From contig JAVJVN010000009.1 in assembly GCA_040221055.1 (NCBI GenBank), positions 96,257 through 160,256 of the forward strand: DNA of 64,000 nucleotides, given 5' to 3'. The notes beneath the pieces are model-generated. The model saw only the letters and a program-made list of their open reading frames with translations. It made no database searches and had not been told where the DNA came from. Source of the stretch: Rhodothermales bacterium (lineage in GTDB: Bacteria; Bacteroidota; Rhodothermia; Rhodothermales; UBA10348). Within the stretch, counting starts at the first letter, position 1, and each line of letters opens with the position of its first letter. Made by a program: the position numbers and the translations under genes. Shown here piece by piece: positions 1 through 64,000 of this stretch.

Positions 1-994
1 CGACGGCTCCGTTGATGTCCGGGAATGCCGATCCTTTTCCGTAGAAAAAGTCATCGAAAGACTCGCCTGAGAAATAGGACGCACCCACACGATCCAGGTA
101 CGCAGCGTGGTAGGTTGCGATCTCAGCCGTCAAGGCCTGATTCAGATCGGACGTGTTGGGGTTCGTGCTGAGTGGAATGCCGGGTTGGAAAAAGAAGGTG
201 GAACTGCCCCCCATTTCGTGGTGGTCGGTCAGGACATGGGGGCGCCAGGCATGAAACAAAGCCATCCTGCCCTTGGACTCCGGATGCTGCGTGACCAGCC
301 AATCCCGGTTGAGATCGAACCAGTAATGATTCGTTCTGCCGCCCGGCCATGGTTCATTGTGTTCCAGGTCGTTGGGATCCGTCGTGTGAACGCCACCACG
401 ATGGCGATTGACCCAATCCGCGAACCGATCGCGTCCGTCCGGATTGAGCATGGGTTCAATGATGATCACCGCGTGCTCCAGCGCGTCCTCAACGGCAGGG
501 CCCATTCCCGCTGCAAGGTGGTACAGATAGACCAGCGCGGCCTCGGTTCCCGATGCCTCGTTGCCATGCACACTGTAGGCCTGGTACACCACCACGGGAA
601 GGGCACCCAGGTCTGCATCCGACACCGAGGACGGCGATTCCGAGACCGTGATATGCGCCTCCCGGATGTCTTCCAACCGGGCGTGGTTCTCAGGCGAAGT
701 AACGACCGCGTGGACCAACGGACGTCCTTCATAGGAGACCGCATGCTGACGGACTTCGACTCGGGGACTTGCCGCCGCAACCGCTTCGTAGTACCGGATG
801 ACTTCAGCGGGCGTCGTATGACGTGTGCCAATCCTATACCCCAGAACATCATCCGGAGTGGGTATTGCGCCGTCGTAGGAAGAAATGCCGCTGACGGGAG
901 TTTCGATGGCCAGCGGAACCTGCTGGGCAGAAACGGTCAGGAACGGCAGCAACAGGAGGGCCAGCAGGGTGGCACGTTTCGATGGGTTCATCAT
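1..994 (-). CDS. M14-family zinc carboxypeptidase, secreted (C-terminus beyond window)
   Basis: Reads leftwards and is open at base 1, so only about the first 331 residues are visible. The N-terminus is a hydrophobic signal peptide ending near an Ala-Gln site, so the enzyme is predicted to be exported. The zinc-site motif HGNEASG lies near residue 143, followed by an Asn-Arg-Asp motif (FDLNRDW) and a later HEMGG; these are the hallmarks of the bacterial M14 peptidases of roughly 800 residues that trim peptides from the C-terminus. Two ATG codons stand in tandem (994 and 991); either may be used. The start is 2 bases after the stop of the upstream asparaginase-like gene, so the two are probably one transcript for extracellular peptide or glycopeptide breakdown. 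Substrate is not determinable. Confidence 0.85.
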   Translation of the reverse strand, partial: MMNPSKRATLLALLLLPFLTVSAQQVPLAIETPVSGISSYDGAIPTPDDVLGYRIGTRHTTPAEVIRYYEAVAAASPRVEVRQHAVSYEGRPLVHAVVTSPENHARLEDIREAHITVSESPSSVSDADLGALPVVVYQAYSVHGNEASGTEAALVYLYHLAAGMGPAVEDALEHAVIIIEPMLNPDGRDRFADWVNRHRGGVHTTDPNDLEHNEPWPGGRTNHYWFDLNRDWLVTQHPESKGRMALFHAWRPHVLTDHHEMGGSSTFFFQPGIPLSTNPNTSDLNQALTAEIATYHAAYLDRVGASYFSGESFDDFFYGKGSAFPDINGAV

Positions 995-996
995 GA

Positions 997-2082
997 TCAG
1001 GATTTGTACAACCAGGCAAGAGGGACAGTACGGGCACCCTGGGAATCGGCCACGGCAAACCGGCCGTCACCTCCCCAGATTTCGGCACCACCGACCTGTC
1101 CGGATTTGTTGAGGGCATAGAATTGGACGTTGAAGTCCGGACGTCCATTCCGATCCCGAAGATGTGCGAGTCGGGTACGATCTGCAATGCGTTGGCACGC
1201 AAAGAGACAGGCCGCCTCAGGCGTGTCGCCGGCCCTCATGCGTTCGACGATCAAGTGACAGGACAGGGCTTCCAGATTGGCTTCGCCCCTCCCCGTCGAT
1301 CCCGCAGCACCGACGTTATTGTCGACATAGAGTCCAGCGCCCGGAATGGGGGAATCCCCAACCCGCCCCGGGATTTTGTACGCCAGTCCGGACGTGGTCG
1401 TCACCCCTGATATATTCCCTGCCAGATCAATGCCACTGCAATGGATGGTACCCCAGTGCCGCTTTGACTCACGCACGTGCATGCCAATACCTTCATCGTC
1501 CAGCCCGTGTGGAGGCAGATATTCGTCTACCGGTGAAAGGCCTTCCTTCCAGGTCACCCACTCAAGACGTGCCTCCTCCGTCAACAGGTTCTCAATCGGG
1601 AATCCATGCATCCGTGCAAAATCCTGTGCGCCCTTCCCGGTAAGCAGGACATGGTCCGTCCGACGGAGCACCTGGACCGCAACCCTGGAAGCATACATGA
1701 CACCCTCGAGGCACGCCACGGCACCGGCCCTCCCGCTCGGACCATGCATGACTGAAGCGTCCAACTGGACCACGCCGTCCGCATTGGGTAAGCCCCCGTA
1801 CCCCACACTCCGGTCATCGGGATCCTCTTCCACCAGGTTGACACCCGAAACCACGGCATCGAGCGCGTCCGCGCCCGCCTGGATGGACGCCATGGCCCGC
1901 GATACGGCTTCGAGGCCATTCCGGCTTGAAATCACGACCGGGCCTGGCGATCGGTGTTCGCCAATTGGCGTGCCCGGAGTGGATCCGTACACGCGTACAG
2001 GTCCAAGCGCGCCGGGCAACAAGGCGCCGGCACCCGCAATCAAACCGCTTTTCAAGAAAGTTCGTCTGTCTTTGCTGCTCAC
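997..2082 (-). CDS. Tat-exported N4-(beta-N-acetylglucosaminyl)-L-asparaginase (glycosylasparaginase) family
   Basis: About 361 residues, Ntn-hydrolase of peptidase family T2. Family members cut the Asn-GlcNAc bond of glycoproteins, or act as asparaginases or isoaspartyl peptidases, after self-cleavage exposes a Thr. That Thr is probably at about residue 211 in HWGTIHCSG, followed by the family-like GNISGVTTTSG and the Gly-rich GAAGSTGRGE. The N-terminus carries a twin-arginine motif (DRRTFLK) and a hydrophobic stretch, so export is by Tat. I chose the GTG at 2082 because a GGAGGG ribosome site lies 5 bases upstream and the Tat motif follows at once; longer in-frame starts run into thiE on the other strand. 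It is followed after 2 bases by the M14 peptidase. Confidence 0.85.
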   Translation of the reverse strand: MSSKDRRTFLKSGLIAGAGALLPGALGPVRVYGSTPGTPIGEHRSPGPVVISSRNGLEAVSRAMASIQAGADALDAVVSGVNLVEEDPDDRSVGYGGLPNADGVVQLDASVMHGPSGRAGAVACLEGVMYASRVAVQVLRRTDHVLLTGKGAQDFARMHGFPIENLLTEEARLEWVTWKEGLSPVDEYLPPHGLDDEGIGMHVRESKRHWGTIHCSGIDLAGNISGVTTTSGLAYKIPGRVGDSPIPGAGLYVDNNVGAAGSTGRGEANLEALSCHLIVERMRAGDTPEAACLFACQRIADRTRLAHLRDRNGRPDFNVQFYALNKSGQVGGAEIWGGDGRFAVADSQGARTVPLAWLYKS

Positions 2083-2087
2083 AGGGA

Positions 2088-2093
2088 CCCTCC
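2088..2093 (-). promoter_or_regulatory. Ribosome binding site deciding the GTG start of the asparaginase gene
   Basis: GGAGGG on the minus strand, 5 bases before the GTG at 2082. It supports the GTG over longer upstream starts that would overlap thiE. Confidence 0.6.
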
Positions 2094-2133
2094 GGACTGT
2101 GCCAATCGTTTCGCTTTCAAACCTACGACGACC

Positions 2134-2799
2134 ATGAACCGGGAACAACTCCGAAGCAACAACCGACTGCTCCATGTCATCACGGACTTCCACCACCAGC
2201 AGCGGCACAGCCACGCCGAACTGACTTGCATGGCGCTGGATGGAGGGGCCGACATGATCCAGTTCCGGCACAAATCCGTATCCGTTCGTCCGTTCATGCA
2301 CGAAGCCGGACTGGCCCTCTCAGCGTTCCGTGCCTGGAAGCGGGCCATTCCGCATGATCGCCCACGCGTTTTCCTGGTAAACGACCGGGTGGATGTAGCT
2401 TTGGCCATCGGTGCGGACGGTGTGCATGTCGGCCAGTCAGACCTTCCGGCGGATGTTGTCCGTCGAATGATCGGTCCCGATCGGATACTGGGGGTGACGG
2501 CCACGACCCTTGCCCAATGCATCCGAGCAGAGGCGGACGGGGCGGATTACATTGGATTCGGCCCGGTCTATCCCACGCGTTCAAAAGACAATCCAGCCTC
2601 CATCAAAGGTCTCGAAGGACTTCACGAGGCAGCGCAGTCGGTTTCCATCCCTGTATTGGCTATTGCCGGCATCACTCCCGAACGATGCGGTCCGGTCATG
2701 GATACGGGGGCCGGGGGTGTGGCCGTCATGTCTTCCGTGGTGTTGGCGACGCATCCAACCGCAGCAGCACGTGAATTCCGGATAGCGCTGGACAGGTAA
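2134..2799 (+). CDS. thiE: Thiamine-phosphate synthase ThiE
   Basis: 221 residues, the normal size for ThiE, a TIM-barrel enzyme that joins the hydroxymethylpyrimidine pyrophosphate and thiazole phosphate halves into thiamine phosphate in the cytoplasm. Recognisable segments are QFRHKS (usual Q-x-R-x-K), VHVGQSDL (usual VHLGQxDL), GFGPVYPTRSKDNP (phosphate-binding GPxxPTxxK), AIAGITPE and GVAVMSSV near the end. The ATG at 2134 leaves 51 bases to the divergent asparaginase gene; longer starts would overlap that gene. No TPP riboswitch fits in this short spacer and no other thiamine gene is in the window. Family assignment is firm. Confidence 0.93.
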   Translation: MNREQLRSNNRLLHVITDFHHQQRHSHAELTCMALDGGADMIQFRHKSVSVRPFMHEAGLALSAFRAWKRAIPHDRPRVFLVNDRVDVALAIGADGVHVGQSDLPADVVRRMIGPDRILGVTATTLAQCIRAEADGADYIGFGPVYPTRSKDNPASIKGLEGLHEAAQSVSIPVLAIAGITPERCGPVMDTGAGGVAVMSSVVLATHPTAAAREFRIALDR

Positions 2800-2858
2800 C
2801 GGGCCTCCTGTTACTTTATCGGATTGAACGACCACCGCATCCCCTCAACCACGAACGC

Positions 2859-3968
2859 ATGCCTTACGCAGACCGACTCAATCGACTTTATGCCGTGATG
2901 GACGACCACGGCCTGGACGTGCTCATCCTGAATCCGGGACCTACGCTTCCGTACATGACCAATCTGCATTTCCACATCAGCGAACGTCCCGTCGTGGCCT
3001 GCTTCGTTCCGGATTCCACGCCGACCCTCGTCTGTCCGCAGCTCGAATTGCTGAAAGTCGAACATGCGCCGTTCGCGTTGGATACCTACTCCTATTCAGA
3101 GAGCCTCGAATCCTGGCAAACGGCATTCACGGCGGCACTCGAACACGTACCCGCAGGGTCCCGTGTGGGCATTGAGGATCGCTGCCTCCGGGTGCTGGAG
3201 CTGCGGTTCCTGGAGCGCGCCATGCCTCAGGCCACGTTTGTTTCGGCCGAACCCGTCGTGGCCTCGCTGCGCATGCAAAAGGATGCGCTGGAAGTAGAAA
3301 CCATGACCAGGGCCGTAAAGATTGCCGAGCAAGCCCTGGCCGATACATTGCCACACGTGCGACCCGGTGTCACCGAGCGCGAAATCAACGCCCGTCTCAT
3401 CCAGGCCATGCTGCAACATGGCTCGGGAGGTGAACTCCCCTTCCAACCGATCATTGCCTTCGGCGCGAACAGCGCCAATCCCCATGCCGTTCCAACCGAT
3501 TATGCCGCGCAGGAAGGGGATCTCATCCTCTTCGACTGGGGGGCCAATGTGGATGGCTATTTCTCGGACCTGACGCGCACATTCGCCCTCGGCGAGCCTT
3601 CAGAGGAGTTGCGGAACGTATACGAAACGGTCCGGAAGGCCAATGAGGCGGGACGGGCAGCCGGCGGCCCCGGCATTCCGGCAGGGGACGTCGACAAAGC
3701 CACGCGGTCGGTTATTGAAACAGCTGGATACGGGCGCTTTTTTGTCCACCGTACCGGCCACGGCCTGGGATTGGAAGTCCACGAGGACCCGTATATCCGG
3801 TCCGATAATCAGCAGCCACTGGCCGAGGGAATGACGTACACGGTGGAGCCAGGCATATACCTGGCAGGCAAAGGAGGCGTACGCATTGAGGATGACATGT
3901 TGGTTACACCGGATGGATGTCGTTCCCTGAGTACCTGGCCTCGGGAATTGACCATCCTCCCCACATGA
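2859..3968 (+). CDS. M24-family metallopeptidase, Xaa-Pro aminopeptidase/dipeptidase-like
   Basis: 369 residues, of the 350-370 class of PepQ/PepP-like pita-bread peptidases. There is an N-terminal creatinase-like domain (about 1-130) and a C-terminal catalytic domain. The five metal ligands are visible: Asp in FDWGANVDG, Asp in YFSDLTRTF, His in HRTGHGLGLEVHEDP, Glu in YTVEPGIYL and Glu in GVRIEDDM. It removes N-terminal residues preceding proline or splits Xaa-Pro dipeptides; no signal peptide, so cytoplasmic. The stop codon overlaps the ATG of the histidine kinase (ATGA at 3965-3968), so the two are probably co-translated, an unusual pairing. Confidence 0.9.
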   Translation: MPYADRLNRLYAVMDDHGLDVLILNPGPTLPYMTNLHFHISERPVVACFVPDSTPTLVCPQLELLKVEHAPFALDTYSYSESLESWQTAFTAALEHVPAGSRVGIEDRCLRVLELRFLERAMPQATFVSAEPVVASLRMQKDALEVETMTRAVKIAEQALADTLPHVRPGVTEREINARLIQAMLQHGSGGELPFQPIIAFGANSANPHAVPTDYAAQEGDLILFDWGANVDGYFSDLTRTFALGEPSEELRNVYETVRKANEAGRAAGGPGIPAGDVDKATRSVIETAGYGRFFVHRTGHGLGLEVHEDPYIRSDNQQPLAEGMTYTVEPGIYLAGKGGVRIEDDMLVTPDGCRSLSTWPRELTILPT

Positions 3969-5383
3969 ATGAGGCGTACGACATTCTTGTCGTCAGTTCC
4001 GATCCCACGCTGACCGACGAACTCACGGTCTTCCTGGATGATCGGTTCGTCATTCATGGCCTGTCGTTGGCCGATCTGGCCGGCGGACTTCCAGACGCAC
4101 ACGCGGTCCTGGTCGACGAACGCATCGGGACGGCGCAACTCCGGTCCGTACTGCACGACCTCCTTTCAGGTCAGTCCAGCACGGCCGTCCTCGTGGTCCA
4201 GCGCTCCCAGGACGATACCGGTCACGCGGCCCTTATCCGGATGGGAGTGCAGGACGTGGTTCCATGGACGGAGGACGGCCGTGCCACGTTTGCCGACCGC
4301 CTTCAAATGGCCATCGAGCGTGCCCGGATCCTCGGTATCACCCAGGAGGCTGCATTCCATATCCGAACCGTCGTAGAGCACCTTTCCGACGCGGTCCTGA
4401 TCGTGGATGAATCCGACAGGGTGGTTTTTGCGAATCCCGCCTTCGAAGACATGCTGGGGCAACCGATCGAGGCGCTCTATGGAGCACCCTGCCCCTTCGG
4501 ACTTCCGGAAAATCCAGGCAATGCTGCAGACATGCATATCCTGGAGTGGAACAGACCCGACGGAACCACCCTGAATGCCGGCGTCTTCATTTCCACGCTG
4601 CATTGGGATGGCCGGGCAGCACGGATGCTGGCCATGCGGGATCTCTCCTCTGAATATGAAGTCCGCGAAGTACTGCTGCGCGCCCGGTCGACGGCGGAAA
4701 AGACGGAGGAACTGAAGGCCTCGTTCCTGGCCAATATGAGTCATGAACTCCGGATTCCGCTGGCCAGCATCATCGGCTTCGCCGAGATCCTGGCGGAGAA
4801 TGCAACGGACGATGAAACACGTGAATTCGCCACGCTCATCCAGGAGTCCGGAGGACGTCTGCTCAGGTCCATCAACGCCGTATTGGACATGACGCGCCTG
4901 GAGGCCGGCCGCTACGAGCCCGTGCCCGAAAACGTGGATGCGGCCGACGTCATTGACAGCGCGGTGCGACTCATGAAGCCACTGGCTGACGAGAAAAAGT
5001 TGGAACTCATCCGGACGGGGCCCTCCCCGTTGGCGTTCCGGACCGACCCGCTTTTCCTGGAGCGGATTGTGAACAATCTCGTCGGCAATGCCATCAAGTT
5101 CACGACCAACGGATGGGTCCGGGTGTCCTGGAAACAGGAACATGGCGAACTGATTGTCTGCGTCAGGGACACGGGGATCGGCATTTCCGAAGCATTCCTG
5201 CCTGAATTGTTCGACGAGTTCACCCAGGAAAGCACCGGCCGCGGCCGCTCCTACGACGGAACCGGGCTCGGACTCGCCATCACCCGTAAGCTGGTTGAAC
5301 GACTGGGGGGGACTATTGAGGTGGTCTCCGAAAAAGGTGCTGGAACGGAATTCTCAGTCAACATCCCTGAATCTGAAGCGTGA
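3965..5383 (+). CDS. Soluble PAS histidine kinase with degenerate N-terminal receiver-like domain
   Basis: 472 residues without membrane segments. Order: a receiver-like domain (about 1-125) with VLVDER at the expected phospho-Asp place but a Trp (VVPW) where the conserved Lys should be, so probably not a working receiver; a PAS domain (about 130-240); a short coiled coil; HisKA with His260 in SHELRIPL; and HATPase_c with the N box (NNLVGNAIKF), DTGIGIS and GTGLGLAI. Position His+4 is Ile instead of the usual Thr or Asn, which in this family is tied to phosphatase activity. It overlaps the M24 peptidase upstream (ATGA) and the DUF819 gene downstream (GTGA). No cognate response regulator is adjacent; a signal or partner cannot be named. 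Confidence 0.87.
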   Translation: MNEAYDILVVSSDPTLTDELTVFLDDRFVIHGLSLADLAGGLPDAHAVLVDERIGTAQLRSVLHDLLSGQSSTAVLVVQRSQDDTGHAALIRMGVQDVVPWTEDGRATFADRLQMAIERARILGITQEAAFHIRTVVEHLSDAVLIVDESDRVVFANPAFEDMLGQPIEALYGAPCPFGLPENPGNAADMHILEWNRPDGTTLNAGVFISTLHWDGRAARMLAMRDLSSEYEVREVLLRARSTAEKTEELKASFLANMSHELRIPLASIIGFAEILAENATDDETREFATLIQESGGRLLRSINAVLDMTRLEAGRYEPVPENVDAADVIDSAVRLMKPLADEKKLELIRTGPSPLAFRTDPLFLERIVNNLVGNAIKFTTNGWVRVSWKQEHGELIVCVRDTGIGISEAFLPELFDEFTQESTGRGRSYDGTGLGLAITRKLVERLGGTIEVVSEKGAGTEFSVNIPESEA

Positions 5384-6558
5384 TTACTGAACCCACCACC
5401 CTGTTTGCGACGCTGGCGGCTGTATTGGCGGCGGTTTTCTGGCTGTCGACATTGAAGCCGCTGGCCCGTTTCTTCGAATTCCTGCCGCCGGTCATCTGGG
5501 CGTATTTCGTACCCATGATCATGACAACCGCAGGCCTGACACCCGCTATCAGTCCCGTTTATTCGTGGATGTCCACGTATCTGTTGCCGTTCTCGCTCTT
5601 CCTGTTGATGCTCACCGTGGACGTCCCCGCCATCCTGAAGTTGGGCAAGACCGCACTTACCATGATGGTAGCCGGAACGGCGGGCATTGTCATCGGTGGT
5701 GCCGTGGCCTACTTGTTGTTCAACCAGTTCCTGCCAGACGATGCCTGGCAAGGCATGTCCATTCTGTCCGGAAGCTGGATTGGAGGCACGGCCAACATGC
5801 TGTTCATCCAGAGCAGTGTCGGTGCCGACGACTCCATCCTCGGTCCGATCATCGTCGTGGATACGGTGGTCGGCTATGGATGGATGGGGATCCTGATTTT
5901 CCTGAGCGCCTTCCAGAAGCCGTTTGATCGCTGGATCAATGCGGACACGACGGTCATCGAGAAGACGAACCAGCGTCTGGCGGAGTTGGACACGACCCGT
6001 CGCCCAACGGGAGTACCCGACTTGGCCTATATCGTGGGCATGGCCCTGTTCGTTTCGGTATTGGCCATGGCGCTTGCAGACCAGCTCCCGTCAATCGGAA
6101 ATCCGACCATTATTTCGGGCTCCACGTGGGCCATCCTGATTGTTGTTACGCTGGGGCTCATCCTGTCCTTTACCCGCCTGCGATCCCTGGAGCATGCAGG
6201 AGCAAGCAAGGTCGGCTATTTCGCGCTCTACCTCCTCCTGACGTCCATAGGGGCGCGAGCGGACCTGGCAGCGGTGCTGGACGCACCCATGTACATGCTG
6301 ACCGGACTCGTCTGGATCCTCATACACATTCTGATTCTGCTCATGGTTGCCAAACTCATCCGTGCGCCCCTGTTTTTCGTGGCCACCGGCAGCATGGCGA
6401 ACATCGGTGGGGCCGCGAGCGCACCCATCGTAGCCGGTGTGTATTTCCCGGCGATGGCCCCGATCGGCCTGTTGATGGGCGTTTCCGGTTACATCCTTGG
6501 TATCTACGCAGCCCTGTTGGCCGCAAGGATCCTGAGTTATCTCTCCACGATCGTCTGA
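5380..6558 (+). CDS. DUF819-family polytopic membrane protein
   Basis: 392 residues, about ten or more hydrophobic helices spread over the whole length, with the family-like segments SGSWIGGTANM and FVATGSMANIGGAASAPIVAG. These duplicated Gly-rich turns resemble inverted-repeat transporter folds; DUF819 proteins are inner-membrane proteins of unproven substrate. The start is a GTG at 5380 whose last two bases begin the stop of the kinase gene, so translation is probably coupled to the kinase. The 3' end overlaps the convergent oligoendopeptidase gene by 22 bases. The gene order suggests, but does not prove, that the kinase and this membrane protein act together, for example sensing and transport of one compound. 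Confidence 0.85.
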   Translation: MITEPTTLFATLAAVLAAVFWLSTLKPLARFFEFLPPVIWAYFVPMIMTTAGLTPAISPVYSWMSTYLLPFSLFLLMLTVDVPAILKLGKTALTMMVAGTAGIVIGGAVAYLLFNQFLPDDAWQGMSILSGSWIGGTANMLFIQSSVGADDSILGPIIVVDTVVGYGWMGILIFLSAFQKPFDRWINADTTVIEKTNQRLAELDTTRRPTGVPDLAYIVGMALFVSVLAMALADQLPSIGNPTIISGSTWAILIVVTLGLILSFTRLRSLEHAGASKVGYFALYLLLTSIGARADLAAVLDAPMYMLTGLVWILIHILILLMVAKLIRAPLFFVATGSMANIGGAASAPIVAGVYFPAMAPIGLLMGVSGYILGIYAALLAARILSYLSTIV

Positions 6559-8327
6559 GCGAGAGTTTCGGCCTCGTCAACCAGGCGACCGATCATATCT
6601 ACTCCAGCCTTCCAGAAGGAGGCATCCCGAAGATCAATGCCCATCTTCCCGACCAATTCGTGGGGCCAATCCGATCCGCCAGCCGCCAGCAGTTCTCGAT
6701 AGCGGTCCGGGAAATCGTCTCCGGAAGACGTATAGCGCTGGTACAACGCCAGGACAAGCAGTTCGCCAAACGCATACGCATAGACATAACCAGGTGTATG
6801 CAGGAAATGGGGGATGTAACTCCACCACCAGCGATAATCATTCGTCAGGGTTACGGAATCGCCGTACATGGCTGACTGCGTCTCCATCCAGGCATCGGAA
6901 AACTGGTCAGCACCCAGTTCACCTTCCTCCCGACGCATGGTATGGATCCGGTCCTCGAACCGGTTCATGGTGACCTGACGGTATACCGTTGCCATGGTAT
7001 CGTCAATCTTGCCCATCAACATCGCGAGCCGGTTTGAGGGATCGGATTCGCTCGCCAGCAACCGCTGGAAAACGAGCATCTCCCCGAAAACCGACGCCGT
7101 TTCGGCCGTGGTCAATGGGGTATCGGCGTGGAAAATGCCCTGCTCCCTGGACAGATACTGGTGCACCCCATGGCCCAATTCGTGTGCAAGCGTCTGCACA
7201 TCACGCACCTTGCCGGTATAGTTCATGAGGATGTAGGGATGCGCAGAGGGCACCGCGCCATGACTGAAGGCTCCACCCCGCTTGGACGGATGCAATGCCG
7301 CATCAATCCAGCGTTGCTCGAAGAACTGGTCCACGATGGCACCCAGTTCCGGATGGAACGCCGCATAGGATTCCGTGACTAACCGGCGTGCTTCATCCCA
7401 CGGAATATGCTTGTCCGCCTCGCCGACCGGCGCGTACCGGTCGTAGTCGTTCAGCACGTCGAGGCCCAGCAGGCGGGCCTTCAGCCGATAGAATCGTCGA
7501 ACATGTCCATAGCTTCCGGTCACGGCTTCAACCAGGGCCTCCACGTCGCCATCCGCCACTTCATTGGACAGATTCCTTGCTGAAATCCACGACGGGTACC
7601 CACGCAACCGGTCCTCCGTAGCCTTGTCCTGCAGGATGGTATTGAAGATGAATGTCAGCGTCCGGTTGTGCTTTTGCAGCCCCTCCGTGAAGGCGGCTGC
7701 AGCGGACTTCCGCAGCGACGCGTCGGCATCGTGCAGCTTGGAAAGAACCTGTTGCTGGGTCACTTCCTCCCCGTCCAGCGAGAACCGCATGGCCCCCATG
7801 GTTTCGTCGAAGAAGCGGTTCCATGCCGAACGCCCGGACAGGGATTTCTCGAGGACAATACGCTCTTCCGGCTCGGACAGCAGGTATTGCTTCTGCTCCC
7901 GCAGGACCGTGAGCCAGTGCTTGGCCATGCCGGTTCCCGGATGCTCGAGACAGGCGTGTGCCCTGGTGTCGTCCATCTGCGACCATTCGAGCTCGAAAAA
8001 CAACAAGGTCGAGGCGATGGCGGTATACCGCTCTTTCACATTCTGGAGCAGCTTGCCGGCAGCGGGATCGGCGGTGTTTGCGGACCATGCCAGGTAGGCG
8101 TAGGTATAGGCCCGTCCCGTAGCATCCTGGAGTTCGGCATACGCGGCAAGCGCCACTGCAAACGCATCCGGCGTCGCGGACGCAATGCGTCCTGCCCACT
8201 GCTCCGCGAACATCCTTGCCTTATCTCCGGTGGATCCCAGGTCGGCTATGGCCGTCTCCCCGTCCGTGTAGAGATCGGTCAGATCCCAGGTTATGGCTTC
8301 TGCTCCTGTGGGTCGTTCTTTCGGCAT
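6537..8327 (-). CDS. pepF: M3-family oligoendopeptidase F
   Basis: 596 residues, the usual size for PepF. The thermolysin-like zinc motif HELGHGVHQ lies near residue 380 and is followed by the family motif TTAETASVFGE, which supplies the third zinc ligand. The enzyme cuts short peptides internally in the cytoplasm; no signal peptide is present. The ATG at 8327 begins MPKERPTG. The 3' end overlaps the convergent DUF819 gene by 22 bases. Upstream, 129 bases separate it from the divergent TlpA-like gene; I saw no clear promoter there beyond an imperfectly placed 7-base inverted repeat (8378-8384 and 8427-8433). Family assignment is firm. Confidence 0.93.
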   Translation of the reverse strand: MPKERPTGAEAITWDLTDLYTDGETAIADLGSTGDKARMFAEQWAGRIASATPDAFAVALAAYAELQDATGRAYTYAYLAWSANTADPAAGKLLQNVKERYTAIASTLLFFELEWSQMDDTRAHACLEHPGTGMAKHWLTVLREQKQYLLSEPEERIVLEKSLSGRSAWNRFFDETMGAMRFSLDGEEVTQQQVLSKLHDADASLRKSAAAAFTEGLQKHNRTLTFIFNTILQDKATEDRLRGYPSWISARNLSNEVADGDVEALVEAVTGSYGHVRRFYRLKARLLGLDVLNDYDRYAPVGEADKHIPWDEARRLVTESYAAFHPELGAIVDQFFEQRWIDAALHPSKRGGAFSHGAVPSAHPYILMNYTGKVRDVQTLAHELGHGVHQYLSREQGIFHADTPLTTAETASVFGEMLVFQRLLASESDPSNRLAMLMGKIDDTMATVYRQVTMNRFEDRIHTMRREEGELGADQFSDAWMETQSAMYGDSVTLTNDYRWWWSYIPHFLHTPGYVYAYAFGELLVLALYQRYTSSGDDFPDRYRELLAAGGSDWPHELVGKMGIDLRDASFWKAGVDMIGRLVDEAETLAQTIVER

Positions 8328-8456
8328 GATTCGATGTCGTTTTGGAAGGTGGTGGCCTCTTCACGCACGGCAAGCAAGGGCGTTCCCTGTCCCGGTGAAC
8401 CTCCCCCTCCATACGTACGTTGCAAGAACGCCCGCCCACGCCAACCCGCCATCTGC

Positions 8457-9023
8457 ATGCATCCCTACCGTCTCCTTCCGCTGACTGCACTCGTGTTCCT
8501 GGCCGGCTGTGGGCCGAAAGCCGATCCGGTGGAACCACCCGAGCCCGTGACGCGCACCGTTTCAGGAGTCGCCATCACGGACCTTGAAACACCCATGCCA
8601 GCGTTCCGCGTAGCCACCGTCCATGGAGACAGCCTGTTCTCCACGCAGCTTTCGGGAAAGGTGGTCCTCGTCAATTTCTGGGCTACGTGGTGTGCCCCCT
8701 GCATTGTCGAAACGCCGGAGTTGGTTGGACTCCAGGAAGAATGGAAGGACCGGCCATTCCAGGTGCTGGGTGCCTCGCTCGATGCGTACGCTGACGAGGA
8801 GGTCGTGGGCTTCGTCGAGGACTTTTCAGTCCAGTATCCGGTGTTTGTTGACGAAATCGAATTGGCTGAGGCATTCGGCGGGGCGTATGCCCTCCCGACA
8901 ACGTACCTGGTCGATCCGGGTGGCGTCATCCGAAAGCGGTGGGTGGGACTCTTTCCGTTCGAGGACGCCCGGGCTGAACTGGACGCAATGGTCTCCGCTC
9001 AGGAATCGATGGGATCGAAATAA
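8457..9023 (+). CDS. TlpA/ResA-like thioredoxin-fold lipoprotein
   Basis: 188 residues. The N-terminus is a lipoprotein signal (leucine-rich stretch then LAGC), so the mature protein is lipid-anchored and faces the periplasm. The thioredoxin fold has the redox motif WCAPC at residues 78-82 in NFWATWCAPC, and the cis-Pro region in ALPTTYLVD. Such proteins reduce periplasmic disulfides, often for cytochrome c maturation, though no cytochrome biogenesis gene is adjacent here. The ATG at 8457 is chosen because the lipobox follows at the right distance; longer in-frame starts lie inside pepF. The 3' end overlaps the convergent M16 peptidase gene by 25 bases. Confidence 0.9.
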   Translation: MHPYRLLPLTALVFLAGCGPKADPVEPPEPVTRTVSGVAITDLETPMPAFRVATVHGDSLFSTQLSGKVVLVNFWATWCAPCIVETPELVGLQEEWKDRPFQVLGASLDAYADEEVVGFVEDFSVQYPVFVDEIELAEAFGGAYALPTTYLVDPGGVIRKRWVGLFPFEDARAELDAMVSAQESMGSK

Positions 9024-10279
9024 CCCACCGTCAATTGATCGGGATTCACCACCTCCTGCATGGCGGACCGGATGGACTCCGGCGTCTGTCGGGCGGCCTG
9101 TTCCAGAAACGTTGTGAACAGTTTCCAATCTCCCGCGGCAATAGCTTCGTTGAGCAGGGCCGCTGTGGCAAATGAACCGTCCCGACTGTACCGGGTCTCG
9201 GCCTCAAGCGCTGTGAGCGCACGCTTGAATTCGGCGTCCGAGATGGCTGTTGACGTCATTCGGGCCAGTTCTTCCAGGAGAACCCGCTCGACATCCTCCG
9301 TTCGGGCAGACGCGTTCAACATGACCAGCACGGTGAAGAGTCCGGGGTCGCGAAAGGCCGACATGGCCGCACGCTGGGCCGTGGCCAGTCCTGCATCCAC
9401 CAGGGCGCGATAAAGCCGGCTTGTCTTTCCATGGGAAAGAACCATGGCCGCCAGATGAAGCGGTGCCGAAACGGCTGAGAGCGCGTCTGGAGCCTTGTAT
9501 GCCATCATAACGGCAGGAACGTCGCCCTTCATGCGGACGGTTACCCGACGTTCTCCCCGCTGGACGGGCTCCCGGATGCTGATTTCGGGAATGGGATGAG
9601 GGGCAGACGGAATGGCTCCGAATGCGTCCGAAATGGCCGCCAGTACGCGCTCCGAATTGAATCCGCCAATGACGGACACATAGGCATTGTCCGGCCAATA
9701 GAACCGGTCATAGAACGAGCGCAGCCCCTCGGCCGTCATGTTCTCGATATCACTCCGCCATCCGATGGTCGGATGGTGGTATGGGTGGGCTTCGAATGCG
9801 GCAGACCAGACGGCATGGTACATCTTCCTGATCGGCTCGTTTTCGCCACGGTCGAATTCATTCAGGATGACCGTCTTCTCGGACCGCACGTCCTCCTCGG
9901 AGAGCAGCAGCCCGCGCATCCGGTCCGCTTCAATACGGATGGCGGTCTCCAGGTGCTCTGCCGGGAGCATCTCATAATAGTTCGTTCGATCGTTCCAGGT
10001 CGTTGCATTGACCTGCGCCCCCAAACGCTGGAGCGTCTTGAACACCGTCTGGCCGTTGGCCTTGTTGAAGGCTTCCGTTCCCTTGAACATCATATGCTCC
10101 AGGAAGTGCGTGGCCCCGGTCTCCCCCAGTCGTTCATTCCGGCTGCCCACCCGGTACGTAACCATGAATGTGGCCACGGGTGCCAGCATCTGGGGCAGCA
10201 GCAGGACATGCAACCCGTTGCTGTCCAACCTCCAGCAAGCAATTCCCTCGGACTCCTCGACGAACGAATAACCTTCCAC
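8999..10279 (-). CDS. M16-family zinc peptidase (insulinase/processing-peptidase type)
   Basis: 426 residues, a single M16A plus M16C pair as in bacterial YmxG/PqqL-like and processing-peptidase subunits. The inverted zinc motif HFLEH is at residues 58-62 and the downstream Glu is in the helix ETAIRIEADRM. No signal peptide, so probably cytoplasmic. The start is a GTG at 10279 that follows the TGA of polA with no gap, so the gene is very likely translated by ribosomes leaving polA. Since the HxxEH site is present this is the catalytic type, not the inactive partner subunit. The coupling to DNA polymerase I is unexplained. Confidence 0.9.
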   Translation of the reverse strand: MEGYSFVEESEGIACWRLDSNGLHVLLLPQMLAPVATFMVTYRVGSRNERLGETGATHFLEHMMFKGTEAFNKANGQTVFKTLQRLGAQVNATTWNDRTNYYEMLPAEHLETAIRIEADRMRGLLLSEEDVRSEKTVILNEFDRGENEPIRKMYHAVWSAAFEAHPYHHPTIGWRSDIENMTAEGLRSFYDRFYWPDNAYVSVIGGFNSERVLAAISDAFGAIPSAPHPIPEISIREPVQRGERRVTVRMKGDVPAVMMAYKAPDALSAVSAPLHLAAMVLSHGKTSRLYRALVDAGLATAQRAAMSAFRDPGLFTVLVMLNASARTEDVERVLLEELARMTSTAISDAEFKRALTALEAETRYSRDGSFATAALLNEAIAAGDWKLFTTFLEQAARQTPESIRSAMQEVVNPDQLTVGYFDPIDS

Positions 10280-13105
10280 TCAGTGTGCCTCCAACCAGTT
10301 CTTTCCGGTATCCATCGTGACTTCAATGGGGACAGACAGCGGCATGGCGGTAATCATGGCCTCCTGGACCAGCGGCTTGACCGCATGGACCTCGCTCTCC
10401 GGTACTTCAAGTACCAGTTCGTCGTGGACCTGCAACAACATGCGGGCCTTGAGCTCATGATCGACCAGCGTTTGCTCCAGATGGACCATGGCCAACTTGA
10501 TCATGTCGGCTTGGCTCCCCTGGATGGGCATGTTGATGGCCACACGTTCTGCGAATGATCGCACGTTGCGATTCCTTGCGTTGATATCCGGGACATACCG
10601 GCGGCGGCCGAGCATGGTCTCGGCATACCCGCACTCCCGGGCCTTCTCCACTTGATCGTGCAGGAACGCGGCCACCCCCGGATAACTCTTCATGTAAGTA
10701 TCTATCAATTCCTGGGCCTCACCCACACTGCACCGCAGACGCTGGGCCAGGCCGTAACCGGATACCCCGTAGGGAATTCCGTAGTTCACCTCCTTCGCCT
10801 TGCGACGCTGGTCGTCCGTCACGTCGTCCAGGGCCAGCTTGAACACCGTGGCGGCCGTCGCTCGGTGGATGTCCTCGCCTTCGGCAAAGGCAGCCGCAAG
10901 CGCCGCGTCACCGCTCAACGAGGCCAATATGCGAAGTTCGATCTGCGAGTAATCCGCGGACAACAGAAGCCATCCGTCCTGCGCCACGAATGCCTTCCTG
11001 ATCTCGCGGCCCCGCTCCGTCCTGATGGGAATATTCTGGAGATTCGGATTGGAGCTGGCAAGCCGTCCCGTCGCCGCGGTCGTCTGGCTGTAGGATGTAT
11101 GCACCCGATGCGTTTCCGGATGCACGAGCGACGGTAAGCTGTCCACGTAGGTGGATTTCAGTTTGGCCAGCTCCCGCCAGTCCAGGATCATGGCGGGCAA
11201 TGCGTGTTCCGATGCCAACTGTTGGAGGACGCTTTCCTTCGTGGACGCTTTGCCCTTGGAGGTCTTCTCCAGGACCGGCAATTCCAGTTTTTCAAACAGG
11301 ATGGTACCGATCTGCGCTGGCGAGCCGATGTTGAAGGACTCTCCCGCCTCCTCATGGATCCGGGCCTCAAGCGTTTCCAGATCAGCGGCAATACGTTCTG
11401 ACAATTCCGCAAGTACGTCCGTATCCAGCAGGATTCCATGCTGCTCCATGTTGGCCAGCGTCCGGACGAGCGGGAATTCCATGGACTCGGCGATTTTCAT
11501 CAACCCATCGGCATCCAGGCGCGGTGCCAGATGGTCGTACAACCTGTACGTCACATCGGCGTCCTCGCACGCATACGGGGCCACCTTGCTCACGGGAACG
11601 TCCCGCATGCTCACCTGCTCCTTGCCCCGTCCGATCAGGTCGACTATGGGAATGGTGCGGTATCCCAAAAGCGTCCGGGCCAGATGATCCATGCCATGGG
11701 GCTCCTCCGGGGCTATCAGGTAGTGAGCTACCATGGTATCGAACAGCCGGCCGTTCAACACGACACCATGCCGCCCCAACACGGTGAGATCGTATTTCAG
11801 ATTCTGTCCGATCTTGAGCGCTTCCGAAGCGAAGACGGGCTCCATCGCCGAAAGGATCTCCGACGTGCCTGTCCCGTCCGGAAGCGGGGTCGGCACGTAC
11901 CACGCTGTACCGGGGCCGCGTGACAGCGATAAGCCCACCAGCGACGCCATCATGGCATCCACCGAGGTGGTTTCCGTATCGATGGCCAAAGTCCGGGCCC
12001 CGTCCATGGCCTTGACCAGGTCGGCAAGGTCATCCATGGTGCGCACCGTACGATAGTCCACCTCCTTCTCTGACCACGAATCCAACTCGGATCCGGTATC
12101 GAACAGGCTGTCCGGAACCGACGGAGTATCGCGCTGAGGCGCGTCCTGCCCAGACCGAACCACCTCGGTCGTCTTGGCAGTGCTTCCGCCCGAGCCAGCA
12201 CCCACCCGTTTCGCCCCGACAACCCGTTCTACACGCTCGAACAACCGACTGAATTCCAACTCGTCGAATATCCGACGGACCTCCTCCAGATCAGGGTGAC
12301 GTACCGTGAAATCATCCCAGGTCTCCGTTGTTGGTACGTCCGTCCGGATGGTGACCAGTTTCTTTGAGAGCAAGGCGTCTTCCTTATGGTTCTGCAGCCC
12401 TTCTTTGGCCCGCTTGCCGGAAACCTCATCCGCGTGCTCCAGCAGGTTCTCGACGGAACCGTATTCCTGGATCAACTTGACGGCCGTTTTCTCACCGATG
12501 CCATGCACTCCGGGCACATTGTCTGCACTGTCGCCCATCAGGGCCAGGAGGTCAATGAATTGGACCGGTTCCAGCCCGTATTTCTCCCGGAACGTGACAT
12601 CCGTGATGGCATCAAACTCCTCACCCCGGTAGGCCGGCCTGAAAATCGATACGGCCGGGGACAGCAACTGCTGGAAATCCTTGTCGGGCGAGACAATGAC
12701 CGCATGCGCGCCATCCCGTTCTGCCTGACGCGCCAGCGTTCCGATGACGTCGTCGGCTTCCACGCCCCCGATCTCGACCACCGGGATGTCGAACGCCCGG
12801 ACAATCCGTTTTATGGGCGGAAGGTTGGCGAGCAGATCCTCCGGGGGGGGATCGCGATGCGCCTTGTACTGGTCGTACATCTCGTCCCGAAACGTGCCCC
12901 CCTCTTCCATGACGTCAAACACGACAGCGATGTGGTCGATTCCGTTGTCCTCTATGAGCTTCACAAGTGCTGACGTGAATCCGTACGTCGCACTGGTATT
13001 GAAGCCCTTCGAATTCACGAGCGGACGATTGATGAAAATGAAATGCGCGCGATAGGCCAGGGCCATCGCATCCAACAGGTAAAGCTGTTTCTGAGCAGTC
13101 GCCAT
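10280..13105 (-). CDS. polA: DNA polymerase I
   Basis: 941 residues with all three domains. The 5'-3' nuclease occupies about 1-300 (VVFDVMEEGGTFRDEMYDQYK, then GVEADDVIGT and the LMGDSADNVPGVHGIG loop). The 3'-5' exonuclease looks intact: DTETTS near 373, GQNLKYD and YACEDADVTY. The polymerase has motif A (SADYSQIELR), motif B (RRKAKEVNYGIPYG) and motif C (QVHDELV). Motif B carries Tyr at about residue 775 where E. coli has Phe762, a substitution known to relax discrimination against dideoxynucleotides. The enzyme fills gaps in repair and removes primers. I chose the ATG at 13105 (MATAQKQLYLLDAMALAYR); longer starts add non-homologous sequence. TGA is followed directly by the GTG of the M16 peptidase. 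Confidence 0.96.
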   Translation of the reverse strand: MATAQKQLYLLDAMALAYRAHFIFINRPLVNSKGFNTSATYGFTSALVKLIEDNGIDHIAVVFDVMEEGGTFRDEMYDQYKAHRDPPPEDLLANLPPIKRIVRAFDIPVVEIGGVEADDVIGTLARQAERDGAHAVIVSPDKDFQQLLSPAVSIFRPAYRGEEFDAITDVTFREKYGLEPVQFIDLLALMGDSADNVPGVHGIGEKTAVKLIQEYGSVENLLEHADEVSGKRAKEGLQNHKEDALLSKKLVTIRTDVPTTETWDDFTVRHPDLEEVRRIFDELEFSRLFERVERVVGAKRVGAGSGGSTAKTTEVVRSGQDAPQRDTPSVPDSLFDTGSELDSWSEKEVDYRTVRTMDDLADLVKAMDGARTLAIDTETTSVDAMMASLVGLSLSRGPGTAWYVPTPLPDGTGTSEILSAMEPVFASEALKIGQNLKYDLTVLGRHGVVLNGRLFDTMVAHYLIAPEEPHGMDHLARTLLGYRTIPIVDLIGRGKEQVSMRDVPVSKVAPYACEDADVTYRLYDHLAPRLDADGLMKIAESMEFPLVRTLANMEQHGILLDTDVLAELSERIAADLETLEARIHEEAGESFNIGSPAQIGTILFEKLELPVLEKTSKGKASTKESVLQQLASEHALPAMILDWRELAKLKSTYVDSLPSLVHPETHRVHTSYSQTTAATGRLASSNPNLQNIPIRTERGREIRKAFVAQDGWLLLSADYSQIELRILASLSGDAALAAAFAEGEDIHRATAATVFKLALDDVTDDQRRKAKEVNYGIPYGVSGYGLAQRLRCSVGEAQELIDTYMKSYPGVAAFLHDQVEKARECGYAETMLGRRRYVPDINARNRNVRSFAERVAINMPIQGSQADMIKLAMVHLEQTLVDHELKARMLLQVHDELVLEVPESEVHAVKPLVQEAMITAMPLSVPIEVTMDTGKNWLEAH

Positions 13106-13202
13106 GAACGCTGTGGTGGGTATCGGAACCGGGTGGGCTGTCGTCCTTACACGGAACGGATGGCCTGTGGGTCCCGACCCGTTCAACGCAAATTGCACGT
13201 CC

Positions 13203-14288
13203 GTGAAAAGTTTTCAGCCAAAGTGTGTCCTGGTGACCGGAGGTGCCGGATTCATCGGTTCCAACTGGTTGCTCCGCATGGTACCCCGCCATCCGGAAAT
13301 CCGCTTCATCAATCTGGATGCGTTGACGTATGCGGGCAACCTCATGAGCCTCCGGGAAATCGAGTCGGCGCCGAATTATCGGTTCGCCCACGGGGATATC
13401 ACGGATATATCGCTTGTGGCCGATGTCTTCGCCCGCAACGACGTGGATGCCGTGGTCCATTTTGCGGCCGAAAGCCACGTGGATCGATCCATCCGTGACG
13501 CATCGGCCTTCATCCGTACCAATGTCAACGGGACCCATGTCCTCCTGGAGGCGGCGCGCCGGGCCTGGGAGCAGCGAACCGATGGATCGGTGCGCTTCCA
13601 TCATATTTCCACCGACGAGGTATTCGGTACACTTGGATCAACCGGCCACTTCACGGAAGAAACCGCATATGCCCCCCGATCGCCCTACGCGGCATCCAAG
13701 GCATCGGCCGATCACCTCGTCCGTGCCTACGGCGTGACGTATGGCTTGCCGTTCGTGCTGACCAATACATCGAACAATTACGGACCCCGTCAATTTCCGG
13801 AAAAGCTCATTCCCCTCGTCATTGCACGGGCCATGGCGGGAGAGACGATTCCCGTCTACGGTCGCGGCGAGCAGGTCCGGGACTGGCTGCACGTGGACGA
13901 TCACTGTGCCGCGCTCGAGGCTGTCCTGCTGGAGGGAGAGGTCGGTGAGACCTATCTGATTGGCGGCAATGAGGAGGCCCGGAATATCGACTTGGTTACG
14001 CTTCTGCTCACGGTGGTGGACGAGCATCTGGGGCATCCGCCCGGAACGTCCGCTTCCCGCATCACATTCGTCAAGGACAGACCCGGACACGACTTCCGGT
14101 ATGCCCTGGATTCCTCCAAGATCACGTCGAAACTCGGATGGACTCCTGAATATGACCTGGCTTCGGGTTTGCGTCAGACGGTTGCGTGGTATGTTGAGAA
14201 CGTGGGGTGGATGGACGCGGTTCGGGATGAACGCTACCGCAGTTATATTGACGAACACTATCGAAACGCGGCCGAGCAACAACTATGA
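13203..14288 (+). CDS. rfbB: dTDP-glucose 4,6-dehydratase
   Basis: About 361 residues, a short-chain dehydrogenase-fold enzyme that turns dTDP-glucose into dTDP-4-keto-6-deoxyglucose, the second step of dTDP-rhamnose and related sugars. Visible: NAD-binding GGAGFIGSNW, catalytic HISTDEVFG (Thr-Asp-Glu), and YAASK with Tyr162 and Lys166, then TNTSNNYGPRQFPEKLIPL. The start is uncertain: GTG at 13203 gives the usual N-terminus (MKSFQPKCVLVTGG), whereas an ATG at 13104 would overlap polA's start. The stop overlaps the next gene (ATGA at 14285). First gene of a three- or four-gene nucleotide-sugar operon. Confidence 0.93.
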   Translation: MKSFQPKCVLVTGGAGFIGSNWLLRMVPRHPEIRFINLDALTYAGNLMSLREIESAPNYRFAHGDITDISLVADVFARNDVDAVVHFAAESHVDRSIRDASAFIRTNVNGTHVLLEAARRAWEQRTDGSVRFHHISTDEVFGTLGSTGHFTEETAYAPRSPYAASKASADHLVRAYGVTYGLPFVLTNTSNNYGPRQFPEKLIPLVIARAMAGETIPVYGRGEQVRDWLHVDDHCAALEAVLLEGEVGETYLIGGNEEARNIDLVTLLLTVVDEHLGHPPGTSASRITFVKDRPGHDFRYALDSSKITSKLGWTPEYDLASGLRQTVAWYVENVGWMDAVRDERYRSYIDEHYRNAAEQQL

Positions 14289-15025
14289 AAGGGATTGTCC
14301 TGGCCGGGGGTACCGGCAGCCGACTCTATCCACTGACACGGGTGACAAACAAGCACCTGTTACCGGTTGGGCGGTATCCCATGATCTATCACCCACTCGT
14401 GCGGTTGCGCCGGGCCGGAGTACGGGAGGTCGCGGTGGTCACGAGTCCCGAACACATGGGAGATGTCGTCAACCTGCTGGGAAGCGGTCGTCGGCTGGGC
14501 CTGGATCTGACCTACCGGGTGCAGGATGAGCCCGGCGGAATTGCACAGGCCATTGCGCTGTGTGAGACGTTCACCGGTGGCGAGCCGTTCGTAGTGATCC
14601 TTGGTGACAACATCCTGGGATCGGATATTGGCCATGAAGTGGATGCTTACCGCGCCCAGGCATCCGGAGCGCGCGTGCTGCTGAAGGAAGTCCACGATCC
14701 CGAACGCTATGGGGTACCCCGATTGGTTGACGGTCGAATCGTGGAGGTCATCGAGAAGCCAACCGAGCCTCCCAGTTCGTTCAGCGTGACTGGCATCTAT
14801 TTCCTGGACGCCGATGTCTTCTCCATCATCAACCAACTGGAGCCGTCGGCCCGCGGTGAGTTCGAAATCAGTGACGTGAACAATCACTATGCGGCAAGGA
14901 ATGTCCTCTCCCATGGAATCCTGAAGGGATTCTGGGGAGATGCGGGCACGTTTGACGGATGGGATGAAGCCAACCGATTGGCTCGTGACGTGATCTACCC
15001 TGAACTGGATGAGTCTGCTGAATGA
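14285..15025 (+). CDS. Short-form glucose-1-phosphate thymidylyltransferase-like nucleotidyltransferase
   Basis: 246 residues. The signature GGTGSRLYPLT at residues 8-18, the KHLLPVG lysine motif, LGDNILG and EKPTEPPSSFSVTGIYFLD match RmlA/RfbA enzymes that make dTDP-glucose from dTTP and glucose-1-phosphate. It is about 45 residues shorter than classical RfbA, ending after GFWGDAGTFDGWDEANRLA, so it lacks the C-terminal segment that holds the secondary nucleotide site in long forms. Starts inside the stop of rfbB and its stop overlaps the next ATG (15022), so translation is coupled. Function in dTDP-sugar synthesis is strongly supported by context; feedback regulation by dTDP-rhamnose may differ. 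Confidence 0.88.
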   Translation: MKGIVLAGGTGSRLYPLTRVTNKHLLPVGRYPMIYHPLVRLRRAGVREVAVVTSPEHMGDVVNLLGSGRRLGLDLTYRVQDEPGGIAQAIALCETFTGGEPFVVILGDNILGSDIGHEVDAYRAQASGARVLLKEVHDPERYGVPRLVDGRIVEVIEKPTEPPSSFSVTGIYFLDADVFSIINQLEPSARGEFEISDVNNHYAARNVLSHGILKGFWGDAGTFDGWDEANRLARDVIYPELDESAE

Positions 15026-15504
15026 TCTGGAAAGATGCGTTGATTGATGGCGTGCTCGCCCGGCCCCTGACGCCCTTCCGGGATGACCGGGGATGGCTCG
15101 CCGAGCTTTTCCGATCCGACGATCCTGTCCCGGCCGGTTTTCCGGAGATGGGATACGTGTCGGTTACGTACCCTGGCGTGGCACGCGGTCCCCACGAACA
15201 TGTCCGCCAGTCCGACCGGTTCGCTTTTTTCCACGGGCTCTACCGGATCTGGCTCTGGGATGTACGTCCGGATTCGGCTACGCGTGGATGCCGCCAGATG
15301 TTGACGGCTGGAGCCGACTTCCCACTCCTGTTGGTCATCCCTCCCGGTGTCGTACACGCCTATCGGAATGAGGGCAGCGAAGACGCCTTCGTCATGAACT
15401 TTCCGGACGCTCTCTACGCAGGCCGGAACCGTCAGGAGGTGGTCGACGAAATACGTCATGAGGATGATCCCGAATCCCCGTTCACCCTGGTTGACACACT
15501 CTGA
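15022..15504 (+). CDS. dTDP-4-dehydrorhamnose 3,5-epimerase-family cupin
   Basis: 160 residues, shorter than the classical 180-residue RmlC. The cupin core is recognisable: TPFRDDRGWLAELF, RGPHEHVRQSDRF where the catalytic His of RmlC is expected, LLLVIPPGVVHAYRN, and NFPDALYAG. The usual lysine/arginine and aspartate positions cannot be placed with confidence, so it may epimerise another dTDP-keto sugar, or be a related isomerase. Context (directly after rfbB and rfbA-like, with ATGA overlap) argues for a nucleotide-sugar role. An rfbD reductase to finish dTDP-rhamnose is not in the window. Confidence 0.8.
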   Translation: MIWKDALIDGVLARPLTPFRDDRGWLAELFRSDDPVPAGFPEMGYVSVTYPGVARGPHEHVRQSDRFAFFHGLYRIWLWDVRPDSATRGCRQMLTAGADFPLLLVIPPGVVHAYRNEGSEDAFVMNFPDALYAGRNRQEVVDEIRHEDDPESPFTLVDTL

Positions 15505-15512
15505 CCAATTCC

Positions 15513-16202
15513 ATGCTTGTCCTGTTTGATATTGACGGTACCCTGCTCACGTCCAATGGTGCTGGAAGGTCGGCCATCGAAGCCGCACTCTCACGGTGCA
15601 TGGGTCGAGCCGTAACGGCCGAGGGCGTGGCCTTCTCCGGCCGGACAGATCCGGCCATCGTCCGGGACATGCTCGCTGGATCGGGGTGTACGACCAGCGA
15701 GATAGACGCCTCGCTTGCCGACTGCCTTGAGGCGTATGCGGACGAGTTGACAGCGCGACTGCAACCGTCCGATATCACAGTCCTTGACGGCGTAACAGAA
15801 ATCCTTTCATCCCTGCGTATCCGACCGGACACCCATCTTGCACTGCTGACCGGAAACCTCGAGCGCACCGCTTGGGCCAAGTTGCATGCCGGCGGGTTGA
15901 ACGACTACTTCGAATGGGGTGCTTTCGGGAGCGACCATCACGACCGCAATCAACTGCCCGGCATTGCCGCCCATCGTTTCCGCGAGCGGACCGGTCGCTT
16001 TTTCCCGTCTTCCCGGACCATCATCATTGGAGATACGGAGCATGACATCACCTGCGCCCGCTCCGGCGGTGCCTGGGCGATTGCCGTCTGTACGGGACGC
16101 TCGGACCGACGCATGCTGGAAATCCACGGGCCCGACCTGCTCCTGGACAGCCTGGCTCCCATGGACCCGGTACTGGCCTTCATGGATACCCTTCCCGCGT
16201 AG
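15513..16202 (+). CDS. HAD-superfamily hydrolase, phosphoglycolate-phosphatase-like
   Basis: 229 residues. Motif I is FDIDGT (Asp6 nucleophile, Asp8), motif II is LLTGN, motif IV is GDTEHDITCAR, with an alpha-helical cap between motifs I and II (about 20-95). These match the Gph/YjjG class of small-molecule phosphatases that use Mg2+. It lies 8 bases after the epimerase-like gene on the same strand, so it may belong to the nucleotide-sugar operon, perhaps as a sugar-phosphate phosphatase, but the substrate cannot be read from sequence. It ends 33 bases before the convergent tyrosine phosphatase gene. Confidence 0.85.
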   Translation: MLVLFDIDGTLLTSNGAGRSAIEAALSRCMGRAVTAEGVAFSGRTDPAIVRDMLAGSGCTTSEIDASLADCLEAYADELTARLQPSDITVLDGVTEILSSLRIRPDTHLALLTGNLERTAWAKLHAGGLNDYFEWGAFGSDHHDRNQLPGIAAHRFRERTGRFFPSSRTIIIGDTEHDITCARSGGAWAIAVCTGRSDRRMLEIHGPDLLLDSLAPMDPVLAFMDTLPA

Positions 16203-16235
16203 GACGGTTCGGACGCGCCCGGCACCCCGGGTCGG

Positions 16236-16745
16236 TCAGCCGCGAATGCCGCCGAATTCTTCCCACAGGCGGTGAAGCAACAGGTCCGCGGTGCGATCCA
16301 CGATGGCAAATACGTCCTCAAACCCCTTCGTACCGCCGTAATAGGGGTCGGGGACCTGGAAATCCCCTGGCTCCGGATCGAACTCCCGGAACAGTCGCAC
16401 GCGAGAGGACAGCGTACCATCCGGATCGAGCGCAAGTACATCCTCCAGATTGCTCTTGTCCATCACGAAAATGTGGTCGAAAAGGGAGAGATCTTCCGGC
16501 ATGAACTGCCTGGCCCGCTGCGACCGGATATCCACGCCGTTCGCCAACGCGGTTTCCGTCATGCGAGGATCTGGTGGGTGACCCACATGCCATCCGCCCG
16601 TCCCGGCCGAAGCAATCATGAAATGCGAGTCCATTCCGGCTGAAGCCACTTTGTGACGAAACACCCCTTCGGCCAACGGACTCCGGCAGATGTTGCCCAA
16701 GCAGACAAACAGCACACGTATGGGATTCGATATCGACCTGCTCAC
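16236..16745 (-). CDS. Low-molecular-weight protein tyrosine phosphatase
   Basis: 169 residues. The P-loop CLGNICRS has the nucleophile Cys15 and Arg21, and the general acid Asp is in VPDPYYGG near residue 132, so the enzyme should be active. Family members dephosphorylate phosphotyrosine or phosphoarginine proteins, in many bacteria those of the polysaccharide-export tyrosine kinases; ArsC-like arsenate reductases share the fold but the DPYY motif favours the phosphatase. The start chosen is GTG at 16745, whose bases overlap the TGA of the NSS transporter gene (GTGA), making it the last gene of the ParA-acylase-transporter operon. No tyrosine kinase gene is in the window. Confidence 0.88.
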   Translation of the reverse strand: MSRSISNPIRVLFVCLGNICRSPLAEGVFRHKVASAGMDSHFMIASAGTGGWHVGHPPDPRMTETALANGVDIRSQRARQFMPEDLSLFDHIFVMDKSNLEDVLALDPDGTLSSRVRLFREFDPEPGDFQVPDPYYGGTKGFEDVFAIVDRTADLLLHRLWEEFGGIRG

Positions 16746-18241
16746 GCCCGCTGCATCAAGGTTCTGGACACCAGCCACTTGTTGGCCAGGACGAATGCCG
16801 CCAACACGATGCCCCACTGAACCAACACGGTCATGACGGAATACGGATCCAGCGGATTGTACCAGGAATCAGGAGCGTATACCGTGGCCGACAGGAAGAA
16901 CCACCATGTCAGTAGCGCCACCGCCTGGACAGGTACCGCCCATTTGATCAGGATTTCCCACATTCGCCCGGCGCGCCAATCGCCTTCCGCTCCGTAATCC
17001 ACGCTTTCACGCCGGAAAGCCGAAACGCCATACTTGACCACGGAGAAGGAAATGAAGGCACCCGAAATCATGAGCGCAATGCCCCATACGAAATCCTGGT
17101 TTCCGAAAAAGTCCAGATTGACTGCCGATGGGACACCCAGGAGAAATCCTATGGAGCAGACCGAAAGGACAGCCGTCCGTCGGTTTATGCCAAGATCCAC
17201 CAGGATTCGGGTGGTCAGTTCAATCATGGAAATGAGAGAGCTGAGCGCGGCAAACGCCAGACCCAGGAAGAACAGGATGGCGAGTCCCTCGCCGAAGGGC
17301 ATCATGGCGAACAACTGCGGCATCCAGATGAACGTCAAGCCGGTCGCAGCCGGTCCACTGGTCTGCATGATGGCCAGCACGTCCGCCTTGTCCATCTGGG
17401 CACCCAATGTCGCGAATACGGTCCCGAAGATCACGACGGCGGCCATGATGGAGACCAGATTGTTTCCGAACCCGGTGATGAAGGCGTTCTTGACAACACC
17501 GTGCTTGGCATGCATGTACGCGCCGTAGGTCAGGATGAGTCCCCAACCCGCACCGGTGTCCCAGGCATTCTGGGTCAACGCCTCAAGCCACGTCCTGGGC
17601 TGCGTCAAGGTCGCCCAGTCCGGAGTGAACAGGAACGCGATTCCATCACCGGAGCCGGGCAGGGTCAGCGTCCGGATGAGGCTGATGACCACGATGGCCA
17701 GGAGTGCCGGAATCAGGAATTTGTTCGCCTTTTCAATGGATGAGATACCACGGACCACTACGACAGCCCCGATGATCATGGCGAGGGCATGGAATGCTAT
17801 CGGCAATCCTCCAGCCTGGAAACCGTCCCAGATGGCGGTCGACGCTTCCAATGAGAGTGGCAGTGGATTGGCTGTCATCTGAGTGATGTAGTACACACAC
17901 CAGCCGGCAACCACGGAATAATAGAACATGATGGCCGTTGCCACGAAAGCAATGAACGCACCCATCCAACCGAAGCGCTCGCCAGCCACTTTTGCAATGG
18001 ACCCAATGACGCCCATCCGTCCCTTCCGGCCCAACGCATATTCCGCGATGATGAGCGGTACCGACCAGACCAGCAGGAATGTGACCCAGGCCAACAGGAA
18101 CGCCCCTGCACCTTCATCTCCGGCATTGGACGCCGCTATCCGAGGAAACCGCCAGATATTTCCCGTTCCCACGGCGATCCCGAGGACACTCAGGATCATG
18201 CCAAGTCGACTTGAAAAACGGGGTCCTTTATCGGTGCTCAT
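16742..18241 (-). CDS. Sodium-dependent transporter, NSS (SNF) family
   Basis: 499 residues with about eleven or twelve hydrophobic helices. The first helix has the family signature FSSRLGMILSVLGIAVGTGNIWRFPRIAA (in two parts: SSRLGMILS and GTGNIWRFP), which carries the substrate- and Na+-binding unwound segment, and GRKGRMGVIGS follows at the first cytoplasmic loop. NSS proteins import amino acids or related amines using the sodium gradient. The ATG at 18241 overlaps the stop of the acylase gene (ATGA). A transporter directly behind an amidohydrolase that releases amines or amino acids suggests a shared scavenging route. Confidence 0.9.
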   Translation of the reverse strand: MSTDKGPRFSSRLGMILSVLGIAVGTGNIWRFPRIAASNAGDEGAGAFLLAWVTFLLVWSVPLIIAEYALGRKGRMGVIGSIAKVAGERFGWMGAFIAFVATAIMFYYSVVAGWCVYYITQMTANPLPLSLEASTAIWDGFQAGGLPIAFHALAMIIGAVVVVRGISSIEKANKFLIPALLAIVVISLIRTLTLPGSGDGIAFLFTPDWATLTQPRTWLEALTQNAWDTGAGWGLILTYGAYMHAKHGVVKNAFITGFGNNLVSIMAAVVIFGTVFATLGAQMDKADVLAIMQTSGPAATGLTFIWMPQLFAMMPFGEGLAILFFLGLAFAALSSLISMIELTTRILVDLGINRRTAVLSVCSIGFLLGVPSAVNLDFFGNQDFVWGIALMISGAFISFSVVKYGVSAFRRESVDYGAEGDWRAGRMWEILIKWAVPVQAVALLTWWFFLSATVYAPDSWYNPLDPYSVMTVLVQWGIVLAAFVLANKWLVSRTLMQRA

Positions 18242-20622
18242 TGCGATGTGTCACGTGGGGAAGTTCTGGAGAGGTTCAGCGGATAATACTCAAACGACGT
18301 GAAAGTCGTGACATGGGCGTCATAGAGCCGGGAAAACGGATTCCCGGATTGGCCACCAGGATAGACTCCCCAGGCTGTCGGCGGTTGCGTGGACAAATCG
18401 ACGACCACGCGCCACGAGGCTGAATGTGTCGCCGCCATTCCGTCGGCCGGAGACAACGTCTCGCGCCAACCCGGATAGGGCATCCCTTCCCGCCACAGTG
18501 GGCGCAGAGCCGTGCTCCTGGTCAGATGCCGCATCCGGAGCGTATGCACCTGGCCCCACGGAGGCACCTCGTGTAGCTCGTCAAGTCGCGACAGTGCGGC
18601 CTTGAGCACCGCTTGTCTGTCTTCCCGTTCCGGCGTGCCCTGGATGTCGAACCAGACGGAAGAGTCCGGATGCAGGTCGAACATGCGGACGAACGAGGGC
18701 GGCGGAATCCCGTCGAATGAGGGCTCATCCCAGACGAGCGCTTCCAGGGTGTCCACAAGTTGTGCGAAGAGGGTAGCCTCCCGGGACTCCACCGTCATCC
18801 GGCGATCCCACTCCGACAGGAACCGCACCCGTTCAGCGGAAGCGGCAAGCAGCCCGTCCAACTCCGCGAGGACCGGTACGAGATAATCCGCCTGCTTCGC
18901 ATAAACGTCGGCCTGATACGTCTTCAGATCCCCCACGCCGTGGCGTTCAGCGGCTGTCATCAATTCGTGGATGCGTTGGCTACGATGGATGGGCTCCCAA
19001 TTGGTGCCGAGGTACCACGGATAGTCAGCGCCAGCCGGTCGTTGATTCGTTGAGCTGACCCATCCCGAACCGGGATTATGCATGACCGGCAACGCATCGA
19101 AGGGAACACGCCCTACCCACTCGGTCGAAGACGAGGTGCCATCCAGGATCCCGGCACCACTTCCGGTCCCGCGTATGGGCAGATACCCGGTCGAACGCAA
19201 CGAGATGATGGAATCCCGGCCCGCATACAGGATGTTCTGCATGGGATAGTCCCACGAACGCGTGGCTTCCTCGAATGAAGCATGGTCGACCGCCTTGTTC
19301 ATGAGCAGAAAGGCTTCGAGCGTCCGACCGTATTCATGACCGACCCAGCGGATGGCCAGGGTTCGGTCCCCTGCCGTGCGAACAGGACCGTGGTGAGACC
19401 AGCGGACTCCGTGCACGACATCGGGCCCTCCGTGGACCCTGATCGTGTCGACGACAGACACCAGGGGCTTCCACTGGCCATCGTGCAGATATCGCTCCCC
19501 GGTTTCGTCCAGTTGGAGCAGGTACGTATCCAGTTGATCCGTCCCGGTGTTGGTGAACGCCCACGCGTGCGTCTCCGTGATGCCCTCAATGATGGCGGGA
19601 GCGCTGGGAAACGTGACGCCGTACGAATTCGACTCCGGCGTCACCACGTGCACTTCATACCAGATAGCGGGCAGGGACAGGTTCAGATGCATGTCTCCGG
19701 CCAGAATAGGCATGCCCGTGAGGGACCGGTGCCCATTGACCGCCCAGTTGTTCGACCCCTTTCCGGGACGGAGTCCTTCGGCCAAGCCGTCCAACACTGC
19801 ATGCGTTCCCTTGTCCATCACGCTGCTCACAGATGCAACGGCCGTGCCCGTCTCCGGACTGCCCGTCCCTTCATCCGTGCGAGACGAACCGATATGACTT
19901 CCCGAAGGCACGATGTACTTCTCGTGGGTCGAGAATTCCGGGTACAACGCCCGGAACCCGTCACCACCCAACCGCTGACGTGCCAGATCCAGCGGTACAT
20001 CATCACTCCGGAAGCTGAGGTCATAAGCCATGAATGAAAACAGGGCCTGTGTGTGTTCGGGCGTGACCCGGGACGGGCCACGCCCGAACAACCGGAATTC
20101 GAATGGCCATTCCGAGCGGGACAGACTCTCGACCCAGGCGTTGGCCCCCTGCACATACCACTCCGTGTGGCTCCGTACCGCCGACGTTTCGGCCATCAGG
20201 AGCTCCGTATTGTTCCGAACGGCGTGCACCATTCCGATGTCCCGGAAATACCGGTCCTGCTCGACGGCCGCCGGACCGAGCAATTCGGCAAGACGGCCGG
20301 TGGCGGCCCGCCAGATGAATTCCATCTCGAAGAGGCGATCCCGTGCCACGACGTACCCAAGCGCGATGGTTGCATCCTTTTCACTCCCGGCGTGGATATG
20401 GGGCACACCGCGGGCATCCACCTCCACGTGGACCGGTGCATCCATCCCGTCCAGGAACAACGACGAGGAAACATGGGGCACGGCATGGCGAGCCGTTGCG
20501 TACAGTCCATCCACTGGATCGAGCAAGGGTCCCAATCGAAACGTCCCAGCCAGCGGCAGAAAGAGCAATCCGACGAGACCGATCGTAATGCCTCCAGCAA
20601 CAATGGTCACCAATCCCTTCAT
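18238..20622 (-). CDS. Penicillin acylase family protein (S45 Ntn-hydrolase)
   Basis: 794 residues, typical for the precursor of this family, which self-cleaves into alpha and beta chains. The N-terminus has one membrane-spanning or signal segment (about 3-28). The new N-terminal Ser nucleophile is expected at about residue 290 in GKGSNNWAV, with downstream family motifs MHLNLSLPAIWYE and the GGQSGNPFSRLYDAH region close to the end. Family members split amide bonds of penicillins, acyl-homoserine lactones or acylated amino acids; the substrate here is unknown. It overlaps the ParA gene upstream and the NSS transporter downstream, both by 4 bases (ATGA), so these form a coupled operon. Confidence 0.88.
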   Translation of the reverse strand: MKGLVTIVAGGITIGLVGLLFLPLAGTFRLGPLLDPVDGLYATARHAVPHVSSSLFLDGMDAPVHVEVDARGVPHIHAGSEKDATIALGYVVARDRLFEMEFIWRAATGRLAELLGPAAVEQDRYFRDIGMVHAVRNNTELLMAETSAVRSHTEWYVQGANAWVESLSRSEWPFEFRLFGRGPSRVTPEHTQALFSFMAYDLSFRSDDVPLDLARQRLGGDGFRALYPEFSTHEKYIVPSGSHIGSSRTDEGTGSPETGTAVASVSSVMDKGTHAVLDGLAEGLRPGKGSNNWAVNGHRSLTGMPILAGDMHLNLSLPAIWYEVHVVTPESNSYGVTFPSAPAIIEGITETHAWAFTNTGTDQLDTYLLQLDETGERYLHDGQWKPLVSVVDTIRVHGGPDVVHGVRWSHHGPVRTAGDRTLAIRWVGHEYGRTLEAFLLMNKAVDHASFEEATRSWDYPMQNILYAGRDSIISLRSTGYLPIRGTGSGAGILDGTSSSTEWVGRVPFDALPVMHNPGSGWVSSTNQRPAGADYPWYLGTNWEPIHRSQRIHELMTAAERHGVGDLKTYQADVYAKQADYLVPVLAELDGLLAASAERVRFLSEWDRRMTVESREATLFAQLVDTLEALVWDEPSFDGIPPPSFVRMFDLHPDSSVWFDIQGTPEREDRQAVLKAALSRLDELHEVPPWGQVHTLRMRHLTRSTALRPLWREGMPYPGWRETLSPADGMAATHSASWRVVVDLSTQPPTAWGVYPGGQSGNPFSRLYDAHVTTFTSFEYYPLNLSRTSPRDTSQ

Positions 20623-21437
20623 CGAATCGGTTCTGCGTTCTGGTCGCGCACTGCGGACGCGGGAGCGGGAGCAGGAGCGGGTGCCGCTCGAGCCCAGATT
20701 TCCTCTGCGGCATTGGCGTAGTCGACCGCACCACGGGCGTGTGGACTGCGATCGAATACCGTGAGGCCATCCGAATTGGTCACCGAGAGCGTGGTGCACG
20801 TCCGGATGATGCTGTGACACACGTGCTCGCCATATTTGTCACGCATGTATTTCCGGAAGGAATGATGATTCCGCTTGCGGGCATCGACCATCGTGAAAAG
20901 GAAGCTGGGCTCTGCGAGCGACGGGTTCAGTTTCTTGGAAACCATGCGCGCCGTTTGCCAGGTCTGTTCGGCACCAACCACGGGTTGATACTCTGGAAGA
21001 ACCGGAACCAACACATGATCACTGGCGGCCAGCGCGTTCAGGCTGTACACGGTAACGGCAGCAGCCGTATCGAACAGCAGGACGTCGTATCCGGAAACAT
21101 CCCGCTGGACGAATTCACGGGCCCAAAGCACGTCCACCGGTCGGGTCAACTTCCGGATACCGGATGACAATGCCGGGGAAGAGGGAAGCAGATTGAACGA
21201 TGCCAACTCCAGAATACCCGGCCGATGGCCATCTTTCATGTCCGGATCGAAAATAACCACGGACGACCGGGTCGGGTCCGGTTCGGGCACGCCCATCATC
21301 CGCGTCAGGAAACCCTGGGGATCCAGGTCGACAACCAGTACATTGAGGCCACTCAAACCAAGGGCAGCGGCCAGATTGATGGAAGAAGTGGTTTTACCCG
21401 TCCCCCCCTTGTGGTTGCAAACCGTGAGCGTGAGCAT
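20619..21437 (-). CDS. Orphan ParA-family ATPase
   Basis: 272 residues. The deviant Walker A motif KGGTGKTT is at residues 10-17, followed by VDLDPQG. The Walker B region reads LLFDTAAA rather than the usual D-x-PP. A Pro-Ala repeat tail (APAPAPAPAS) closes the protein. ParA/MinD-like ATPases position DNA or protein cargo on the nucleoid. No ParB gene lies beside it, so this is not a standard chromosome partition pair; it heads an operon with an acylase, a transporter and a tyrosine phosphatase. The ATG at 21437 is chosen because the Walker A then sits at the usual place. Confidence 0.87.
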   Translation of the reverse strand: MLTLTVCNHKGGTGKTTSSINLAAALGLSGLNVLVVDLDPQGFLTRMMGVPEPDPTRSSVVIFDPDMKDGHRPGILELASFNLLPSSPALSSGIRKLTRPVDVLWAREFVQRDVSGYDVLLFDTAAAVTVYSLNALAASDHVLVPVLPEYQPVVGAEQTWQTARMVSKKLNPSLAEPSFLFTMVDARKRNHHSFRKYMRDKYGEHVCHSIIRTCTTLSVTNSDGLTVFDRSPHARGAVDYANAAEEIWARAAPAPAPAPASAVRDQNAEPIR

Positions 21438-21471
21438 GCAGACTGGATTGAGTGTAACACGACGGGGGCGC

Positions 21472-21499
21472 AAGTTAGGGCCTGAAATCGCGATGTCAA
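21472..21499 (-). promoter_or_regulatory. Candidate promoter for the parA operon
   Basis: On the minus strand a perfect TTGACA (21494-21499) is followed after 16 bases by TAACTTG (from 21477 leftwards), close to the Bacteroidota TAnnTTTG form. It lies about 35 bases before the ATG at 21437. The -10 match is partial. Confidence 0.35.
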
Positions 21500-21518
21500 A
21501 CCCTGAGCGCCAGGTACC

Positions 21519-22994
21519 ATGAAGCACATTCCTCCGTCCTGGATGTGGGCCATGGTCAGTGGGTTGATGGTCGGCGCTTCGTTTCCACCCTCCCTCCTGC
21601 CCATCACGGCCGGTCCGGGCCTGGTGGTGTTCCTGTTCGTCATGCGGCGGCAGGAAGATGACACCAATCCCGCCATACCCATCCTCCTGCATATGATGGC
21701 AGCCTGGGGTTGGGCGTTCTCGTGGGTCGGCTTCCATGCTGTGCCACATGTGTCCGCGACGTCGATGCTGGTGCTGCTGGCCCTCATCATGCTGGCGACG
21801 GCGGCGTCAACCGCCGGTTTCAACTGGGCCGGACTTCCCGGCCTGGCCACGGGACACCTCGCCCTGGAGGGATTGCTGACATACGGACCTGTTTCCATGC
21901 CTTGGGTCTCGTCGGGATTCACGGTCAGCGGGACGGTTCTGGCGCCACTGGTTTCGCTGTTCGGAATAGCCGGAACGTCCGTCCTGCTCTGGACGTCGGC
22001 CTTGGCCCTCGTCGCGCGCAAGGGGAAACACAGACCGTGGACCAGGATGGTGGCGGTGGCGGCATTCATGTCCCTGTTCACCTTTCTTGGGTCTCATCTC
22101 CCCGGGTCCGATGTCACGACTCCCCTGCAGGATCCATTGAACGTGCGGATCGTCCAGCCGAACATGACACCCGACACCTGGGCAGACGTTCAGTCATCGA
22201 CCCGGGTGGATTCACTGCTGCGTCTGTCCAGCGGATCGGCGGTCGACCTCACCGTTTGGCCCGAGACGGCATTACCGAAGACACCTGCCGACCCGTTGCC
22301 GTGGAGGGACTCTGGGGCCGGGTACGGTCCCCGGGGTCCGCTCCCGTTGCCCCTGTTGTCGGGCGGCATCCTGTCCCGGTCGGATACCGCTCCCTGGAAT
22401 GCAGCAATCCTGTTGATGCCGGACAAGGTGGCAGAGGTCTATGCAAAACAGGAATTGGTACCGTTTGCCGAGTATGTGCCGGGAAGCCGGTGGATATCCG
22501 CTCTGTCGGCGCTGGCGGTGGATGCCGGAGGCGTACCGGGATACGCACCCGGTGATCATTCGTCATATTGGACCGTGAACGGATGGACATTGGCCCCCAT
22601 GATCTGCTTCGAAAGTGTTTTTGCCCTACTGGCCCGAAGACACGCCCGGGAAGGCGCCGATGTACTGGTTGTCCTGTCACAGACCGGATGGTGGTCGCTG
22701 CCGCGGGCGGCCCATCAGCACATGGCCTACTCCTCGCTCACGGCCCGAAGTGTGGGTCTGCCGTTGATCGTATCCAGCGTGAATGGTCCCAGCGGTGTTA
22801 TCGGTGCTCGCGGGAAGGCAACGAAGACCATTCCGCAGGGCGTCCAGGCCACGAGAACCTTCACGGTGCCTTCCGTGAAAGTGGCGACCCCGTACTCCGT
22901 CGTGGGTGATTGGCCGGCATGGGTTATCTTTGGATCACTCATCCTCGCCTCAGTCCGGAATCGTCGACTCCGACGCGCGTCCTCCGATCCATGA
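21519..22994 (+). CDS. lnt: Apolipoprotein N-acyltransferase
   Basis: 491 residues. About six N-terminal membrane helices (1-200) are followed by a periplasmic nitrilase-fold domain and a last helix near 465-480. The catalytic triad is visible: Glu in WPETALP near 249, Lys in YAKQELVPFAEYVPG near 310 and Cys in MICFES near 362. The enzyme adds the third acyl chain to lipoproteins, which this genome needs for the several lipoproteins in the window. The stop codon overlaps the ATG of maf (22991), so they are co-translated. Confidence 0.93.
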   Translation: MKHIPPSWMWAMVSGLMVGASFPPSLLPITAGPGLVVFLFVMRRQEDDTNPAIPILLHMMAAWGWAFSWVGFHAVPHVSATSMLVLLALIMLATAASTAGFNWAGLPGLATGHLALEGLLTYGPVSMPWVSSGFTVSGTVLAPLVSLFGIAGTSVLLWTSALALVARKGKHRPWTRMVAVAAFMSLFTFLGSHLPGSDVTTPLQDPLNVRIVQPNMTPDTWADVQSSTRVDSLLRLSSGSAVDLTVWPETALPKTPADPLPWRDSGAGYGPRGPLPLPLLSGGILSRSDTAPWNAAILLMPDKVAEVYAKQELVPFAEYVPGSRWISALSALAVDAGGVPGYAPGDHSSYWTVNGWTLAPMICFESVFALLARRHAREGADVLVVLSQTGWWSLPRAAHQHMAYSSLTARSVGLPLIVSSVNGPSGVIGARGKATKTIPQGVQATRTFTVPSVKVATPYSVVGDWPAWVIFGSLILASVRNRRLRRASSDP

Positions 22995-23593
22995 TCCTGT
23001 CCACACCCTTCATCCTTGCATCGGCCAGCCCGCGTCGGCGCGATCTGTTGCGCGTTTTCGGTTTCCCGTTTGAGGTCATTCCGTCCAGTACGGCAGAGGT
23101 GCATGTGCCGGGAGAAACACCTGATTCCCTCGTCCGGCGCCTGGCGTCCGAAAAGGCCAGGGAGGTCTCTTATTCGCATGAAGACGCGCTCGTTCTGGGA
23201 GCAGATACGGTCGTGGTCCTGGACGGCGCAATCCTCGGAAAGCCGGAGGATGCCGACGACGCCCGTGCCATGCTGGCACGTTTGTCCGGCCGAACGCATG
23301 TGGTGTATACGGGAATAGCGCTTGAGCATGGTCGCTCGAGGCGGAGTGTTTCGCACGCAAGCCGGACGCACGTCACCATGGATGTGCTGTCACCGGACGA
23401 GATCGCCGACTATGTTTCCGGAGGCTCCCCGATGGACAAGGCGGGTGCGTACGGTATCCAGGAAGACCGGGGGGCCATGTTCGTTGCCGGAATTGAAGGC
23501 GATTACTACACCGTCGTTGGGCTTCCGTTGAACGCACTGTACCGGATCCTGCTGCGGGACTTCGCAGACCTCATTGTTCGAGCCAGCCCATGA
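22991..23593 (+). CDS. maf: Maf-family nucleotide pyrophosphatase
   Basis: 200 residues. The N-terminal ILASASPRRRDLL motif, the ADTVV segment (LGADTVVVLDG), the LSGRTHVVYTG stretch and DKAGAYGIQ match Maf/YhdE enzymes that hydrolyse dTTP, UTP or modified nucleotides and have been linked to division arrest. Within the family the subtype is set by a few active-site residues that I cannot assign firmly, so dTTP/UTP preference is a likely but unproven reading. Starts inside the stop of lnt and overlaps the following amidotransferase (ATGA at 23590). Cytoplasmic. Confidence 0.92.
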   Translation: MILSTPFILASASPRRRDLLRVFGFPFEVIPSSTAEVHVPGETPDSLVRRLASEKAREVSYSHEDALVLGADTVVVLDGAILGKPEDADDARAMLARLSGRTHVVYTGIALEHGRSRRSVSHASRTHVTMDVLSPDEIADYVSGGSPMDKAGAYGIQEDRGAMFVAGIEGDYYTVVGLPLNALYRILLRDFADLIVRASP

Positions 23594-24348
23594 TTGAGTC
23601 CTCCTTTCCGGAACTGCGTTGCCTGTTGCTGCAGGCCCGCACCGAAGTTGACATGGCCAGTCAGGAGTTGGACTGTTTTGCCGAACGTACGCGTCTGTTG
23701 CGTCATCAACTCGGCACGTTCAATGTGACCGATGGCACGCCTTCCCGGGATCTCCTGACGGACAAGGATGTGTTGTTCATCGGAGGCGCGGGCGAATTTT
23801 CCGCCACCAGGGATTATGACTGGATGCCGCATGTTCTTGACCTCGTAAGGTTCGCGGTGGATGCGGATGTGCCCATTTTCGGTTCGTGTTGGGGGCACCA
23901 GATCATTGCGCGCGCCCTGGGTGGGTGTGTTGAACACGATCCGACCCGGGCCGAGATGGGTTGCCTCCCGGTTCAACTCACGGAGGCTGGGCGCGCGGAT
24001 GCCCTTTTTTCTCCATTCCCGCCATCCTTTCTTGCCAACATGGGCCATCACGACCGGGTCACCATCCTTCCCGACGGAGCCGTGGAGTTGGCACGCAGCG
24101 AATCGCAACCGCACCAAGCCTTCCGCCTGGAAGGTACCCGGGTTTATGGGACCCAATTCCACTCGGAACTCGATGCGCGGCGTGAACGGGAGCGCCTCAT
24201 CCGGTATCAGCGCTTCTACCGGAACGAGTTGCCGGACGACTCGGCCCTCCAACGCATCATCGACAACCTGGCGGAGACCACGGAAGTCGATCATCTGCTG
24301 TTCGACTTCCTGCGATTGGTCACGGGGCATACCCCGGATGCAGCATGA
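23590..24348 (+). CDS. Class I glutamine amidotransferase-like protein
   Basis: 252 residues. The triad of class I amidotransferases is present: Cys near 100 in FGSCWGHQIIARALGG, and His near 190 with Glu in YGTQFHSELD. It resembles the stand-alone GMP-synthase-like glutamine amidotransferases, or gamma-glutamyl hydrolases, that act without a fused synthetase domain. The C-terminal 50 residues are helical and unmatched. It is translationally coupled to maf and its 3' end overlaps the convergent Acg-like gene by 29 bases. The acceptor substrate is not known. Confidence 0.83.
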   Translation: MIESSFPELRCLLLQARTEVDMASQELDCFAERTRLLRHQLGTFNVTDGTPSRDLLTDKDVLFIGGAGEFSATRDYDWMPHVLDLVRFAVDADVPIFGSCWGHQIIARALGGCVEHDPTRAEMGCLPVQLTEAGRADALFSPFPPSFLANMGHHDRVTILPDGAVELARSESQPHQAFRLEGTRVYGTQFHSELDARRERERLIRYQRFYRNELPDDSALQRIIDNLAETTEVDHLLFDFLRLVTGHTPDAA

Positions 24349-25318
24349 CGTCGACCAGGCTTCTCCGGTTCGTTGCACGGGGGGGATCACTGTATCCAAA
24401 TCGAACCAGCAGCTGAGGAGTCCCGCTTTCTGTCATCATCCCAGTGAGTTCGTCGCGGATGGCATCGATGGCATACATCGAGGCCCGGACGCCGCGCCGT
24501 GTTGCGGACAGCAGCACGGCTTCCAGGGACAGACCAGCACGCAGCCAGGACGCCATGCGATCACCACGCGTACTAAGGAGCGCCATGCTGACGTCCTCAT
24601 CGGCGTCTCCGAAAAACGCGAACGAGGGGGGGCGTTCCCCAGGGAGTCCGTCCCGGGAACGCGACCTGTTCGGGTGTCGCCATGCTTCCAGTTCGCGCAG
24701 ACGATTTTCACTCAGCCGCGGCAACCGGCCGCTCACATCCGCCAGCGTCCGGATCTGGTTCTGATCCAACCATTGCAGGACCACGCCGCCGTCGTCTGCA
24801 ATACCAGACAGCGCGTCCCTGATCTTCCCGTCGGAAAGCGGCGCGCGGAAACCCGTCCGGACCGTGCGTCGCTCCCGCATGGCGTTCAGGATGTCCATAT
24901 CGACGTCCATATGATTCCTGTTCAGGACATCGGTCCTGACCAACAAATCGGCATCCGCAATCTCCGGAAAAACAGACGTGCGAAAATCGAATCCGTATGC
25001 GCTCAGAGCCATTTCATAGTTGCACTGGGCCGCTCCACAACTCATTACAAGCGAGCGAACCTGGGGATCAACGACAGCAAGCGCCCGGCTCCGGTCCGCA
25101 TAGAGAAAGACACTCGAGCCGGATACCTGGAACAGCCAAGGCTGTGTATTGTGCGTTGACGGTGCCAGAACAGCGTACTGGATCAAGAATCGAAGTTGAG
25201 CCTGCAACGAAAGCCCGTCCGGAAATCCGGTCGGGCTGACATCCCGGGGATTGTGGCCTTGGTTGGACATCAATACCGACGATGGCGCTGGATATGTGGA
25301 GGGAATAGCGACGTTCAT
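24320..25318 (-). CDS. Acg-like nitroreductase-fold flavoprotein
   Basis: 332 residues. The N-terminal AVLAPSTHNTQPWLFQV is the typical opening of the Acg family of divergent FMN-binding nitroreductases (two fused nitroreductase-like lobes), followed later by the RRTVRTGF segment and a C-terminal LLVRFGY. In mycobacteria, Acg is thought to sequester FMN in dormancy; other members lack a proven reaction. The start is uncertain: ATG at 25318, or ATG at 25270 (MSNQGHN); neither has a strong ribosome site. It lies 77 bases downstream of tonB on the same strand and its end overlaps the amidotransferase gene. Confidence 0.78.
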   Translation of the reverse strand: MNVAIPSTYPAPSSVLMSNQGHNPRDVSPTGFPDGLSLQAQLRFLIQYAVLAPSTHNTQPWLFQVSGSSVFLYADRSRALAVVDPQVRSLVMSCGAAQCNYEMALSAYGFDFRTSVFPEIADADLLVRTDVLNRNHMDVDMDILNAMRERRTVRTGFRAPLSDGKIRDALSGIADDGGVVLQWLDQNQIRTLADVSGRLPRLSENRLRELEAWRHPNRSRSRDGLPGERPPSFAFFGDADEDVSMALLSTRGDRMASWLRAGLSLEAVLLSATRRGVRASMYAIDAIRDELTGMMTESGTPQLLVRFGYSDPPRATNRRSLVDVMLHPGYAP

Positions 25319-25395
25319 GCAAGATTAGGCGTGTATTTTTTCCGGATTTGCCAGCATGGTCTTTTCATTCTTGTAGTGGATTTCCCGACAGGCAG

Positions 25396-26130
25396 TCAGT
25401 TCTTCGCCGCGTCCCTCAGGCGGAACCGGATGGGAATGGACATCCGCACACTCACGGCACGTCCCCGCTGCATTCCCGGCTGGAACGTGAGTTGCATGAC
25501 GGCCTTGACGGCCGCCTCATCCAGTACTTGACCACTGGAACGGGCAACTTCCGGCATGGCCGGTCGCCCTTCCGGCGTCACAACAATCTGGATGACAACC
25601 AGGCCTTCCAATCCAGCCTGCCGGGCGATTTCCGGGTACTCCAGATATTCGTAGACCTTCTGGGCACCCCCGATGATGGTCGGCATCTGCTCGACGACCA
25701 CGAAGATTTCGGTCTCGTCTTCCTGCTCGGGCTCAGGACTCGCCGGCATGGGTGGCGGTGGAGGAAGGTCTGAAAGAGGAGCATCCAGATCGAGCGTCGC
25801 ATCCAGATCCAATTCTTCTTCCTCGAACACGAAGTCATCGGGGACCTCTACCGGGACCGGCGGTCGGGGTGGTGGGGGCGCCTTCAGTTCCTGTGTGGTC
25901 TGGATGATTTCCTCCATCTGGACGGTTTCCTGATCCACAAGTACGAAGTCCAGCCCCTCACCGGCAGGCGTCAAGTTCATGCGTACCAGGACCACCATGA
26001 CGGATAGCGACAGGACAAGTCCGGCCATGACCATGGTCCGGTAAGCCGACTTGTGTTCCAGCCCTTCGTTCTTGCGGGGACGGCGCGGATTCTCGAGGAG
26101 GATCTCTCGAATGGTTTGGTTGGTTTTCAT
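25396..26130 (-). CDS. tonB: TonB-like energy transducer
   Basis: 244 residues. One membrane anchor near 30-50, a Pro-rich and acidic linker (KAPPPPRPPVPVEVP, then runs of Glu and Asp, then PPPPPMPASPEPEQ) and a C-terminal TonB domain from about 150, with the family phrases YPEIARQAGLEGLVVIQIVV and TFQPGMQRGRAVSVRMSIPIRFRL. TonB carries inner-membrane energy from ExbB-ExbD to outer-membrane receptors. An AGAGAGG ribosome site 5 bases upstream supports the ATG at 26130. ExbB/ExbD are not adjacent; the only pair in the window is at 38383-39519. Confidence 0.9.
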   Translation of the reverse strand: MKTNQTIREILLENPRRPRKNEGLEHKSAYRTMVMAGLVLSLSVMVVLVRMNLTPAGEGLDFVLVDQETVQMEEIIQTTQELKAPPPPRPPVPVEVPDDFVFEEEELDLDATLDLDAPLSDLPPPPPMPASPEPEQEDETEIFVVVEQMPTIIGGAQKVYEYLEYPEIARQAGLEGLVVIQIVVTPEGRPAMPEVARSSGQVLDEAAVKAVMQLTFQPGMQRGRAVSVRMSIPIRFRLRDAAKN

Positions 26131-26135
26131 GTCAA

Positions 26136-26142
26136 CCTCTCT
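26136..26142 (-). promoter_or_regulatory. Ribosome binding site of the tonB gene
   Basis: AGAGAGG on the minus strand, 5 bases before the ATG at 26130; it decides for this start over longer in-frame ones. Confidence 0.55.
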
Positions 26143-26177
26143 GGGATTTGAACGGGTGTGTTCCAAGCTCACACGCA

Positions 26178-26191
26178 GATTACCCGTAATC
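26178..26191. promoter_or_regulatory. Palindrome upstream of tonB, possible operator
   Basis: GATTAC CC GTAATC: two perfect 6-base arms around a 2-base centre, about 50 bases before the tonB start codon. Its place between the regulator gene and tonB fits an operator, but no protein can be named. Confidence 0.35.
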
Positions 26192-26202
26192 CCAAAGGCC
26201 CG

Positions 26203-26269
26203 GTATAGGGCCAGCACCTTGCACCCTATGCAGGAATACCGTGACCAGGTGTAGTCCCTGGCCCTACAC
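26203..26269. repeat. 12-base inverted repeat upstream of tonB
   Basis: GTATAGGGCCAG (26203-26214) and CTGGCCCTACAC (26258-26269) are inverted copies with 11 of 12 positions matching. A second, shorter pair lies inside: ATAGGG (26205-26210) and CCCTAT (26224-26229), and GTGTAG/CTACAC (26249-26254 and 26264-26269). The whole falls in the 163-base spacer between the response regulator stop and tonB. It may be a regulator binding array or an RNA stem. Confidence 0.45.
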
Positions 26270-26293
26270 GATCCGTTGCCGACAATGACGTGT

Positions 26294-26944
26294 TTATCCG
26301 GCCTTTTCCCCTTCAACCCACTGGACAGCATGCTGCATGAGTTCGGCCGCGCTGTCCAGATTCAACTTCGTCTTGATCCTTGCACGGTAAGACTCGACGG
26401 TCTTGACGGACAGATGGAGCCGCTCTGCGATATCCCGCGTACCCGCTCCCCGTCCGGTCAGCTCGAATACCTCCAATTCCCGATCGGAAAGCACATCCAA
26501 TGGAGACTCCTTCAAGGGTTCATGTCCCGATGCCATGCCCAGCAAAAGGCGCTCGTTGATCTCTTCCGAAACATAGATTCCACCATTCATTATCCGACGG
26601 ATGGCTTTGACCATTACGTCAACTGCAGAGAGCTTCATGACGTAACCCCGCGCGCCTGCCCGGATGGCCCGCTCGGCGTAGAGCATTTCGTCATGCCGGG
26701 AGACCACCAGGGACCGGATGCCCGGACGGATGGCCTGGATCTGTTTCACCAGTTCGAGTCCACTCATGCCGGGAAGAGAGATGTCCACGACCAACAGATC
26801 GGGGTTTTCCTTCTCGATGATCCCCAGTGCATCTTCGGCGCTGGATGCCTGGCCGACCACGGTCAAGTCGGACTCTGCATCGATGGACATGATGAGTCCT
26901 TTCCGCATGAGAGGATGGTCGTCGACAACTACAATTCGTGTCAT
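26294..26944 (-). CDS. NarL/FixJ-family response regulator
   Basis: 216 residues. The receiver domain has the acidic pocket VVDDH, phospho-acceptor Asp54 in LLVVDISLPG, the Ser of LVVSRHDE and Lys in GYVMK near 104, so it should be phosphorylated. The C-terminal LuxR-type helix-turn-helix reads LSDRELEVFELTGRGAGTRDIAERLHLSVKTVESYRARI. It follows the FixL-like kinase gene by 19 bases on the same strand and is surely its partner. The nearest downstream gene is tonB, and inverted repeats lie in that spacer, so tonB is a reasonable candidate target. Confidence 0.93.
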   Translation of the reverse strand: MTRIVVVDDHPLMRKGLIMSIDAESDLTVVGQASSAEDALGIIEKENPDLLVVDISLPGMSGLELVKQIQAIRPGIRSLVVSRHDEMLYAERAIRAGARGYVMKLSAVDVMVKAIRRIMNGGIYVSEEINERLLLGMASGHEPLKESPLDVLSDRELEVFELTGRGAGTRDIAERLHLSVKTVESYRARIKTKLNLDSAAELMQHAVQWVEGEKAG

Positions 26945-26963
26945 GGCAATAGGGTGTGGTCAG

Positions 26964-28295
26964 TCAAGAATACGAAGATACGACGCACTTGACGGCTGTA
27001 CCGCCGGATGGCCGGGAACGGATGGACAATGAACCACCGATGACCCGGGCCCGGTATCCCATGATATCGACACCCATCCCCCGGTCTGCGGACAACTTCT
27101 TGGGAAAGCCCACCCCGTCGTCCTCGACGGCCAATTCAACCGCATGTCCTTTCTTGGCCAGGCGAACTGAAATCCGGGAAGCCCGACCGTGCTTGACGGC
27201 GTTGCTGATGGCCTCCTGTGCAATCCGATAAAGATTGGACGCCATGCCGCTGTCATCCAACGACAGGTCACCCTGGGACTCCAGGGTGATACTCACGTCA
27301 AACATCCGCTCGGCGTTCTTGCACAGGATACGCAGCGCGGCCAGCAGGCCATCTCCCTCCAGTTCAACCTGAACCAATCCCCGGGCCAGATTCCGCGCCA
27401 GCTGATCCGCATCCCTTACCAGTTGCGTGATTTCGAACAGATCACCGGCCAACGCGGAGCCCTGCGCCTCCATCTGACGTGCCAGGTTCTGGGTAATCAG
27501 ACCGATTCCCGTCAGCATCTGTCCCAATCCATCGTGCAGATCCTGACCGATCCTCCGGCGCTCCTGCTCCGAAATGCGCAGGATTTCACTCTCCAGCCGT
27601 CTTCGCTCCGTGATATCGCGAACCACCCCCGTAAAAAACACATCCCCGTGCTTGCGAACCTCCGACACGGCCAGGTCCATCGGGAAGGTCGTGCCATCCT
27701 TGCGCAGACCATTCACCTCCCTCCCGATCCCGATGATCCGGGCCTGTCCGGTCCGGAGGTAGTTGTTCACGTACTCATCGTGCTGCTCCCGGTGGGGATT
27801 CGGCATGAGCATGGAGACGTTGCGTCCAATAACTTCCTCGGCTTCATAGCCGAAAATGGACGCCGCGGCCCGGTTGTAGGATTGGATGATGCCCTTGCTG
27901 TCAATGATGATAATGCCGTCCACGGTCGTCTCGAACAAGGCCGCATACTCCCGTTGCCGAATATCCCGGATGCCTACACGCCGTTCTATGAAGGGCAGTC
28001 GTTGAACCAGGTGATCCACCGAATAGAACAAGTCGTCAATCGCATCCACGTTGCTGAACTGTTCAGACAGCGACCCGAATGCCAGGCAAACACGCGAGTG
28101 CGCTACGCCCAGCGCGGTATCCACCAATCCGGCGGCATCGGGCAAATCCACAATGACGACCAGATCACAATCCAGCGGATTTGCCTGCTCGATCCCGTCC
28201 AATGACCCGGCAGCAGCAACCAGGTGCCCGGCCTGTGACATGGCATCCACGACCTCCCCCGCCATCCTGCTGTCCCCTACGACCAGAACGTGCAT
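26964..28295 (-). CDS. FixL-like PAS sensor histidine kinase (HisKA_3 type)
   Basis: 443 residues, soluble. An N-terminal Rossmann-like pseudo-receiver domain (1-105), a PAS domain (about 115-230) and a NarL-type kinase core: His254 in RRIGQDLHDGLGQ with the DxxxQ phosphatase motif intact, then IAQEAISNAVKHG, VEDDGVGFP and a Gly-rich lid. The PAS is strikingly like that of the oxygen sensor FixL (IIGIGREV, then KDGTTFPMDL), but the residue that should be the haem-ligand His is Arg186. So a haem-based oxygen sensor is unlikely. It is 15 bases after the SixA-like gene and 19 bases before its response regulator. Confidence 0.92.
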   Translation of the reverse strand: MHVLVVGDSRMAGEVVDAMSQAGHLVAAAGSLDGIEQANPLDCDLVVIVDLPDAAGLVDTALGVAHSRVCLAFGSLSEQFSNVDAIDDLFYSVDHLVQRLPFIERRVGIRDIRQREYAALFETTVDGIIIIDSKGIIQSYNRAAASIFGYEAEEVIGRNVSMLMPNPHREQHDEYVNNYLRTGQARIIGIGREVNGLRKDGTTFPMDLAVSEVRKHGDVFFTGVVRDITERRRLESEILRISEQERRRIGQDLHDGLGQMLTGIGLITQNLARQMEAQGSALAGDLFEITQLVRDADQLARNLARGLVQVELEGDGLLAALRILCKNAERMFDVSITLESQGDLSLDDSGMASNLYRIAQEAISNAVKHGRASRISVRLAKKGHAVELAVEDDGVGFPKKLSADRGMGVDIMGYRARVIGGSLSIRSRPSGGTAVKCVVSSYS

Positions 28296-28310
28296 GCTCC
28301 TTCCTCGTGA

Positions 28311-28829
28311 TTACAGATTGGTCGTTGGGAATTCACGCGGCGTAACCAATGCCGTCAGTTGTCCGGATCCGGTAGTCATCCTTCCAGGCACCTGAAGAAC
28401 GGCCAGGGTCGCGGTTGGAACCTCCAAGGAGGAACCAGCGGCTATCCGGGAAACCAATCCGGACAAGATCGGCTGATGTCCCACCATCATGAGCGTTTCA
28501 ACGCGCGAAATGTGTTCAGCCAGGATTTCAAATGCTTTGGCAACCGGCGCGAGGTACAGTTCGTCGAGATGGACGACGGGAATATCCTTCCATCCGGCGG
28601 CGTCCCGGACCGTGGTCCACGTCTCCCGGGTGCGGGAGGCTGTCGAACAAAGGACAAGTACCGGCACCAACCCATTCCTGTCAAGGAATACCCCAGCTGC
28701 TGCCGACTCCTCGCGTCCACGACTGTTGAGTGGTCGCTCATGGTCGGAGTCCGCACCAGCGTACCAATCAGACTTCCCGTGTCGCATGAGCAACAGCGTT
28801 TTGTCCAGTACTGAATTCTCGTCGATCAT
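28311..28829 (-). CDS. sixA: SixA-like histidine phosphatase
   Basis: 172 residues, a histidine-phosphatase superfamily (phosphoglycerate-mutase-like) enzyme. The catalytic RHG motif is in LLLMRHGKSDW, and the second His is in MMVGHQPILSGL near residue 110. The size and opening match SixA, which removes phosphate from phosphohistidine proteins such as HPt domains. ATG at 28829 overlaps the stop of folB (ATGA). It sits directly upstream of a histidine kinase gene, so its target could be the kinase, an inference. A small-molecule phosphatase role cannot be excluded. Confidence 0.85.
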   Translation of the reverse strand: MIDENSVLDKTLLLMRHGKSDWYAGADSDHERPLNSRGREESAAAGVFLDRNGLVPVLVLCSTASRTRETWTTVRDAAGWKDIPVVHLDELYLAPVAKAFEILAEHISRVETLMMVGHQPILSGLVSRIAAGSSLEVPTATLAVLQVPGRMTTGSGQLTALVTPREFPTTNL

Positions 28830-29197
28830 GATCCCCGTACGCACTTGTAGACGGCCTCTGCCCGGTCACACGGACCTCCCACGGGCGGGTTCGCCTTGCG
28901 GACCGTAACCTGCACACTGTGGACAATGGGCGCCTCGTCCAGAATCCGATGGGCCATCAAGTACGCCAGGCGTTCAATGAGGAAGAACCGGTTGTTGAGG
29001 ATGATCTCCTTCGCCAGTGCGTAGACCATTTCATAGTCCACCGTCCGTTCCAGATCATCATTCCGGGCCGCATCCTCGAAGTTGACGGCCATTTCCACAT
29101 CCACCTCGTATCGCCCCCCTATGCGGTGTTCCTCCTGCATGACGCCATGGTGGGCGTAAAAAACCGCATTGATCAGTCGAACCGTTCCCAATTCCAT
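28826..29197 (-). CDS. folB: Dihydroneopterin aldolase
   Basis: 123 residues, the normal size of FolB. The N-terminus VRLINAVFYAHHGVMQEEHRIGG contains the substrate-binding His-Gly and conserved Glu22; the C-terminal VTVRKANPPVGG holds the catalytic Lys. The enzyme splits dihydroneopterin into hydroxymethyl-dihydropterin and glycolaldehyde in folate synthesis. It lies 8 bases after the monoheme lipoprotein gene and overlaps the SixA-like gene. No other pterin gene is adjacent; folD is far away at 61153. Confidence 0.93.
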   Translation of the reverse strand: MELGTVRLINAVFYAHHGVMQEEHRIGGRYEVDVEMAVNFEDAARNDDLERTVDYEMVYALAKEIILNNRFFLIERLAYLMAHRILDEAPIVHSVQVTVRKANPPVGGPCDRAEAVYKCVRGS

Positions 29198-29205
29198 GGT
29201 AATCT

Positions 29206-30189
29206 TCAGGGTGAAACCCCGTACTTCTCCAGAAGCACCCGTTCTTCGGGACTTGCTTCACCACGGATGGCACGGGATCGTATTCCGGAAAGGAATACGG
29301 TGGCATAAACCCCCAATATCGTGTCGGCACGTTTCATATGCTCCGAGAGGATCGATGCCACAACCGGATCCCTGAAGTCGGCGCCGACGTAAATACGCCG
29401 CTCCCCGGCAGGTCCGGGCGATGCCTCGGCCGGAAAACTGCGCTCGGGCTCGAACGCACGGTTTCCGTTGTGACATCCCAGGCATTGCGTCGGCACATCC
29501 ATGGTGCCGTCATGTTTACGGATCCGGTCGACCAGCCGCCCCGACGCATCGTATCCGGCATAGTCCCACAGGGAATCGGCCCGTTTCACCATCGCCGTGG
29601 TTTCCACCAATCGGTCCTGGTCGTAGTGGTCTGCAATGAACCACGTGCCGACCGGATACCGCAGCCCTTCCGGTTCGGCGCCGGACTCCAGTGCATGCAG
29701 GAGCGCGTCCATGGGTACATGGATGCGTCGTTCCCAGGGGGACATGGAACCCGACACATCCAAACGGAACCAGGCTGGATCGTCCCTGAAGGAGCCTACC
29801 GATTCCATGAGGTCTGCCGTCGTGCGTGGCAGTCCGCGTGCTTCGTACCAGGTTTGACGCACGAATGTGGACAGGATATCCCATGTCAACGCTCCGGTCC
29901 CGACAGACAGATACAGTGAATCCATGGATGCCATGGCTTGCGGGACCGAGGCGGGGCGGTTCAGATACCAGGCTCCATCCTCGTTCGTCACGAGGCCGGC
30001 CGCAACCGGATTGGAGACCGGATCCAGGTAGGAACCGAAATAATAGTGGATCAGGGCATCCTCTCCCGACCGGTCCAGGCGGATGGGTATCCGGCTCGAT
30101 CCCGACCCGTCATCCTCCGCTGCCGGATTGCAACCAGCGAGCAGTACCAGCATGACGGGTAGAGCCAGCATCCATCGCATGTAGGACAT
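29206..30189 (-). CDS. Putative monoheme cytochrome-like lipoprotein
   Basis: 327 residues. The N-terminal lipoprotein signal ends in LLAGC with Cys20. A single haem-c motif CLGCH sits near residue 235 (TQCLGCHNGNRAF), flanked by a Pro- and Gly-rich stretch. The first half has no recognised family. The C-terminal part (SEHMKRADTILGVYATVFL) is helical and contains a Met (EHMKR) that could be the distal ligand. The combination resembles the cytochrome c-type haem lipoproteins of unknown role. The start could also be the ATG at 30180. Function is not assigned; electron transfer is an inference. Confidence 0.65.
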   Translation of the reverse strand: MSYMRWMLALPVMLVLLAGCNPAAEDDGSGSSRIPIRLDRSGEDALIHYYFGSYLDPVSNPVAAGLVTNEDGAWYLNRPASVPQAMASMDSLYLSVGTGALTWDILSTFVRQTWYEARGLPRTTADLMESVGSFRDDPAWFRLDVSGSMSPWERRIHVPMDALLHALESGAEPEGLRYPVGTWFIADHYDQDRLVETTAMVKRADSLWDYAGYDASGRLVDRIRKHDGTMDVPTQCLGCHNGNRAFEPERSFPAEASPGPAGERRIYVGADFRDPVVASILSEHMKRADTILGVYATVFLSGIRSRAIRGEASPEERVLLEKYGVSP

Positions 30190-30310
30190 AGAGGCATCAC
30201 AGACAAATGATCAACGTCCCGGCCCAACGATACCGACATTCGAGGCGTTCCCTTGAGGAATCAGTATTTTGACCGATCCAGAGAGCAATTGAACCTCTCA
30301 ACTACGCAAA

Positions 30311-31162
30311 TTGGACACAACGCTGCCCATATGGCTCCTAATCATCGGTTTCGCCCTGCTCATCGCAGGACCGGCCATCGGTTGGTTTGCAGCCGTATGG
30401 CGCATGCAACGCCGGGAGGAAGAGCTTGACGAGCGCGAGCGTCGCATCCGTCTGAAAGTCCTTGAATTGCAACGCAGCACATTCCAGGACTCGACGACCC
30501 GGATCCACGGAGGGCGTGATCCCCAGGATCCGTCCGAAACCGGGGCCGCAGACGTGGAATCAGCGCTCATGACGTCTGTCCGCGAACAATTGGCCCAGGC
30601 AGAGTTCGAACGTGTGTCCCTCCAGGAGGAGCATGAAATCGAGCGCACCATCCTGCAGGAAGAACTGCGCGCAGCCCGGGATGAAATCGAGCGCCTCAGG
30701 AACGCCCCGGCCTCGTTCGTGGATGTCCCCGAAATGGATCTGTCTGACATCCGATTTGCCGAACCGGAGCCCGAACCGGAGCCCGAACCGGAGCCCGATG
30801 ACCCATTCGATTTCCATTGGACCGGACCCCTGCCTATTCCTTCACCGGCACATACCCCTGAACCTCCCAGACGTCCTGAACCTCCCAAACGCCCGGCCTT
30901 CCAACCAGTATCCGACCTCGTGGAGCCGTCACGGGATACGAGCGGTGCCCCCCCGCTCCAGCGTCTGCTTGGCATGAATGCCGAACAATATGCCCTGCTC
31001 GAAGAAATCGGATATGCTACGGTCGACCGGATCGCATCGCTGACCACGGTCTCCGTGGAGCGATTGTCCGGGATATTCGGCGTGCCGGAAAGCGAGATCC
31101 GGGAGCATTGGATACCGGATGCACAGAAAGCCGTATTCAGCGCGGAATTCAACCGGACTTGA
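30311..31162 (+). CDS. Membrane-anchored coiled-coil protein with EP repeats and a helical C-terminal domain
   Basis: 283 residues, no clear family. The N-terminus is one membrane helix (PIWLLIIGFALLIAGPAIGWF). Then comes a strong coiled coil (about 33-60 and 85-135, Glu/Arg rich), an acidic linker with [14 protein letters not shown], a Pro-rich spacer, and a compact C-terminal domain (LLGMNAEQYALLEEIGYATVDRIASL onwards) that looks like a helix-hairpin-helix pair. The start is a TTG at 30311, with no other in-frame start upstream. A structural or scaffold role at the inner membrane is an inference. Its 121-base upstream spacer shows no convincing promoter. Confidence 0.72.
   Translation: MDTTLPIWLLIIGFALLIAGPAIGWFAAVWRMQRREEELDERERRIRLKVLELQRSTFQDSTTRIHGGRDPQDPSETGAADVESALMTSVREQLAQAEFERVSLQEEHEIERTILQEELRAARDEIERLRNAPASFVDVPEMDLSDIRFAEPEPEPEPEPEPDDPFDFHWTGPLPIPSPAHTPEPPRRPEPPKRPAFQPVSDLVEPSRDTSGAPPLQRLLGMNAEQYALLEEIGYATVDRIASLTTVSVERLSGIFGVPESEIREHWIPDAQKAVFSAEFNRT
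30761..30796 (+). repeat. Three tandem 12-base repeats coding for Glu-Pro
   Basis: GAACCGGAGCCC occurs three times in a row (30761-30772, 30773-30784, 30785-30796) and codes for the EPEP linker of the coiled-coil protein. Copy number could vary between strains by slippage. Confidence 0.8.
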
Positions 31163-31177
31163 CGCGAGGCGATCGGC

Positions 31178-32104
31178 CTACGTCGCCAGCGTCACCGCCG
31201 GAATGGACGTCAGACTCCGGAATTCGTGGATACGATAGCTCAACTCATCCGCCGTCAGGGTTGCCAGTCGGTCCGGCCCGAACGCTTCTACACAGAATGA
31301 CGCTACTGCACTTCCATAGACCAGGGCGTTCTTCAACGCACTTTCGTCAATGGGTCCGCACGTCGAGAGATATCCCGAGAAACCGCCCATGAAGGCATCA
31401 CCGGCACCGGTCGGGTCCTGGATGTCCTCGAGTGGATAGGCGGGAACGGCAAAAACCGTATCGTCGACGAACAACAACGCGCCATGCTCCCCCTTCTTGA
31501 TCACGACAATGTGGGGGCCCATTTCCCGAATCAACCGGGCCGACCGGATGAGATTCGGCTCGCCAGACAATTCCCGCGCTTCCGAATCGTTGATCACCAG
31601 GCAATCAATACGTCGCAACAAGTCCTTCAGGGCCTCGGGCGTATGATCAATCCAGAAGTTCATGGTATCACAGATCACCAAATCTGCATCGGGCACCTGA
31701 TCCAGGACGCTGGCCTGGACCGTCGGGTCCAGATTGCCCAGGCACAGGATCCGACTGTCGAGATAGGCTGAAGGCACATTCGGACGGAAGGTCGACAGTA
31801 CATTCAGATCCGTATAGAGCGTATCCCGCGTGTTCAGGTCGTAGTGGTACCGTCCTCCCCACGCAAACGTCTTGCCATCTGCCTGGACTTCAAGCCCTTC
31901 CAGATCCACGCCGTTCGAACGCATGACCTGCATGTACTCGTCCGGAAAATCGTTCCCCACCACCGCCACAAGGCGAGGTGACGGACACATGAACCGGGCA
32001 GCCATCGTGATGTACATGGCGCTCCCGCCCAGGACACGGTCACGCTGACCAAAAGGAGTCTGGATCCGATCGAAAGCGACCGTACCTACTGCGAGAACAC
32101 TCAT
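31178..32104 (-). CDS. PfkB-family carbohydrate kinase
   Basis: 308 residues. PfkB signature 2 DPTGAGDAFMGG near 235-245 holds the catalytic Asp; the N-terminal GGSAMYITMAARF is the Gly-rich substrate loop; GNLDP and INDSEARELSG are family phrases. The enzyme phosphorylates a sugar or nucleoside using ATP. Related bacterial genes are annotated as ribokinase, adenosine kinase or sugar kinase; the substrate cannot be chosen. ATG at 32104 gives the usual opening MSVLAVGTVAFDRI; longer starts overlap the divergent TPR gene. The divergent spacer of 144 bases contains an inverted repeat CGCCTGC/GCAGGCG at 32145-32176. Confidence 0.88.
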   Translation of the reverse strand: MSVLAVGTVAFDRIQTPFGQRDRVLGGSAMYITMAARFMCPSPRLVAVVGNDFPDEYMQVMRSNGVDLEGLEVQADGKTFAWGGRYHYDLNTRDTLYTDLNVLSTFRPNVPSAYLDSRILCLGNLDPTVQASVLDQVPDADLVICDTMNFWIDHTPEALKDLLRRIDCLVINDSEARELSGEPNLIRSARLIREMGPHIVVIKKGEHGALLFVDDTVFAVPAYPLEDIQDPTGAGDAFMGGFSGYLSTCGPIDESALKNALVYGSAVASFCVEAFGPDRLATLTADELSYRIHEFRSLTSIPAVTLAT

Positions 32105-32144
32105 GTTTTTCCGGTTGTGGCAAAGAAAGCGCCCCAAGATACAA

Positions 32145-32176
32145 CGCCTGCCCGTCTTTTTTGGTTGTCGCAGGCG
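32145..32176. repeat. Inverted repeat between the PfkB and TPR genes
   Basis: CGCCTGC (32145-32151) and GCAGGCG (32170-32176) are perfect 7-base inverted arms around 18 bases containing six T. Stem or operator; not identified further. Confidence 0.35.
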
Positions 32177-32248
32177 ATCCCGGAAACGTAGCCGATCAGC
32201 GACCGTATTGGAGGCCAACATCCACGCAGCGCTCTCCTTCCACAACGC

Positions 32249-35200
32249 ATGAAGCTCCGACGGTTGATCCGACTGTTTTTTCTGTCCACGTTGACGTCTG
32301 CCTGGCTCCTGATGACGGCTCCCGTCCTGGCACAGCCGGTGAATACGGACGCGGAACGACTGTTCGAAACCGGCTTCGAACAGTTCCAGAACAACGTTTT
32401 CGCCAACGCCATTGACTCGTTCAATGAGCTGCGCCGGACCTATCCTGACCATCCCCGTTCGATGGATGCGATGTATTACACCGCCGAAGCCCAACTGGCG
32501 CTCGGTCGCGATGAAGAAGCCATCCGCATCCTGGATGCGTTCGATGCGTCCTGGCCCACCCACCCGTTCGCCTTCGGTACCCGGCTCGCCCTGGGCAAGT
32601 TCTATTTCGACCGGGGTGAGTGGTCCCGGGCCAGCAACGTCCTGGAAAGCGTTCTGGAACGGAGTCCCGGCCCCGAATCCTCGGCGCTCGCCCTCTACTG
32701 GATGGCTGAATCACGGATCCGGATGAATGAACCCGATGCGGCCATCCGGACGTTCCAGCGGATTGTGGATGAATTCCCCGGGACTCCGACCGCCCCGCGT
32801 GCCGCGTACGCCATTGCAGTCGCCCAGGTCAACATGGCCCGCTACGACCAGGCAGCCGGCAGCTTCGAGGACCTGGCATCACGCTGGCCGAATTCGGATT
32901 ATGCGCGCAATGTGGGGCTGGCCCTGGCCGAAGTCTACTACGAACTGGATGATTTCGGACGCACCGCCGACGAAATACGGCGCCAATTGCCCTATCTGGA
33001 CGGGGTCGCGCGCGACCGGGCGCGGTTCCTGCTGGCCGAGTCGCTCAATCAGCTTCGTCAGCACGACGATGCCATCGTGGAGTACCGGTATTTCACGGAA
33101 GGTGACCCCGGCAATCCATACTATCGTCGTGCACTGTACGGCCTGGCATGGAATTACCACCACCAGGAATCCTGGCAATGGGCGGCCGATACGTTCCGCT
33201 TGGTCCATGAATCGGGGGCGGATGACCTGTCGGCCGAGTCCATGTATTACGAAGCCGTCAACCGGCGCATGGCCCGGGAGGATGCAGAAGCCGTCCGGAT
33301 ATTCGAGAGCTATGTCACGAACTGGCCGGACCACAGCATGGTGGACCATGGATGGCATGAACTCGGCGTGTTGCAATACCAGCGTCGGAACTGGGCAGAG
33401 GCCAGGGATGCATTGTCCGTCTTCGTCAGCGGATTCCCGGAGTCCGACGTCCGTGGTGACGCCCTCATGCACCTTGGAAACGCCCACATCGCCCTTGGGG
33501 AATTCGACCCCGCGCTGCAAGCGTTCGATCGGGCCATCGCGCTGGACGCGGCGCCCGTATCCCTGCGTGAAGACATCCGGTTCCAGAAAGCATGGTTGCT
33601 TTACAGGAATCGGAATTACCGGGAGGCTTCCGAACAATTCCTGGCACTGTTCGAATCCAATTCCGTCTCCGTGCAAGCCGCCGAGGCCCTGTTCTGGGCC
33701 GCCGAAAGCTATTTCCAGGTGGACAATTTCCGCCGGGCCGAGACGCTGTTCGAGCGGTATCTGAACAGCTACCCCGGTGGCAGGCACGTGGACGCGGCCC
33801 ACTATGCATTGGGCTGGACGTATTTCCGACAAGGTCGTTATACCGAAGCCATCCCGGAATTCCAGCGCTTCCTGAACGCCTATCAGGAAACTTCCGAGAC
33901 GGTTCCGTACCGCTCCGATGCCCGATTGCGCCTCGCGGACAGCTACTTTGCCCTGAAGCGCTACGCAGAAGCCGTACGGGTTTACGGCCAGATGGCTGCC
34001 GATGGCGACGATTATGCCCTCTACCAGATCGGTCAGGCCTACTCCAACGCCGGTGACGCCTTCGAAGCCATTTCCACGTTCCGGCAACTCCTGACCGACT
34101 ACCCGGATTCGGAGTGGCAGGAGGAATCCCGGTATCAACTCGGATATCTCTATTTTCTGGGCCAGGAATACGAATTGGCCATCTCGACGTGGGAAGAACT
34201 CATTGCCGATTTTCCGCGTGATCCGCTCGCCGCCAAGGCGCAGTATGGCATCGGCGATGCCTGGTTCAATGCCGGAGAGACGGAAGCTGCCGTACGTGCC
34301 TATCAGCAGGTATTGACCGGTTATCCGGGCAGCCCGTTCACGGCCGATGCCGCCGCAGGCATCCAGTTTGCCCTCATGGCCGACGGGCAGGACCGAAGGG
34401 CCGATTCCATCGTGGACTCGCTCGCAACAGCGCTGGCTGGCACTCCGGCAGCCGATCAGCTCCGCTTCCGCCAGGCCGAAGCGAAATACCAGAGTGGTCG
34501 CTCCGGAGCTGCTGCTACTGATTTTGCAGCCTTCGTGTCCTCGGACGCCGAGCCCGTTCTGAAAGCCGAAGCATGGTATTACCTGGGAATGATTGCACGG
34601 GATGATGCGCGGCCTGCAGAGGCCATGGATGCGTTCCGTCAGGTCCTGCAAGCCCCGGCCACCGCCAACCGCCGGGCGCAGGCCGCGCGCGAACTCGGTC
34701 ACCTCGAACTGGATGCCGGTAATGCCGAAGCGGCACTCACATCGTTCCAGGCTGTAGAGCGCGCCGCAGAGGGCAATGCCCGGCTGGTGGCGGAAGCGCG
34801 GTTCGGGCAAAGTCTGGCCCTCTCTCAATTGGGGCGCGATGCGGAGGCGCGTCGCCTGCTTGAGGATGTGGTGGAGCAAACCGGCTCCTCCCCCGATGCG
34901 CACCCGGCTCTCCTGGGTCTTGCCCGTCTGTATCTGGACGAAGGAAATACCAATGCAGCCGTACCCCTGCTGAACCAGCTGGCTGCCGAAGCCCAGGATG
35001 AAACCGGTGCCGAAGCCCTGTATCTGCTCGGACAGGAGTATTTGCTCAGAAACAATCCCCGCCAAGCGATAGAAACCCTGGGACGGATGGCCGCGCTCTT
35101 TCCCGGCTATCCGGAGTGGATGGCGAAGTCGCTCATGGCCCAGGGACAAGCCTTCGAATCGCTGGGCGAAGCCGGCCAGGCCCTCCAACTCTACAATGAG

Positions 35201-35272
35201 TTGGTTTCCACCTATCCCGACGCCACCGAGGCCGCCGCCGCACGCGCCCGGATAGCCGCACTGGAGAACTGA
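32249..35272 (+). CDS. Large periplasmic TPR protein (about 1,000 residues)
   Basis: 1,007 residues. Signal peptide at 1-29 (ends VLAQ). The whole remainder is tetratricopeptide repeats, roughly 25 units of about 34 residues with the A-x-x-x-Y/F pattern; a few read as DAAIRTFQRIVDEFPGTPTA and EAVRAYQQVLTGYPGSPFTAD. It resembles the BamD/YbgF (CpoB) style of outer-membrane or Tol-associated scaffold but is much longer. The 3' end has 2 bases before the OM barrel gene, then SPOR, ExbB and ExbD genes follow, so it is the first gene of a five-gene envelope operon. A scaffold linking the barrel to the energised complex is inference. Confidence 0.87.
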   Translation: MKLRRLIRLFFLSTLTSAWLLMTAPVLAQPVNTDAERLFETGFEQFQNNVFANAIDSFNELRRTYPDHPRSMDAMYYTAEAQLALGRDEEAIRILDAFDASWPTHPFAFGTRLALGKFYFDRGEWSRASNVLESVLERSPGPESSALALYWMAESRIRMNEPDAAIRTFQRIVDEFPGTPTAPRAAYAIAVAQVNMARYDQAAGSFEDLASRWPNSDYARNVGLALAEVYYELDDFGRTADEIRRQLPYLDGVARDRARFLLAESLNQLRQHDDAIVEYRYFTEGDPGNPYYRRALYGLAWNYHHQESWQWAADTFRLVHESGADDLSAESMYYEAVNRRMAREDAEAVRIFESYVTNWPDHSMVDHGWHELGVLQYQRRNWAEARDALSVFVSGFPESDVRGDALMHLGNAHIALGEFDPALQAFDRAIALDAAPVSLREDIRFQKAWLLYRNRNYREASEQFLALFESNSVSVQAAEALFWAAESYFQVDNFRRAETLFERYLNSYPGGRHVDAAHYALGWTYFRQGRYTEAIPEFQRFLNAYQETSETVPYRSDARLRLADSYFALKRYAEAVRVYGQMAADGDDYALYQIGQAYSNAGDAFEAISTFRQLLTDYPDSEWQEESRYQLGYLYFLGQEYELAISTWEELIADFPRDPLAAKAQYGIGDAWFNAGETEAAVRAYQQVLTGYPGSPFTADAAAGIQFALMADGQDRRADSIVDSLATALAGTPAADQLRFRQAEAKYQSGRSGAAATDFAAFVSSDAEPVLKAEAWYYLGMIARDDARPAEAMDAFRQVLQAPATANRRAQAARELGHLELDAGNAEAALTSFQAVERAAEGNARLVAEARFGQSLALSQLGRDAEARRLLEDVVEQTGSSPDAHPALLGLARLYLDEGNTNAAVPLLNQLAAEAQDETGAEALYLLGQEYLLRNNPRQAIETLGRMAALFPGYPEWMAKSLMAQGQAFESLGEAGQALQLYNELVSTYPDATEAAAARARIAALEN

Positions 35273-35274
35273 CC

Positions 35275-37065
35275 ATGAACAATCCGCTCCGAACACTCTC
35301 GCATCCGGCACAAGCCATCCGGGCATCCGGTGGGTTGGCCCGTGTCCTGCCGCTGCTCCTTTTTGCATGGGTCACGGTCTCGTCCTCGAGCGCCCAGGAC
35401 GTGGTGTTGCCGGACCTGGCGCCCCGCGAGGTCGAGATAACGGGAGACCTGACCATCTCGTTTCCTTCGCTTCGTCGACAGCCGCTCATCGGCTTCAATC
35501 CTCCGCCCCGGGTCCCGGAAATCCCGGTCTCCCGGATTCCGTTCTCGGAGGCCTACAAACAGCCCAGTGCGGATCTCCCACCCAGCCCGCTCCAGCCGCC
35601 GTCTCCCCCGGCCGTCTCGTCCCTTGCCAGTCGGATGCCGGCGCGGGGTTATGTGACGGCGACCGCCGGTCGATATCTGGACCGCACGGTCGAAGGGGTC
35701 CTCACACTCAGCCTCACCGAGCGATCATCAACCACTCTGGACATCAACTATTTCGGAACGAACGGCCAGGACGTCGGTCCCGGAAACGCCTCGTCGGCCC
35801 GGGATCTGTTCAATGGCGACCTGACCTGGAATCGAATGGCTCCCGGAGGCTGGTTCACGGCCCAGGCCGGCCTGACCAGGAATGCGTGGTCCTTGTTCGG
35901 GGCAACGCCGGACGCGTTTTCCGGCGCATCGCCCAATCCGGATCGGACTTTGACGTCCTGGTTCACCGGTCTGGCCCATGAGACCCGGGCCGGCTCCCGC
36001 ATCGGCAGCCACACCCGACTTGAAGTGGAGCGCACCCTGGTGGAGACCGATATCTTCAATCCGGATGTCCGGGTCGATCCGTCCACGGCACGCCAAACCC
36101 AGCGTCTTTCCCTCGACTCCTATCTGGAAATCCCGGCTGGACCCGTCGGTGTACGCTTTGACGTGGCCGGCGGAATGCATGGATTCGATACGGGCAATGC
36201 TCTTGACGTTTCCACGCTGAAGTATGGCGAAGCCGCATTGGTCTTTCTGACGCCTCGCGACCGGATTTTGACCCTCGATATCGGAGGTTCAGTCATGGGG
36301 TACGACTCCGAAGCGCAGACAGCTTCCGGTTCGGAACGCTACCTGGCCTGGTTTGCCCCCGTCCTCCGTGCGCGATACTGGTTGGGAGGGGGTCTGTTTG
36401 TCACCGGAGGAACCCGACCAGGGCTTGAAGCGACCTCATTGAAAGCCGCATACGATGTGCATCCGTTCCTGATGGACGAGCCGCTCGTCCTTCCCCGTAT
36501 GAATTCGGTGGATGCGTACCTGGGTGTTGAATTGACGTCGGTTTCGTTCAACGGCGTCCTGTCAGCCGGTTGGACCGATTCGCCGTCCGCATCCTATGCA
36601 CGCGTGCCGACGACATCGCTCAAAGGATATACGAGCGGGTATTTCGCGTATGATCATGCCCGGACCCGAACGACCTGGGTCGAGGGCGATCTGACGTACA
36701 TCGCATCCACCGCACTCGAAGCCGGCGTCCGCCTTCGCGTACAGGATGCCCAGCTTGAGGAAACGGAACAGGCGCTGCCATTCGTGTCTCCCGTCTCTTC
36801 CCGGATCTGGGTGACTTCGTCCTTCCTGGATGCCCGCCTCCAACTGCTTTCAGCCATCCGGTTCGAATCAGCCCGACCCGTACAACCGGGCGGTGACAAC
36901 GACGGGGATTCCCTGCTGGATGCCGAGTTGAACGGTCAGTGGTGGATCCGTCCGGAGCTGGGCATTACGGTCGGTATCCGCCACCTTTTGTCCGAGCCGA
37001 CATTCTGGCCCGGCTATCCGCTTGAATCCACTGCCGTACGAGCCGGCCTGCGTTGGCGCTGGTAG
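35275..37065 (+). CDS. Outer-membrane beta-barrel protein of unknown function
   Basis: 596 residues. A long N-terminal signal (cleaved near SSSAQ) is followed by a proline-rich segment (PPPRVPEIPVSRIPF and PPSPLQPPSPPAV) and then about 450 residues of alternating hydrophobic strands with aromatic girdles, ending in RWRW, a typical C-terminal Trp for BamA-assisted folding. It starts 2 bases after the TPR gene. The N-terminal region contains no clear TonB plug domain. Its position before the SPOR, ExbB and ExbD genes suggests it is an energised or structural partner of that complex. Confidence 0.75.
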   Translation: MNNPLRTLSHPAQAIRASGGLARVLPLLLFAWVTVSSSSAQDVVLPDLAPREVEITGDLTISFPSLRRQPLIGFNPPPRVPEIPVSRIPFSEAYKQPSADLPPSPLQPPSPPAVSSLASRMPARGYVTATAGRYLDRTVEGVLTLSLTERSSTTLDINYFGTNGQDVGPGNASSARDLFNGDLTWNRMAPGGWFTAQAGLTRNAWSLFGATPDAFSGASPNPDRTLTSWFTGLAHETRAGSRIGSHTRLEVERTLVETDIFNPDVRVDPSTARQTQRLSLDSYLEIPAGPVGVRFDVAGGMHGFDTGNALDVSTLKYGEAALVFLTPRDRILTLDIGGSVMGYDSEAQTASGSERYLAWFAPVLRARYWLGGGLFVTGGTRPGLEATSLKAAYDVHPFLMDEPLVLPRMNSVDAYLGVELTSVSFNGVLSAGWTDSPSASYARVPTTSLKGYTSGYFAYDHARTRTTWVEGDLTYIASTALEAGVRLRVQDAQLEETEQALPFVSPVSSRIWVTSSFLDARLQLLSAIRFESARPVQPGGDNDGDSLLDAELNGQWWIRPELGITVGIRHLLSEPTFWPGYPLESTAVRAGLRWRW

Positions 37066-37089
37066 CCTTCCATCCGCTATCTTCCATCC

Positions 37090-38361
37090 ATGTCGCTACA
37101 GGACCCCGCCACCGTATCTGCCATTGCTGCCCGACTCATGCGCGGGCACGACGTCCGCATGGCCCGTATCGGGATCCTGCGCTCGTCCTGGACCCCTGCA
37201 CGGCAGGAAGACGCGCAGATATGGCCTCCGTTCGTGGACATCGTACTCGACACCAAGCCCAACCTGGCTGAATCCGAGCCGCCGGTTCCGGTGGATTTCC
37301 TGTCCCGGCAAATCCGGGAAAAACTGTCTGACGACGCACGTGTTACGGTCGACGGCCTCGGAACGTTCGAGCAGGAAGCGGACGGTCTCGTTTTTCTTGC
37401 AGATGAACGCCTCCGGCACTCGGTGAATGCAGAGTGGGGGCATCTGGAACCCCACGAATTGCCTGCGCCACCGGTATTCGCGACTCCCCCAGAAACCGAT
37501 TCCGGCCCGATCGCGGAGCCCGAGCCGATTGCTGGGCCTGAGCCTGAGCCCGAGCCGATCGCAGAGCCTGAGCCCGAGCCCGAGCCGATCGCAGAGCCCG
37601 AGCCGATCGCAGGGCCTGAGCCCGAGCCCGAGCCGATCGCAGGGCCTGAGCCTGAGCCCGAGCCGATCGCAGAGCCGAACCCTCCTCACCCGTCCCCATC
37701 CGGTCCCGTCCCGGAATGGCAGGAATTGGCAACCACCGGAGGCACGTCCAAGTTGTCGGACCGCACGGCTCAAAAGAAACCGAAGGAGCGCAGGAGCGCG
37801 GCGGCTTCCCGTCAGGACCGGAAGCGTGAATCGTCACGGATGCCGGTCTGGCTCATGATTGCGGGCGCATTGATCCCTGTCCTTGTCGTGGTCCTCGGAG
37901 TGTTGCTCTGGCCCGACGCCTCCGATCCTGTATCCGATGCGTCGGAGAATATGCCGGCAGACACACTGCAGACGGCAGCCAATACCGGCACGGAGGATGA
38001 CGCCGATGCCGGTACGGACGACGGTATGGCTGCCCCCTCCGATACAACCGTTGTTTCCCCCGTGGAACCGCCGCCGGCCTCCCCAACCGACACTCCCGCC
38101 TTGACCTATGCGCTCTCTCGGGGACTGCCCGGTTATACCCTCATCCTCGCATCCGGCATCAGCGAGGGTTCCGCGGTAGCGCTGGCCCGTACATTCTCTG
38201 ATCTCGGCCTTCCGTATGGAGTATTGACGTATCCATCCGACGGTGGCACGCTCAATAGACTCGCCCTGGGCCAATGGCCTACTGTGGCAGAAGCCGACAG
38301 CATGCGGACCATACTTGCGGATCGACTGCCGGAAGGCACGTGGGTCAAGCGACTTGACTGA
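37090..38361 (+). CDS. HU-CCDC81-like plus SPOR-domain membrane protein
   Basis: 423 residues. The N-terminal 110 residues resemble the bacterial HU-CCDC81 domain ([16 protein letters not shown] region and [18 protein letters not shown]). A Pro-Glu-Ala repeat ([10 protein letters not shown] units, about residues 140-200) and a Lys/Arg stretch lead to one membrane helix (about 251-274), an Asp/Thr-rich spacer and a C-terminal SPOR domain (about 335-423). SPOR domains bind denuded peptidoglycan glycans at division sites. This architecture is typical of Bacteroidota. It precedes the ExbB/ExbD pair by 21 bases, so it may bring that complex to the septum or cell wall. Confidence 0.85.
37507..37674 (+). 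repeat. In-frame Glu-Pro-rich tandem repeat
   Basis: Repeated GAGCCCGAGCCGATCGCAG-type units code for [16 protein letters not shown] blocks, with about 30-base periodicity over roughly 170 bases. Near-identity of copies suggests slippage-prone length variation in the extracytoplasmic or linker segment of the SPOR protein. Confidence 0.75.
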
Positions 38362-38382
38362 TTTTCCAACCCTATATCAACT

Positions 38383-39105
38383 ATGAACCTTCAAGCCATG
38401 CAGGACACAAGTGCTGCGCTGGACACGCTCCAGAGTCTGCCCGTGGAAACCACCTCCCAACTGGACATCCTCATGCAGGCCGGGTGGATCATGGTCCCCA
38501 TCTTCCTGCTTTCCATTCTCACGGTCTATTTGCTTGTCGAGCGTCTTCGGACCTTGAAACGCGCCGAGGCCAACCGAGACCAGATCATGGATCGCGTGCG
38601 CCAGTTCGTGGAACAGGGCAACATCCAGGGGGCCAAGGCATTCTGTGAGGCCCAGAACAAACCGCTGACCCGCATCATAAAGCATGGTTTGGAGCGCTTG
38701 GGTCGCCCGATTTCCGAAATCCAGGATGCCGTCAACGGAGCCGGCAAGAGCGAAGCCTTCGAGCTGGAGAAGCGGATGGACATGCTGGCTTCGATTGCCG
38801 GCATCGGTCCCATGCTCGGCTTCCTGGGCACCGTGACGGGCATGATCGAGGCCTTCCAGCAAATCCAGAGTCTCCAGGGCAACGTGAATCCGTCCGTCCT
38901 GGCGGGAGGCATCTGGGAAGCGTTGGTATCCACGGCCGGCGGTTTGGTGGTGGGCATTCTGGCCTTCTTCTTCTACAACTTCCTGCTTGGCAAGATCAAT
39001 CGCCTCGTGCACGACATGGAATCGTCTGCTACCGAGTTCATCGACCTGTTGCAGGCTCCGGCACCCGCGCCGGCCCGTCCGTCCAGTTCCCAGGAACGAT
39101 TCTAG
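38383..39105 (+). CDS. MotA/TolQ/ExbB proton channel family protein
   Basis: 240 residues with three membrane helices (about 32-54, 140-165 and 178-205), and the family phrase EKRMDMLASIAGIGPMLGFLGTVTGMIEAFQ. TolQ and ExbB channels use the proton gradient to energise partner proteins. It follows the SPOR gene and precedes the ExbD/TolR gene by 9 bases. Sequence alone does not decide between TolQ and ExbB; absence of a Pal/TolB pair and presence of a TonB gene elsewhere are ambiguous. The C-terminus is an Ala-Pro tail. Confidence 0.9.
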   Translation: MNLQAMQDTSAALDTLQSLPVETTSQLDILMQAGWIMVPIFLLSILTVYLLVERLRTLKRAEANRDQIMDRVRQFVEQGNIQGAKAFCEAQNKPLTRIIKHGLERLGRPISEIQDAVNGAGKSEAFELEKRMDMLASIAGIGPMLGFLGTVTGMIEAFQQIQSLQGNVNPSVLAGGIWEALVSTAGGLVVGILAFFFYNFLLGKINRLVHDMESSATEFIDLLQAPAPAPARPSSSQERF

Positions 39106-39114
39106 GAGAATACC

Positions 39115-39519
39115 ATGTCTGTTGATTTCAATACGGAAAGAAAGCCGCTGACGGCCTATTCCCTCGCCGGCCTGGCGGACATCGTACTGTTACTCCTGGT
39201 CTTCTTCCTGCTCACGTCCAGCTTCATTCCGCAATTCGGTATCCAGGTGGACCTGCCCCGGACCGAAACCGCGGCTCCGAACCAGGGACAGTACATAACG
39301 GTGTCCATCTCCGCGGATGGCACCTTCTATGTGGAGCAGCAACGCGTACCCCGTGAGCGTCTGCTGGAGGTCATCCGCACGGAGTTGAAGGGGCGCACGA
39401 CGTTGGTGCTCCGCGCAGATGAGAACAGTACCGTCAAGAACTTCGCCGCGGTCGGTGGCATTGCCCGGGCCCTGAACCTCCGGTTCCTGATGGCCACCGA
39501 GCGGGGACAGATCAACTAG
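39115..39519 (+). CDS. ExbD/TolR-family biopolymer transporter
   Basis: 134 residues. One N-terminal membrane helix (DIVLLLLVFFLLTSSF) with the conserved Asp that carries the proton, and a periplasmic domain containing the ExbD-like ADENSTVKNF segment. Partner of the ExbB/TolQ protein; together they form the motor of a TonB- or Tol-type system. It is the last gene of the five-gene envelope operon and converges with comM, 6 bases apart. Confidence 0.9.
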   Translation: MSVDFNTERKPLTAYSLAGLADIVLLLLVFFLLTSSFIPQFGIQVDLPRTETAAPNQGQYITVSISADGTFYVEQQRVPRERLLEVIRTELKGRTTLVLRADENSTVKNFAAVGGIARALNLRFLMATERGQIN

Positions 39520-39525
39520 GGCCTG

Positions 39526-41046
39526 TTACGGCTCCTGCGCCTCGTCCAGATACCGCAATCGACCTGCGTGAGCAATGGCCTGGGCGTCGACGGTGTCCAT
39601 GTCCCGGAGATCGGCATCGGTTCGGGCCATCCGGAGAATCCGTTCCCGGGCACGCATGGAGAAATTGTGCCGCACCATGACATCCTGCAGCGTTTCCTGG
39701 GCGTCCCCGGACATCTGACGCAGGACCTCCCGCCCGGGCAAATGGGCATTCAAGCATGTCTGCCCCCTGTCCATGCGTCGAGCCTGGGCCCGTTCGACCC
39801 GGCGACGGATACGGCCACTGGAGCTTGAAGGCCGCGCCCCGGTCATGTGCAATGGATTTACCGGCCGCACCTGACAATGGATGTCAATCCGGTCCAGCAG
39901 GGGCCCGGATATTCGGCTCCTGTACCGCATCCGCATGGGATACGAGCACGTGCAGGCCTTGATCTTGTCACCCAGGAATCCGCAGGGACACGGATTCATG
40001 GCAGCCAGCAACTGGAATCCGGCGGGGAATCGTACCGATCCATGCACCCGTGAAAGCACGACCGAACGGCACTCCAGTGGCTCCCGCAATCCCTCAAGGA
40101 CCGAACGAGGGTACTCCGGCAACTCATCCAGGAACAACACACCGGCATGCGCAAGAGATACCTCGCCGGGTTGCAACGGATTACCGCCACCAAGCATTCC
40201 CGGCCGGGTCACGGAATGATGCGGTGCGCGGAAAGGCCGTCCGTCCAGGATTCCTTTTCCCCGGAGCAAGCCCTTCAGGGAGTGCATGGCGCTGGCCTCC
40301 AACGCCTCCTCGTCGGACCAGGATGGAAGGATGGTCCTGAACCGTTCCGCCAACATGGTTTTCCCGCACCCTGGGGGGCCGATCATGATCATATTGTGCC
40401 CTCCGGCCGCTGCCAGTGTCATCGCGCTCACGACGGAATCCTGCCCCAGGACCTGGGCGAAATCGACGTCCCAGGACGGTGTCCTGGACATGGTCTCCGG
40501 TACATGAACGTCCAGACCGGTACCTTCATGCAGCCAATTCCAGACCGTCTCCAGGTGGTCAGCACCCAGGACCCGAATACCCGTGACAAATGCAGCCTCC
40601 CGTGCATTCGCTGCCGGTACGACCACCGTTTCCATGCCGTCATCCCGCAATGCCTTGACGATGGGCAGGATGCCGCGCACGGCTCTGAGGCGGCCGTCCA
40701 GGGCCAACTCCCCGACGAAGGCGGTGCGTCCTGTTCGGCACGTCACGTCTGATCCGGTTGTCGCAAGAAGCAGACCGAGTGCAACAGGCAGATCGAATCC
40801 ACTTCCGTGCTTGGGAATGTCTGCGGGCGCCAGGTTGATCGTCAGTATGCCCTTCGGAAATGGCCATTCACCCGTTCGGAAGGCTGTCAGGATCCGGTCC
40901 AGGCACTCCCTAACGACAGTTCCAGGCAACCCCACGACCGTATGCCGCGGAAGTCCCGTGGCGACCGATGTCTCAATAGTTACCGGAATGGCACCGGAGC
41001 CGGAAATGGCCCCCGTATTTATGCGACTGTAGGATGATCCGGGCAT
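39526..41046 (-). CDS. comM: YifB/ComM-family Mg-chelatase-like ATPase
   Basis: 506 residues, the usual size. The N-terminal Lon-protease-like domain (VTIETSVATGLPRHTVVGLPGTVV) precedes the AAA+ core with Walker A GPPGCGKTML near 220, Walker B VLFLDELPEYP and the family phrase FRAPHHSVTRPG. ComM acts as a branch-migration helicase in natural transformation in Vibrio; elsewhere its role is not settled. The ATG at 41046 gives the usual YifB opening (SSYSRINTGAI); longer starts overlap the polyferredoxin gene. No competence gene is nearby. Confidence 0.92.
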   Translation of the reverse strand: MPGSSYSRINTGAISGSGAIPVTIETSVATGLPRHTVVGLPGTVVRECLDRILTAFRTGEWPFPKGILTINLAPADIPKHGSGFDLPVALGLLLATTGSDVTCRTGRTAFVGELALDGRLRAVRGILPIVKALRDDGMETVVVPAANAREAAFVTGIRVLGADHLETVWNWLHEGTGLDVHVPETMSRTPSWDVDFAQVLGQDSVVSAMTLAAAGGHNMIMIGPPGCGKTMLAERFRTILPSWSDEEALEASAMHSLKGLLRGKGILDGRPFRAPHHSVTRPGMLGGGNPLQPGEVSLAHAGVLFLDELPEYPRSVLEGLREPLECRSVVLSRVHGSVRFPAGFQLLAAMNPCPCGFLGDKIKACTCSYPMRMRYRSRISGPLLDRIDIHCQVRPVNPLHMTGARPSSSSGRIRRRVERAQARRMDRGQTCLNAHLPGREVLRQMSGDAQETLQDVMVRHNFSMRARERILRMARTDADLRDMDTVDAQAIAHAGRLRYLDEAQEP

Positions 41047-41068
41047 GCATCCATGACACGGTCCCCGC

Positions 41069-42595
41069 TCAGTCGTAACCCGACAGTATATCCACGTCCT
41101 CCCATTCGACCAGAACGGGTCGGCCGAGCCGGCCATCGGCAGGTCCGTTCTCCAGCTTCAGCACACCCCGTGGACATACCGAGCTGCAAATGCCGCATCC
41201 CACACAGGAGGCCCGCACGATGTTCTGACCGCGTTGTGCATACCAACGGACATCAATGCCCATCTCACAGTATGCCGAACAGTTTCCACAGGAGATGCAC
41301 TGTCCGCCGTTCGTGGTAATACGGAATCGGGAGAAGAATCGCTGTTGCAGGCCCAGGATGGCCGCCATGGGGCATCCGTACCGGCACCAGATCCGGGTGC
41401 CCAGGAACGGATAGAACCCGACCCCTATCACACCGGCCCAAATGGAGCCGAACAGGAATCCATACGTCTGTGCAAAGGCTCCGGACAGACTTCCCAGCAT
41501 CGCTCCTTCGGTGGCCGAATTGATCCAGAGGACCGCCGTCGCCACGACAATGACCAGCAGGCTCCCGTGGATCATCCACCGTTCCAGCTGCCAGCTGGCG
41601 GTGGATCGGGGTGCCAAGTGTCTGTACGGATCGCCCATGGTCTCGGCCATCGCACCGCAGCCGCAGACCCAGGAGCAGTACCAGCGCTTGCCGTAGTAGT
41701 ACGTCAGGATGGGCGTCGCCACGAAACTCATGATGGCCCCCCACCCGATCATGAACATCCCGAGCCGCCCCGAATCGGCCAGGATCCACCCCATCCCGTA
41801 GTCTCCCGGCCACAGATAGGTCCATTTAAGGGGCCAGAAGTACGAAAAGTAGAACTCCGGTTGCTGGAACAGGACGAGGATACTTGGCAGGACGAAGGCC
41901 AGAATAACCTGCACGAACACGACCGAAAGCGTCCTCAGGCGTTGGTATTTGACGTGCCGGTACCGGTACCACGCGCGGATACCGAAAACCGCGACCGCCA
42001 GGGTATAGACGAGGCTGTACATGAACCAATGGTCCGCAGCCCGCCCGCGCATGGCCCACGACAGCCAGTCGGTGGTCCGGACCAGTCCATCCAGTGCGGA
42101 CGGATACCAGTAGACCAGGACGTAGAATCCCGTCATGAGAATACCGAGCATCCATCCGGCAGCGCCCCGGTTCATGGTGGGGTTCGTCATGACGCCATGG
42201 TTGTCGACACCCTCAGGTGTACTCCGGTAGCGTGCCAGGATCATCCACGTCGAGCCGACCGTCAGGGCGCCCAGTCCAAGTCCGAACATGGGAATCGGCC
42301 AGGCCTGGCCCACACCCGAAATCGCGATGAGGGTCCCAAGGATACCCAACCCGGTCAACATGCCTGCCCACCGATGATGGATGCGATGCGATCGCCAGCC
42401 CGACCGCCGGGAGACCTCGATCGTGACCGCAGCCGCCAACAACAGCATGGCGGTGCCCGTCGATGCGAGCGGCTTGAAAGGCCAGATGTCGAAAACGGCC
42501 GTCAGCAGGAGGATCGCGGCCGTAGCCGTCGTTCCCCGGACCAACCACCGAAGGGTAAGGTCGGTAGCAACTGCTGTATCTGTGTGACGGGTCAT
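41069..42595 (-). CDS. Membrane-bound 4Fe-4S protein (NosR/NapH/RdxA-like polyferredoxin)
   Basis: 508 residues. About nine or ten membrane helices surround Cys-rich motifs: WYCSWVCGCG, WCRYGCP, then two ferredoxin-type clusters CISCGNCSAYCEMG and CVGCGICSSVCPRG near the C-terminus. This matches the polyferredoxin family (NosR, NapH, CcoG/RdxA) that passes electrons across or along the inner membrane. The stop is 22 bases before comM. It overlaps the FAD reductase upstream (ATGA at 42592-42595), so the two genes probably form an electron transfer pair. The terminal acceptor is unknown. Confidence 0.85.
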   Translation of the reverse strand: MTRHTDTAVATDLTLRWLVRGTTATAAILLLTAVFDIWPFKPLASTGTAMLLLAAAVTIEVSRRSGWRSHRIHHRWAGMLTGLGILGTLIAISGVGQAWPIPMFGLGLGALTVGSTWMILARYRSTPEGVDNHGVMTNPTMNRGAAGWMLGILMTGFYVLVYWYPSALDGLVRTTDWLSWAMRGRAADHWFMYSLVYTLAVAVFGIRAWYRYRHVKYQRLRTLSVVFVQVILAFVLPSILVLFQQPEFYFSYFWPLKWTYLWPGDYGMGWILADSGRLGMFMIGWGAIMSFVATPILTYYYGKRWYCSWVCGCGAMAETMGDPYRHLAPRSTASWQLERWMIHGSLLVIVVATAVLWINSATEGAMLGSLSGAFAQTYGFLFGSIWAGVIGVGFYPFLGTRIWCRYGCPMAAILGLQQRFFSRFRITTNGGQCISCGNCSAYCEMGIDVRWYAQRGQNIVRASCVGCGICSSVCPRGVLKLENGPADGRLGRPVLVEWEDVDILSGYD

Positions 42596-43860
42596 GTCCA
42601 GGCCGAGAGCTCTCGGGCTATATCGTTGTGCGGCAGTGAGGTGAATTCGGGGTCGAATGCCAACTCCCGGACGTCCTGCCCGGAAAATGTGGCGCGGCGC
42701 GCCGCCCGGATCCAGGTGGCGGCGACGTCATGACGGAGTCGGATCCCGAAGCCCGTCACGCCGGCAAGCGCACCGGTGTCGGCGCGCCGCGCCACACGGA
42801 CCAAGCGCGTTCCGTCCTGCCAGGCGCGCGTTTCCAGTCCGGCATCATCGGTGGCGGGTACGCTGCCATACGTCTGGTACTCAAGATCAAAGAACTTGGC
42901 CGAATTGTAGAATACGGGCGTATCGTACGACAGGTCCTTTCCGGACAGGATCAAACCAAGGATGCGTCCCTGCCTCCGGGCACTGTACCACAATTGTTCA
43001 ATCGTGCGGCCGTCAACCAACGGGCGACGGAATTCGGCACAATCTCCGGCCGCGAACACGTCCGGGGCGCTCGTGCGGAAGGACCGGTCGACGAGGATGC
43101 CTTTGTTGGTTTCGATTCCGGCCGCTTCGGCCAGTTCCGTCCTGGGATGAACTCCGACTCCGATACCCGCGAACGCGGCCGGGAACGAGCGGCCGTCCCG
43201 GGTGGTCACGGCAGCCACTCGACCGTTGCCGTCATCCTCGAATCGGTCCACTTCGCAACCCAGGTGCAAATGCACGCCGTGCCGGTCAATCTGACGGTGG
43301 ATGAGCTCCGACTCATCCCGGGAAAACAGGTGGTCCATGTAGGCCGTCTCCCGGACCAGGAAGTGGACATCGATGGAACGGGACCGGAGCATCTCGACCA
43401 ATTCGATGCCAATCAGCCCGCCGCCGACCACGACCGCATCGGTAATGCCCTCAGTGACCCGTTGCATGGTTTTCAGGTCTGACCAGGCATACAGCCCCTG
43501 CACGCCATCCAGGTATTCGCCCTGCCATCCGAAGCGGTTCGGGCGACTGCCGGTGGCCAGTACCAGGCGGTCGTAGGTCAGACGACGCCCGGAAGCGAGT
43601 TGAACGCTCCGGGCAGCGGTATCCAGGTCCGTTGCATGGTCCAGGACGAGCTCCATCCGGTTCTTTGTCCAGAAGTCGTCCTCGTAGGGCTTCAGGTCGG
43701 ATTCCCTGAGATCGCCCATGTAGGCGTACATCAATGCAGTCCGGGCCACATGGTACTCGGTTTCCGAACTGACAATTGTCAACCGGGCGTCACCGTTCTT
43801 GCGGACGAAACGGGCTGCAGTAATTCCGGCAATGCCGTTTCCGATGATGACGACGTGCAC
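42592..43860 (-). CDS. NAD(P)/FAD-dependent oxidoreductase
   Basis: 422 residues, two-dinucleotide-binding-domain flavoprotein of the ferredoxin/rubredoxin/nitrite reductase type. FAD binding: VIIGNGIAGITAA near the N-terminus and APDVFAAGDCAEF near 290; NAD(P) binding: VVVGGGLIGIE near 147; no redox CxxxxC motif. It starts with GTG at 43860 because the Rossmann motif must lie at the N-terminus; the in-frame upstream extension has no motif. Overlaps the polyferredoxin gene (ATGA), suggesting NAD(P)H electrons are passed to the membrane Fe-S protein. Confidence 0.88.
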   Translation of the reverse strand: MHVVIIGNGIAGITAARFVRKNGDARLTIVSSETEYHVARTALMYAYMGDLRESDLKPYEDDFWTKNRMELVLDHATDLDTAARSVQLASGRRLTYDRLVLATGSRPNRFGWQGEYLDGVQGLYAWSDLKTMQRVTEGITDAVVVGGGLIGIELVEMLRSRSIDVHFLVRETAYMDHLFSRDESELIHRQIDRHGVHLHLGCEVDRFEDDGNGRVAAVTTRDGRSFPAAFAGIGVGVHPRTELAEAAGIETNKGILVDRSFRTSAPDVFAAGDCAEFRRPLVDGRTIEQLWYSARRQGRILGLILSGKDLSYDTPVFYNSAKFFDLEYQTYGSVPATDDAGLETRAWQDGTRLVRVARRADTGALAGVTGFGIRLRHDVAATWIRAARRATFSGQDVRELAFDPEFTSLPHNDIARELSAWT

Positions 43861-44017
43861 TGGAGCAGAAAACGATTGAAAAATGAACGGAGTGCCGTGA
43901 AGATCGCAGCCGTCCGGCCGCCGGAACAGTATACCAAACCCGGCATCGGTCCGCCGTATCCGAATGCATGGCGCGCCCACGGACCGTGACGTAGTTTGTC
44001 CCTGCATTCCCTGAAAA

Positions 44018-44036
44018 TGTAACCTGGGAGGTTACA
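44018..44036. promoter_or_regulatory. Perfect 8-base inverted repeat covering the nadK ribosome site
   Basis: TGTAACCTGGGAGGTTACA: 8-base perfect arms around a GGG centre. The GGGAGG ribosome binding site of nadK (44026-44031) lies inside it, and the GTG start is 6 bases after it. It could be a repressor operator between the divergent genes or an RNA hairpin that hides the ribosome site. Confidence 0.55.
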
Positions 44037-44041
44037 AATCC

Positions 44042-44935
44042 GTGCGCATCGGAATTACCGGAAATACCCAGAAGGAGTCGCTCTGGAAGCCCGTCGAGGA
44101 TATTGCCGGGCGCCTGGTGGCGGCTGGCCGGACCCTCGTGCTGCATCCGGATATCCTGGAGGTTCTCGAGCGGGACGGGAATCCGGGTATTCCGACAGAC
44201 GATCTCGTCCATGTCTCCTCCGCTCAGGAATTTGTCGAAGCATCGGAGATCATCCTGTCTTTTGGAGGCGATGGCACTTTGTTGAATACTGCGCGGATGG
44301 TCGGCGATCGCGGCGTTCCCATCCTGGGCATCAATTACGGGCGCCTGGGGTTCCTTGCCAACGTCGATGCATCCGATCTGGAGATGGCGCTCCGAAGGAT
44401 TGAACAGGGCGATTTCGGTATCGATGAGCGGCTGGTCCTCGAAGCGCGGGTCGACGACGAGTCACCGCGGTGGGCACTGAATGACGTCACGCTCCAGCGA
44501 TCCGGTGATACCGGGTTGATGACCATCCACGTGGAGGTGGACGGACGCCCGCTGAACACGTATTGGGCCGACGGATTGATCGTATCCACACCAACCGGAT
44601 CAACGGCGTACTCGCTTGCCCTTGGCGGACCGATCATGGCTCCCGGGTGTGGCAGCCTCCTGATCACGCCCATTGCTCCGCATACCCTCACCGTACGCCC
44701 CATCGTACTGCCCGATACGTCCCGGATCCGGTTGTGGGTGTCGGGGCAGCGCAGACGGTATGTGGTCACGGTTGACGGCGAACCTTCCCTGTACGAAAAC
44801 GAGTCCGTGACCATCCACGTAGCCAAGGCCTCCCACACGGTTCGCCTCATCCGGTTCGAGGACCAGGACTATTTCAGCACGCTCCGGGACAAACTCATGT
44901 GGGGAGCACGATTTCAATCGGTTAAGCATTCGTGA
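44042..44935 (+). CDS. nadK: NAD kinase
   Basis: 297 residues. GGDGT near residues 75-79 is the catalytic NAD-kinase motif, and LNDVTLQRSG, DGLIVSTPTGSTAYSLALGGPI and APHTLTVRPIV are the family conserved blocks. The enzyme phosphorylates NAD to NADP using ATP or polyphosphate, in the cytoplasm. Start is GTG at 44042 with GGGAGG 10 bases upstream, inside an inverted repeat. It diverges from the FAD oxidoreductase gene with a 181-base spacer, an interesting neighbour since both concern nicotinamide cofactors. The stop is followed by the tRNA-Phe promoter. Confidence 0.95.
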   Translation: MRIGITGNTQKESLWKPVEDIAGRLVAAGRTLVLHPDILEVLERDGNPGIPTDDLVHVSSAQEFVEASEIILSFGGDGTLLNTARMVGDRGVPILGINYGRLGFLANVDASDLEMALRRIEQGDFGIDERLVLEARVDDESPRWALNDVTLQRSGDTGLMTIHVEVDGRPLNTYWADGLIVSTPTGSTAYSLALGGPIMAPGCGSLLITPIAPHTLTVRPIVLPDTSRIRLWVSGQRRRYVVTVDGEPSLYENESVTIHVAKASHTVRLIRFEDQDYFSTLRDKLMWGARFQSVKHS

Positions 44936-44939
44936 ATGG

Positions 44940-44971
44940 TTGACCTTCGATCCAAGGAACGTGTATATTTG
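44940..44971 (+). promoter_or_regulatory. Promoter of tRNA-Phe
   Basis: TTGACC (44940-44945), 18 bases, then TATATTTG (44964-44971). The -10 region fits both TATAAT-like and the Bacteroidota TAnnTTTG form exactly. The tRNA 5' end follows at 44982. Confidence 0.65.
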
Positions 44972-44981
44972 GAAGTCTGTG

Positions 44982-45054
44982 GGTCAGGTAGCTCAGTTGG
45001 TAGAGCAATGGACTGAAAATCCATGTGTCGGGGGTTCAATTCCCTCCCTGACCA
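44982..45054 (+). tRNA. tRNA-Phe (GAA)
   Basis: 73 bases folding into a cloverleaf: acceptor GGTCAGG/CCTGACC, D arm GCTC/GAGC, anticodon stem ATGGA/TCCAT with loop CTGAAAA (anticodon GAA, 45015-45017), T arm GGGGG/CCCTC with loop TTCAATT, discriminator A. The 3' CCA is not encoded; the following bases are CCCC. Confidence 0.95.
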
Positions 45055-45123
45055 CCCCGCTCCGTAGGGAATCCGGGCCGCAGGCAAGCAGTCAACACTC
45101 GGTGTCAACATTGCGTGAACGTC

Positions 45124-45155
45124 TTGCCAGGTCCCTTTCCATCGCCGTATTATTG
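45124..45155 (+). promoter_or_regulatory. Promoter of tRNA-Asp
   Basis: TTGCCA (45124-45129), 18 bases, then TATTATTG (45148-45155), one base off the TAnnTTTG form. The tRNA begins at 45179. The same TATTATTG octamer lies before tRNA-Gly. Confidence 0.5.
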
Positions 45156-45178
45156 CGGCCGCTCGGAGTGAGCAGAAC

Positions 45179-45252
45179 GGTCCGGTAGTTCAGTTGGTTA
45201 GAACGCTGCCCTGTCACGGCAGAGGTCGCGAGTTCGAGTCTCGTCCGGACCG
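45179..45252 (+). tRNA. tRNA-Asp (GTC)
   Basis: 74 bases: acceptor GGTCCGG/CCGGACC, D arm GTTC/GAAC, anticodon stem CTGCC/GGCAG with loop CTGTCAC (anticodon GTC, 45213-45215), T arm GCGAG/CTCGT, discriminator G. The 3' CCA is not encoded. A terminator follows at once. Confidence 0.95.
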
Positions 45253-45253
45253 C

Positions 45254-45289
45254 AAAAAGGCTCCAGGTATCCACCTGGGGCCTTTTTTT
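45254..45289 (+). terminator. Rho-independent terminator after tRNA-Asp
   Basis: A strong stem: AAAAAGGC then CCAGGT, a four-base loop, ACCTGG and GCCTTTTT, ending in seven T (45283-45289). The A-run on the other side lets it work for both strands. It closes the nadK/tRNA-Phe/tRNA-Asp transcript region. Confidence 0.85.
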
Positions 45290-45413
45290 GTACTGGGCCG
45301 TTCCGTTCTGGACGTTCCCGCGCGGACGTTTCATTTTCCGGAGCCATCTGTCGTACGTGACGTATACAACGCTCGTGCCAGAGTGTCCAACACCCTTTCC
45401 GTATCCTGTCATC

Positions 45414-46145
45414 ATGCAACAACGTCCCCTGCTTCTCGCATCGCTCCTGATGGCCTTCGGCATCCTCGGAGCCGGTTGGTTCGTCGGAAACGGCCTGATA
45501 ACCTCCCGCGTCACGGACCGCTTCGTGACCGTGAAAGGCGTTTCGGAACAGGACGTGGAAGCGGACCTTGCGCTGTGGCCCCTGAAATTGAACGTATCCG
45601 GCAACAACCTGAGCAGCATCCAGGCCGATCTGGACGGCCAGGTTGCCGAAGTCATCCGTTTCCTCATCCGGCATGGCGTCGATACGTCCGGCGTGAGCAT
45701 TGAGGGACTCGAAGTCACGGATCGACTGGCGAATCCCTACGGGGAAAGTGGACCCATCCAGAACCGGTACGTCGTGCAGCAGACGCTCATCATCCGTTCC
45801 GAAGATCCAGGGTCCGTCCTTGCGGCCAGCCAGGAAATGGGGCAGTTGGTGGATGCCGGGGTCGTCTTCACGTCAGGTTCCGGTTACGGACCGGCCCAAC
45901 CCACGTTCATCTTCACGCGCCTGAATGATGTCAAACCGACCATGATTGCAGAGGCCACGGCCAACGCCCGGGAGGCAGCAGAACAGTTTGCGTCCGATGC
46001 CAACAGCAACGTTGGAGGCATCCGCCGCGCCAATCAGGGTGTGTTCCAGATTCTTGCCCGCGATCAGGCACCGGGGATCATGGAATCGGCACAGATCACC
46101 AAAACCGTCCGCGTGGTCAGCACGGTCGAGTACTACCTGGAGTAG
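45414..46145 (+). CDS. SIMPL (DUF541) domain protein
   Basis: 243 residues. An N-terminal membrane anchor or signal (LLLASLLMAFGILGAGWFVGN) precedes a SIMPL/DUF541 domain (about 35-243) with the family pattern of VTVKGVSEQDVEADLALWPL and the C-terminal ITKTVRVVSTVEYYLE. SIMPL proteins are periplasmic or membrane-bound proteins of unclear function, sometimes stress linked. The start is ATG at 45414; longer in-frame starts lie across the tRNA-Asp terminator. The convergent WbqC-like gene ends 6 bases beyond. Confidence 0.85.
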   Translation: MQQRPLLLASLLMAFGILGAGWFVGNGLITSRVTDRFVTVKGVSEQDVEADLALWPLKLNVSGNNLSSIQADLDGQVAEVIRFLIRHGVDTSGVSIEGLEVTDRLANPYGESGPIQNRYVVQQTLIIRSEDPGSVLAASQEMGQLVDAGVVFTSGSGYGPAQPTFIFTRLNDVKPTMIAEATANAREAAEQFASDANSNVGGIRRANQGVFQILARDQAPGIMESAQITKTVRVVSTVEYYLE

Positions 46146-46151
46146 GTCGGA

Positions 46152-46772
46152 TCAGGATGCCCGGAGCGCTGCCTTCCTCATCCACGGAACCGCATCGGGT
46201 CCGTGGTTCAGGATGAGGTCGATGACCGACATGCCCACAATGAATCCGTCGAAGTTCTGACGGTATGCCGGCGTCGCATCTGCAATGGGGCCCGGCGGTG
46301 GAGCACCGGGTGCCTGCTTCCCGGATTCCGAGACGACACGCACGTCCACGGGCAGTCGGAGCATCTGAATGACCATACGCACACTGCGGCAGGTACACGC
46401 TCCCAACGACGTCCACGGCGTCGACCAGAAATCCATGAGGAGATGCTCGTAATGCACGTAGTACGGCGCCGATTCGTAGTTGAATTTGAGCGCCTTCCGG
46501 TGGCGGGTCCGCCATCCCGGGTCGCCCTGGATGACCGTGTCGGAGATGGCCCGTCCGAACTGCCCACTGCCCACCGGTACGGTAAGCCACTGGAACCCGT
46601 CGGCATTGCGGAATCGGGTCCGGTTCTGGAAAGACTGCCGCGAATATTGGACTGTATCGTCCAGCCACAGGACGTCCCGGTCCAGGACCTCCATGAACCA
46701 GCCCGGACGAGGAAGATATTCCGGTATGCGGACGAGGTCTTGGTGGGGCGCGGCAGCGTCTTGACGGGGCAC
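46152..46772 (-). CDS. WbqC-family protein
   Basis: About 206 residues. The N-terminal VRIPEYLPRPGWFMEVLDRDVLWLDDTVQYSRQSFQNRTRFRNADGFQWLTVPV (given here as motif regions YLPRPGW, LDDTVQYSRQSFQNRTRF and WLTVPV) matches WbqC-like proteins, annotated in O-antigen loci without proven chemistry. The chosen start is GTG at 46772; a GTG at 46880 would overlap the divergent carboxypeptidase gene. Function is not known. It is on the minus strand beside a SIMPL gene and divergent from the LD-carboxypeptidase. Confidence 0.8.
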   Translation of the reverse strand: MPRQDAAAPHQDLVRIPEYLPRPGWFMEVLDRDVLWLDDTVQYSRQSFQNRTRFRNADGFQWLTVPVGSGQFGRAISDTVIQGDPGWRTRHRKALKFNYESAPYYVHYEHLLMDFWSTPWTSLGACTCRSVRMVIQMLRLPVDVRVVSESGKQAPGAPPPGPIADATPAYRQNFDGFIVGMSVIDLILNHGPDAVPWMRKAALRAS

Positions 46773-46858
46773 GGTGTCTGACAGGCAGATGAGGGTACGG
46801 GGAAGTCTCCGCCCGATGATATATTGCAACCCCTGCCGCGTCAACCCATCCGGATGAA

Positions 46859-47797
46859 ATGCTGAACAGACCTGCTCCACTGGGACCCGATTCCAGGATC
46901 GGCCTCATTGCCCCGGCCTCCTTGCCCGCCGATCACACCCGGATTGCCCGGGGCATCGACCGGATGCGTCGCGAAGGGTGGCATATCGAGCAACGTCGTG
47001 ATTTCACGGATGCTCGAGGCTACTTGGCCGGATCTGATGAGGATCGGTCGAATGAACTCAACCACTTCCTCAGGCGCACCGATATCGATGCCCTGATCTG
47101 CATCCGTGGCGGCTATGGATGCATGCGGATCCTGCCCCACCTGGATTACGAAGCGGCACGGGCACATCCCAAATTACTGGTCGGCTATTCCGACATCACC
47201 GCCTTGCACCTGGCCTTCCTGGCAAAATCCGGGTGGTCCGGTGTATCAGGTCCCATGGTGGCGGTGGACTGGCCGGATCTCGACTCCGGTTCCCGCAAGC
47301 AATTCCTGGAACTGGCTGGCGGAGGGGCGGGGCCGCTGTTGGGTCCCGCAGGCGAAGATCTGTCCCCCGCCCGCCGTGGAACGGTGGAGGGACGCATTAT
47401 TGGAGGCAACCTGTCGATGGTCGTCCGACTGCTCGGTACACCGTACCTGCCGGACATGTCGGGTGCCATCCTGGTGGTCGAGGACGTGGGCGAAGAACCC
47501 TATCGGATAGATGCTTATTTCACGCAACTACGTTTGGCCGGTGTCCTGCAACAACTTGGCGGGATCGTGCTTGCAGGATTCACTGAGTGCGGATTCCCGG
47601 CGGGAAAGCGCTCGCTGACCCTGGACGAGGTGTTCGAGGACAACGTGATGTCATTGGACATCCCGGTTGCAACCGGGTTGTTGTACGGTCACTTTCCGGT
47701 CAAAAGTGCCGTTCCGATCGGTGTCCGCGCCCGGCTCTCGGTTACGGAAGACACGGCGCGTCTTGATCTGCTGGAGTCGGTGGTCCGTCCAGCGTGA
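46859..47797 (+). CDS. ldcA: LD-carboxypeptidase (peptidase S66)
   Basis: 312 residues. Catalytic Ser is in LVGYSDITALHLA, Glu in VVEDVGEEPYRID, His in YGHFPVKSA; RGGYG and IIGGNLSMVVRL are family segments. The enzyme trims the terminal D-Ala of muropeptide tetrapeptides during peptidoglycan recycling. No signal peptide, so cytoplasmic. It diverges from the WbqC-like gene with 86 bases between and precedes purN by 101 bases in which I see nothing more than a possible weak spacer. Confidence 0.92.
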   Translation: MLNRPAPLGPDSRIGLIAPASLPADHTRIARGIDRMRREGWHIEQRRDFTDARGYLAGSDEDRSNELNHFLRRTDIDALICIRGGYGCMRILPHLDYEAARAHPKLLVGYSDITALHLAFLAKSGWSGVSGPMVAVDWPDLDSGSRKQFLELAGGGAGPLLGPAGEDLSPARRGTVEGRIIGGNLSMVVRLLGTPYLPDMSGAILVVEDVGEEPYRIDAYFTQLRLAGVLQQLGGIVLAGFTECGFPAGKRSLTLDEVFEDNVMSLDIPVATGLLYGHFPVKSAVPIGVRARLSVTEDTARLDLLESVVRPA

Positions 47798-47898
47798 GTT
47801 CCACACCCCGGAGCCGACGTGCCCGACTATTTCATGGGCTCTTGTGTGTCGGTGAGTCCCGGAAATCGTAGACTGGAGCTCCACACCCATCGTTCATC

Positions 47899-48501
47899 AT
47901 GTCCCTGCCCAGATTGGCCATTTTTGCTTCCGGAGGCGGCTCCAACTTCCAGGCCATCCTGGACCGGGCCGCAGCCGGCGGACTCGGCGCGGATGTCTCC
48001 CTGTTGGTGGCATCGTCCGCATCGGCGGGTGCCTTGGATCGGGCCCGGGCGGCAGGTGTCCCGACGGAAGTCTGTGGACCGGACGACGATCCTTCGGTAT
48101 TCACCGACAAGCACGCCATTGACCTCGTGGCCCTCGCCGGGTACATGAGACGCATTCCGCCCGACATGGTCGCTTCCTTCAGGCACCGGATGGTCAACAT
48201 CCACCCGTCCCTCCTGCCGGCGTTCGGAGGCTCCGGCATGTATGGAGCTCGGGTCCATGAAGCCGTTGTGGCACATGGTGTCCGGATTACCGGTGCCACT
48301 GTCCACTTTGTCGACGAAACGTACGACACGGGCCCTATCATCCTGCAGCAGGCGGTTCCGGTCCATCAAGACGACACTCCCGCGGACGTGGCTGCACGTG
48401 TGCTGGCAGTGGAACATTCACTTTATCCCGAGGCCATCCAGCTGTTGGCCGCCAACCGACTGACGGTTCATGGCCGTCGGGTCAGAATACAAGACGCATG
48501 A
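47899..48501 (+). CDS. purN: Phosphoribosylglycinamide formyltransferase
   Basis: 200 residues, the usual PurN size. The N-terminal SGGGSNFQAI is the phosphate loop; NIHPSLLPAFGG holds the catalytic Asn and His, and the later Asp is in VDETYDTGPII. The enzyme transfers the formyl group of 10-formyl-THF to GAR in purine synthesis. Its stop overlaps the ATG of purH (ATGA at 48498), so the two steps using formyl donors are co-translated. Confidence 0.95.
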   Translation: MSLPRLAIFASGGGSNFQAILDRAAAGGLGADVSLLVASSASAGALDRARAAGVPTEVCGPDDDPSVFTDKHAIDLVALAGYMRRIPPDMVASFRHRMVNIHPSLLPAFGGSGMYGARVHEAVVAHGVRITGATVHFVDETYDTGPIILQQAVPVHQDDTPADVAARVLAVEHSLYPEAIQLLAANRLTVHGRRVRIQDA

Positions 48502-50078
48502 TCCACGTTAAAGACCTGCCCCCGCCGGATGACCGGTATCCTGTTCGCCGCGCGTTGCTTTCCGTGTTCGACAAGACCGGCATCGTTGAATTCGCACGTG
48601 CCCTTCACGCCTTGAACGTGGAATTGATCTCCACCGGGGGGACGGCGCGCGAACTGCTGGCCGCCGGGCTTCCGGTCACACCCGTGGATGACCTCACGGG
48701 TTATCCGGAAATCCTGGGAGGTCGGGTCAAAACGCTCCATCCAGCGGTACATGGAGGCCTTCTGTCCCGAAGGACGGACCCGGAAGACCAGGCCCAACTT
48801 GCCGCGCAGGGCATCCAGGAAATCGACCTCGTCGTGGTCAACCTGTATCCGTTTTCCGACGCCACATCTGCTGCCGACACCACGGATGCCGTGGCCATCG
48901 AGAATATTGATATCGGAGGCCCCACCATGCTCCGGGCAGCCGCCAAGAATTTCTTCTTCGTGGCAACGGTCTGCAATCCGACCCACTACGGAGCCGTCAC
49001 ACAGGAACTGACCGAGCACTCCGGCACGCTCTGCATGGCCACACGCCGTCGCCTGGCCGCCGACGTGTTCGACCATACGGCGGCCTACGACGCGGCGGTA
49101 TCGCGTTATTTCGCACGCACCCGCGACGATGCGCCCTTTGCCTGGGTGGCTCCCCGTGCACAGACCTTGCGGTACGGCGAGAATCCGCATCAACAGGCCG
49201 AGCTGTATGGACGGCCGGAGGACCTGTTCGAGAAGCTGCATGGCAAGGAGTTGTCCTACAACAACCTGCTGGACCTGAGCGCTGCTCTGCTGTTGATTGA
49301 TGAGTTTGCTGAGGCTGGACCCACGGTAGCCATCCTGAAACACACCAATCCGTGCGGTGTCGGTACGGCATCCACCTTGCGGGAAGCGTACGAGAAGGCC
49401 TTCTCAACAGACAAGCAGTCTCCCTTCGGTGGCATTGTGGTCACCAATCGGCCGTTGGACATGGCAACGGCCGAATCCATCGATGCCATCTTCACCGAGC
49501 TCATCATTGCCCCGGCCTTCGAAGACGGCGTACAGGACTTCCTGGAGCAGAAGAAGAACCGCCGCATCATCCGCCAATTGTCGCCCGCCCGGTCCGACAT
49601 GGGTCGGGACATCCGGTCCGTGGCCGGCGGCCTTCTGGTGCAGGATCGCGATCCGGTCCTCCCGGGTCCGGATGCCCTGCGGGAGCGATGCACGGTCGTC
49701 ACCAAGCGGCAACCGACCGATGCGGAATGGGCCGACCTGGACTTCGCCTGGCGCGTGGCAAAACATGTGAAGAGCAACGCCATCGTCTATGCCGGACATG
49801 GCCGGACGCTCGGTATAGGCGCCGGTCAGATGAGCCGGATCGATTCGTCCGAGATTGCCGTGAGCAAGAGCCGGAAATCCAGCCTGGACCTGGCCGGATC
49901 CGTGATCGCGTCCGACGCCTTCTTCCCGTTTGCCGATGGCCTGCTCGAAGCAGCACAGAATGGAGCCATTGCGGCCATCCAACCCGGAGGATCGGTCCGG
50001 GACGATGAAGTCATTGCTGCAGCGGATGCGCATGGAATGGCCATGATCTTTACGGGCCACCGACACTTCCGCCATTGA
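48498..50078 (+). CDS. purH: Bifunctional AICAR transformylase/IMP cyclohydrolase
   Basis: 526 residues, full length. N-terminal IMP cyclohydrolase ([43 protein letters not shown]) and C-terminal transformylase ([33 protein letters not shown] with Lys, and [10 protein letters not shown] near the end). It makes the last two steps of IMP synthesis. The neighbouring mreC starts 7 bases later, so the purine and cell-shape genes are probably one transcript. Confidence 0.96.
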
Positions 50079-50085
50079 TGGACGA

Positions 50086-50895
50086 ATGACGCGCATTTGG
50101 GAACGGATTCGGGACTGGGTTCTGCTGGGCAGCCTGCTCATGGTGTCGGTCGTCACCCTGCTGACGGCGAATGACCCCATGTTCCGCGGACTTCGCGCCC
50201 GATCCCTTGAAGCCACCTCTGCCGTCGAAACCTTGTTTGCCGGCATAGGCCGCTATTTCCGGGCCCTTGAGGAAAATGAGGCACTGCGGGAGCGCAACGT
50301 ATTGCTCAACAACGAAGTCGCGCAGATGCGCGAAGCCATCGTAGAGAACCGGGAGCTCGAGGACATGCTCGGTCTTCGTGATACCGTCTCCACCGACCTT
50401 GTGGCCGCACGCGTGATTTCCAAGGATATCACTCGTGAGCGCAATCTGATTGTGCTGGACGTCGGCCGACGTGACGGAATCGAGGAAGGGATGGCCGTCG
50501 TCGACGAGCGCGGCATAGTGGGCAAAACCCTGCTTGTGACGGAGCGGTTCACGCAAGTCATGACGTTCCAGAATACCGATTTCTATGTCCCCGCCCGGAT
50601 CCTGCCGAGTGGATCGGACGGAATGATCCGCTGGGACGGAGAGCGTTTCGGCACGCTGCTCATGGAGCTGGTGGAGCGCACGGCTCCGGTACGGGTTGGC
50701 GACCAGGTTGTAGCCGGGCCATCCGACATTTTCCATTCCTCCACCCCCATCGGGGTCATAGACACGGTCATGGTTCCACCGGGAGCCCCGACGCTTGCCA
50801 TCTACGTGCGGCCCTTCAGTCGCATTGACGACCTGACCCATGTCTTCGTGGATCGTTCGCGCCCTGTTTCCTCACAAATTCCGTTCAATCCATGA
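50086..50895 (+). CDS. mreC: Rod shape-determining protein MreC
   Basis: 269 residues. One N-terminal membrane helix (about 11-28), a coiled coil (about 55-105) and a beta-rich periplasmic domain ending FVDRSRPV. The family phrases [19 protein letters not shown] and [21 protein letters not shown] are clear. MreC links MreB to the cell-wall synthesis machinery. No mreB or mreD is adjacent in this window; instead purH lies upstream and PBP4 downstream, with ATGA overlap (50892-50895). Rod morphology is expected if mreB exists elsewhere. Confidence 0.92.
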
Positions 50896-52388
50896 TGAGA
50901 TTCCGCTCCCTGCCCGCTCTGATGACCTGTGTGGCTGCCATGACCTGCCTCATGCATCCTGCGCAGACATTGGCGCAAACCAATGTGGCCCTGAGGGATA
51001 CATTGAACCAGATCCTGTTCGACGCCAATACACCCAATGCCATCTGGGCCGTTCGCGTACTGGAAACGGAATCCGGCAAGGTCATCTACGACCGGAATGG
51101 GTTCACCAGCATGATTCCCGCATCGAACACGAAAATGTACACGACAGCGGCTGCGCTCGAGATGCTGGGTGCGGATCATGTATACAAAACCGGCCTCTAT
51201 GCCGCGGGGCCCGTCCGGGACGGCGTGCTTGAGGGCGCGCTCGTGGTGAAAGGGTCAGGCGATCCGGTGATCGGTGGCCGGTTCAACGACGGAGACCTTA
51301 CGCAGACGTTCCGCACCTGGGCAGATTCATTGAAGGCCGTCGGAATCCACCGGATTGAAGGCGACATCGTCGGGGATGACAATGTGTTCGATGATGTTCC
51401 TCTGGGCTATTCCTGGGCCTGGGATGATGAACCTTACTGGTACTCGGCGGAAATCAGTGGGCTGTCTTTCAATGACAATTGCGTCGATTTTGCGCTCGTC
51501 GCCGCTCTGGAGAACCAGCCAGCCTTCCTGACCTGGGAGCCGGCCCGGACCAGTTACGTCCACACCGAGAATGCCAGCATGACGGGCCCGGCGGACAGCA
51601 GGATCCGGGAAGGGTACAGTCGGAGCCGGGACGGCAACGCCTTCCGGTTCTGGAGCGAGGTGCCGGAAGGTCGAACGGACTTCGAATCGCTGGCCGTCCG
51701 CAATCCGACGTTGTTTTTCGTTCATGTGCTCCGGGAAACGCTGCTCGCCGAAGGGATTTCGGTAGGCGGCTCGCCGCGGGATGTGGATGACCTGTCCTTC
51801 CTGCCCGACTATGAGCAGGCCACCCGAGTTGCCGTCCATCGCTCCCCGCCCATGGTCGATATCGTCACGGTCATCAACAAGCGAAGCCAGAATTTGTACG
51901 CAGAGCAGGTGCTCAAAACCATGGGCGGTCTCGTCAATGATTCCACCGGCGCATCGGCGGCCGACGGCGTACGGGCATCCCTCGAGGTCTTCGGCGCTGC
52001 GCGGCTGGATACGTCACGCATCCAGCTCGTGGACGGCTCCGGATTGTCCCGGCTGAACCTGGTGACTGCCGATATGACCACGGACTTGCTGCAGTATATG
52101 GCCCATCATCCCGATTCCACCATACGCTCCGTGTTCGCCGCCTCGCTCCCGATAGCAGGCGTTGACGGTACCATCGGCTCCCGTATGCGGGGTACCCCCG
52201 CTGCCGGCAATCTGATCGGGAAAACGGGCACGCTGGGCAGCGCGAGCGCGCTTTCCGGTTACGTCACGAACGCATCCGGTACCCGTTTGACATTTTCCGT
52301 GATGGTCAATCACTACACCGGATCCACATCGGGTGTCCGCGCCATCCAGGACCGGATAGGGGCGGCGCTCGCTGCATCGGTCGACTGA
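50892..52388 (+). CDS. dacB: D-alanyl-D-alanine carboxypeptidase/endopeptidase (PBP4, S13)
   Basis: 498 residues with a signal peptide (cleaved after AQT region near 28-32). Active-site motifs: SxxK as SNTK with Ser78 and Lys81, SxN region as DGSGLSRLN and KTG as IGKTGTL near 445. These are the PBP4-type DD-carboxypeptidases that trim peptidoglycan peptides in the periplasm. The start overlaps the mreC stop, giving an mreC-dacB cell-wall unit behind the purine genes. The 50-base gap to hslV has no obvious terminator. Confidence 0.92.
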
Positions 52389-52438
52389 ACAAACCGGTAC
52401 GCGTTGCCGTACCACGCACTCACTTCAAAAACGTATAC

Positions 52439-52984
52439 GTGAGCATTAAAAGCACAACTGTCGTAGGCGTCCGATACAACGGACGCGTGGTCATGGGATC
52501 GGACGGCCAGGCGACCATGGGCAACACCGTGATGAAGCACAAGGCCCGGAAAGTCCGCTCCCTGTTCAACGGAAAGATCGTGGCCGGTTTCGCCGGAGCC
52601 ACGGCCGATGCGTTCACGCTGTTCGAGCGTTTCGAGGAAAAATTGCAGCGGTATGGCGGAGACGTGACCCGATCGGCCGTTGAACTGGCCAAGGACTGGC
52701 GAACGGATCGCTACCTTCGGCGGCTGGAAGCCCTGCTGGCGGTTGGCGCAGAAGATCGCCTTCTGGTGATTTCCGGAACAGGCGACGTTATTGAACCGGA
52801 TGATGAAATCGTGGCCATCGGATCCGGGGGACCATTTGCCCTGGCGGCGGCCCGCGCCATGATCCGACATGGTCGTGATCTGGACGCCCGGACCATCGTT
52901 GAGCAGTCACTCACGATTGCATCCGAGATCTGCATCTACACGAATTCGAACCTGACCATCCTTGAATTGAACGATGTATCCTGA
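52439..52984 (+). CDS. hslV: HslV, peptidase subunit of the HslUV protease
   Basis: 181 residues. The mature N-terminal Thr nucleophile follows a five-residue leader (Thr6 in [10 protein letters not shown]). Family blocks [42 protein letters not shown] and LAKDWRTDR are all present. HslV is the two-ring proteasome-like core of a cytoplasmic ATP-dependent protease. Start is GTG at 52439. Unlike the common arrangement, the next gene is not hslU but a NYN-domain gene, after a 106-base spacer with an inverted repeat. Confidence 0.96.
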
Positions 52985-53014
52985 TTGAAATCCATGATCC
53001 AGAGCCTTTTTTCA

Positions 53015-53069
53015 GCGCCTTGATCCGGATAAGTAATTGAAAGCAATAATTGAAGGTGACTCAAGGCGC
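53015..53069. repeat. 9-base inverted repeat between hslV and the NYN gene
   Basis: GCGCCTTGA (53015-53023) and TCAAGGCGC (53061-53069) are perfect inverted copies, 37 bases apart, in an AT-richer spacer. A regulator site or RNA structure of the NYN-hslU transcript is possible. Confidence 0.4.
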
Positions 53070-53090
53070 CCGTTAATCAGTATTGGAAAT

Positions 53091-54080
53091 ATGCCCAACA
53101 AGAAAATTCATCCCATGTCCGACCCGTCGTTCCACGCCACACTTCTTGTGGACTACACCAACTTGTTCGGAGTCATTGTGGAACGAGCCGGTACCGACGA
53201 ACAGCCGGACTCGGTCGTCATTGAACTCATCAAGGAAGTCCAACGCCACGTGCAGGACCACCTGCAGCTGCGGACCATCCGGACGGTAGCCTTTGCCAGC
53301 CTGCCTCCGGGGCACGTACAAGGCCATCGCGCCACCGGCGCGTGGCTGGCATCCGGCATAGAGCCCCGGTTCTCCCACGCCCTCGCGTCCGACGAAGCCA
53401 CGACCATTGACCTGGCCATGGAGGCCGTTGAAATCGCGGTCGCTCAACAATCCCCCCACGCCTACATCATCCTTTCAGGAAACCAGTGGTTCGTGCCCCT
53501 GGTGCAGCGTCTCCAGAAGAAAGGGCACTTTGTCGTCATGGCCTCCCTGGAAAGTCCTTCCCGAAGCGATCATTTCCCTGCCGATGTCATGGAGGCGTTC
53601 CTGAATGTCCGCTTCCTGCTGGACAAGACCACCTTCCCCGGGGGTGACAAGGGATTCGACGCGGACGGCGAACGCCCCGACGAATATGCCGGCGGTCCGG
53701 CAGAAATCATTCCGCTGGATGACGATGGCGCGCGCCAGGCACTCGAGGTCATCGAGCAATTCTTCGGTCAATACGAGGAGGTCTACCTGACCCCGTTGCT
53801 CAGGAAACTGTCGGAAGTCCTGGGCGACGCCGAAGAGCCCAAGGAATTGGTGACCATCCTGGAGGAGTGCGGCGCGGTGTGGCTCGAAAAGCGGCGGGGC
53901 TTCCCGCATAATTACACGGTCCTGCTGGTCAACGACGAGCACCCGGACGTGGAGGATGTACGCGAGCACGCAGCCGCCGGAACGGGCCCGCACTACGACG
54001 ATCATTATCGGGACGAGGAGTACGAGGACGACCGTGCAGCAGATGATGAAGACGACGATTACGAGGAGCCCCATGTCTGA
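53091..54080 (+). CDS. NYN/PIN-like domain protein between hslV and hslU
   Basis: About 329 residues. A PIN-like NYN domain (about 15-190) begins [10 protein letters not shown] and contains the second acidic region [10 protein letters not shown], but the usual SGDSDF signature reads SGNQWF, so the third acidic residue is missing. The second half has a helical domain ([13 protein letters not shown]...[19 protein letters not shown] in part) and a very acidic tail. The start is uncertain: ATG 53091 or ATG 53115 (MSDPSF); a TTG at 53037 also exists. Ends overlapping hslU by 8 bases. NYN proteins are usually nucleases or RNA-binding; a role with HslUV is inference. Confidence 0.72.
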
Positions 54081-55518
54081 GTTGACCCCCCATCAGATTG
54101 TCGATGCGCTCGACAAATACATCATCGGGCAGCACGAAGCGAAGAAGAGCGTGGCCATCGCACTCCGCAACCGGTGGCGCCGGATGAGTGCCTCGGAGGA
54201 CATGCGGGACGAAATCATGCCGAACAACATCATCATGATCGGCCCGACCGGTGTCGGAAAAACCGAAATCGCACGCCGGTTGGCGCGTTTGGCCGGCGCC
54301 CCGTTCATCAAGGTCGAAGCCACGAAGTTCACGGAAGTCGGTTACGTGGGTCGGGATGTCGAGTCCATGATCCGCGACCTTGCTGACATCGCCATCAACA
54401 TGGTCCGCGAGGAGCATACCGAGGGCGTCCAGGAACGGGCCCGTGAACGTGCGGAAGATCGGATCCTGGATATCCTGATTCCGCCTCCGCCCGCACAGGC
54501 ACGACCGTCCAGCCCCGTGGCAACCCGGTCCGCGCAGGGCTCGTTGACGGCTGACCACGGTGTCCGTCCCGAAGGAAGCCCGGCTTCGTCGGTAGACGCT
54601 CCGGAAATCGAATCGGAAGCCCAGTTGCGCGAGCGCACCCGGGACAAATTCCGCCGCAAACTGCGCAACGGCGACCTGGATGCGCGGGAAATCGAAATCG
54701 AAGTCAGTGCCGACAAGTCGCCCATGTTGCAGGTCTTTGGACCCATGGGCATGGAAGAGATGGGCGTGAACCTGCAGGATCTGTTCGGTAATCTGGGTGG
54801 AAAGAAGTCCAAGAAGCGCCGCGTTCCGGTTCAGGAAGCCCGTGAGTTGCTTGCGCAGGAGGAGGCCCAGAAACTGATTGACATGGACAAAGTGACGAAG
54901 GATGCCCTGACCCGCGTCCAGCAGTCCGGTATCGTTTTCATTGATGAAATCGACAAGGTGGCCGCACGCACGGGATCCGGCAAGTCGGGACCGGACGTCT
55001 CGCGTGAAGGCGTCCAGCGGGACCTGTTGCCCATCGTGGAAGGGTCTGGCGTCATGACCAAGTATGGGATGGTCAAGACCGACCATATCCTGTTCATAGC
55101 AAGCGGTGCGTTCCACGTGGCCAAGCCCAGCGACCTCATCCCGGAACTCCAGGGGCGCTTCCCCATCCGGGTTGAACTGGACAGTCTTACCGAGGATGAT
55201 TTCTATCAGATCCTGACGGTGCCGCAAAACGCCTTGTTGAAGCAATACCAAGCCCTGCTGGCATCCGAAGGCCTGACGGTACACTTCGAGGACGTCGCAG
55301 TCCGTGAGATTGCCCGGATGGCCGCGGAGGTGAATGCCGATGTGGAAAATATCGGAGCACGCCGTCTGCATACCATCCTGACGACCTTGCTGGAAGACCT
55401 GTTGTTCGATGTCCCGGATGTGGTTCAGGACACGACGGTGATCGTGGACAAAGCCATGGTTGCGGCCAAACTGGACTCGGTCATCGAGAACCGGGACTTG
55501 AGCCAGTATATCCTATGA
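54073..55518 (+). CDS. hslU: HslU, AAA+ unfoldase subunit of the HslUV protease
   Basis: 481 residues. N-terminal [22 protein letters not shown], Walker A GPTGVGKT with Lys63, the pore loop GYVGRD, an extended intermediate domain with a variable insert (about 140-230), Walker [10 protein letters not shown] and the conserved C-terminal LSQYIL, which docks into HslV. It unfolds proteins and feeds them to HslV. ATG at 54073 overlaps the NYN stop; the stop overlaps the next ATG (55515), so the chain continues into envelope genes. Confidence 0.95.
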
Positions 55519-56465
55519 GGTGGGCTGACATCGACGCACAGTCGGTGTTGCCCACTCCGTTTTCCGATGAGCGGTTTGTGGCTGGCCTGGCCGCTGTGTT
55601 CGGCTGGTCCGTCCGGCGCGTGGATACGACCGTCGGTCTCTCGGCCCTGCTGGTGGAGCGACGAACCGGTCCGTTCCGGGAAATCGTGCTTCCCCCGTTT
55701 GCCCCGTGGACGGCCCTTGCCCTTGACACTAACCCAGGCGAGCCGTTGCCAAACACCGGGCTCCAGGAACTGTGCGAAATGCTCCGGAATGTCGGCATTC
55801 CGGCCCTGTTGTCCCTGCCCGCCTCCTGGCCGCAACCGTTACCCGCCCTTCCGGGTTGGACCGTGCGCGAACGGGATACCGCCGTATTGACAACCGGAAC
55901 CCTGGAAACCGTCCTTTCCGGCTATTCTTCTTCGTCCAGACGAACCTTCCGGAAGCATGCGGATGAATATGTGTGCGCGGAGACGTCCCGATCACCCTCC
56001 GTGGAGTCCGATGTCCGTGCCACCATCGACCTGTTGGCCAACGCGTATGGTCGCCATGGCCGGACCCTTCCCGGCGGATCACCGGCCCGCATGGCCGACC
56101 TGGCCCTGTTGATGCTCAAGGTTGGACGGGCGCGGATGTACACTGCGCGTCGTCAATCCGACAATGGGATAGCGGCCGGAATTGTCGTCCTTCACCGGGG
56201 TTCGACGGCCTGGTACTGGCTGAGTGGAAGTGTGCCAGGACCAGCCATGTCCGTCCTGGTGGGGACCGCTGCTGCGGACCTGGCCGAACAGGGTATCCGG
56301 AACTTCGACCTGATGGGAGCAAACACCCCATCCATCGCGGAATTCAAGCGTCGCCTTGGCGCAGAGCGGGTTACGTACGCCCATTTGATCCTTCCGGGTA
56401 ACGGGATGCCTGCGCTGCTGGCTGCGGCACGACGCACTGTTGGCCGTTTCCGTGGGGCATCATGA
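55515..56465 (+). CDS. FemAB/BioF2-like GNAT acyltransferase
   Basis: 316 residues. The middle and C-terminal parts follow the FemAB-like or BioF2-like fold: [21 protein letters not shown], and [21 protein letters not shown] near 280-300. Such enzymes add amino acids or acyl groups to cell-wall peptides or polysaccharides. The N-terminal half is divergent. Overlaps hslU by 4 bases (ATGA), and its own stop overlaps the next gene (56462). Cell-surface acyl transfer is the likely role; the acceptor is not known. Confidence 0.8.
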
Positions 56466-58030
56466 ACCGGGTCCGGAGTGCAGCTGTGCTGCTGGTCACC
56501 GCCATGACCGCCGTCTGGTTTGCCATCCGGTTCGGTGTTGATTTCGGCGTGTCGGATCAGGATGAATTCCTGCCCTACCTGATTCATCTGGGGAATCCCG
56601 ATTGGTTGACCTCGGATTGGTTCGTTCAATCCCAGCTTGCTTCGGTTTCCGTCCGTGCGGCGTTCGCCTGGGTGCTGCACGGCATGACCCTGGCTGGGCT
56701 GACGACAGGACAGGCGGTCCTGGCCCTGTATGTCCTCTCCTGGCTCCTGCTTGGTGCGGGCATTTACCGCCTGACACTCGCCATTACCGATGACCCTCGC
56801 GCCGGTCTGCTGGCCATTCCGTTGGTCCTGATCGTGACGAGTCGGTGGAATCCGGGCGGGAATGACTTCATGTATGGGCTGCTCGTGCCGGAGTCCCTGG
56901 CCTGGGGCATGGTCCTGTTCGGGGCGAGCATCTGGACGACAGCCAGGATGAATCGAAACACGGCGGTTTGGGCCAGTGGCCTGTTGTTCGGCCTTGCCGT
57001 GTGGATCCATCCCCTGGTCGGTCTTCAGTCCGGCGGCGTCGTACTCGTCGTCCTGCTGTTCGCCCGCTTTACGGGTACGCTGTCCTGGAAGATGATTGGA
57101 CTGTGGAGCGGTCTCTGGCTGGCATTGGCAATCCCCGTCGTCTGGATGTTCCTGCCGGGTTCATCTCCGGCCGATGACCGCGCATCCGAAATCCTGGTAC
57201 ACCTCAGATCGCCACATCACTATCTGCCGCATGCGTTTGACCCTGCCTCCCTCATGCTTCTCCTCGTACTGGTCGGCGCTGCAGCGTGGGTCCTGTGGAG
57301 CAAACCGGCCGTATTCCGGTCTGCCTTTTCACGCCAGACCGCTGCGCTTGTCTGCTGGGTGCTGACCGGTGGCCTGGCCGCATCAGCCGTGGTCGTCCAC
57401 CTCTGGCCCGACGGCCCCCTGACGGTCGTGCAGCCGTTCAAACTGGCCGTGCTCCTGCGGGGCGCCTGTGTCGTACTTGTTTCGACCGGACTCGTGGCGA
57501 TGCTCAGTCACCGCCTCCCCACTATTCGCCAGTGCGCCGTGGTGGCCCTGCTTCTGACCATGCTCGGGGTGGCCCTCGTGGTCAGCCTGACCCCGGTCCA
57601 GCAGCGGGCCCTGCCCTTCATGCGACCCGATCGCGTGGAATTCCGGCGTCTGGCGCAGGTGGTCGAAACACATACACCCGCCAATGCCGTCGTGGTCATT
57701 CCGCCGGGCTGGACCGGATTCCAATTTGCGTCACACCGGGCCCAGTACGTCAACTTCAAGGCGTTCCCGTTCCAGTCCGACGCCGTGCTGGAGTGGTACG
57801 ATCGTCTGGTTGCCATCGGCGCCGCGCCTGAACCGGGACAAGCAGGTACGGATTGGCTGCAGGCCCTGTCACGGGCCTATGTCCAACGTACAGCCGGGGA
57901 ATGGCAAACGCTCCTGGCCCGGATCAACGCTACCCATGCCATCGTTCCGGAGTCCATTGCTCCCCCTGCACCCCTTGTTTGCCAGTCCGGCTGGTGTCTC
58001 TTGCGTGCGCCTGCACCCCTCGCCCCATGA
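56462..58030 (+). CDS. Polytopic membrane protein, DUF6798-like, possibly a GT-C glycosyltransferase
   Basis: 522 residues with about ten or eleven membrane helices. The C-terminal soluble region has HTPANAVVVIPPGWTGFQF and VNFKAFPFQSDAVLEWYDRL, which I recognise tentatively as DUF6798-like. The N-terminal part carries an SDQDEFLPYL segment (Asp-Glu) of the kind seen in GT-C glycosyltransferases. Coupled to neighbouring genes by 4-base overlaps. Role in surface polysaccharide is an inference from the acyltransferase and flippase beside it. Confidence 0.68.
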   Translation: MNRVRSAAVLLVTAMTAVWFAIRFGVDFGVSDQDEFLPYLIHLGNPDWLTSDWFVQSQLASVSVRAAFAWVLHGMTLAGLTTGQAVLALYVLSWLLLGAGIYRLTLAITDDPRAGLLAIPLVLIVTSRWNPGGNDFMYGLLVPESLAWGMVLFGASIWTTARMNRNTAVWASGLLFGLAVWIHPLVGLQSGGVVLVVLLFARFTGTLSWKMIGLWSGLWLALAIPVVWMFLPGSSPADDRASEILVHLRSPHHYLPHAFDPASLMLLLVLVGAAAWVLWSKPAVFRSAFSRQTAALVCWVLTGGLAASAVVVHLWPDGPLTVVQPFKLAVLLRGACVVLVSTGLVAMLSHRLPTIRQCAVVALLLTMLGVALVVSLTPVQQRALPFMRPDRVEFRRLAQVVETHTPANAVVVIPPGWTGFQFASHRAQYVNFKAFPFQSDAVLEWYDRLVAIGAAPEPGQAGTDWLQALSRAYVQRTAGEWQTLLARINATHAIVPESIAPPAPLVCQSGWCLLRAPAPLAP

Positions 58031-59490
58031 AACGACTCCGAGCCCGTTTTTCGCATTTGCTGGATGATTCCGGTTTCCGCGGCCCGGTCCTGAAGTTATT
58101 GACCGGGACGGGATACGCCTTCATCCTCGCCTATGTCGCGAAGACGATCCTGCTGCGGATGTACGATCCAGGGGATTTTGGCATCTACGCAGCGGTTTTT
58201 GCCATCGTGAGTATATGCCAGCCGCTTGTCACGCTGCGCTATGAGGATGCGCTCATGATCTCGGACACGCCCCGGAAGGCGGCGCACGCGTTCGTGCTGT
58301 CCATGGGTGTCCTCATCGGCATGTGTATGCTCCTGCTGGTGCTGATTCCCCTGCGCCACGAAATCGAGCAGCTCTTCGGTGAGCCGGCCATGGCCGACTG
58401 GATCTGGACCGTCCCCGTTGTGCTGTTCATCCAGCGGGGTGCCAAGACCATGGAGCTCTGGCTCTCGCGCAATGAACAGTTCAGTCTCATCAGTGGAGGG
58501 CAGGTGGCGCAGAGCACCGTCATGACGGTGGTCCGTATCGGGGCCGGATTCGTACGGGCCAGCCCGGGCGGACTGATTTTCGGGTTCGCCCTCGGCCACC
58601 TGGCCCAGGCCGCCCTGTACGTGAAACGGATGGGCACCTCCGTCAGGGCGGCCCTTGAAGGATCTCCAGGAGGTCTGGATACGGGTATGCTCCGTGAAGT
58701 GGCGGTCCGCTATCGGAAATTTCCCATGTTCACGACACCGGCCGCCATGATCTCTGCCGGCGTCTCCCAACTCCCGGCTCTGCTCTTGTTGTACTACTTC
58801 AACAAAGAGGTCCTGGGCATCTATTCACAGGCCTTTGCCGTCCTTTTCATTCCAATGAGCCAGCTGGCCATGACCATTGCCCAGGTCTTTTTCGTGCGTG
58901 CCGTGGAAGCCCACCGGGAGGGCACCTTGGCCGGACTGTCGGAGAACATCCATAAACGGATGGTCATGCTCGTGCTGCCGGTCACGGCGGTCCTGATGGT
59001 GGTCGGTGGCGATGTATTCGAATTCCTGTTCTCGGCGACCTGGCGGGCGAGCGGAGAATACTTGTTGTTCCTGGGACCATGGATCCTGTTTACCACCGTG
59101 TCGTCTCCGCTTACGCGGTTGTTCGATGTGCTGGAGCGCCAGCGCTTCGAGCTCGTTGTCGCCATCATCATGTTCGTCGTGCTCACGGGAGCCATGATTG
59201 TCGGCGGTCGGACCGGCGATGTCACAACCACCATGATTTATCTCGGTGTGGGTGGCGCTGCCGTTCGGATTTTCAGTATCGTGCTGCTTACGCGTCTCGC
59301 GCGGGTACCCTTCCGGCGTGTCATCAAGCCCTATGTCCGATACACCCTGGTGTGTTCACCGCTGCTTGTTGCACTGCATTTCATCGGAGCAAGCGCCAAC
59401 GGACTGGTCACCACTTTCAGCGCGTGCGTGGCGCTGGGCCTGTTCGGACTCTATGTCATCCGGAAAGAGCAGCTGTTGAACGTGCGATGA
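58027..59490 (+). CDS. Wzx-like polysaccharide flippase
   Basis: 487 residues with about twelve to fourteen membrane helices. The N-terminal LLTGTGYAFILAYVAKTILLRMYDPGDFGIYA and TLRYEDALMISD are typical of Wzx/MurJ-like oligosaccharide flippases (MATE/MOP superfamily). It would move lipid-linked sugar chains across the inner membrane. ATG at 58027 overlaps the stop of the DUF6798-like gene; the stop adjoins the convergent serine hydrolase. It ends an uninterrupted chain of overlapping genes from hslU. Confidence 0.87.
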   Translation: MKRLRARFSHLLDDSGFRGPVLKLLTGTGYAFILAYVAKTILLRMYDPGDFGIYAAVFAIVSICQPLVTLRYEDALMISDTPRKAAHAFVLSMGVLIGMCMLLLVLIPLRHEIEQLFGEPAMADWIWTVPVVLFIQRGAKTMELWLSRNEQFSLISGGQVAQSTVMTVVRIGAGFVRASPGGLIFGFALGHLAQAALYVKRMGTSVRAALEGSPGGLDTGMLREVAVRYRKFPMFTTPAAMISAGVSQLPALLLLYYFNKEVLGIYSQAFAVLFIPMSQLAMTIAQVFFVRAVEAHREGTLAGLSENIHKRMVMLVLPVTAVLMVVGGDVFEFLFSATWRASGEYLLFLGPWILFTTVSSPLTRLFDVLERQRFELVVAIIMFVVLTGAMIVGGRTGDVTTTMIYLGVGGAAVRIFSIVLLTRLARVPFRRVIKPYVRYTLVCSPLLVALHFIGASANGLVTTFSACVALGLFGLYVIRKEQLLNVR

Positions 59491-60852
59491 TCACTCGATC
59501 CGGGTGAAGAGCACCTTCCGCGCACGATCCGTGGTGCCCTCGAAGCCGACTACGCTTCCCGCGTGGTTTCGCACGAAACGGATGGTATCGAAATACCACG
59601 CAGACGTGGAAAACATGTCAGGGTCGGACCAGGTCATGGTGAACGGGCTGTTCCGGGCGTGGGTCGCCGTCAATGTGCCGTTCGTCAGAGACACGTCGAA
59701 CGTAGAACCCAACTCGTCGGAATGGTACACACCAGCGTACGTTCGTAACGAATCGGCGTCCGGGGCAAACACATGATGAAGCAGTTTCTCCGCCATTTCC
59801 GACGGATTCAACGAATTGGTATTGGCCAGAACGACCATGGTCAGATCATCGTCCGGGAATCGCATGAGTACCGTCCGGAACCCCCTATGCCAACCACTGT
59901 GTGACACCCTGGCGTGCCCGTACAGGGTGTTGAGACTCTGTCCGAAGGCGTATGCCAGGGTATCTCCGGACGTCAGCATGCCGCGCGTGTGGGCCAGCTC
60001 CCACGTGCCCTCCTCACCGATCTGTTTCCGGTTCAGCGCATGTGCCCATGTGGCAAGGTCACCGACCGTGCTGAACATCCCGGTCGACCCCTTGTTTTCA
60101 TAGACCAGGAGTTGCTTTCGATATCCCCCCTCGCCGTTCGGTTCGTACCCCTGTGCGGCACGCGCGTCGATCTCCGTGTAGGACTCATGGATGTGGCTGT
60201 CCTTCATTTCAAGTGGCCCGAACACGTTCTCCTGGAGCCACTCCCCCAGCGTCTGGCCACTTACCCGGTGAACGATCTCGGCCATCAGCGTGTACCCCGT
60301 GTTGCTGTAGGAGTACGCGTTTCCCGGCTCGAAATTCAACGTCCGCTGGGCATACGCCAGGCCCAGGATGTGCTCATGGAGCGTCACGTCATCCATTCGC
60401 CAACCGGCCATGCCGAGAAGATCGAATTCATCCCGGAGTCCACTGGTATGATGCACGAGATGCCGGATGGTAACCGGTGGGTCGAACGCGTGCATCTCCG
60501 GAATGACCGTCCGCACGTCCGCATCCAGGTCAATCCGCCCCTGGACCGCGAGCGTGGCAATGGCCCATGCCGTGAACTGTTTGGATACCGATGCAAGCAT
60601 GTAGACGGTATCGCCGCTGGTCGGTATGGCCCATTGCAGGTCGGCCGTGCCGTACGATGCCTCGAACACGGGCTCACCCGCTTTGAAAAGGGCAACCGTG
60701 GCACCCGGTGTTTCCTCGTTCCAAGGGCTGAAAAGGCTGTCCGCGTGGGCTTTGAGCCCGTCCAGGTGGAGGGGCACTTCCTGGGCCGTCACCGGATGCA
60801 CGGCCGACAACATGAACAGGATAAACAGAGGAAATTTCGGATTCAGGTGCAT
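59491..60852 (-). CDS. Beta-lactamase-family serine hydrolase (class C-like)
   Basis: 453 residues with an N-terminal signal peptide (cleaved near TAQ). SxxK as SVSK (Ser88, Lys91), Tyr-x-Asn as YSNTGY near 170 and an HSGWH motif where KTG is expected. A C-terminal beta domain of about 100 residues follows. These are the esterase/beta-lactamase family proteins that act on D-amino-acyl or ester substrates; the true substrate is not known. ATG at 60852 is the only start preceding the signal peptide; longer starts run into tRNA-Gly. Confidence 0.88.
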   Translation of the reverse strand: MHLNPKFPLFILFMLSAVHPVTAQEVPLHLDGLKAHADSLFSPWNEETPGATVALFKAGEPVFEASYGTADLQWAIPTSGDTVYMLASVSKQFTAWAIATLAVQGRIDLDADVRTVIPEMHAFDPPVTIRHLVHHTSGLRDEFDLLGMAGWRMDDVTLHEHILGLAYAQRTLNFEPGNAYSYSNTGYTLMAEIVHRVSGQTLGEWLQENVFGPLEMKDSHIHESYTEIDARAAQGYEPNGEGGYRKQLLVYENKGSTGMFSTVGDLATWAHALNRKQIGEEGTWELAHTRGMLTSGDTLAYAFGQSLNTLYGHARVSHSGWHRGFRTVLMRFPDDDLTMVVLANTNSLNPSEMAEKLLHHVFAPDADSLRTYAGVYHSDELGSTFDVSLTNGTLTATHARNSPFTMTWSDPDMFSTSAWYFDTIRFVRNHAGSVVGFEGTTDRARKVLFTRIE

Positions 60853-60905
60853 GATCAATCGGGGAAGGTGGCAGGACCCGACATGATAGCCCAAATCGGA
60901 GGCAC

Positions 60906-60940
60906 AAAAAAAGGGGGGCAGTCGCTTGACTGCCCCCCTT
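60906..60940 (-). terminator. Rho-independent terminator after tRNA-Gly
   Basis: Read on the minus strand: a perfect 13-base stem AAGGGGGGCAGTC/GACTGCCCCCCTT with a 4-base loop followed by a run of T (60906-60912). It lies between tRNA-Gly and the serine hydrolase gene. Confidence 0.85.
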
Positions 60941-60947
60941 CTCGCGG

Positions 60948-61019
60948 AGCGGGTGATGAGATTCGAACTCACGACCCTCACGTTGGCAACGTGATGCTCT
61001 ACCACTGAGCTACACCCGC
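60948..61019 (-). tRNA. tRNA-Gly (GCC)
   Basis: 72 bases: acceptor GCGGGTG/CACCCGC, D arm GCTC/GAGC, anticodon stem TCACG/CGTGA with loop TTGCCAA (anticodon GCC, 60985-60987), T arm GTGAG/CTCAT, discriminator T. The 3' CCA is not encoded. A promoter and terminator flank it. Confidence 0.95.
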
Positions 61020-61032
61020 ATTTGAGCCTGCA

Positions 61033-61061
61033 ATAATAGGCAGAATTCCGGCCGCCGTCAA
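61033..61061 (-). promoter_or_regulatory. Promoter of tRNA-Gly
   Basis: On the minus strand TTGACG (61056-61061), 17 bases, then TATTAT (61033-61038, continuing as TATTATTG). Start of tRNA at 61019. Confidence 0.65.
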
Positions 61062-61152
61062 GATGCACACACACACCTTTACACGAACCTCAAACAAGAA
61101 CATTCCCGTCCGGTCGTACATTGGTCATGACATTCCACCAGCCGACACGATC

Positions 61153-62022
61153 ATGGCCAACATCATTGACGGAAAGCGCATTTCCGCGGAAATCCGGGAC
61201 GAAGTCAAACAATCCGTTGAACGGCACATTTCATCCGGTCATCGCGCCCCGTTCCTGGCAGTTGTCCTGGTCGGTGAGGATCCCGCATCGGCATCGTATG
61301 TGCGCGGAAAAGCCAAGAGTTCGGCCGAAGTGGGCATCGGAAGCGAGACGCTCACCTATGACGCATCCATTACTGAAGCCGAGTTGTTGGACGTGGTGGA
61401 GCGGTTGAACAACGACGACGGCGTCGACGGCATCCTCGTCCAACTGCCCCTTCCTTCGCACATCGACGAGCACCGGGTCATCAATGCGATCAACCCGGCC
61501 AAGGATGTGGATTGTTTCCATCCCGAGTCGGTAGGTCGGCTGTCCACGGGATTGGATGGCTTCGCTCCTGCTACCCCGGCCGGCATTGTCCAGCTTCTCC
61601 AGCGTTCAGGTATCGAGACATCCGGTAAACACTGCGTCATCATCGGCCGATCGAACATCGTCGGCAAGCCGCTTGCGAGCCTCATGCTGCGCAAGGGCGT
61701 GGATGCGACGGTAACCGTATGCCACAGTCGCACCAAGGACCTGCCCTCCATTGCACGCCAGGCAGACATCCTGGTAGCCGCCATTGGACGGGCAAACTTC
61801 GTCACGGCGGACATGGTCAAGCCGGGAGCGACCGTCATAGATGTGGGGATCAATCGGTTGGATGATCCCACTCGGGAGCGCGGCTACCGCCTGGTCGGTG
61901 ATGTGGATTTCGATGCCGTGAAGGAAGTTGCGGGCCATATCACGCCTGTTCCGGGCGGTGTCGGACCCATGACCATTGCCGTACTTCTGCAGAATACGCT
62001 CAAAGCTGCCACCGACCACTGA
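61153..62022 (+). CDS. folD: Methylenetetrahydrofolate dehydrogenase/cyclohydrolase
   Basis: 289 residues. Catalytic Lys in SYVRGKAKS, substrate motif VQLPLPSHID, NADP loop IIGRSNIVGKPLASLM and C-terminal TPVPGGVGPMTIAVLLQNT are all clear. It makes 10-formyl-THF used by PurN and PurH encoded elsewhere in the window. ATG at 61153 (MANIIDGKRISAEIRD) fits the family start. 25 bases separate it from the pullulanase-like gene. Confidence 0.95.
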   Translation: MANIIDGKRISAEIRDEVKQSVERHISSGHRAPFLAVVLVGEDPASASYVRGKAKSSAEVGIGSETLTYDASITEAELLDVVERLNNDDGVDGILVQLPLPSHIDEHRVINAINPAKDVDCFHPESVGRLSTGLDGFAPATPAGIVQLLQRSGIETSGKHCVIIGRSNIVGKPLASLMLRKGVDATVTVCHSRTKDLPSIARQADILVAAIGRANFVTADMVKPGATVIDVGINRLDDPTRERGYRLVGDVDFDAVKEVAGHITPVPGGVGPMTIAVLLQNTLKAATDH

Positions 62023-62047
62023 CCCCCATCGACTGACTCCCGCCACC

Positions 62048-64000
62048 ATGCGCGCCTTCCTCCTCCTGTTGGTCTTCTGCCTTTCCGTCCCGTCCGTGGG
62101 AGCCCAGGCCTTGTTGGAGGCCCACATCCTTGGCCCACGTGCCGTTGAACTGACGGTCGATGAATCTGCAAAACCCTTCCGCTCGGAAGATCTGTCATTG
62201 ACCGGGCTGGATGGACGGATCATCCCCATCGCCTCTATCCTACCCAAGCGCGCCGATACCTATCTGGTCGTCCCGGCGCAGGACATGGATCCCACCCGGT
62301 TACATGTTCTGGCATCCGGAAAGGACGGCAGCCAGGTCTTTGTTCGCCGGGATGCCTGGTTCAAGACGCTCTATTCCGACAAGCCCCTGGGCGCGATTGT
62401 GTCGGAAGATCGCACGCATACCGATTTCCGTGTGTTCGCGCCGCGGGCAACCCTGGTCCGTCTGCACCTGTTCTCGGACCGGTACGGGGATCTGGATGCA
62501 CCCGACAAATCCATCGACATGAATCGTGACCGGGACGGGGTATGGGAGGCCACAGAGCCTGGAAACCACCACGGCGTGTACTACACGTATACCGTGCACG
62601 GCCCGGATGAGCCCGGCAACTGGTTCCATGGGACGCATCCGGTTCACCTCACCGATCCCTACGCCCTCGTCAGTGACGACTCATTCGGAAAGGCTCGCGT
62701 GTGGATTCCTGACGCCCCCCCGGTACCGGTCAAGGGCGGACGCCCTTCCATGGAAGACGTGATTGCCTATGAGGTGCATGTACAGGACTTCACCGATGCG
62801 CTTCCGGTTGCCGATCACCTGAAAGGCACGTTCTCCGCCATGGCCATGCCGGGCCTGAAGAACGAAGATGGACACCGTGTGGGATTCGACTACCTCGTCG
62901 ACCTGGGTATCAATGTGGTCCATCTCATGCCGGTCCAGGAGTACCTGCATTATCCGGACGCTGAATGGCAGGCCGCGTTCGCGGATAACCCGTACATGAT
63001 TGAACAGGATATTGCCCGGGAAAATTACCAGTGGGGCTACCGGACGACGCATGCGCTGGCCGTGGAGTCCCGCTTCCGGGATCGTCGCTCGGATCGGGGG
63101 CTGGAACCCGAACCCGGAGAGGAACGCAGACAGTTCAAGCAACTCGTTCAGGCCTTCCATGAAAAGGGCATATCCGTCATCATTGATGTCGTGCCGAATC
63201 ACACCGGCGAGAACATGGACGGTCGGCACCTCCTGCTGAATTTCAATGGATTCGATCTGCCCTACTATCACCGGACGGACGATTCGCTCCGCCATATCGG
63301 ACCCTTTGGCAACGAGATCAAATCGGAAGAACGACCCATGGTCCAGCGATGGATCCTGGATCAGTTGCGGCACTGGGTCGAGGTTCTCGGTGTGGATGGC
63401 TTCCGAATAGATCTGGCTGGACAGATCGACGAGCAAACCCTTCTCTGGATCAAGTCAGAGTTGCCTTCCGACTTGATCATCTACGGGGAAGCCTGGATTC
63501 CGCCATCCGACCCCGAAGTAGCCTCGGATCCTGATTTTGGCTGGTACAAGGCCGATTCCCCGATAACGTATTTCCAGGATGACGCCCGGAATGCCTTCAA
63601 GGGGCCGGTTTCCGACCCGATCAATCCGCTGACCGATCGCGGTTTCGCAGGAGGTGACGGCTCCGTACGCGAGCGTGCCGTGTTGGGATTGACGAACGGT
63701 TGGGCCGAAGAAGGCGACCCAAACCGCGGTATCAACTACCTGGACATCCATGACAACTGGACACTGGCAGATCAATTCAGCAATGAAGATTGGAACGGGT
63801 TGCTCCACGTGGATGAGAAGGCATTCAGGATTGCCGCAACCTTGTTGTTCACGTCGCTTGGTCCGATCGTACTGCACGGAGGAACGGAAATCATGCGATC
63901 CAAGGGTCATGCCCCACTCGAAGAGGTCGTCAGATGGACGGAGACCGGGCCCCTCTATTTTCACGGAAAGCGGGACTCATACAATCTGCGGAGAGCCAAT
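62048..64000 (+). CDS. Pullulanase-like GH13 glycosidase (C-terminus beyond window)
   Basis: Open at base 64000; about 651 residues are visible. A signal peptide (cleaved near GAQ) is followed by an N-terminal beta domain (about 20-95), a starch-binding or CBM48-like domain (about 100-225) and the GH13 barrel. Catalytic motifs: DVVPNHTG, GFRIDLAGQ (nucleophile Asp near 455), YGEAW (acid Glu near 481) and NYLDIHDNWTL (third Asp near 567). The arrangement matches type I pullulanase, which cuts alpha-1,6 branches of starch or pullulan. Exported or cell-surface. C-terminal end is not seen. Confidence 0.88.
   Translation, partial: MRAFLLLLVFCLSVPSVGAQALLEAHILGPRAVELTVDESAKPFRSEDLSLTGLDGRIIPIASILPKRADTYLVVPAQDMDPTRLHVLASGKDGSQVFVRRDAWFKTLYSDKPLGAIVSEDRTHTDFRVFAPRATLVRLHLFSDRYGDLDAPDKSIDMNRDRDGVWEATEPGNHHGVYYTYTVHGPDEPGNWFHGTHPVHLTDPYALVSDDSFGKARVWIPDAPPVPVKGGRPSMEDVIAYEVHVQDFTDALPVADHLKGTFSAMAMPGLKNEDGHRVGFDYLVDLGINVVHLMPVQEYLHYPDAEWQAAFADNPYMIEQDIARENYQWGYRTTHALAVESRFRDRRSDRGLEPEPGEERRQFKQLVQAFHEKGISVIIDVVPNHTGENMDGRHLLLNFNGFDLPYYHRTDDSLRHIGPFGNEIKSEERPMVQRWILDQLRHWVEVLGVDGFRIDLAGQIDEQTLLWIKSELPSDLIIYGEAWIPPSDPEVASDPDFGWYKADSPITYFQDDARNAFKGPVSDPINPLTDRGFAGGDGSVRERAVLGLTNGWAEEGDPNRGINYLDIHDNWTLADQFSNEDWNGLLHVDEKAFRIAATLLFTSLGPIVLHGGTEIMRSKGHAPLEEVVRWTETGPLYFHGKRDSYNLRRAN

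Follow-up and report, generated by a model that had tools for sequence, protein, structure and literature searches.

Introduction

In a survey published in 2025, Williams-Jones et al. reported that Bacteroidetes have no identifiable tol-pal loci and proposed PorE as the outer-membrane tether (PMC12204202). How Bacteroidota constrict the outer membrane without Tol-Pal is a gap for which that survey could only suggest PorE. Here, we describe a gene set that was encountered in a 64,000-nucleotide stretch of DNA from a Rhodothermales bacterium (the whole stretch is called the window below) and that consists of an operon of five genes and a sixth, unlinked gene.

Two of the closest described systems come from the same survey. 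PorE has CpoB-like repeats and is a proposed replacement of Tol-Pal in the same phylum, but it is a single lipoprotein that combines TPR, propeller and OmpA-like domains, a make-up that none of the five operon-encoded proteins has. The von Willebrand-type (vWA) force transducers are encoded beside TPR and tolQR-like genes (PMC12204202), and, like the present locus, they combine a TPR gene with a neighbouring motor of the tolQ/tolR kind and a transducer anchored in the membrane. However, the C-terminal domain is vWA there and TonB here, and no barrel or SPOR gene was reported with them. The main text of the survey mentions neither SPOR nor folC.

The two remaining systems are Tol-Pal and Ton. 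Tol-Pal shares with the locus a proton motor, a membrane-anchored transducer with a C-terminal domain of the TonB/TolA type, a CpoB-like TPR protein, a peptidoglycan-binding domain and a conserved operon; unlike Tol-Pal, the locus has a transmembrane barrel as its outer-membrane part and a SPOR protein as its peptidoglycan binder, and by its position in a tree its motor is no TolQ. With the Ton system the locus has in common the type of motor, a TonB C-terminal domain, a modelled 22-strand barrel of the transporter type and a TonB-box-like N-terminus, whereas the fixed operon with a giant TPR protein and an HU/SPOR protein, the lack of a plug in the barrel and the presence of a second, Ton-type motor in the genome set it apart. 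The likeness to a Tol-Pal or TonB machine that an earlier note on this DNA had drawn is supported. The system nevertheless does not belong to Tol-Pal, since TolB is absent and the operon has no Pal, and the missing plug sets it apart from ordinary TonB-dependent transporter systems; it most likely works like the Tol-Pal and Ton systems. The same note had regarded the locus as a candidate for an undescribed system, and a literature search outside bioRxiv and most subscription journals returned no description of the gene set. In the portions of text searched, two 2025 papers on the Bacteroidota BAM mention neither ExbB nor TPR proteins.

Results

The locus comprises five open reading frames on the forward strand (+) in the order TPR, barrel, SPOR, ExbB and ExbD, with gaps of 2, 24, 21 and 9 bases, as had been read from the sequence before. 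The features are as follows.

32105-32248, intergenic: space separating the operon from a divergent gene of the pfkB family that starts at 32104; probable promoter region, placed by coordinates only
32249-35272, + strand: TPR gene; 1007 aa, signal peptide without lipobox, predicted soluble periplasmic scaffold
35275-37065, + strand: barrel gene; 596 aa, outer-membrane protein, residues 125-595 forming the modelled 22-strand barrel
35401-35589, + strand: part of the barrel gene for the conserved tail; residues 43-105, including REVEITG, a TonB-box-like strand
37090-38361, + strand: SPOR gene; 423 aa, alpha/beta region 1-112, transmembrane helix 253-273, SPOR domain 348-421
38383-39105, + strand: ExbB gene; 240 aa, pore threonines T150 and T184
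39115-39519, + strand: ExbD gene; 134 aa, membrane aspartate D22

This layout supports the earlier view of a single operon that links outer membrane, periplasm, peptidoglycan and inner membrane. Upstream of the operon, at 30311-31162 (+), lies a gene for a protein with a transmembrane segment, a coiled coil and an acidic Pro-Glu stretch; the protein matched no family above the cut-off, but it is conserved, and many genomes of the same family have a match to it in front of the operon.

The TPR protein was matched by Pfam TPR models (TPR_6, E = 1e-82), and the best named model was YbgF/CpoB, which matched in ten stretches. In nearly every locus examined, its gene and that of the barrel are neighbours. 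No Pfam or NCBIfam family matched the barrel protein. The AF2 model, computed from 24 sequences (pLDDT 81, pTM 0.75), has 22 strands in residues 125-595, while residues 1-124 are unfolded and the tail within them is disordered. No plug domain is folded before the strands in this model, no plug family was detected, and all of the 50 PDB matches listed in a structure search with the barrel model are TonB-dependent transporters. As modelled, the protein is a TonB-dependent-transporter-type barrel of 22 strands that lacks the plug.

Conservation is distributed unevenly along this protein. Among the aligned copies, column identity is 0.72 in the tail (residues 43-105) versus 0.40 in the barrel, no 20-residue window of which exceeds 0.49, and 21 of the 35 near-invariant columns (≥90%) fall in the tail. 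A short hydrophobic strand is kept at the mature N-terminus across the phylum (for example REVEITG, LPDFVITG or EEIEVVRPY), which we take to resemble known TonB boxes. We read this strand as the putative grip site of the transducer.

The two motor proteins were identified by Pfam as MotA_ExbB (E = 1.6e-31) and ExbD (E = 1.5e-19). The threonines T150 and T184 of ExbB are present in 30 of 30 aligned copies and the aspartate D22 of ExbD in 28 of 28. In the ExbB tree, the operon copies of the window's order group together (98/91), the copies of family f15 and the C11-type motor form one group (100/100), and TolQ of the phylum stands far off on a long branch (100/100); across the whole sample, the operon copies are not a single clade. 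An assignment of the ExbB of the window to TolQ was rejected, as the TolQ proteins of family f28 make up a separate, distant clade. On contig C11 of the same genome (L033:5379-9277, G000:C11), a second motor, encoded by exbB and, after it, two exbD-like genes, lies behind a CtpA-like protease; it is probably the general Ton motor of this genome.

The third gene had been described as encoding a cell-wall-binding SPOR protein with an HU-CCDC81-like domain. Both domains were found in orthologues of the same layout, with E values down to 8e-22 for HU-CCDC81_bac_1, 6e-19 for HU-CCDC81_bac_2 and 2e-9 for SPOR, whereas in the window's own copy the SPOR domain scored just under the Pfam cut-off (20.9 versus 21.0 bits) and HU-CCDC81 was not detected by Pfam at E ≤ 0.1. 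The AF2 model gives the layout of an N-terminal alpha/beta region, a transmembrane helix and SPOR, and a structure search with this model returned no significant match (best E = 8e-3). Within the gene, overlapping 30-base repeats at 37489-37674 (+) encode a linker rich in E, P, I and A.

In sister orders and families, in several more distant families and in Hymenobacter, Ekhidna and Sphingobacterium, exbD is followed by a sixth gene. Its product has an N-terminal transmembrane helix and a proline-rich or acidic linker, and a TonB C-terminal domain in most copies tested. A profile built from nine such proteins gave one full-length match in the window's own genome (G000:C12:107950-108708, E = 6e-65), which is unlinked to the operon and matches TonB_C (2e-6) and tonB_Cterm (7e-9), as well as tolA_full (8e-10) under the cut-off of that model. 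Matches were obtained in 40 of the 41 genomes of the window's order, a tally that includes partial matches and, for G038, a weak 50-residue match only, and in 28 of 28 good genomes. The system therefore has a transducer, which in the order of the window is encoded outside the operon. The motif S-x3-H of TonB and TolA is kept in all 11 transducer copies inspected, and it is not kept in the transducers of Pedobacter. The statement that the locus lacks TolA was therefore wrong for the system as a whole: a TonB/TolA-like transducer is the sixth gene of the operon in relatives and is unlinked here. A TonB gene about 6 kb upstream of the operon, 25396-26331 (-), was rejected as the operon's transducer, as its product did not match the transducer profile; the genome has nine TonB_C matches, of which this protein is one. 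Directly before the transducer gene (L135:6778-9709, G000:C12) lie the genes for a PorV-like outer-membrane protein and a glycosyltransferase.

Conservation of the operon was surveyed in 41 genomes of the order, namely the window's own and 40 relatives, and 38 of the 41 gave a match to the barrel protein. In fetched regions, BLAST recovered all five genes in the same order and on the same strand in 19 relatives, so that the arrangement goes beyond coincidence, and the order TPR-barrel-SPOR-ExbB-ExbD holds across the order of the window. The barrel and TPR genes are thus conserved beside exbBD, the opposite of the outcome by which the earlier note would have been refuted. In four more relatives, the SPOR gene was too diverged for BLAST, and three of these have an open reading frame whose ends match. 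Most of the remaining loci are interrupted by contig ends; a real exception is G033 (L052), where the 2.6 kb that follow SPOR contain no exbB. The flanks are usually conserved in the order as well, with the divergent pfkB-family gene upstream and yifB downstream.

Rhodothermota and Bacteroidota had been proposed earlier as the groups in which to survey the gene order. The system is not confined to Rhodothermota but runs through most of the sampled phylum. A broad, synteny-checked profile (A4) found the barrel, mostly at full length, in most of the families sampled; its tally of 388 of 393 genomes does not equal presence in all of them. The weak partial matches of A4 in f15, f22, f28, f41 and f52 were rejected as the barrel, as they lie in larger proteins of ∼600-950 aa with the look of ordinary TonB-dependent transporters. 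An absence of the barrel from many families, as read from weak matches of the order-level profile A1, was likewise rejected, as A4 showed this to be an effect of profile sensitivity.

TPR-barrel pairs occur in most of the regions fetched from the phylum. The six-gene order TPR-barrel-SPOR-ExbB-ExbD-transducer was read in named records of Hymenobacter, Ekhidna lutea, Sphingobacterium and Pedobacter arcticus; Daejeonella and other Pedobacter have a gene at the same place, behind exbD, whose product agrees with the transducer in size and layout but stays below the threshold of the transducer profile. A Mur-ligase-type (folC-like) gene comes next after the cluster. Most Bacteroidales and Flavobacteriales records have exbB-exbD-transducer without TPR-barrel alongside. 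In f18-f21 the TPR gene is not a neighbour of the cluster, and in several families the same is true of exbBD. Four sister-order loci (L116, L117, L118 and L120), in which the TPR gene is not adjacent, have ftsK slightly upstream; ftsK is accompanied there by a gene for an LPG-synthase-type membrane protein (family checked in L116), both upstream of barrel-SPOR-ExbB-ExbD-transducer. Six loci (L121, L124, L125, L130, L132 and L133) read TPR-barrel-SPOR-transducer with no exbBD in between, and the motor must therefore come from elsewhere. Two Bacteroidales MAGs (L238 and L292) have two exbB-exbD pairs, head to head.

Operon-type ExbB is missing from all nine genomes of f15, a family of the window's order; the best ExbB there groups with the C11 motor of the window's genome, and profile searches found no full-length barrel in this family. 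As operon-type ExbB and full-length barrel are both absent, the operon set appears to have been lost jointly in f15; the transducer search covered G038 alone of the nine genomes, with the weak match given above.

Family f28 is without the barrel, and the complete regions read there carry tolQ-tolR-tolA-tolB-pal-cpoB; among the families sampled from the phylum, it is the only one in which canonical Tol-Pal turned up. With a protein query, TolB was recovered from each of the 30 f28 genomes tested (E ≤ 1e-163), whereas the Pfam model TolB_N alone missed many f28 genomes. Full-length TolB was found in none of 41 genomes outside f28 (the window's genome and 40 others of the phylum), in agreement with the earlier claim that TolB is absent; a TolB_N match in the window's genome was rejected as TolB, being a partial match inside a 1055-aa frame. 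The claimed lack of Pal in the operon also held, as Pfam found an OmpA domain in none of the five proteins, among which there is no GldL/GldM motor or propeller domain either; five OmpA-domain matches lie elsewhere in the genome. Since tol-pal is documented in Chlorobiota (PMC12204202), f28 probably represents the green sulfur bacteria, an assignment that was made in part on this basis. The exclusion between barrel and Tol-Pal amounts to one evolutionary event, in one family, and is suggestive rather than proof. Families f15, f22, f41 and f52 seem to lack both systems, so that neither would be indispensable in the phylum.

Discussion

We give an even chance to the reading that the five genes and the unlinked transducer form a dedicated proton-powered machine of the Ton/Tol type that spans the envelope and most likely does the job of Tol-Pal. 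The exclusion with Tol-Pal, the SPOR domain, the CpoB-like TPR repeats and the presence of ftsK nearby in relatives all point to this role. In a more specific form, which we put forward tentatively and at somewhat under an even chance, the six proteins would be the Bacteroidota counterpart of Tol-Pal, in which a plugless barrel with a TonB box, instead of TolB-Pal, is pulled inward at the division site, with the HU/SPOR protein as its link to septal peptidoglycan and perhaps also to the nucleoid.

The data show which genes make up the set, how they are ordered and distributed, which domains they encode, the modelled fold, the conserved motor residues and the joint absence in one family. How the parts touch, where at the septum they sit and what the machine does are inferred, as follows. 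ExbB and ExbD would form the proton-driven motor of the inner membrane, and the transducer, anchored beside it by the S-x3-H helix, would reach across the periplasm and grip, with its TonB-like C-terminal domain, the TonB-box-like tail of the plugless outer-membrane barrel. The giant TPR protein would be the periplasmic partner of the barrel. The SPOR domain would anchor the machine on denuded septal peptidoglycan, while the HU-like domain, located in the cytoplasm, may tie it to the nucleoid. Such a machine would pull the outer membrane in and keep it attached during division.

The main rival is a proton-driven surface exporter, for example of surface lipoproteins, in which the transducer opens or pulls the plugless barrel, the substrate is passed or flipped, and the TPR protein serves as periplasmic receptor. 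A 22-strand barrel without a plug could act as a channel, the distribution through most of the phylum would suit such a function, and the surface-lipoprotein exporter of Bacteroidota is undescribed (PMC12632263). We nevertheless regard this as unlikely, as it leaves unexplained why an HU/SPOR protein is encoded in the operon, why the set and Tol-Pal exclude each other and why ftsK lies beside the cluster.

The poor conservation of the barrel and the good conservation of its tail are the opposite of what would be expected of a substrate site, which speaks against a specialised Ton system, that is, a barrel that imports a nutrient or metal, is served by a motor and transducer of its own and has its plug replaced, for instance by the tail. 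The TonB-domain transducer, the ExbBD motor and the transporter-type barrel with a TonB-box-like tail speak in its favour. Against it, the plug is missing from the barrel model, SPOR and giant TPR proteins are no parts of Ton systems, and for Ton the genome carries a different motor with two ExbD genes; we consider this explanation quite improbable. A variant of type IX secretion or gliding with a PorW/SprE-like TPR protein would fit the Bacteroidota distribution, but is very improbable given that the PorW/SprE match of the TPR protein is far below the cut-off (130 versus 250 bits) and scores below YbgF/CpoB, that the motor is of the ExbB/ExbD and not the GldLM type, and that no component of type IX secretion was identified among the five proteins.

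Should the Tol-Pal-like role prove true, a proton-driven set that is widely conserved and includes a transporter-type barrel without a plug would close the Tol-Pal gap of the Bacteroidota. The gene set provides defined genes for depletion in laboratory strains. It would also suggest that a transporter fold is usable as a mechanical handle rather than as an importer.
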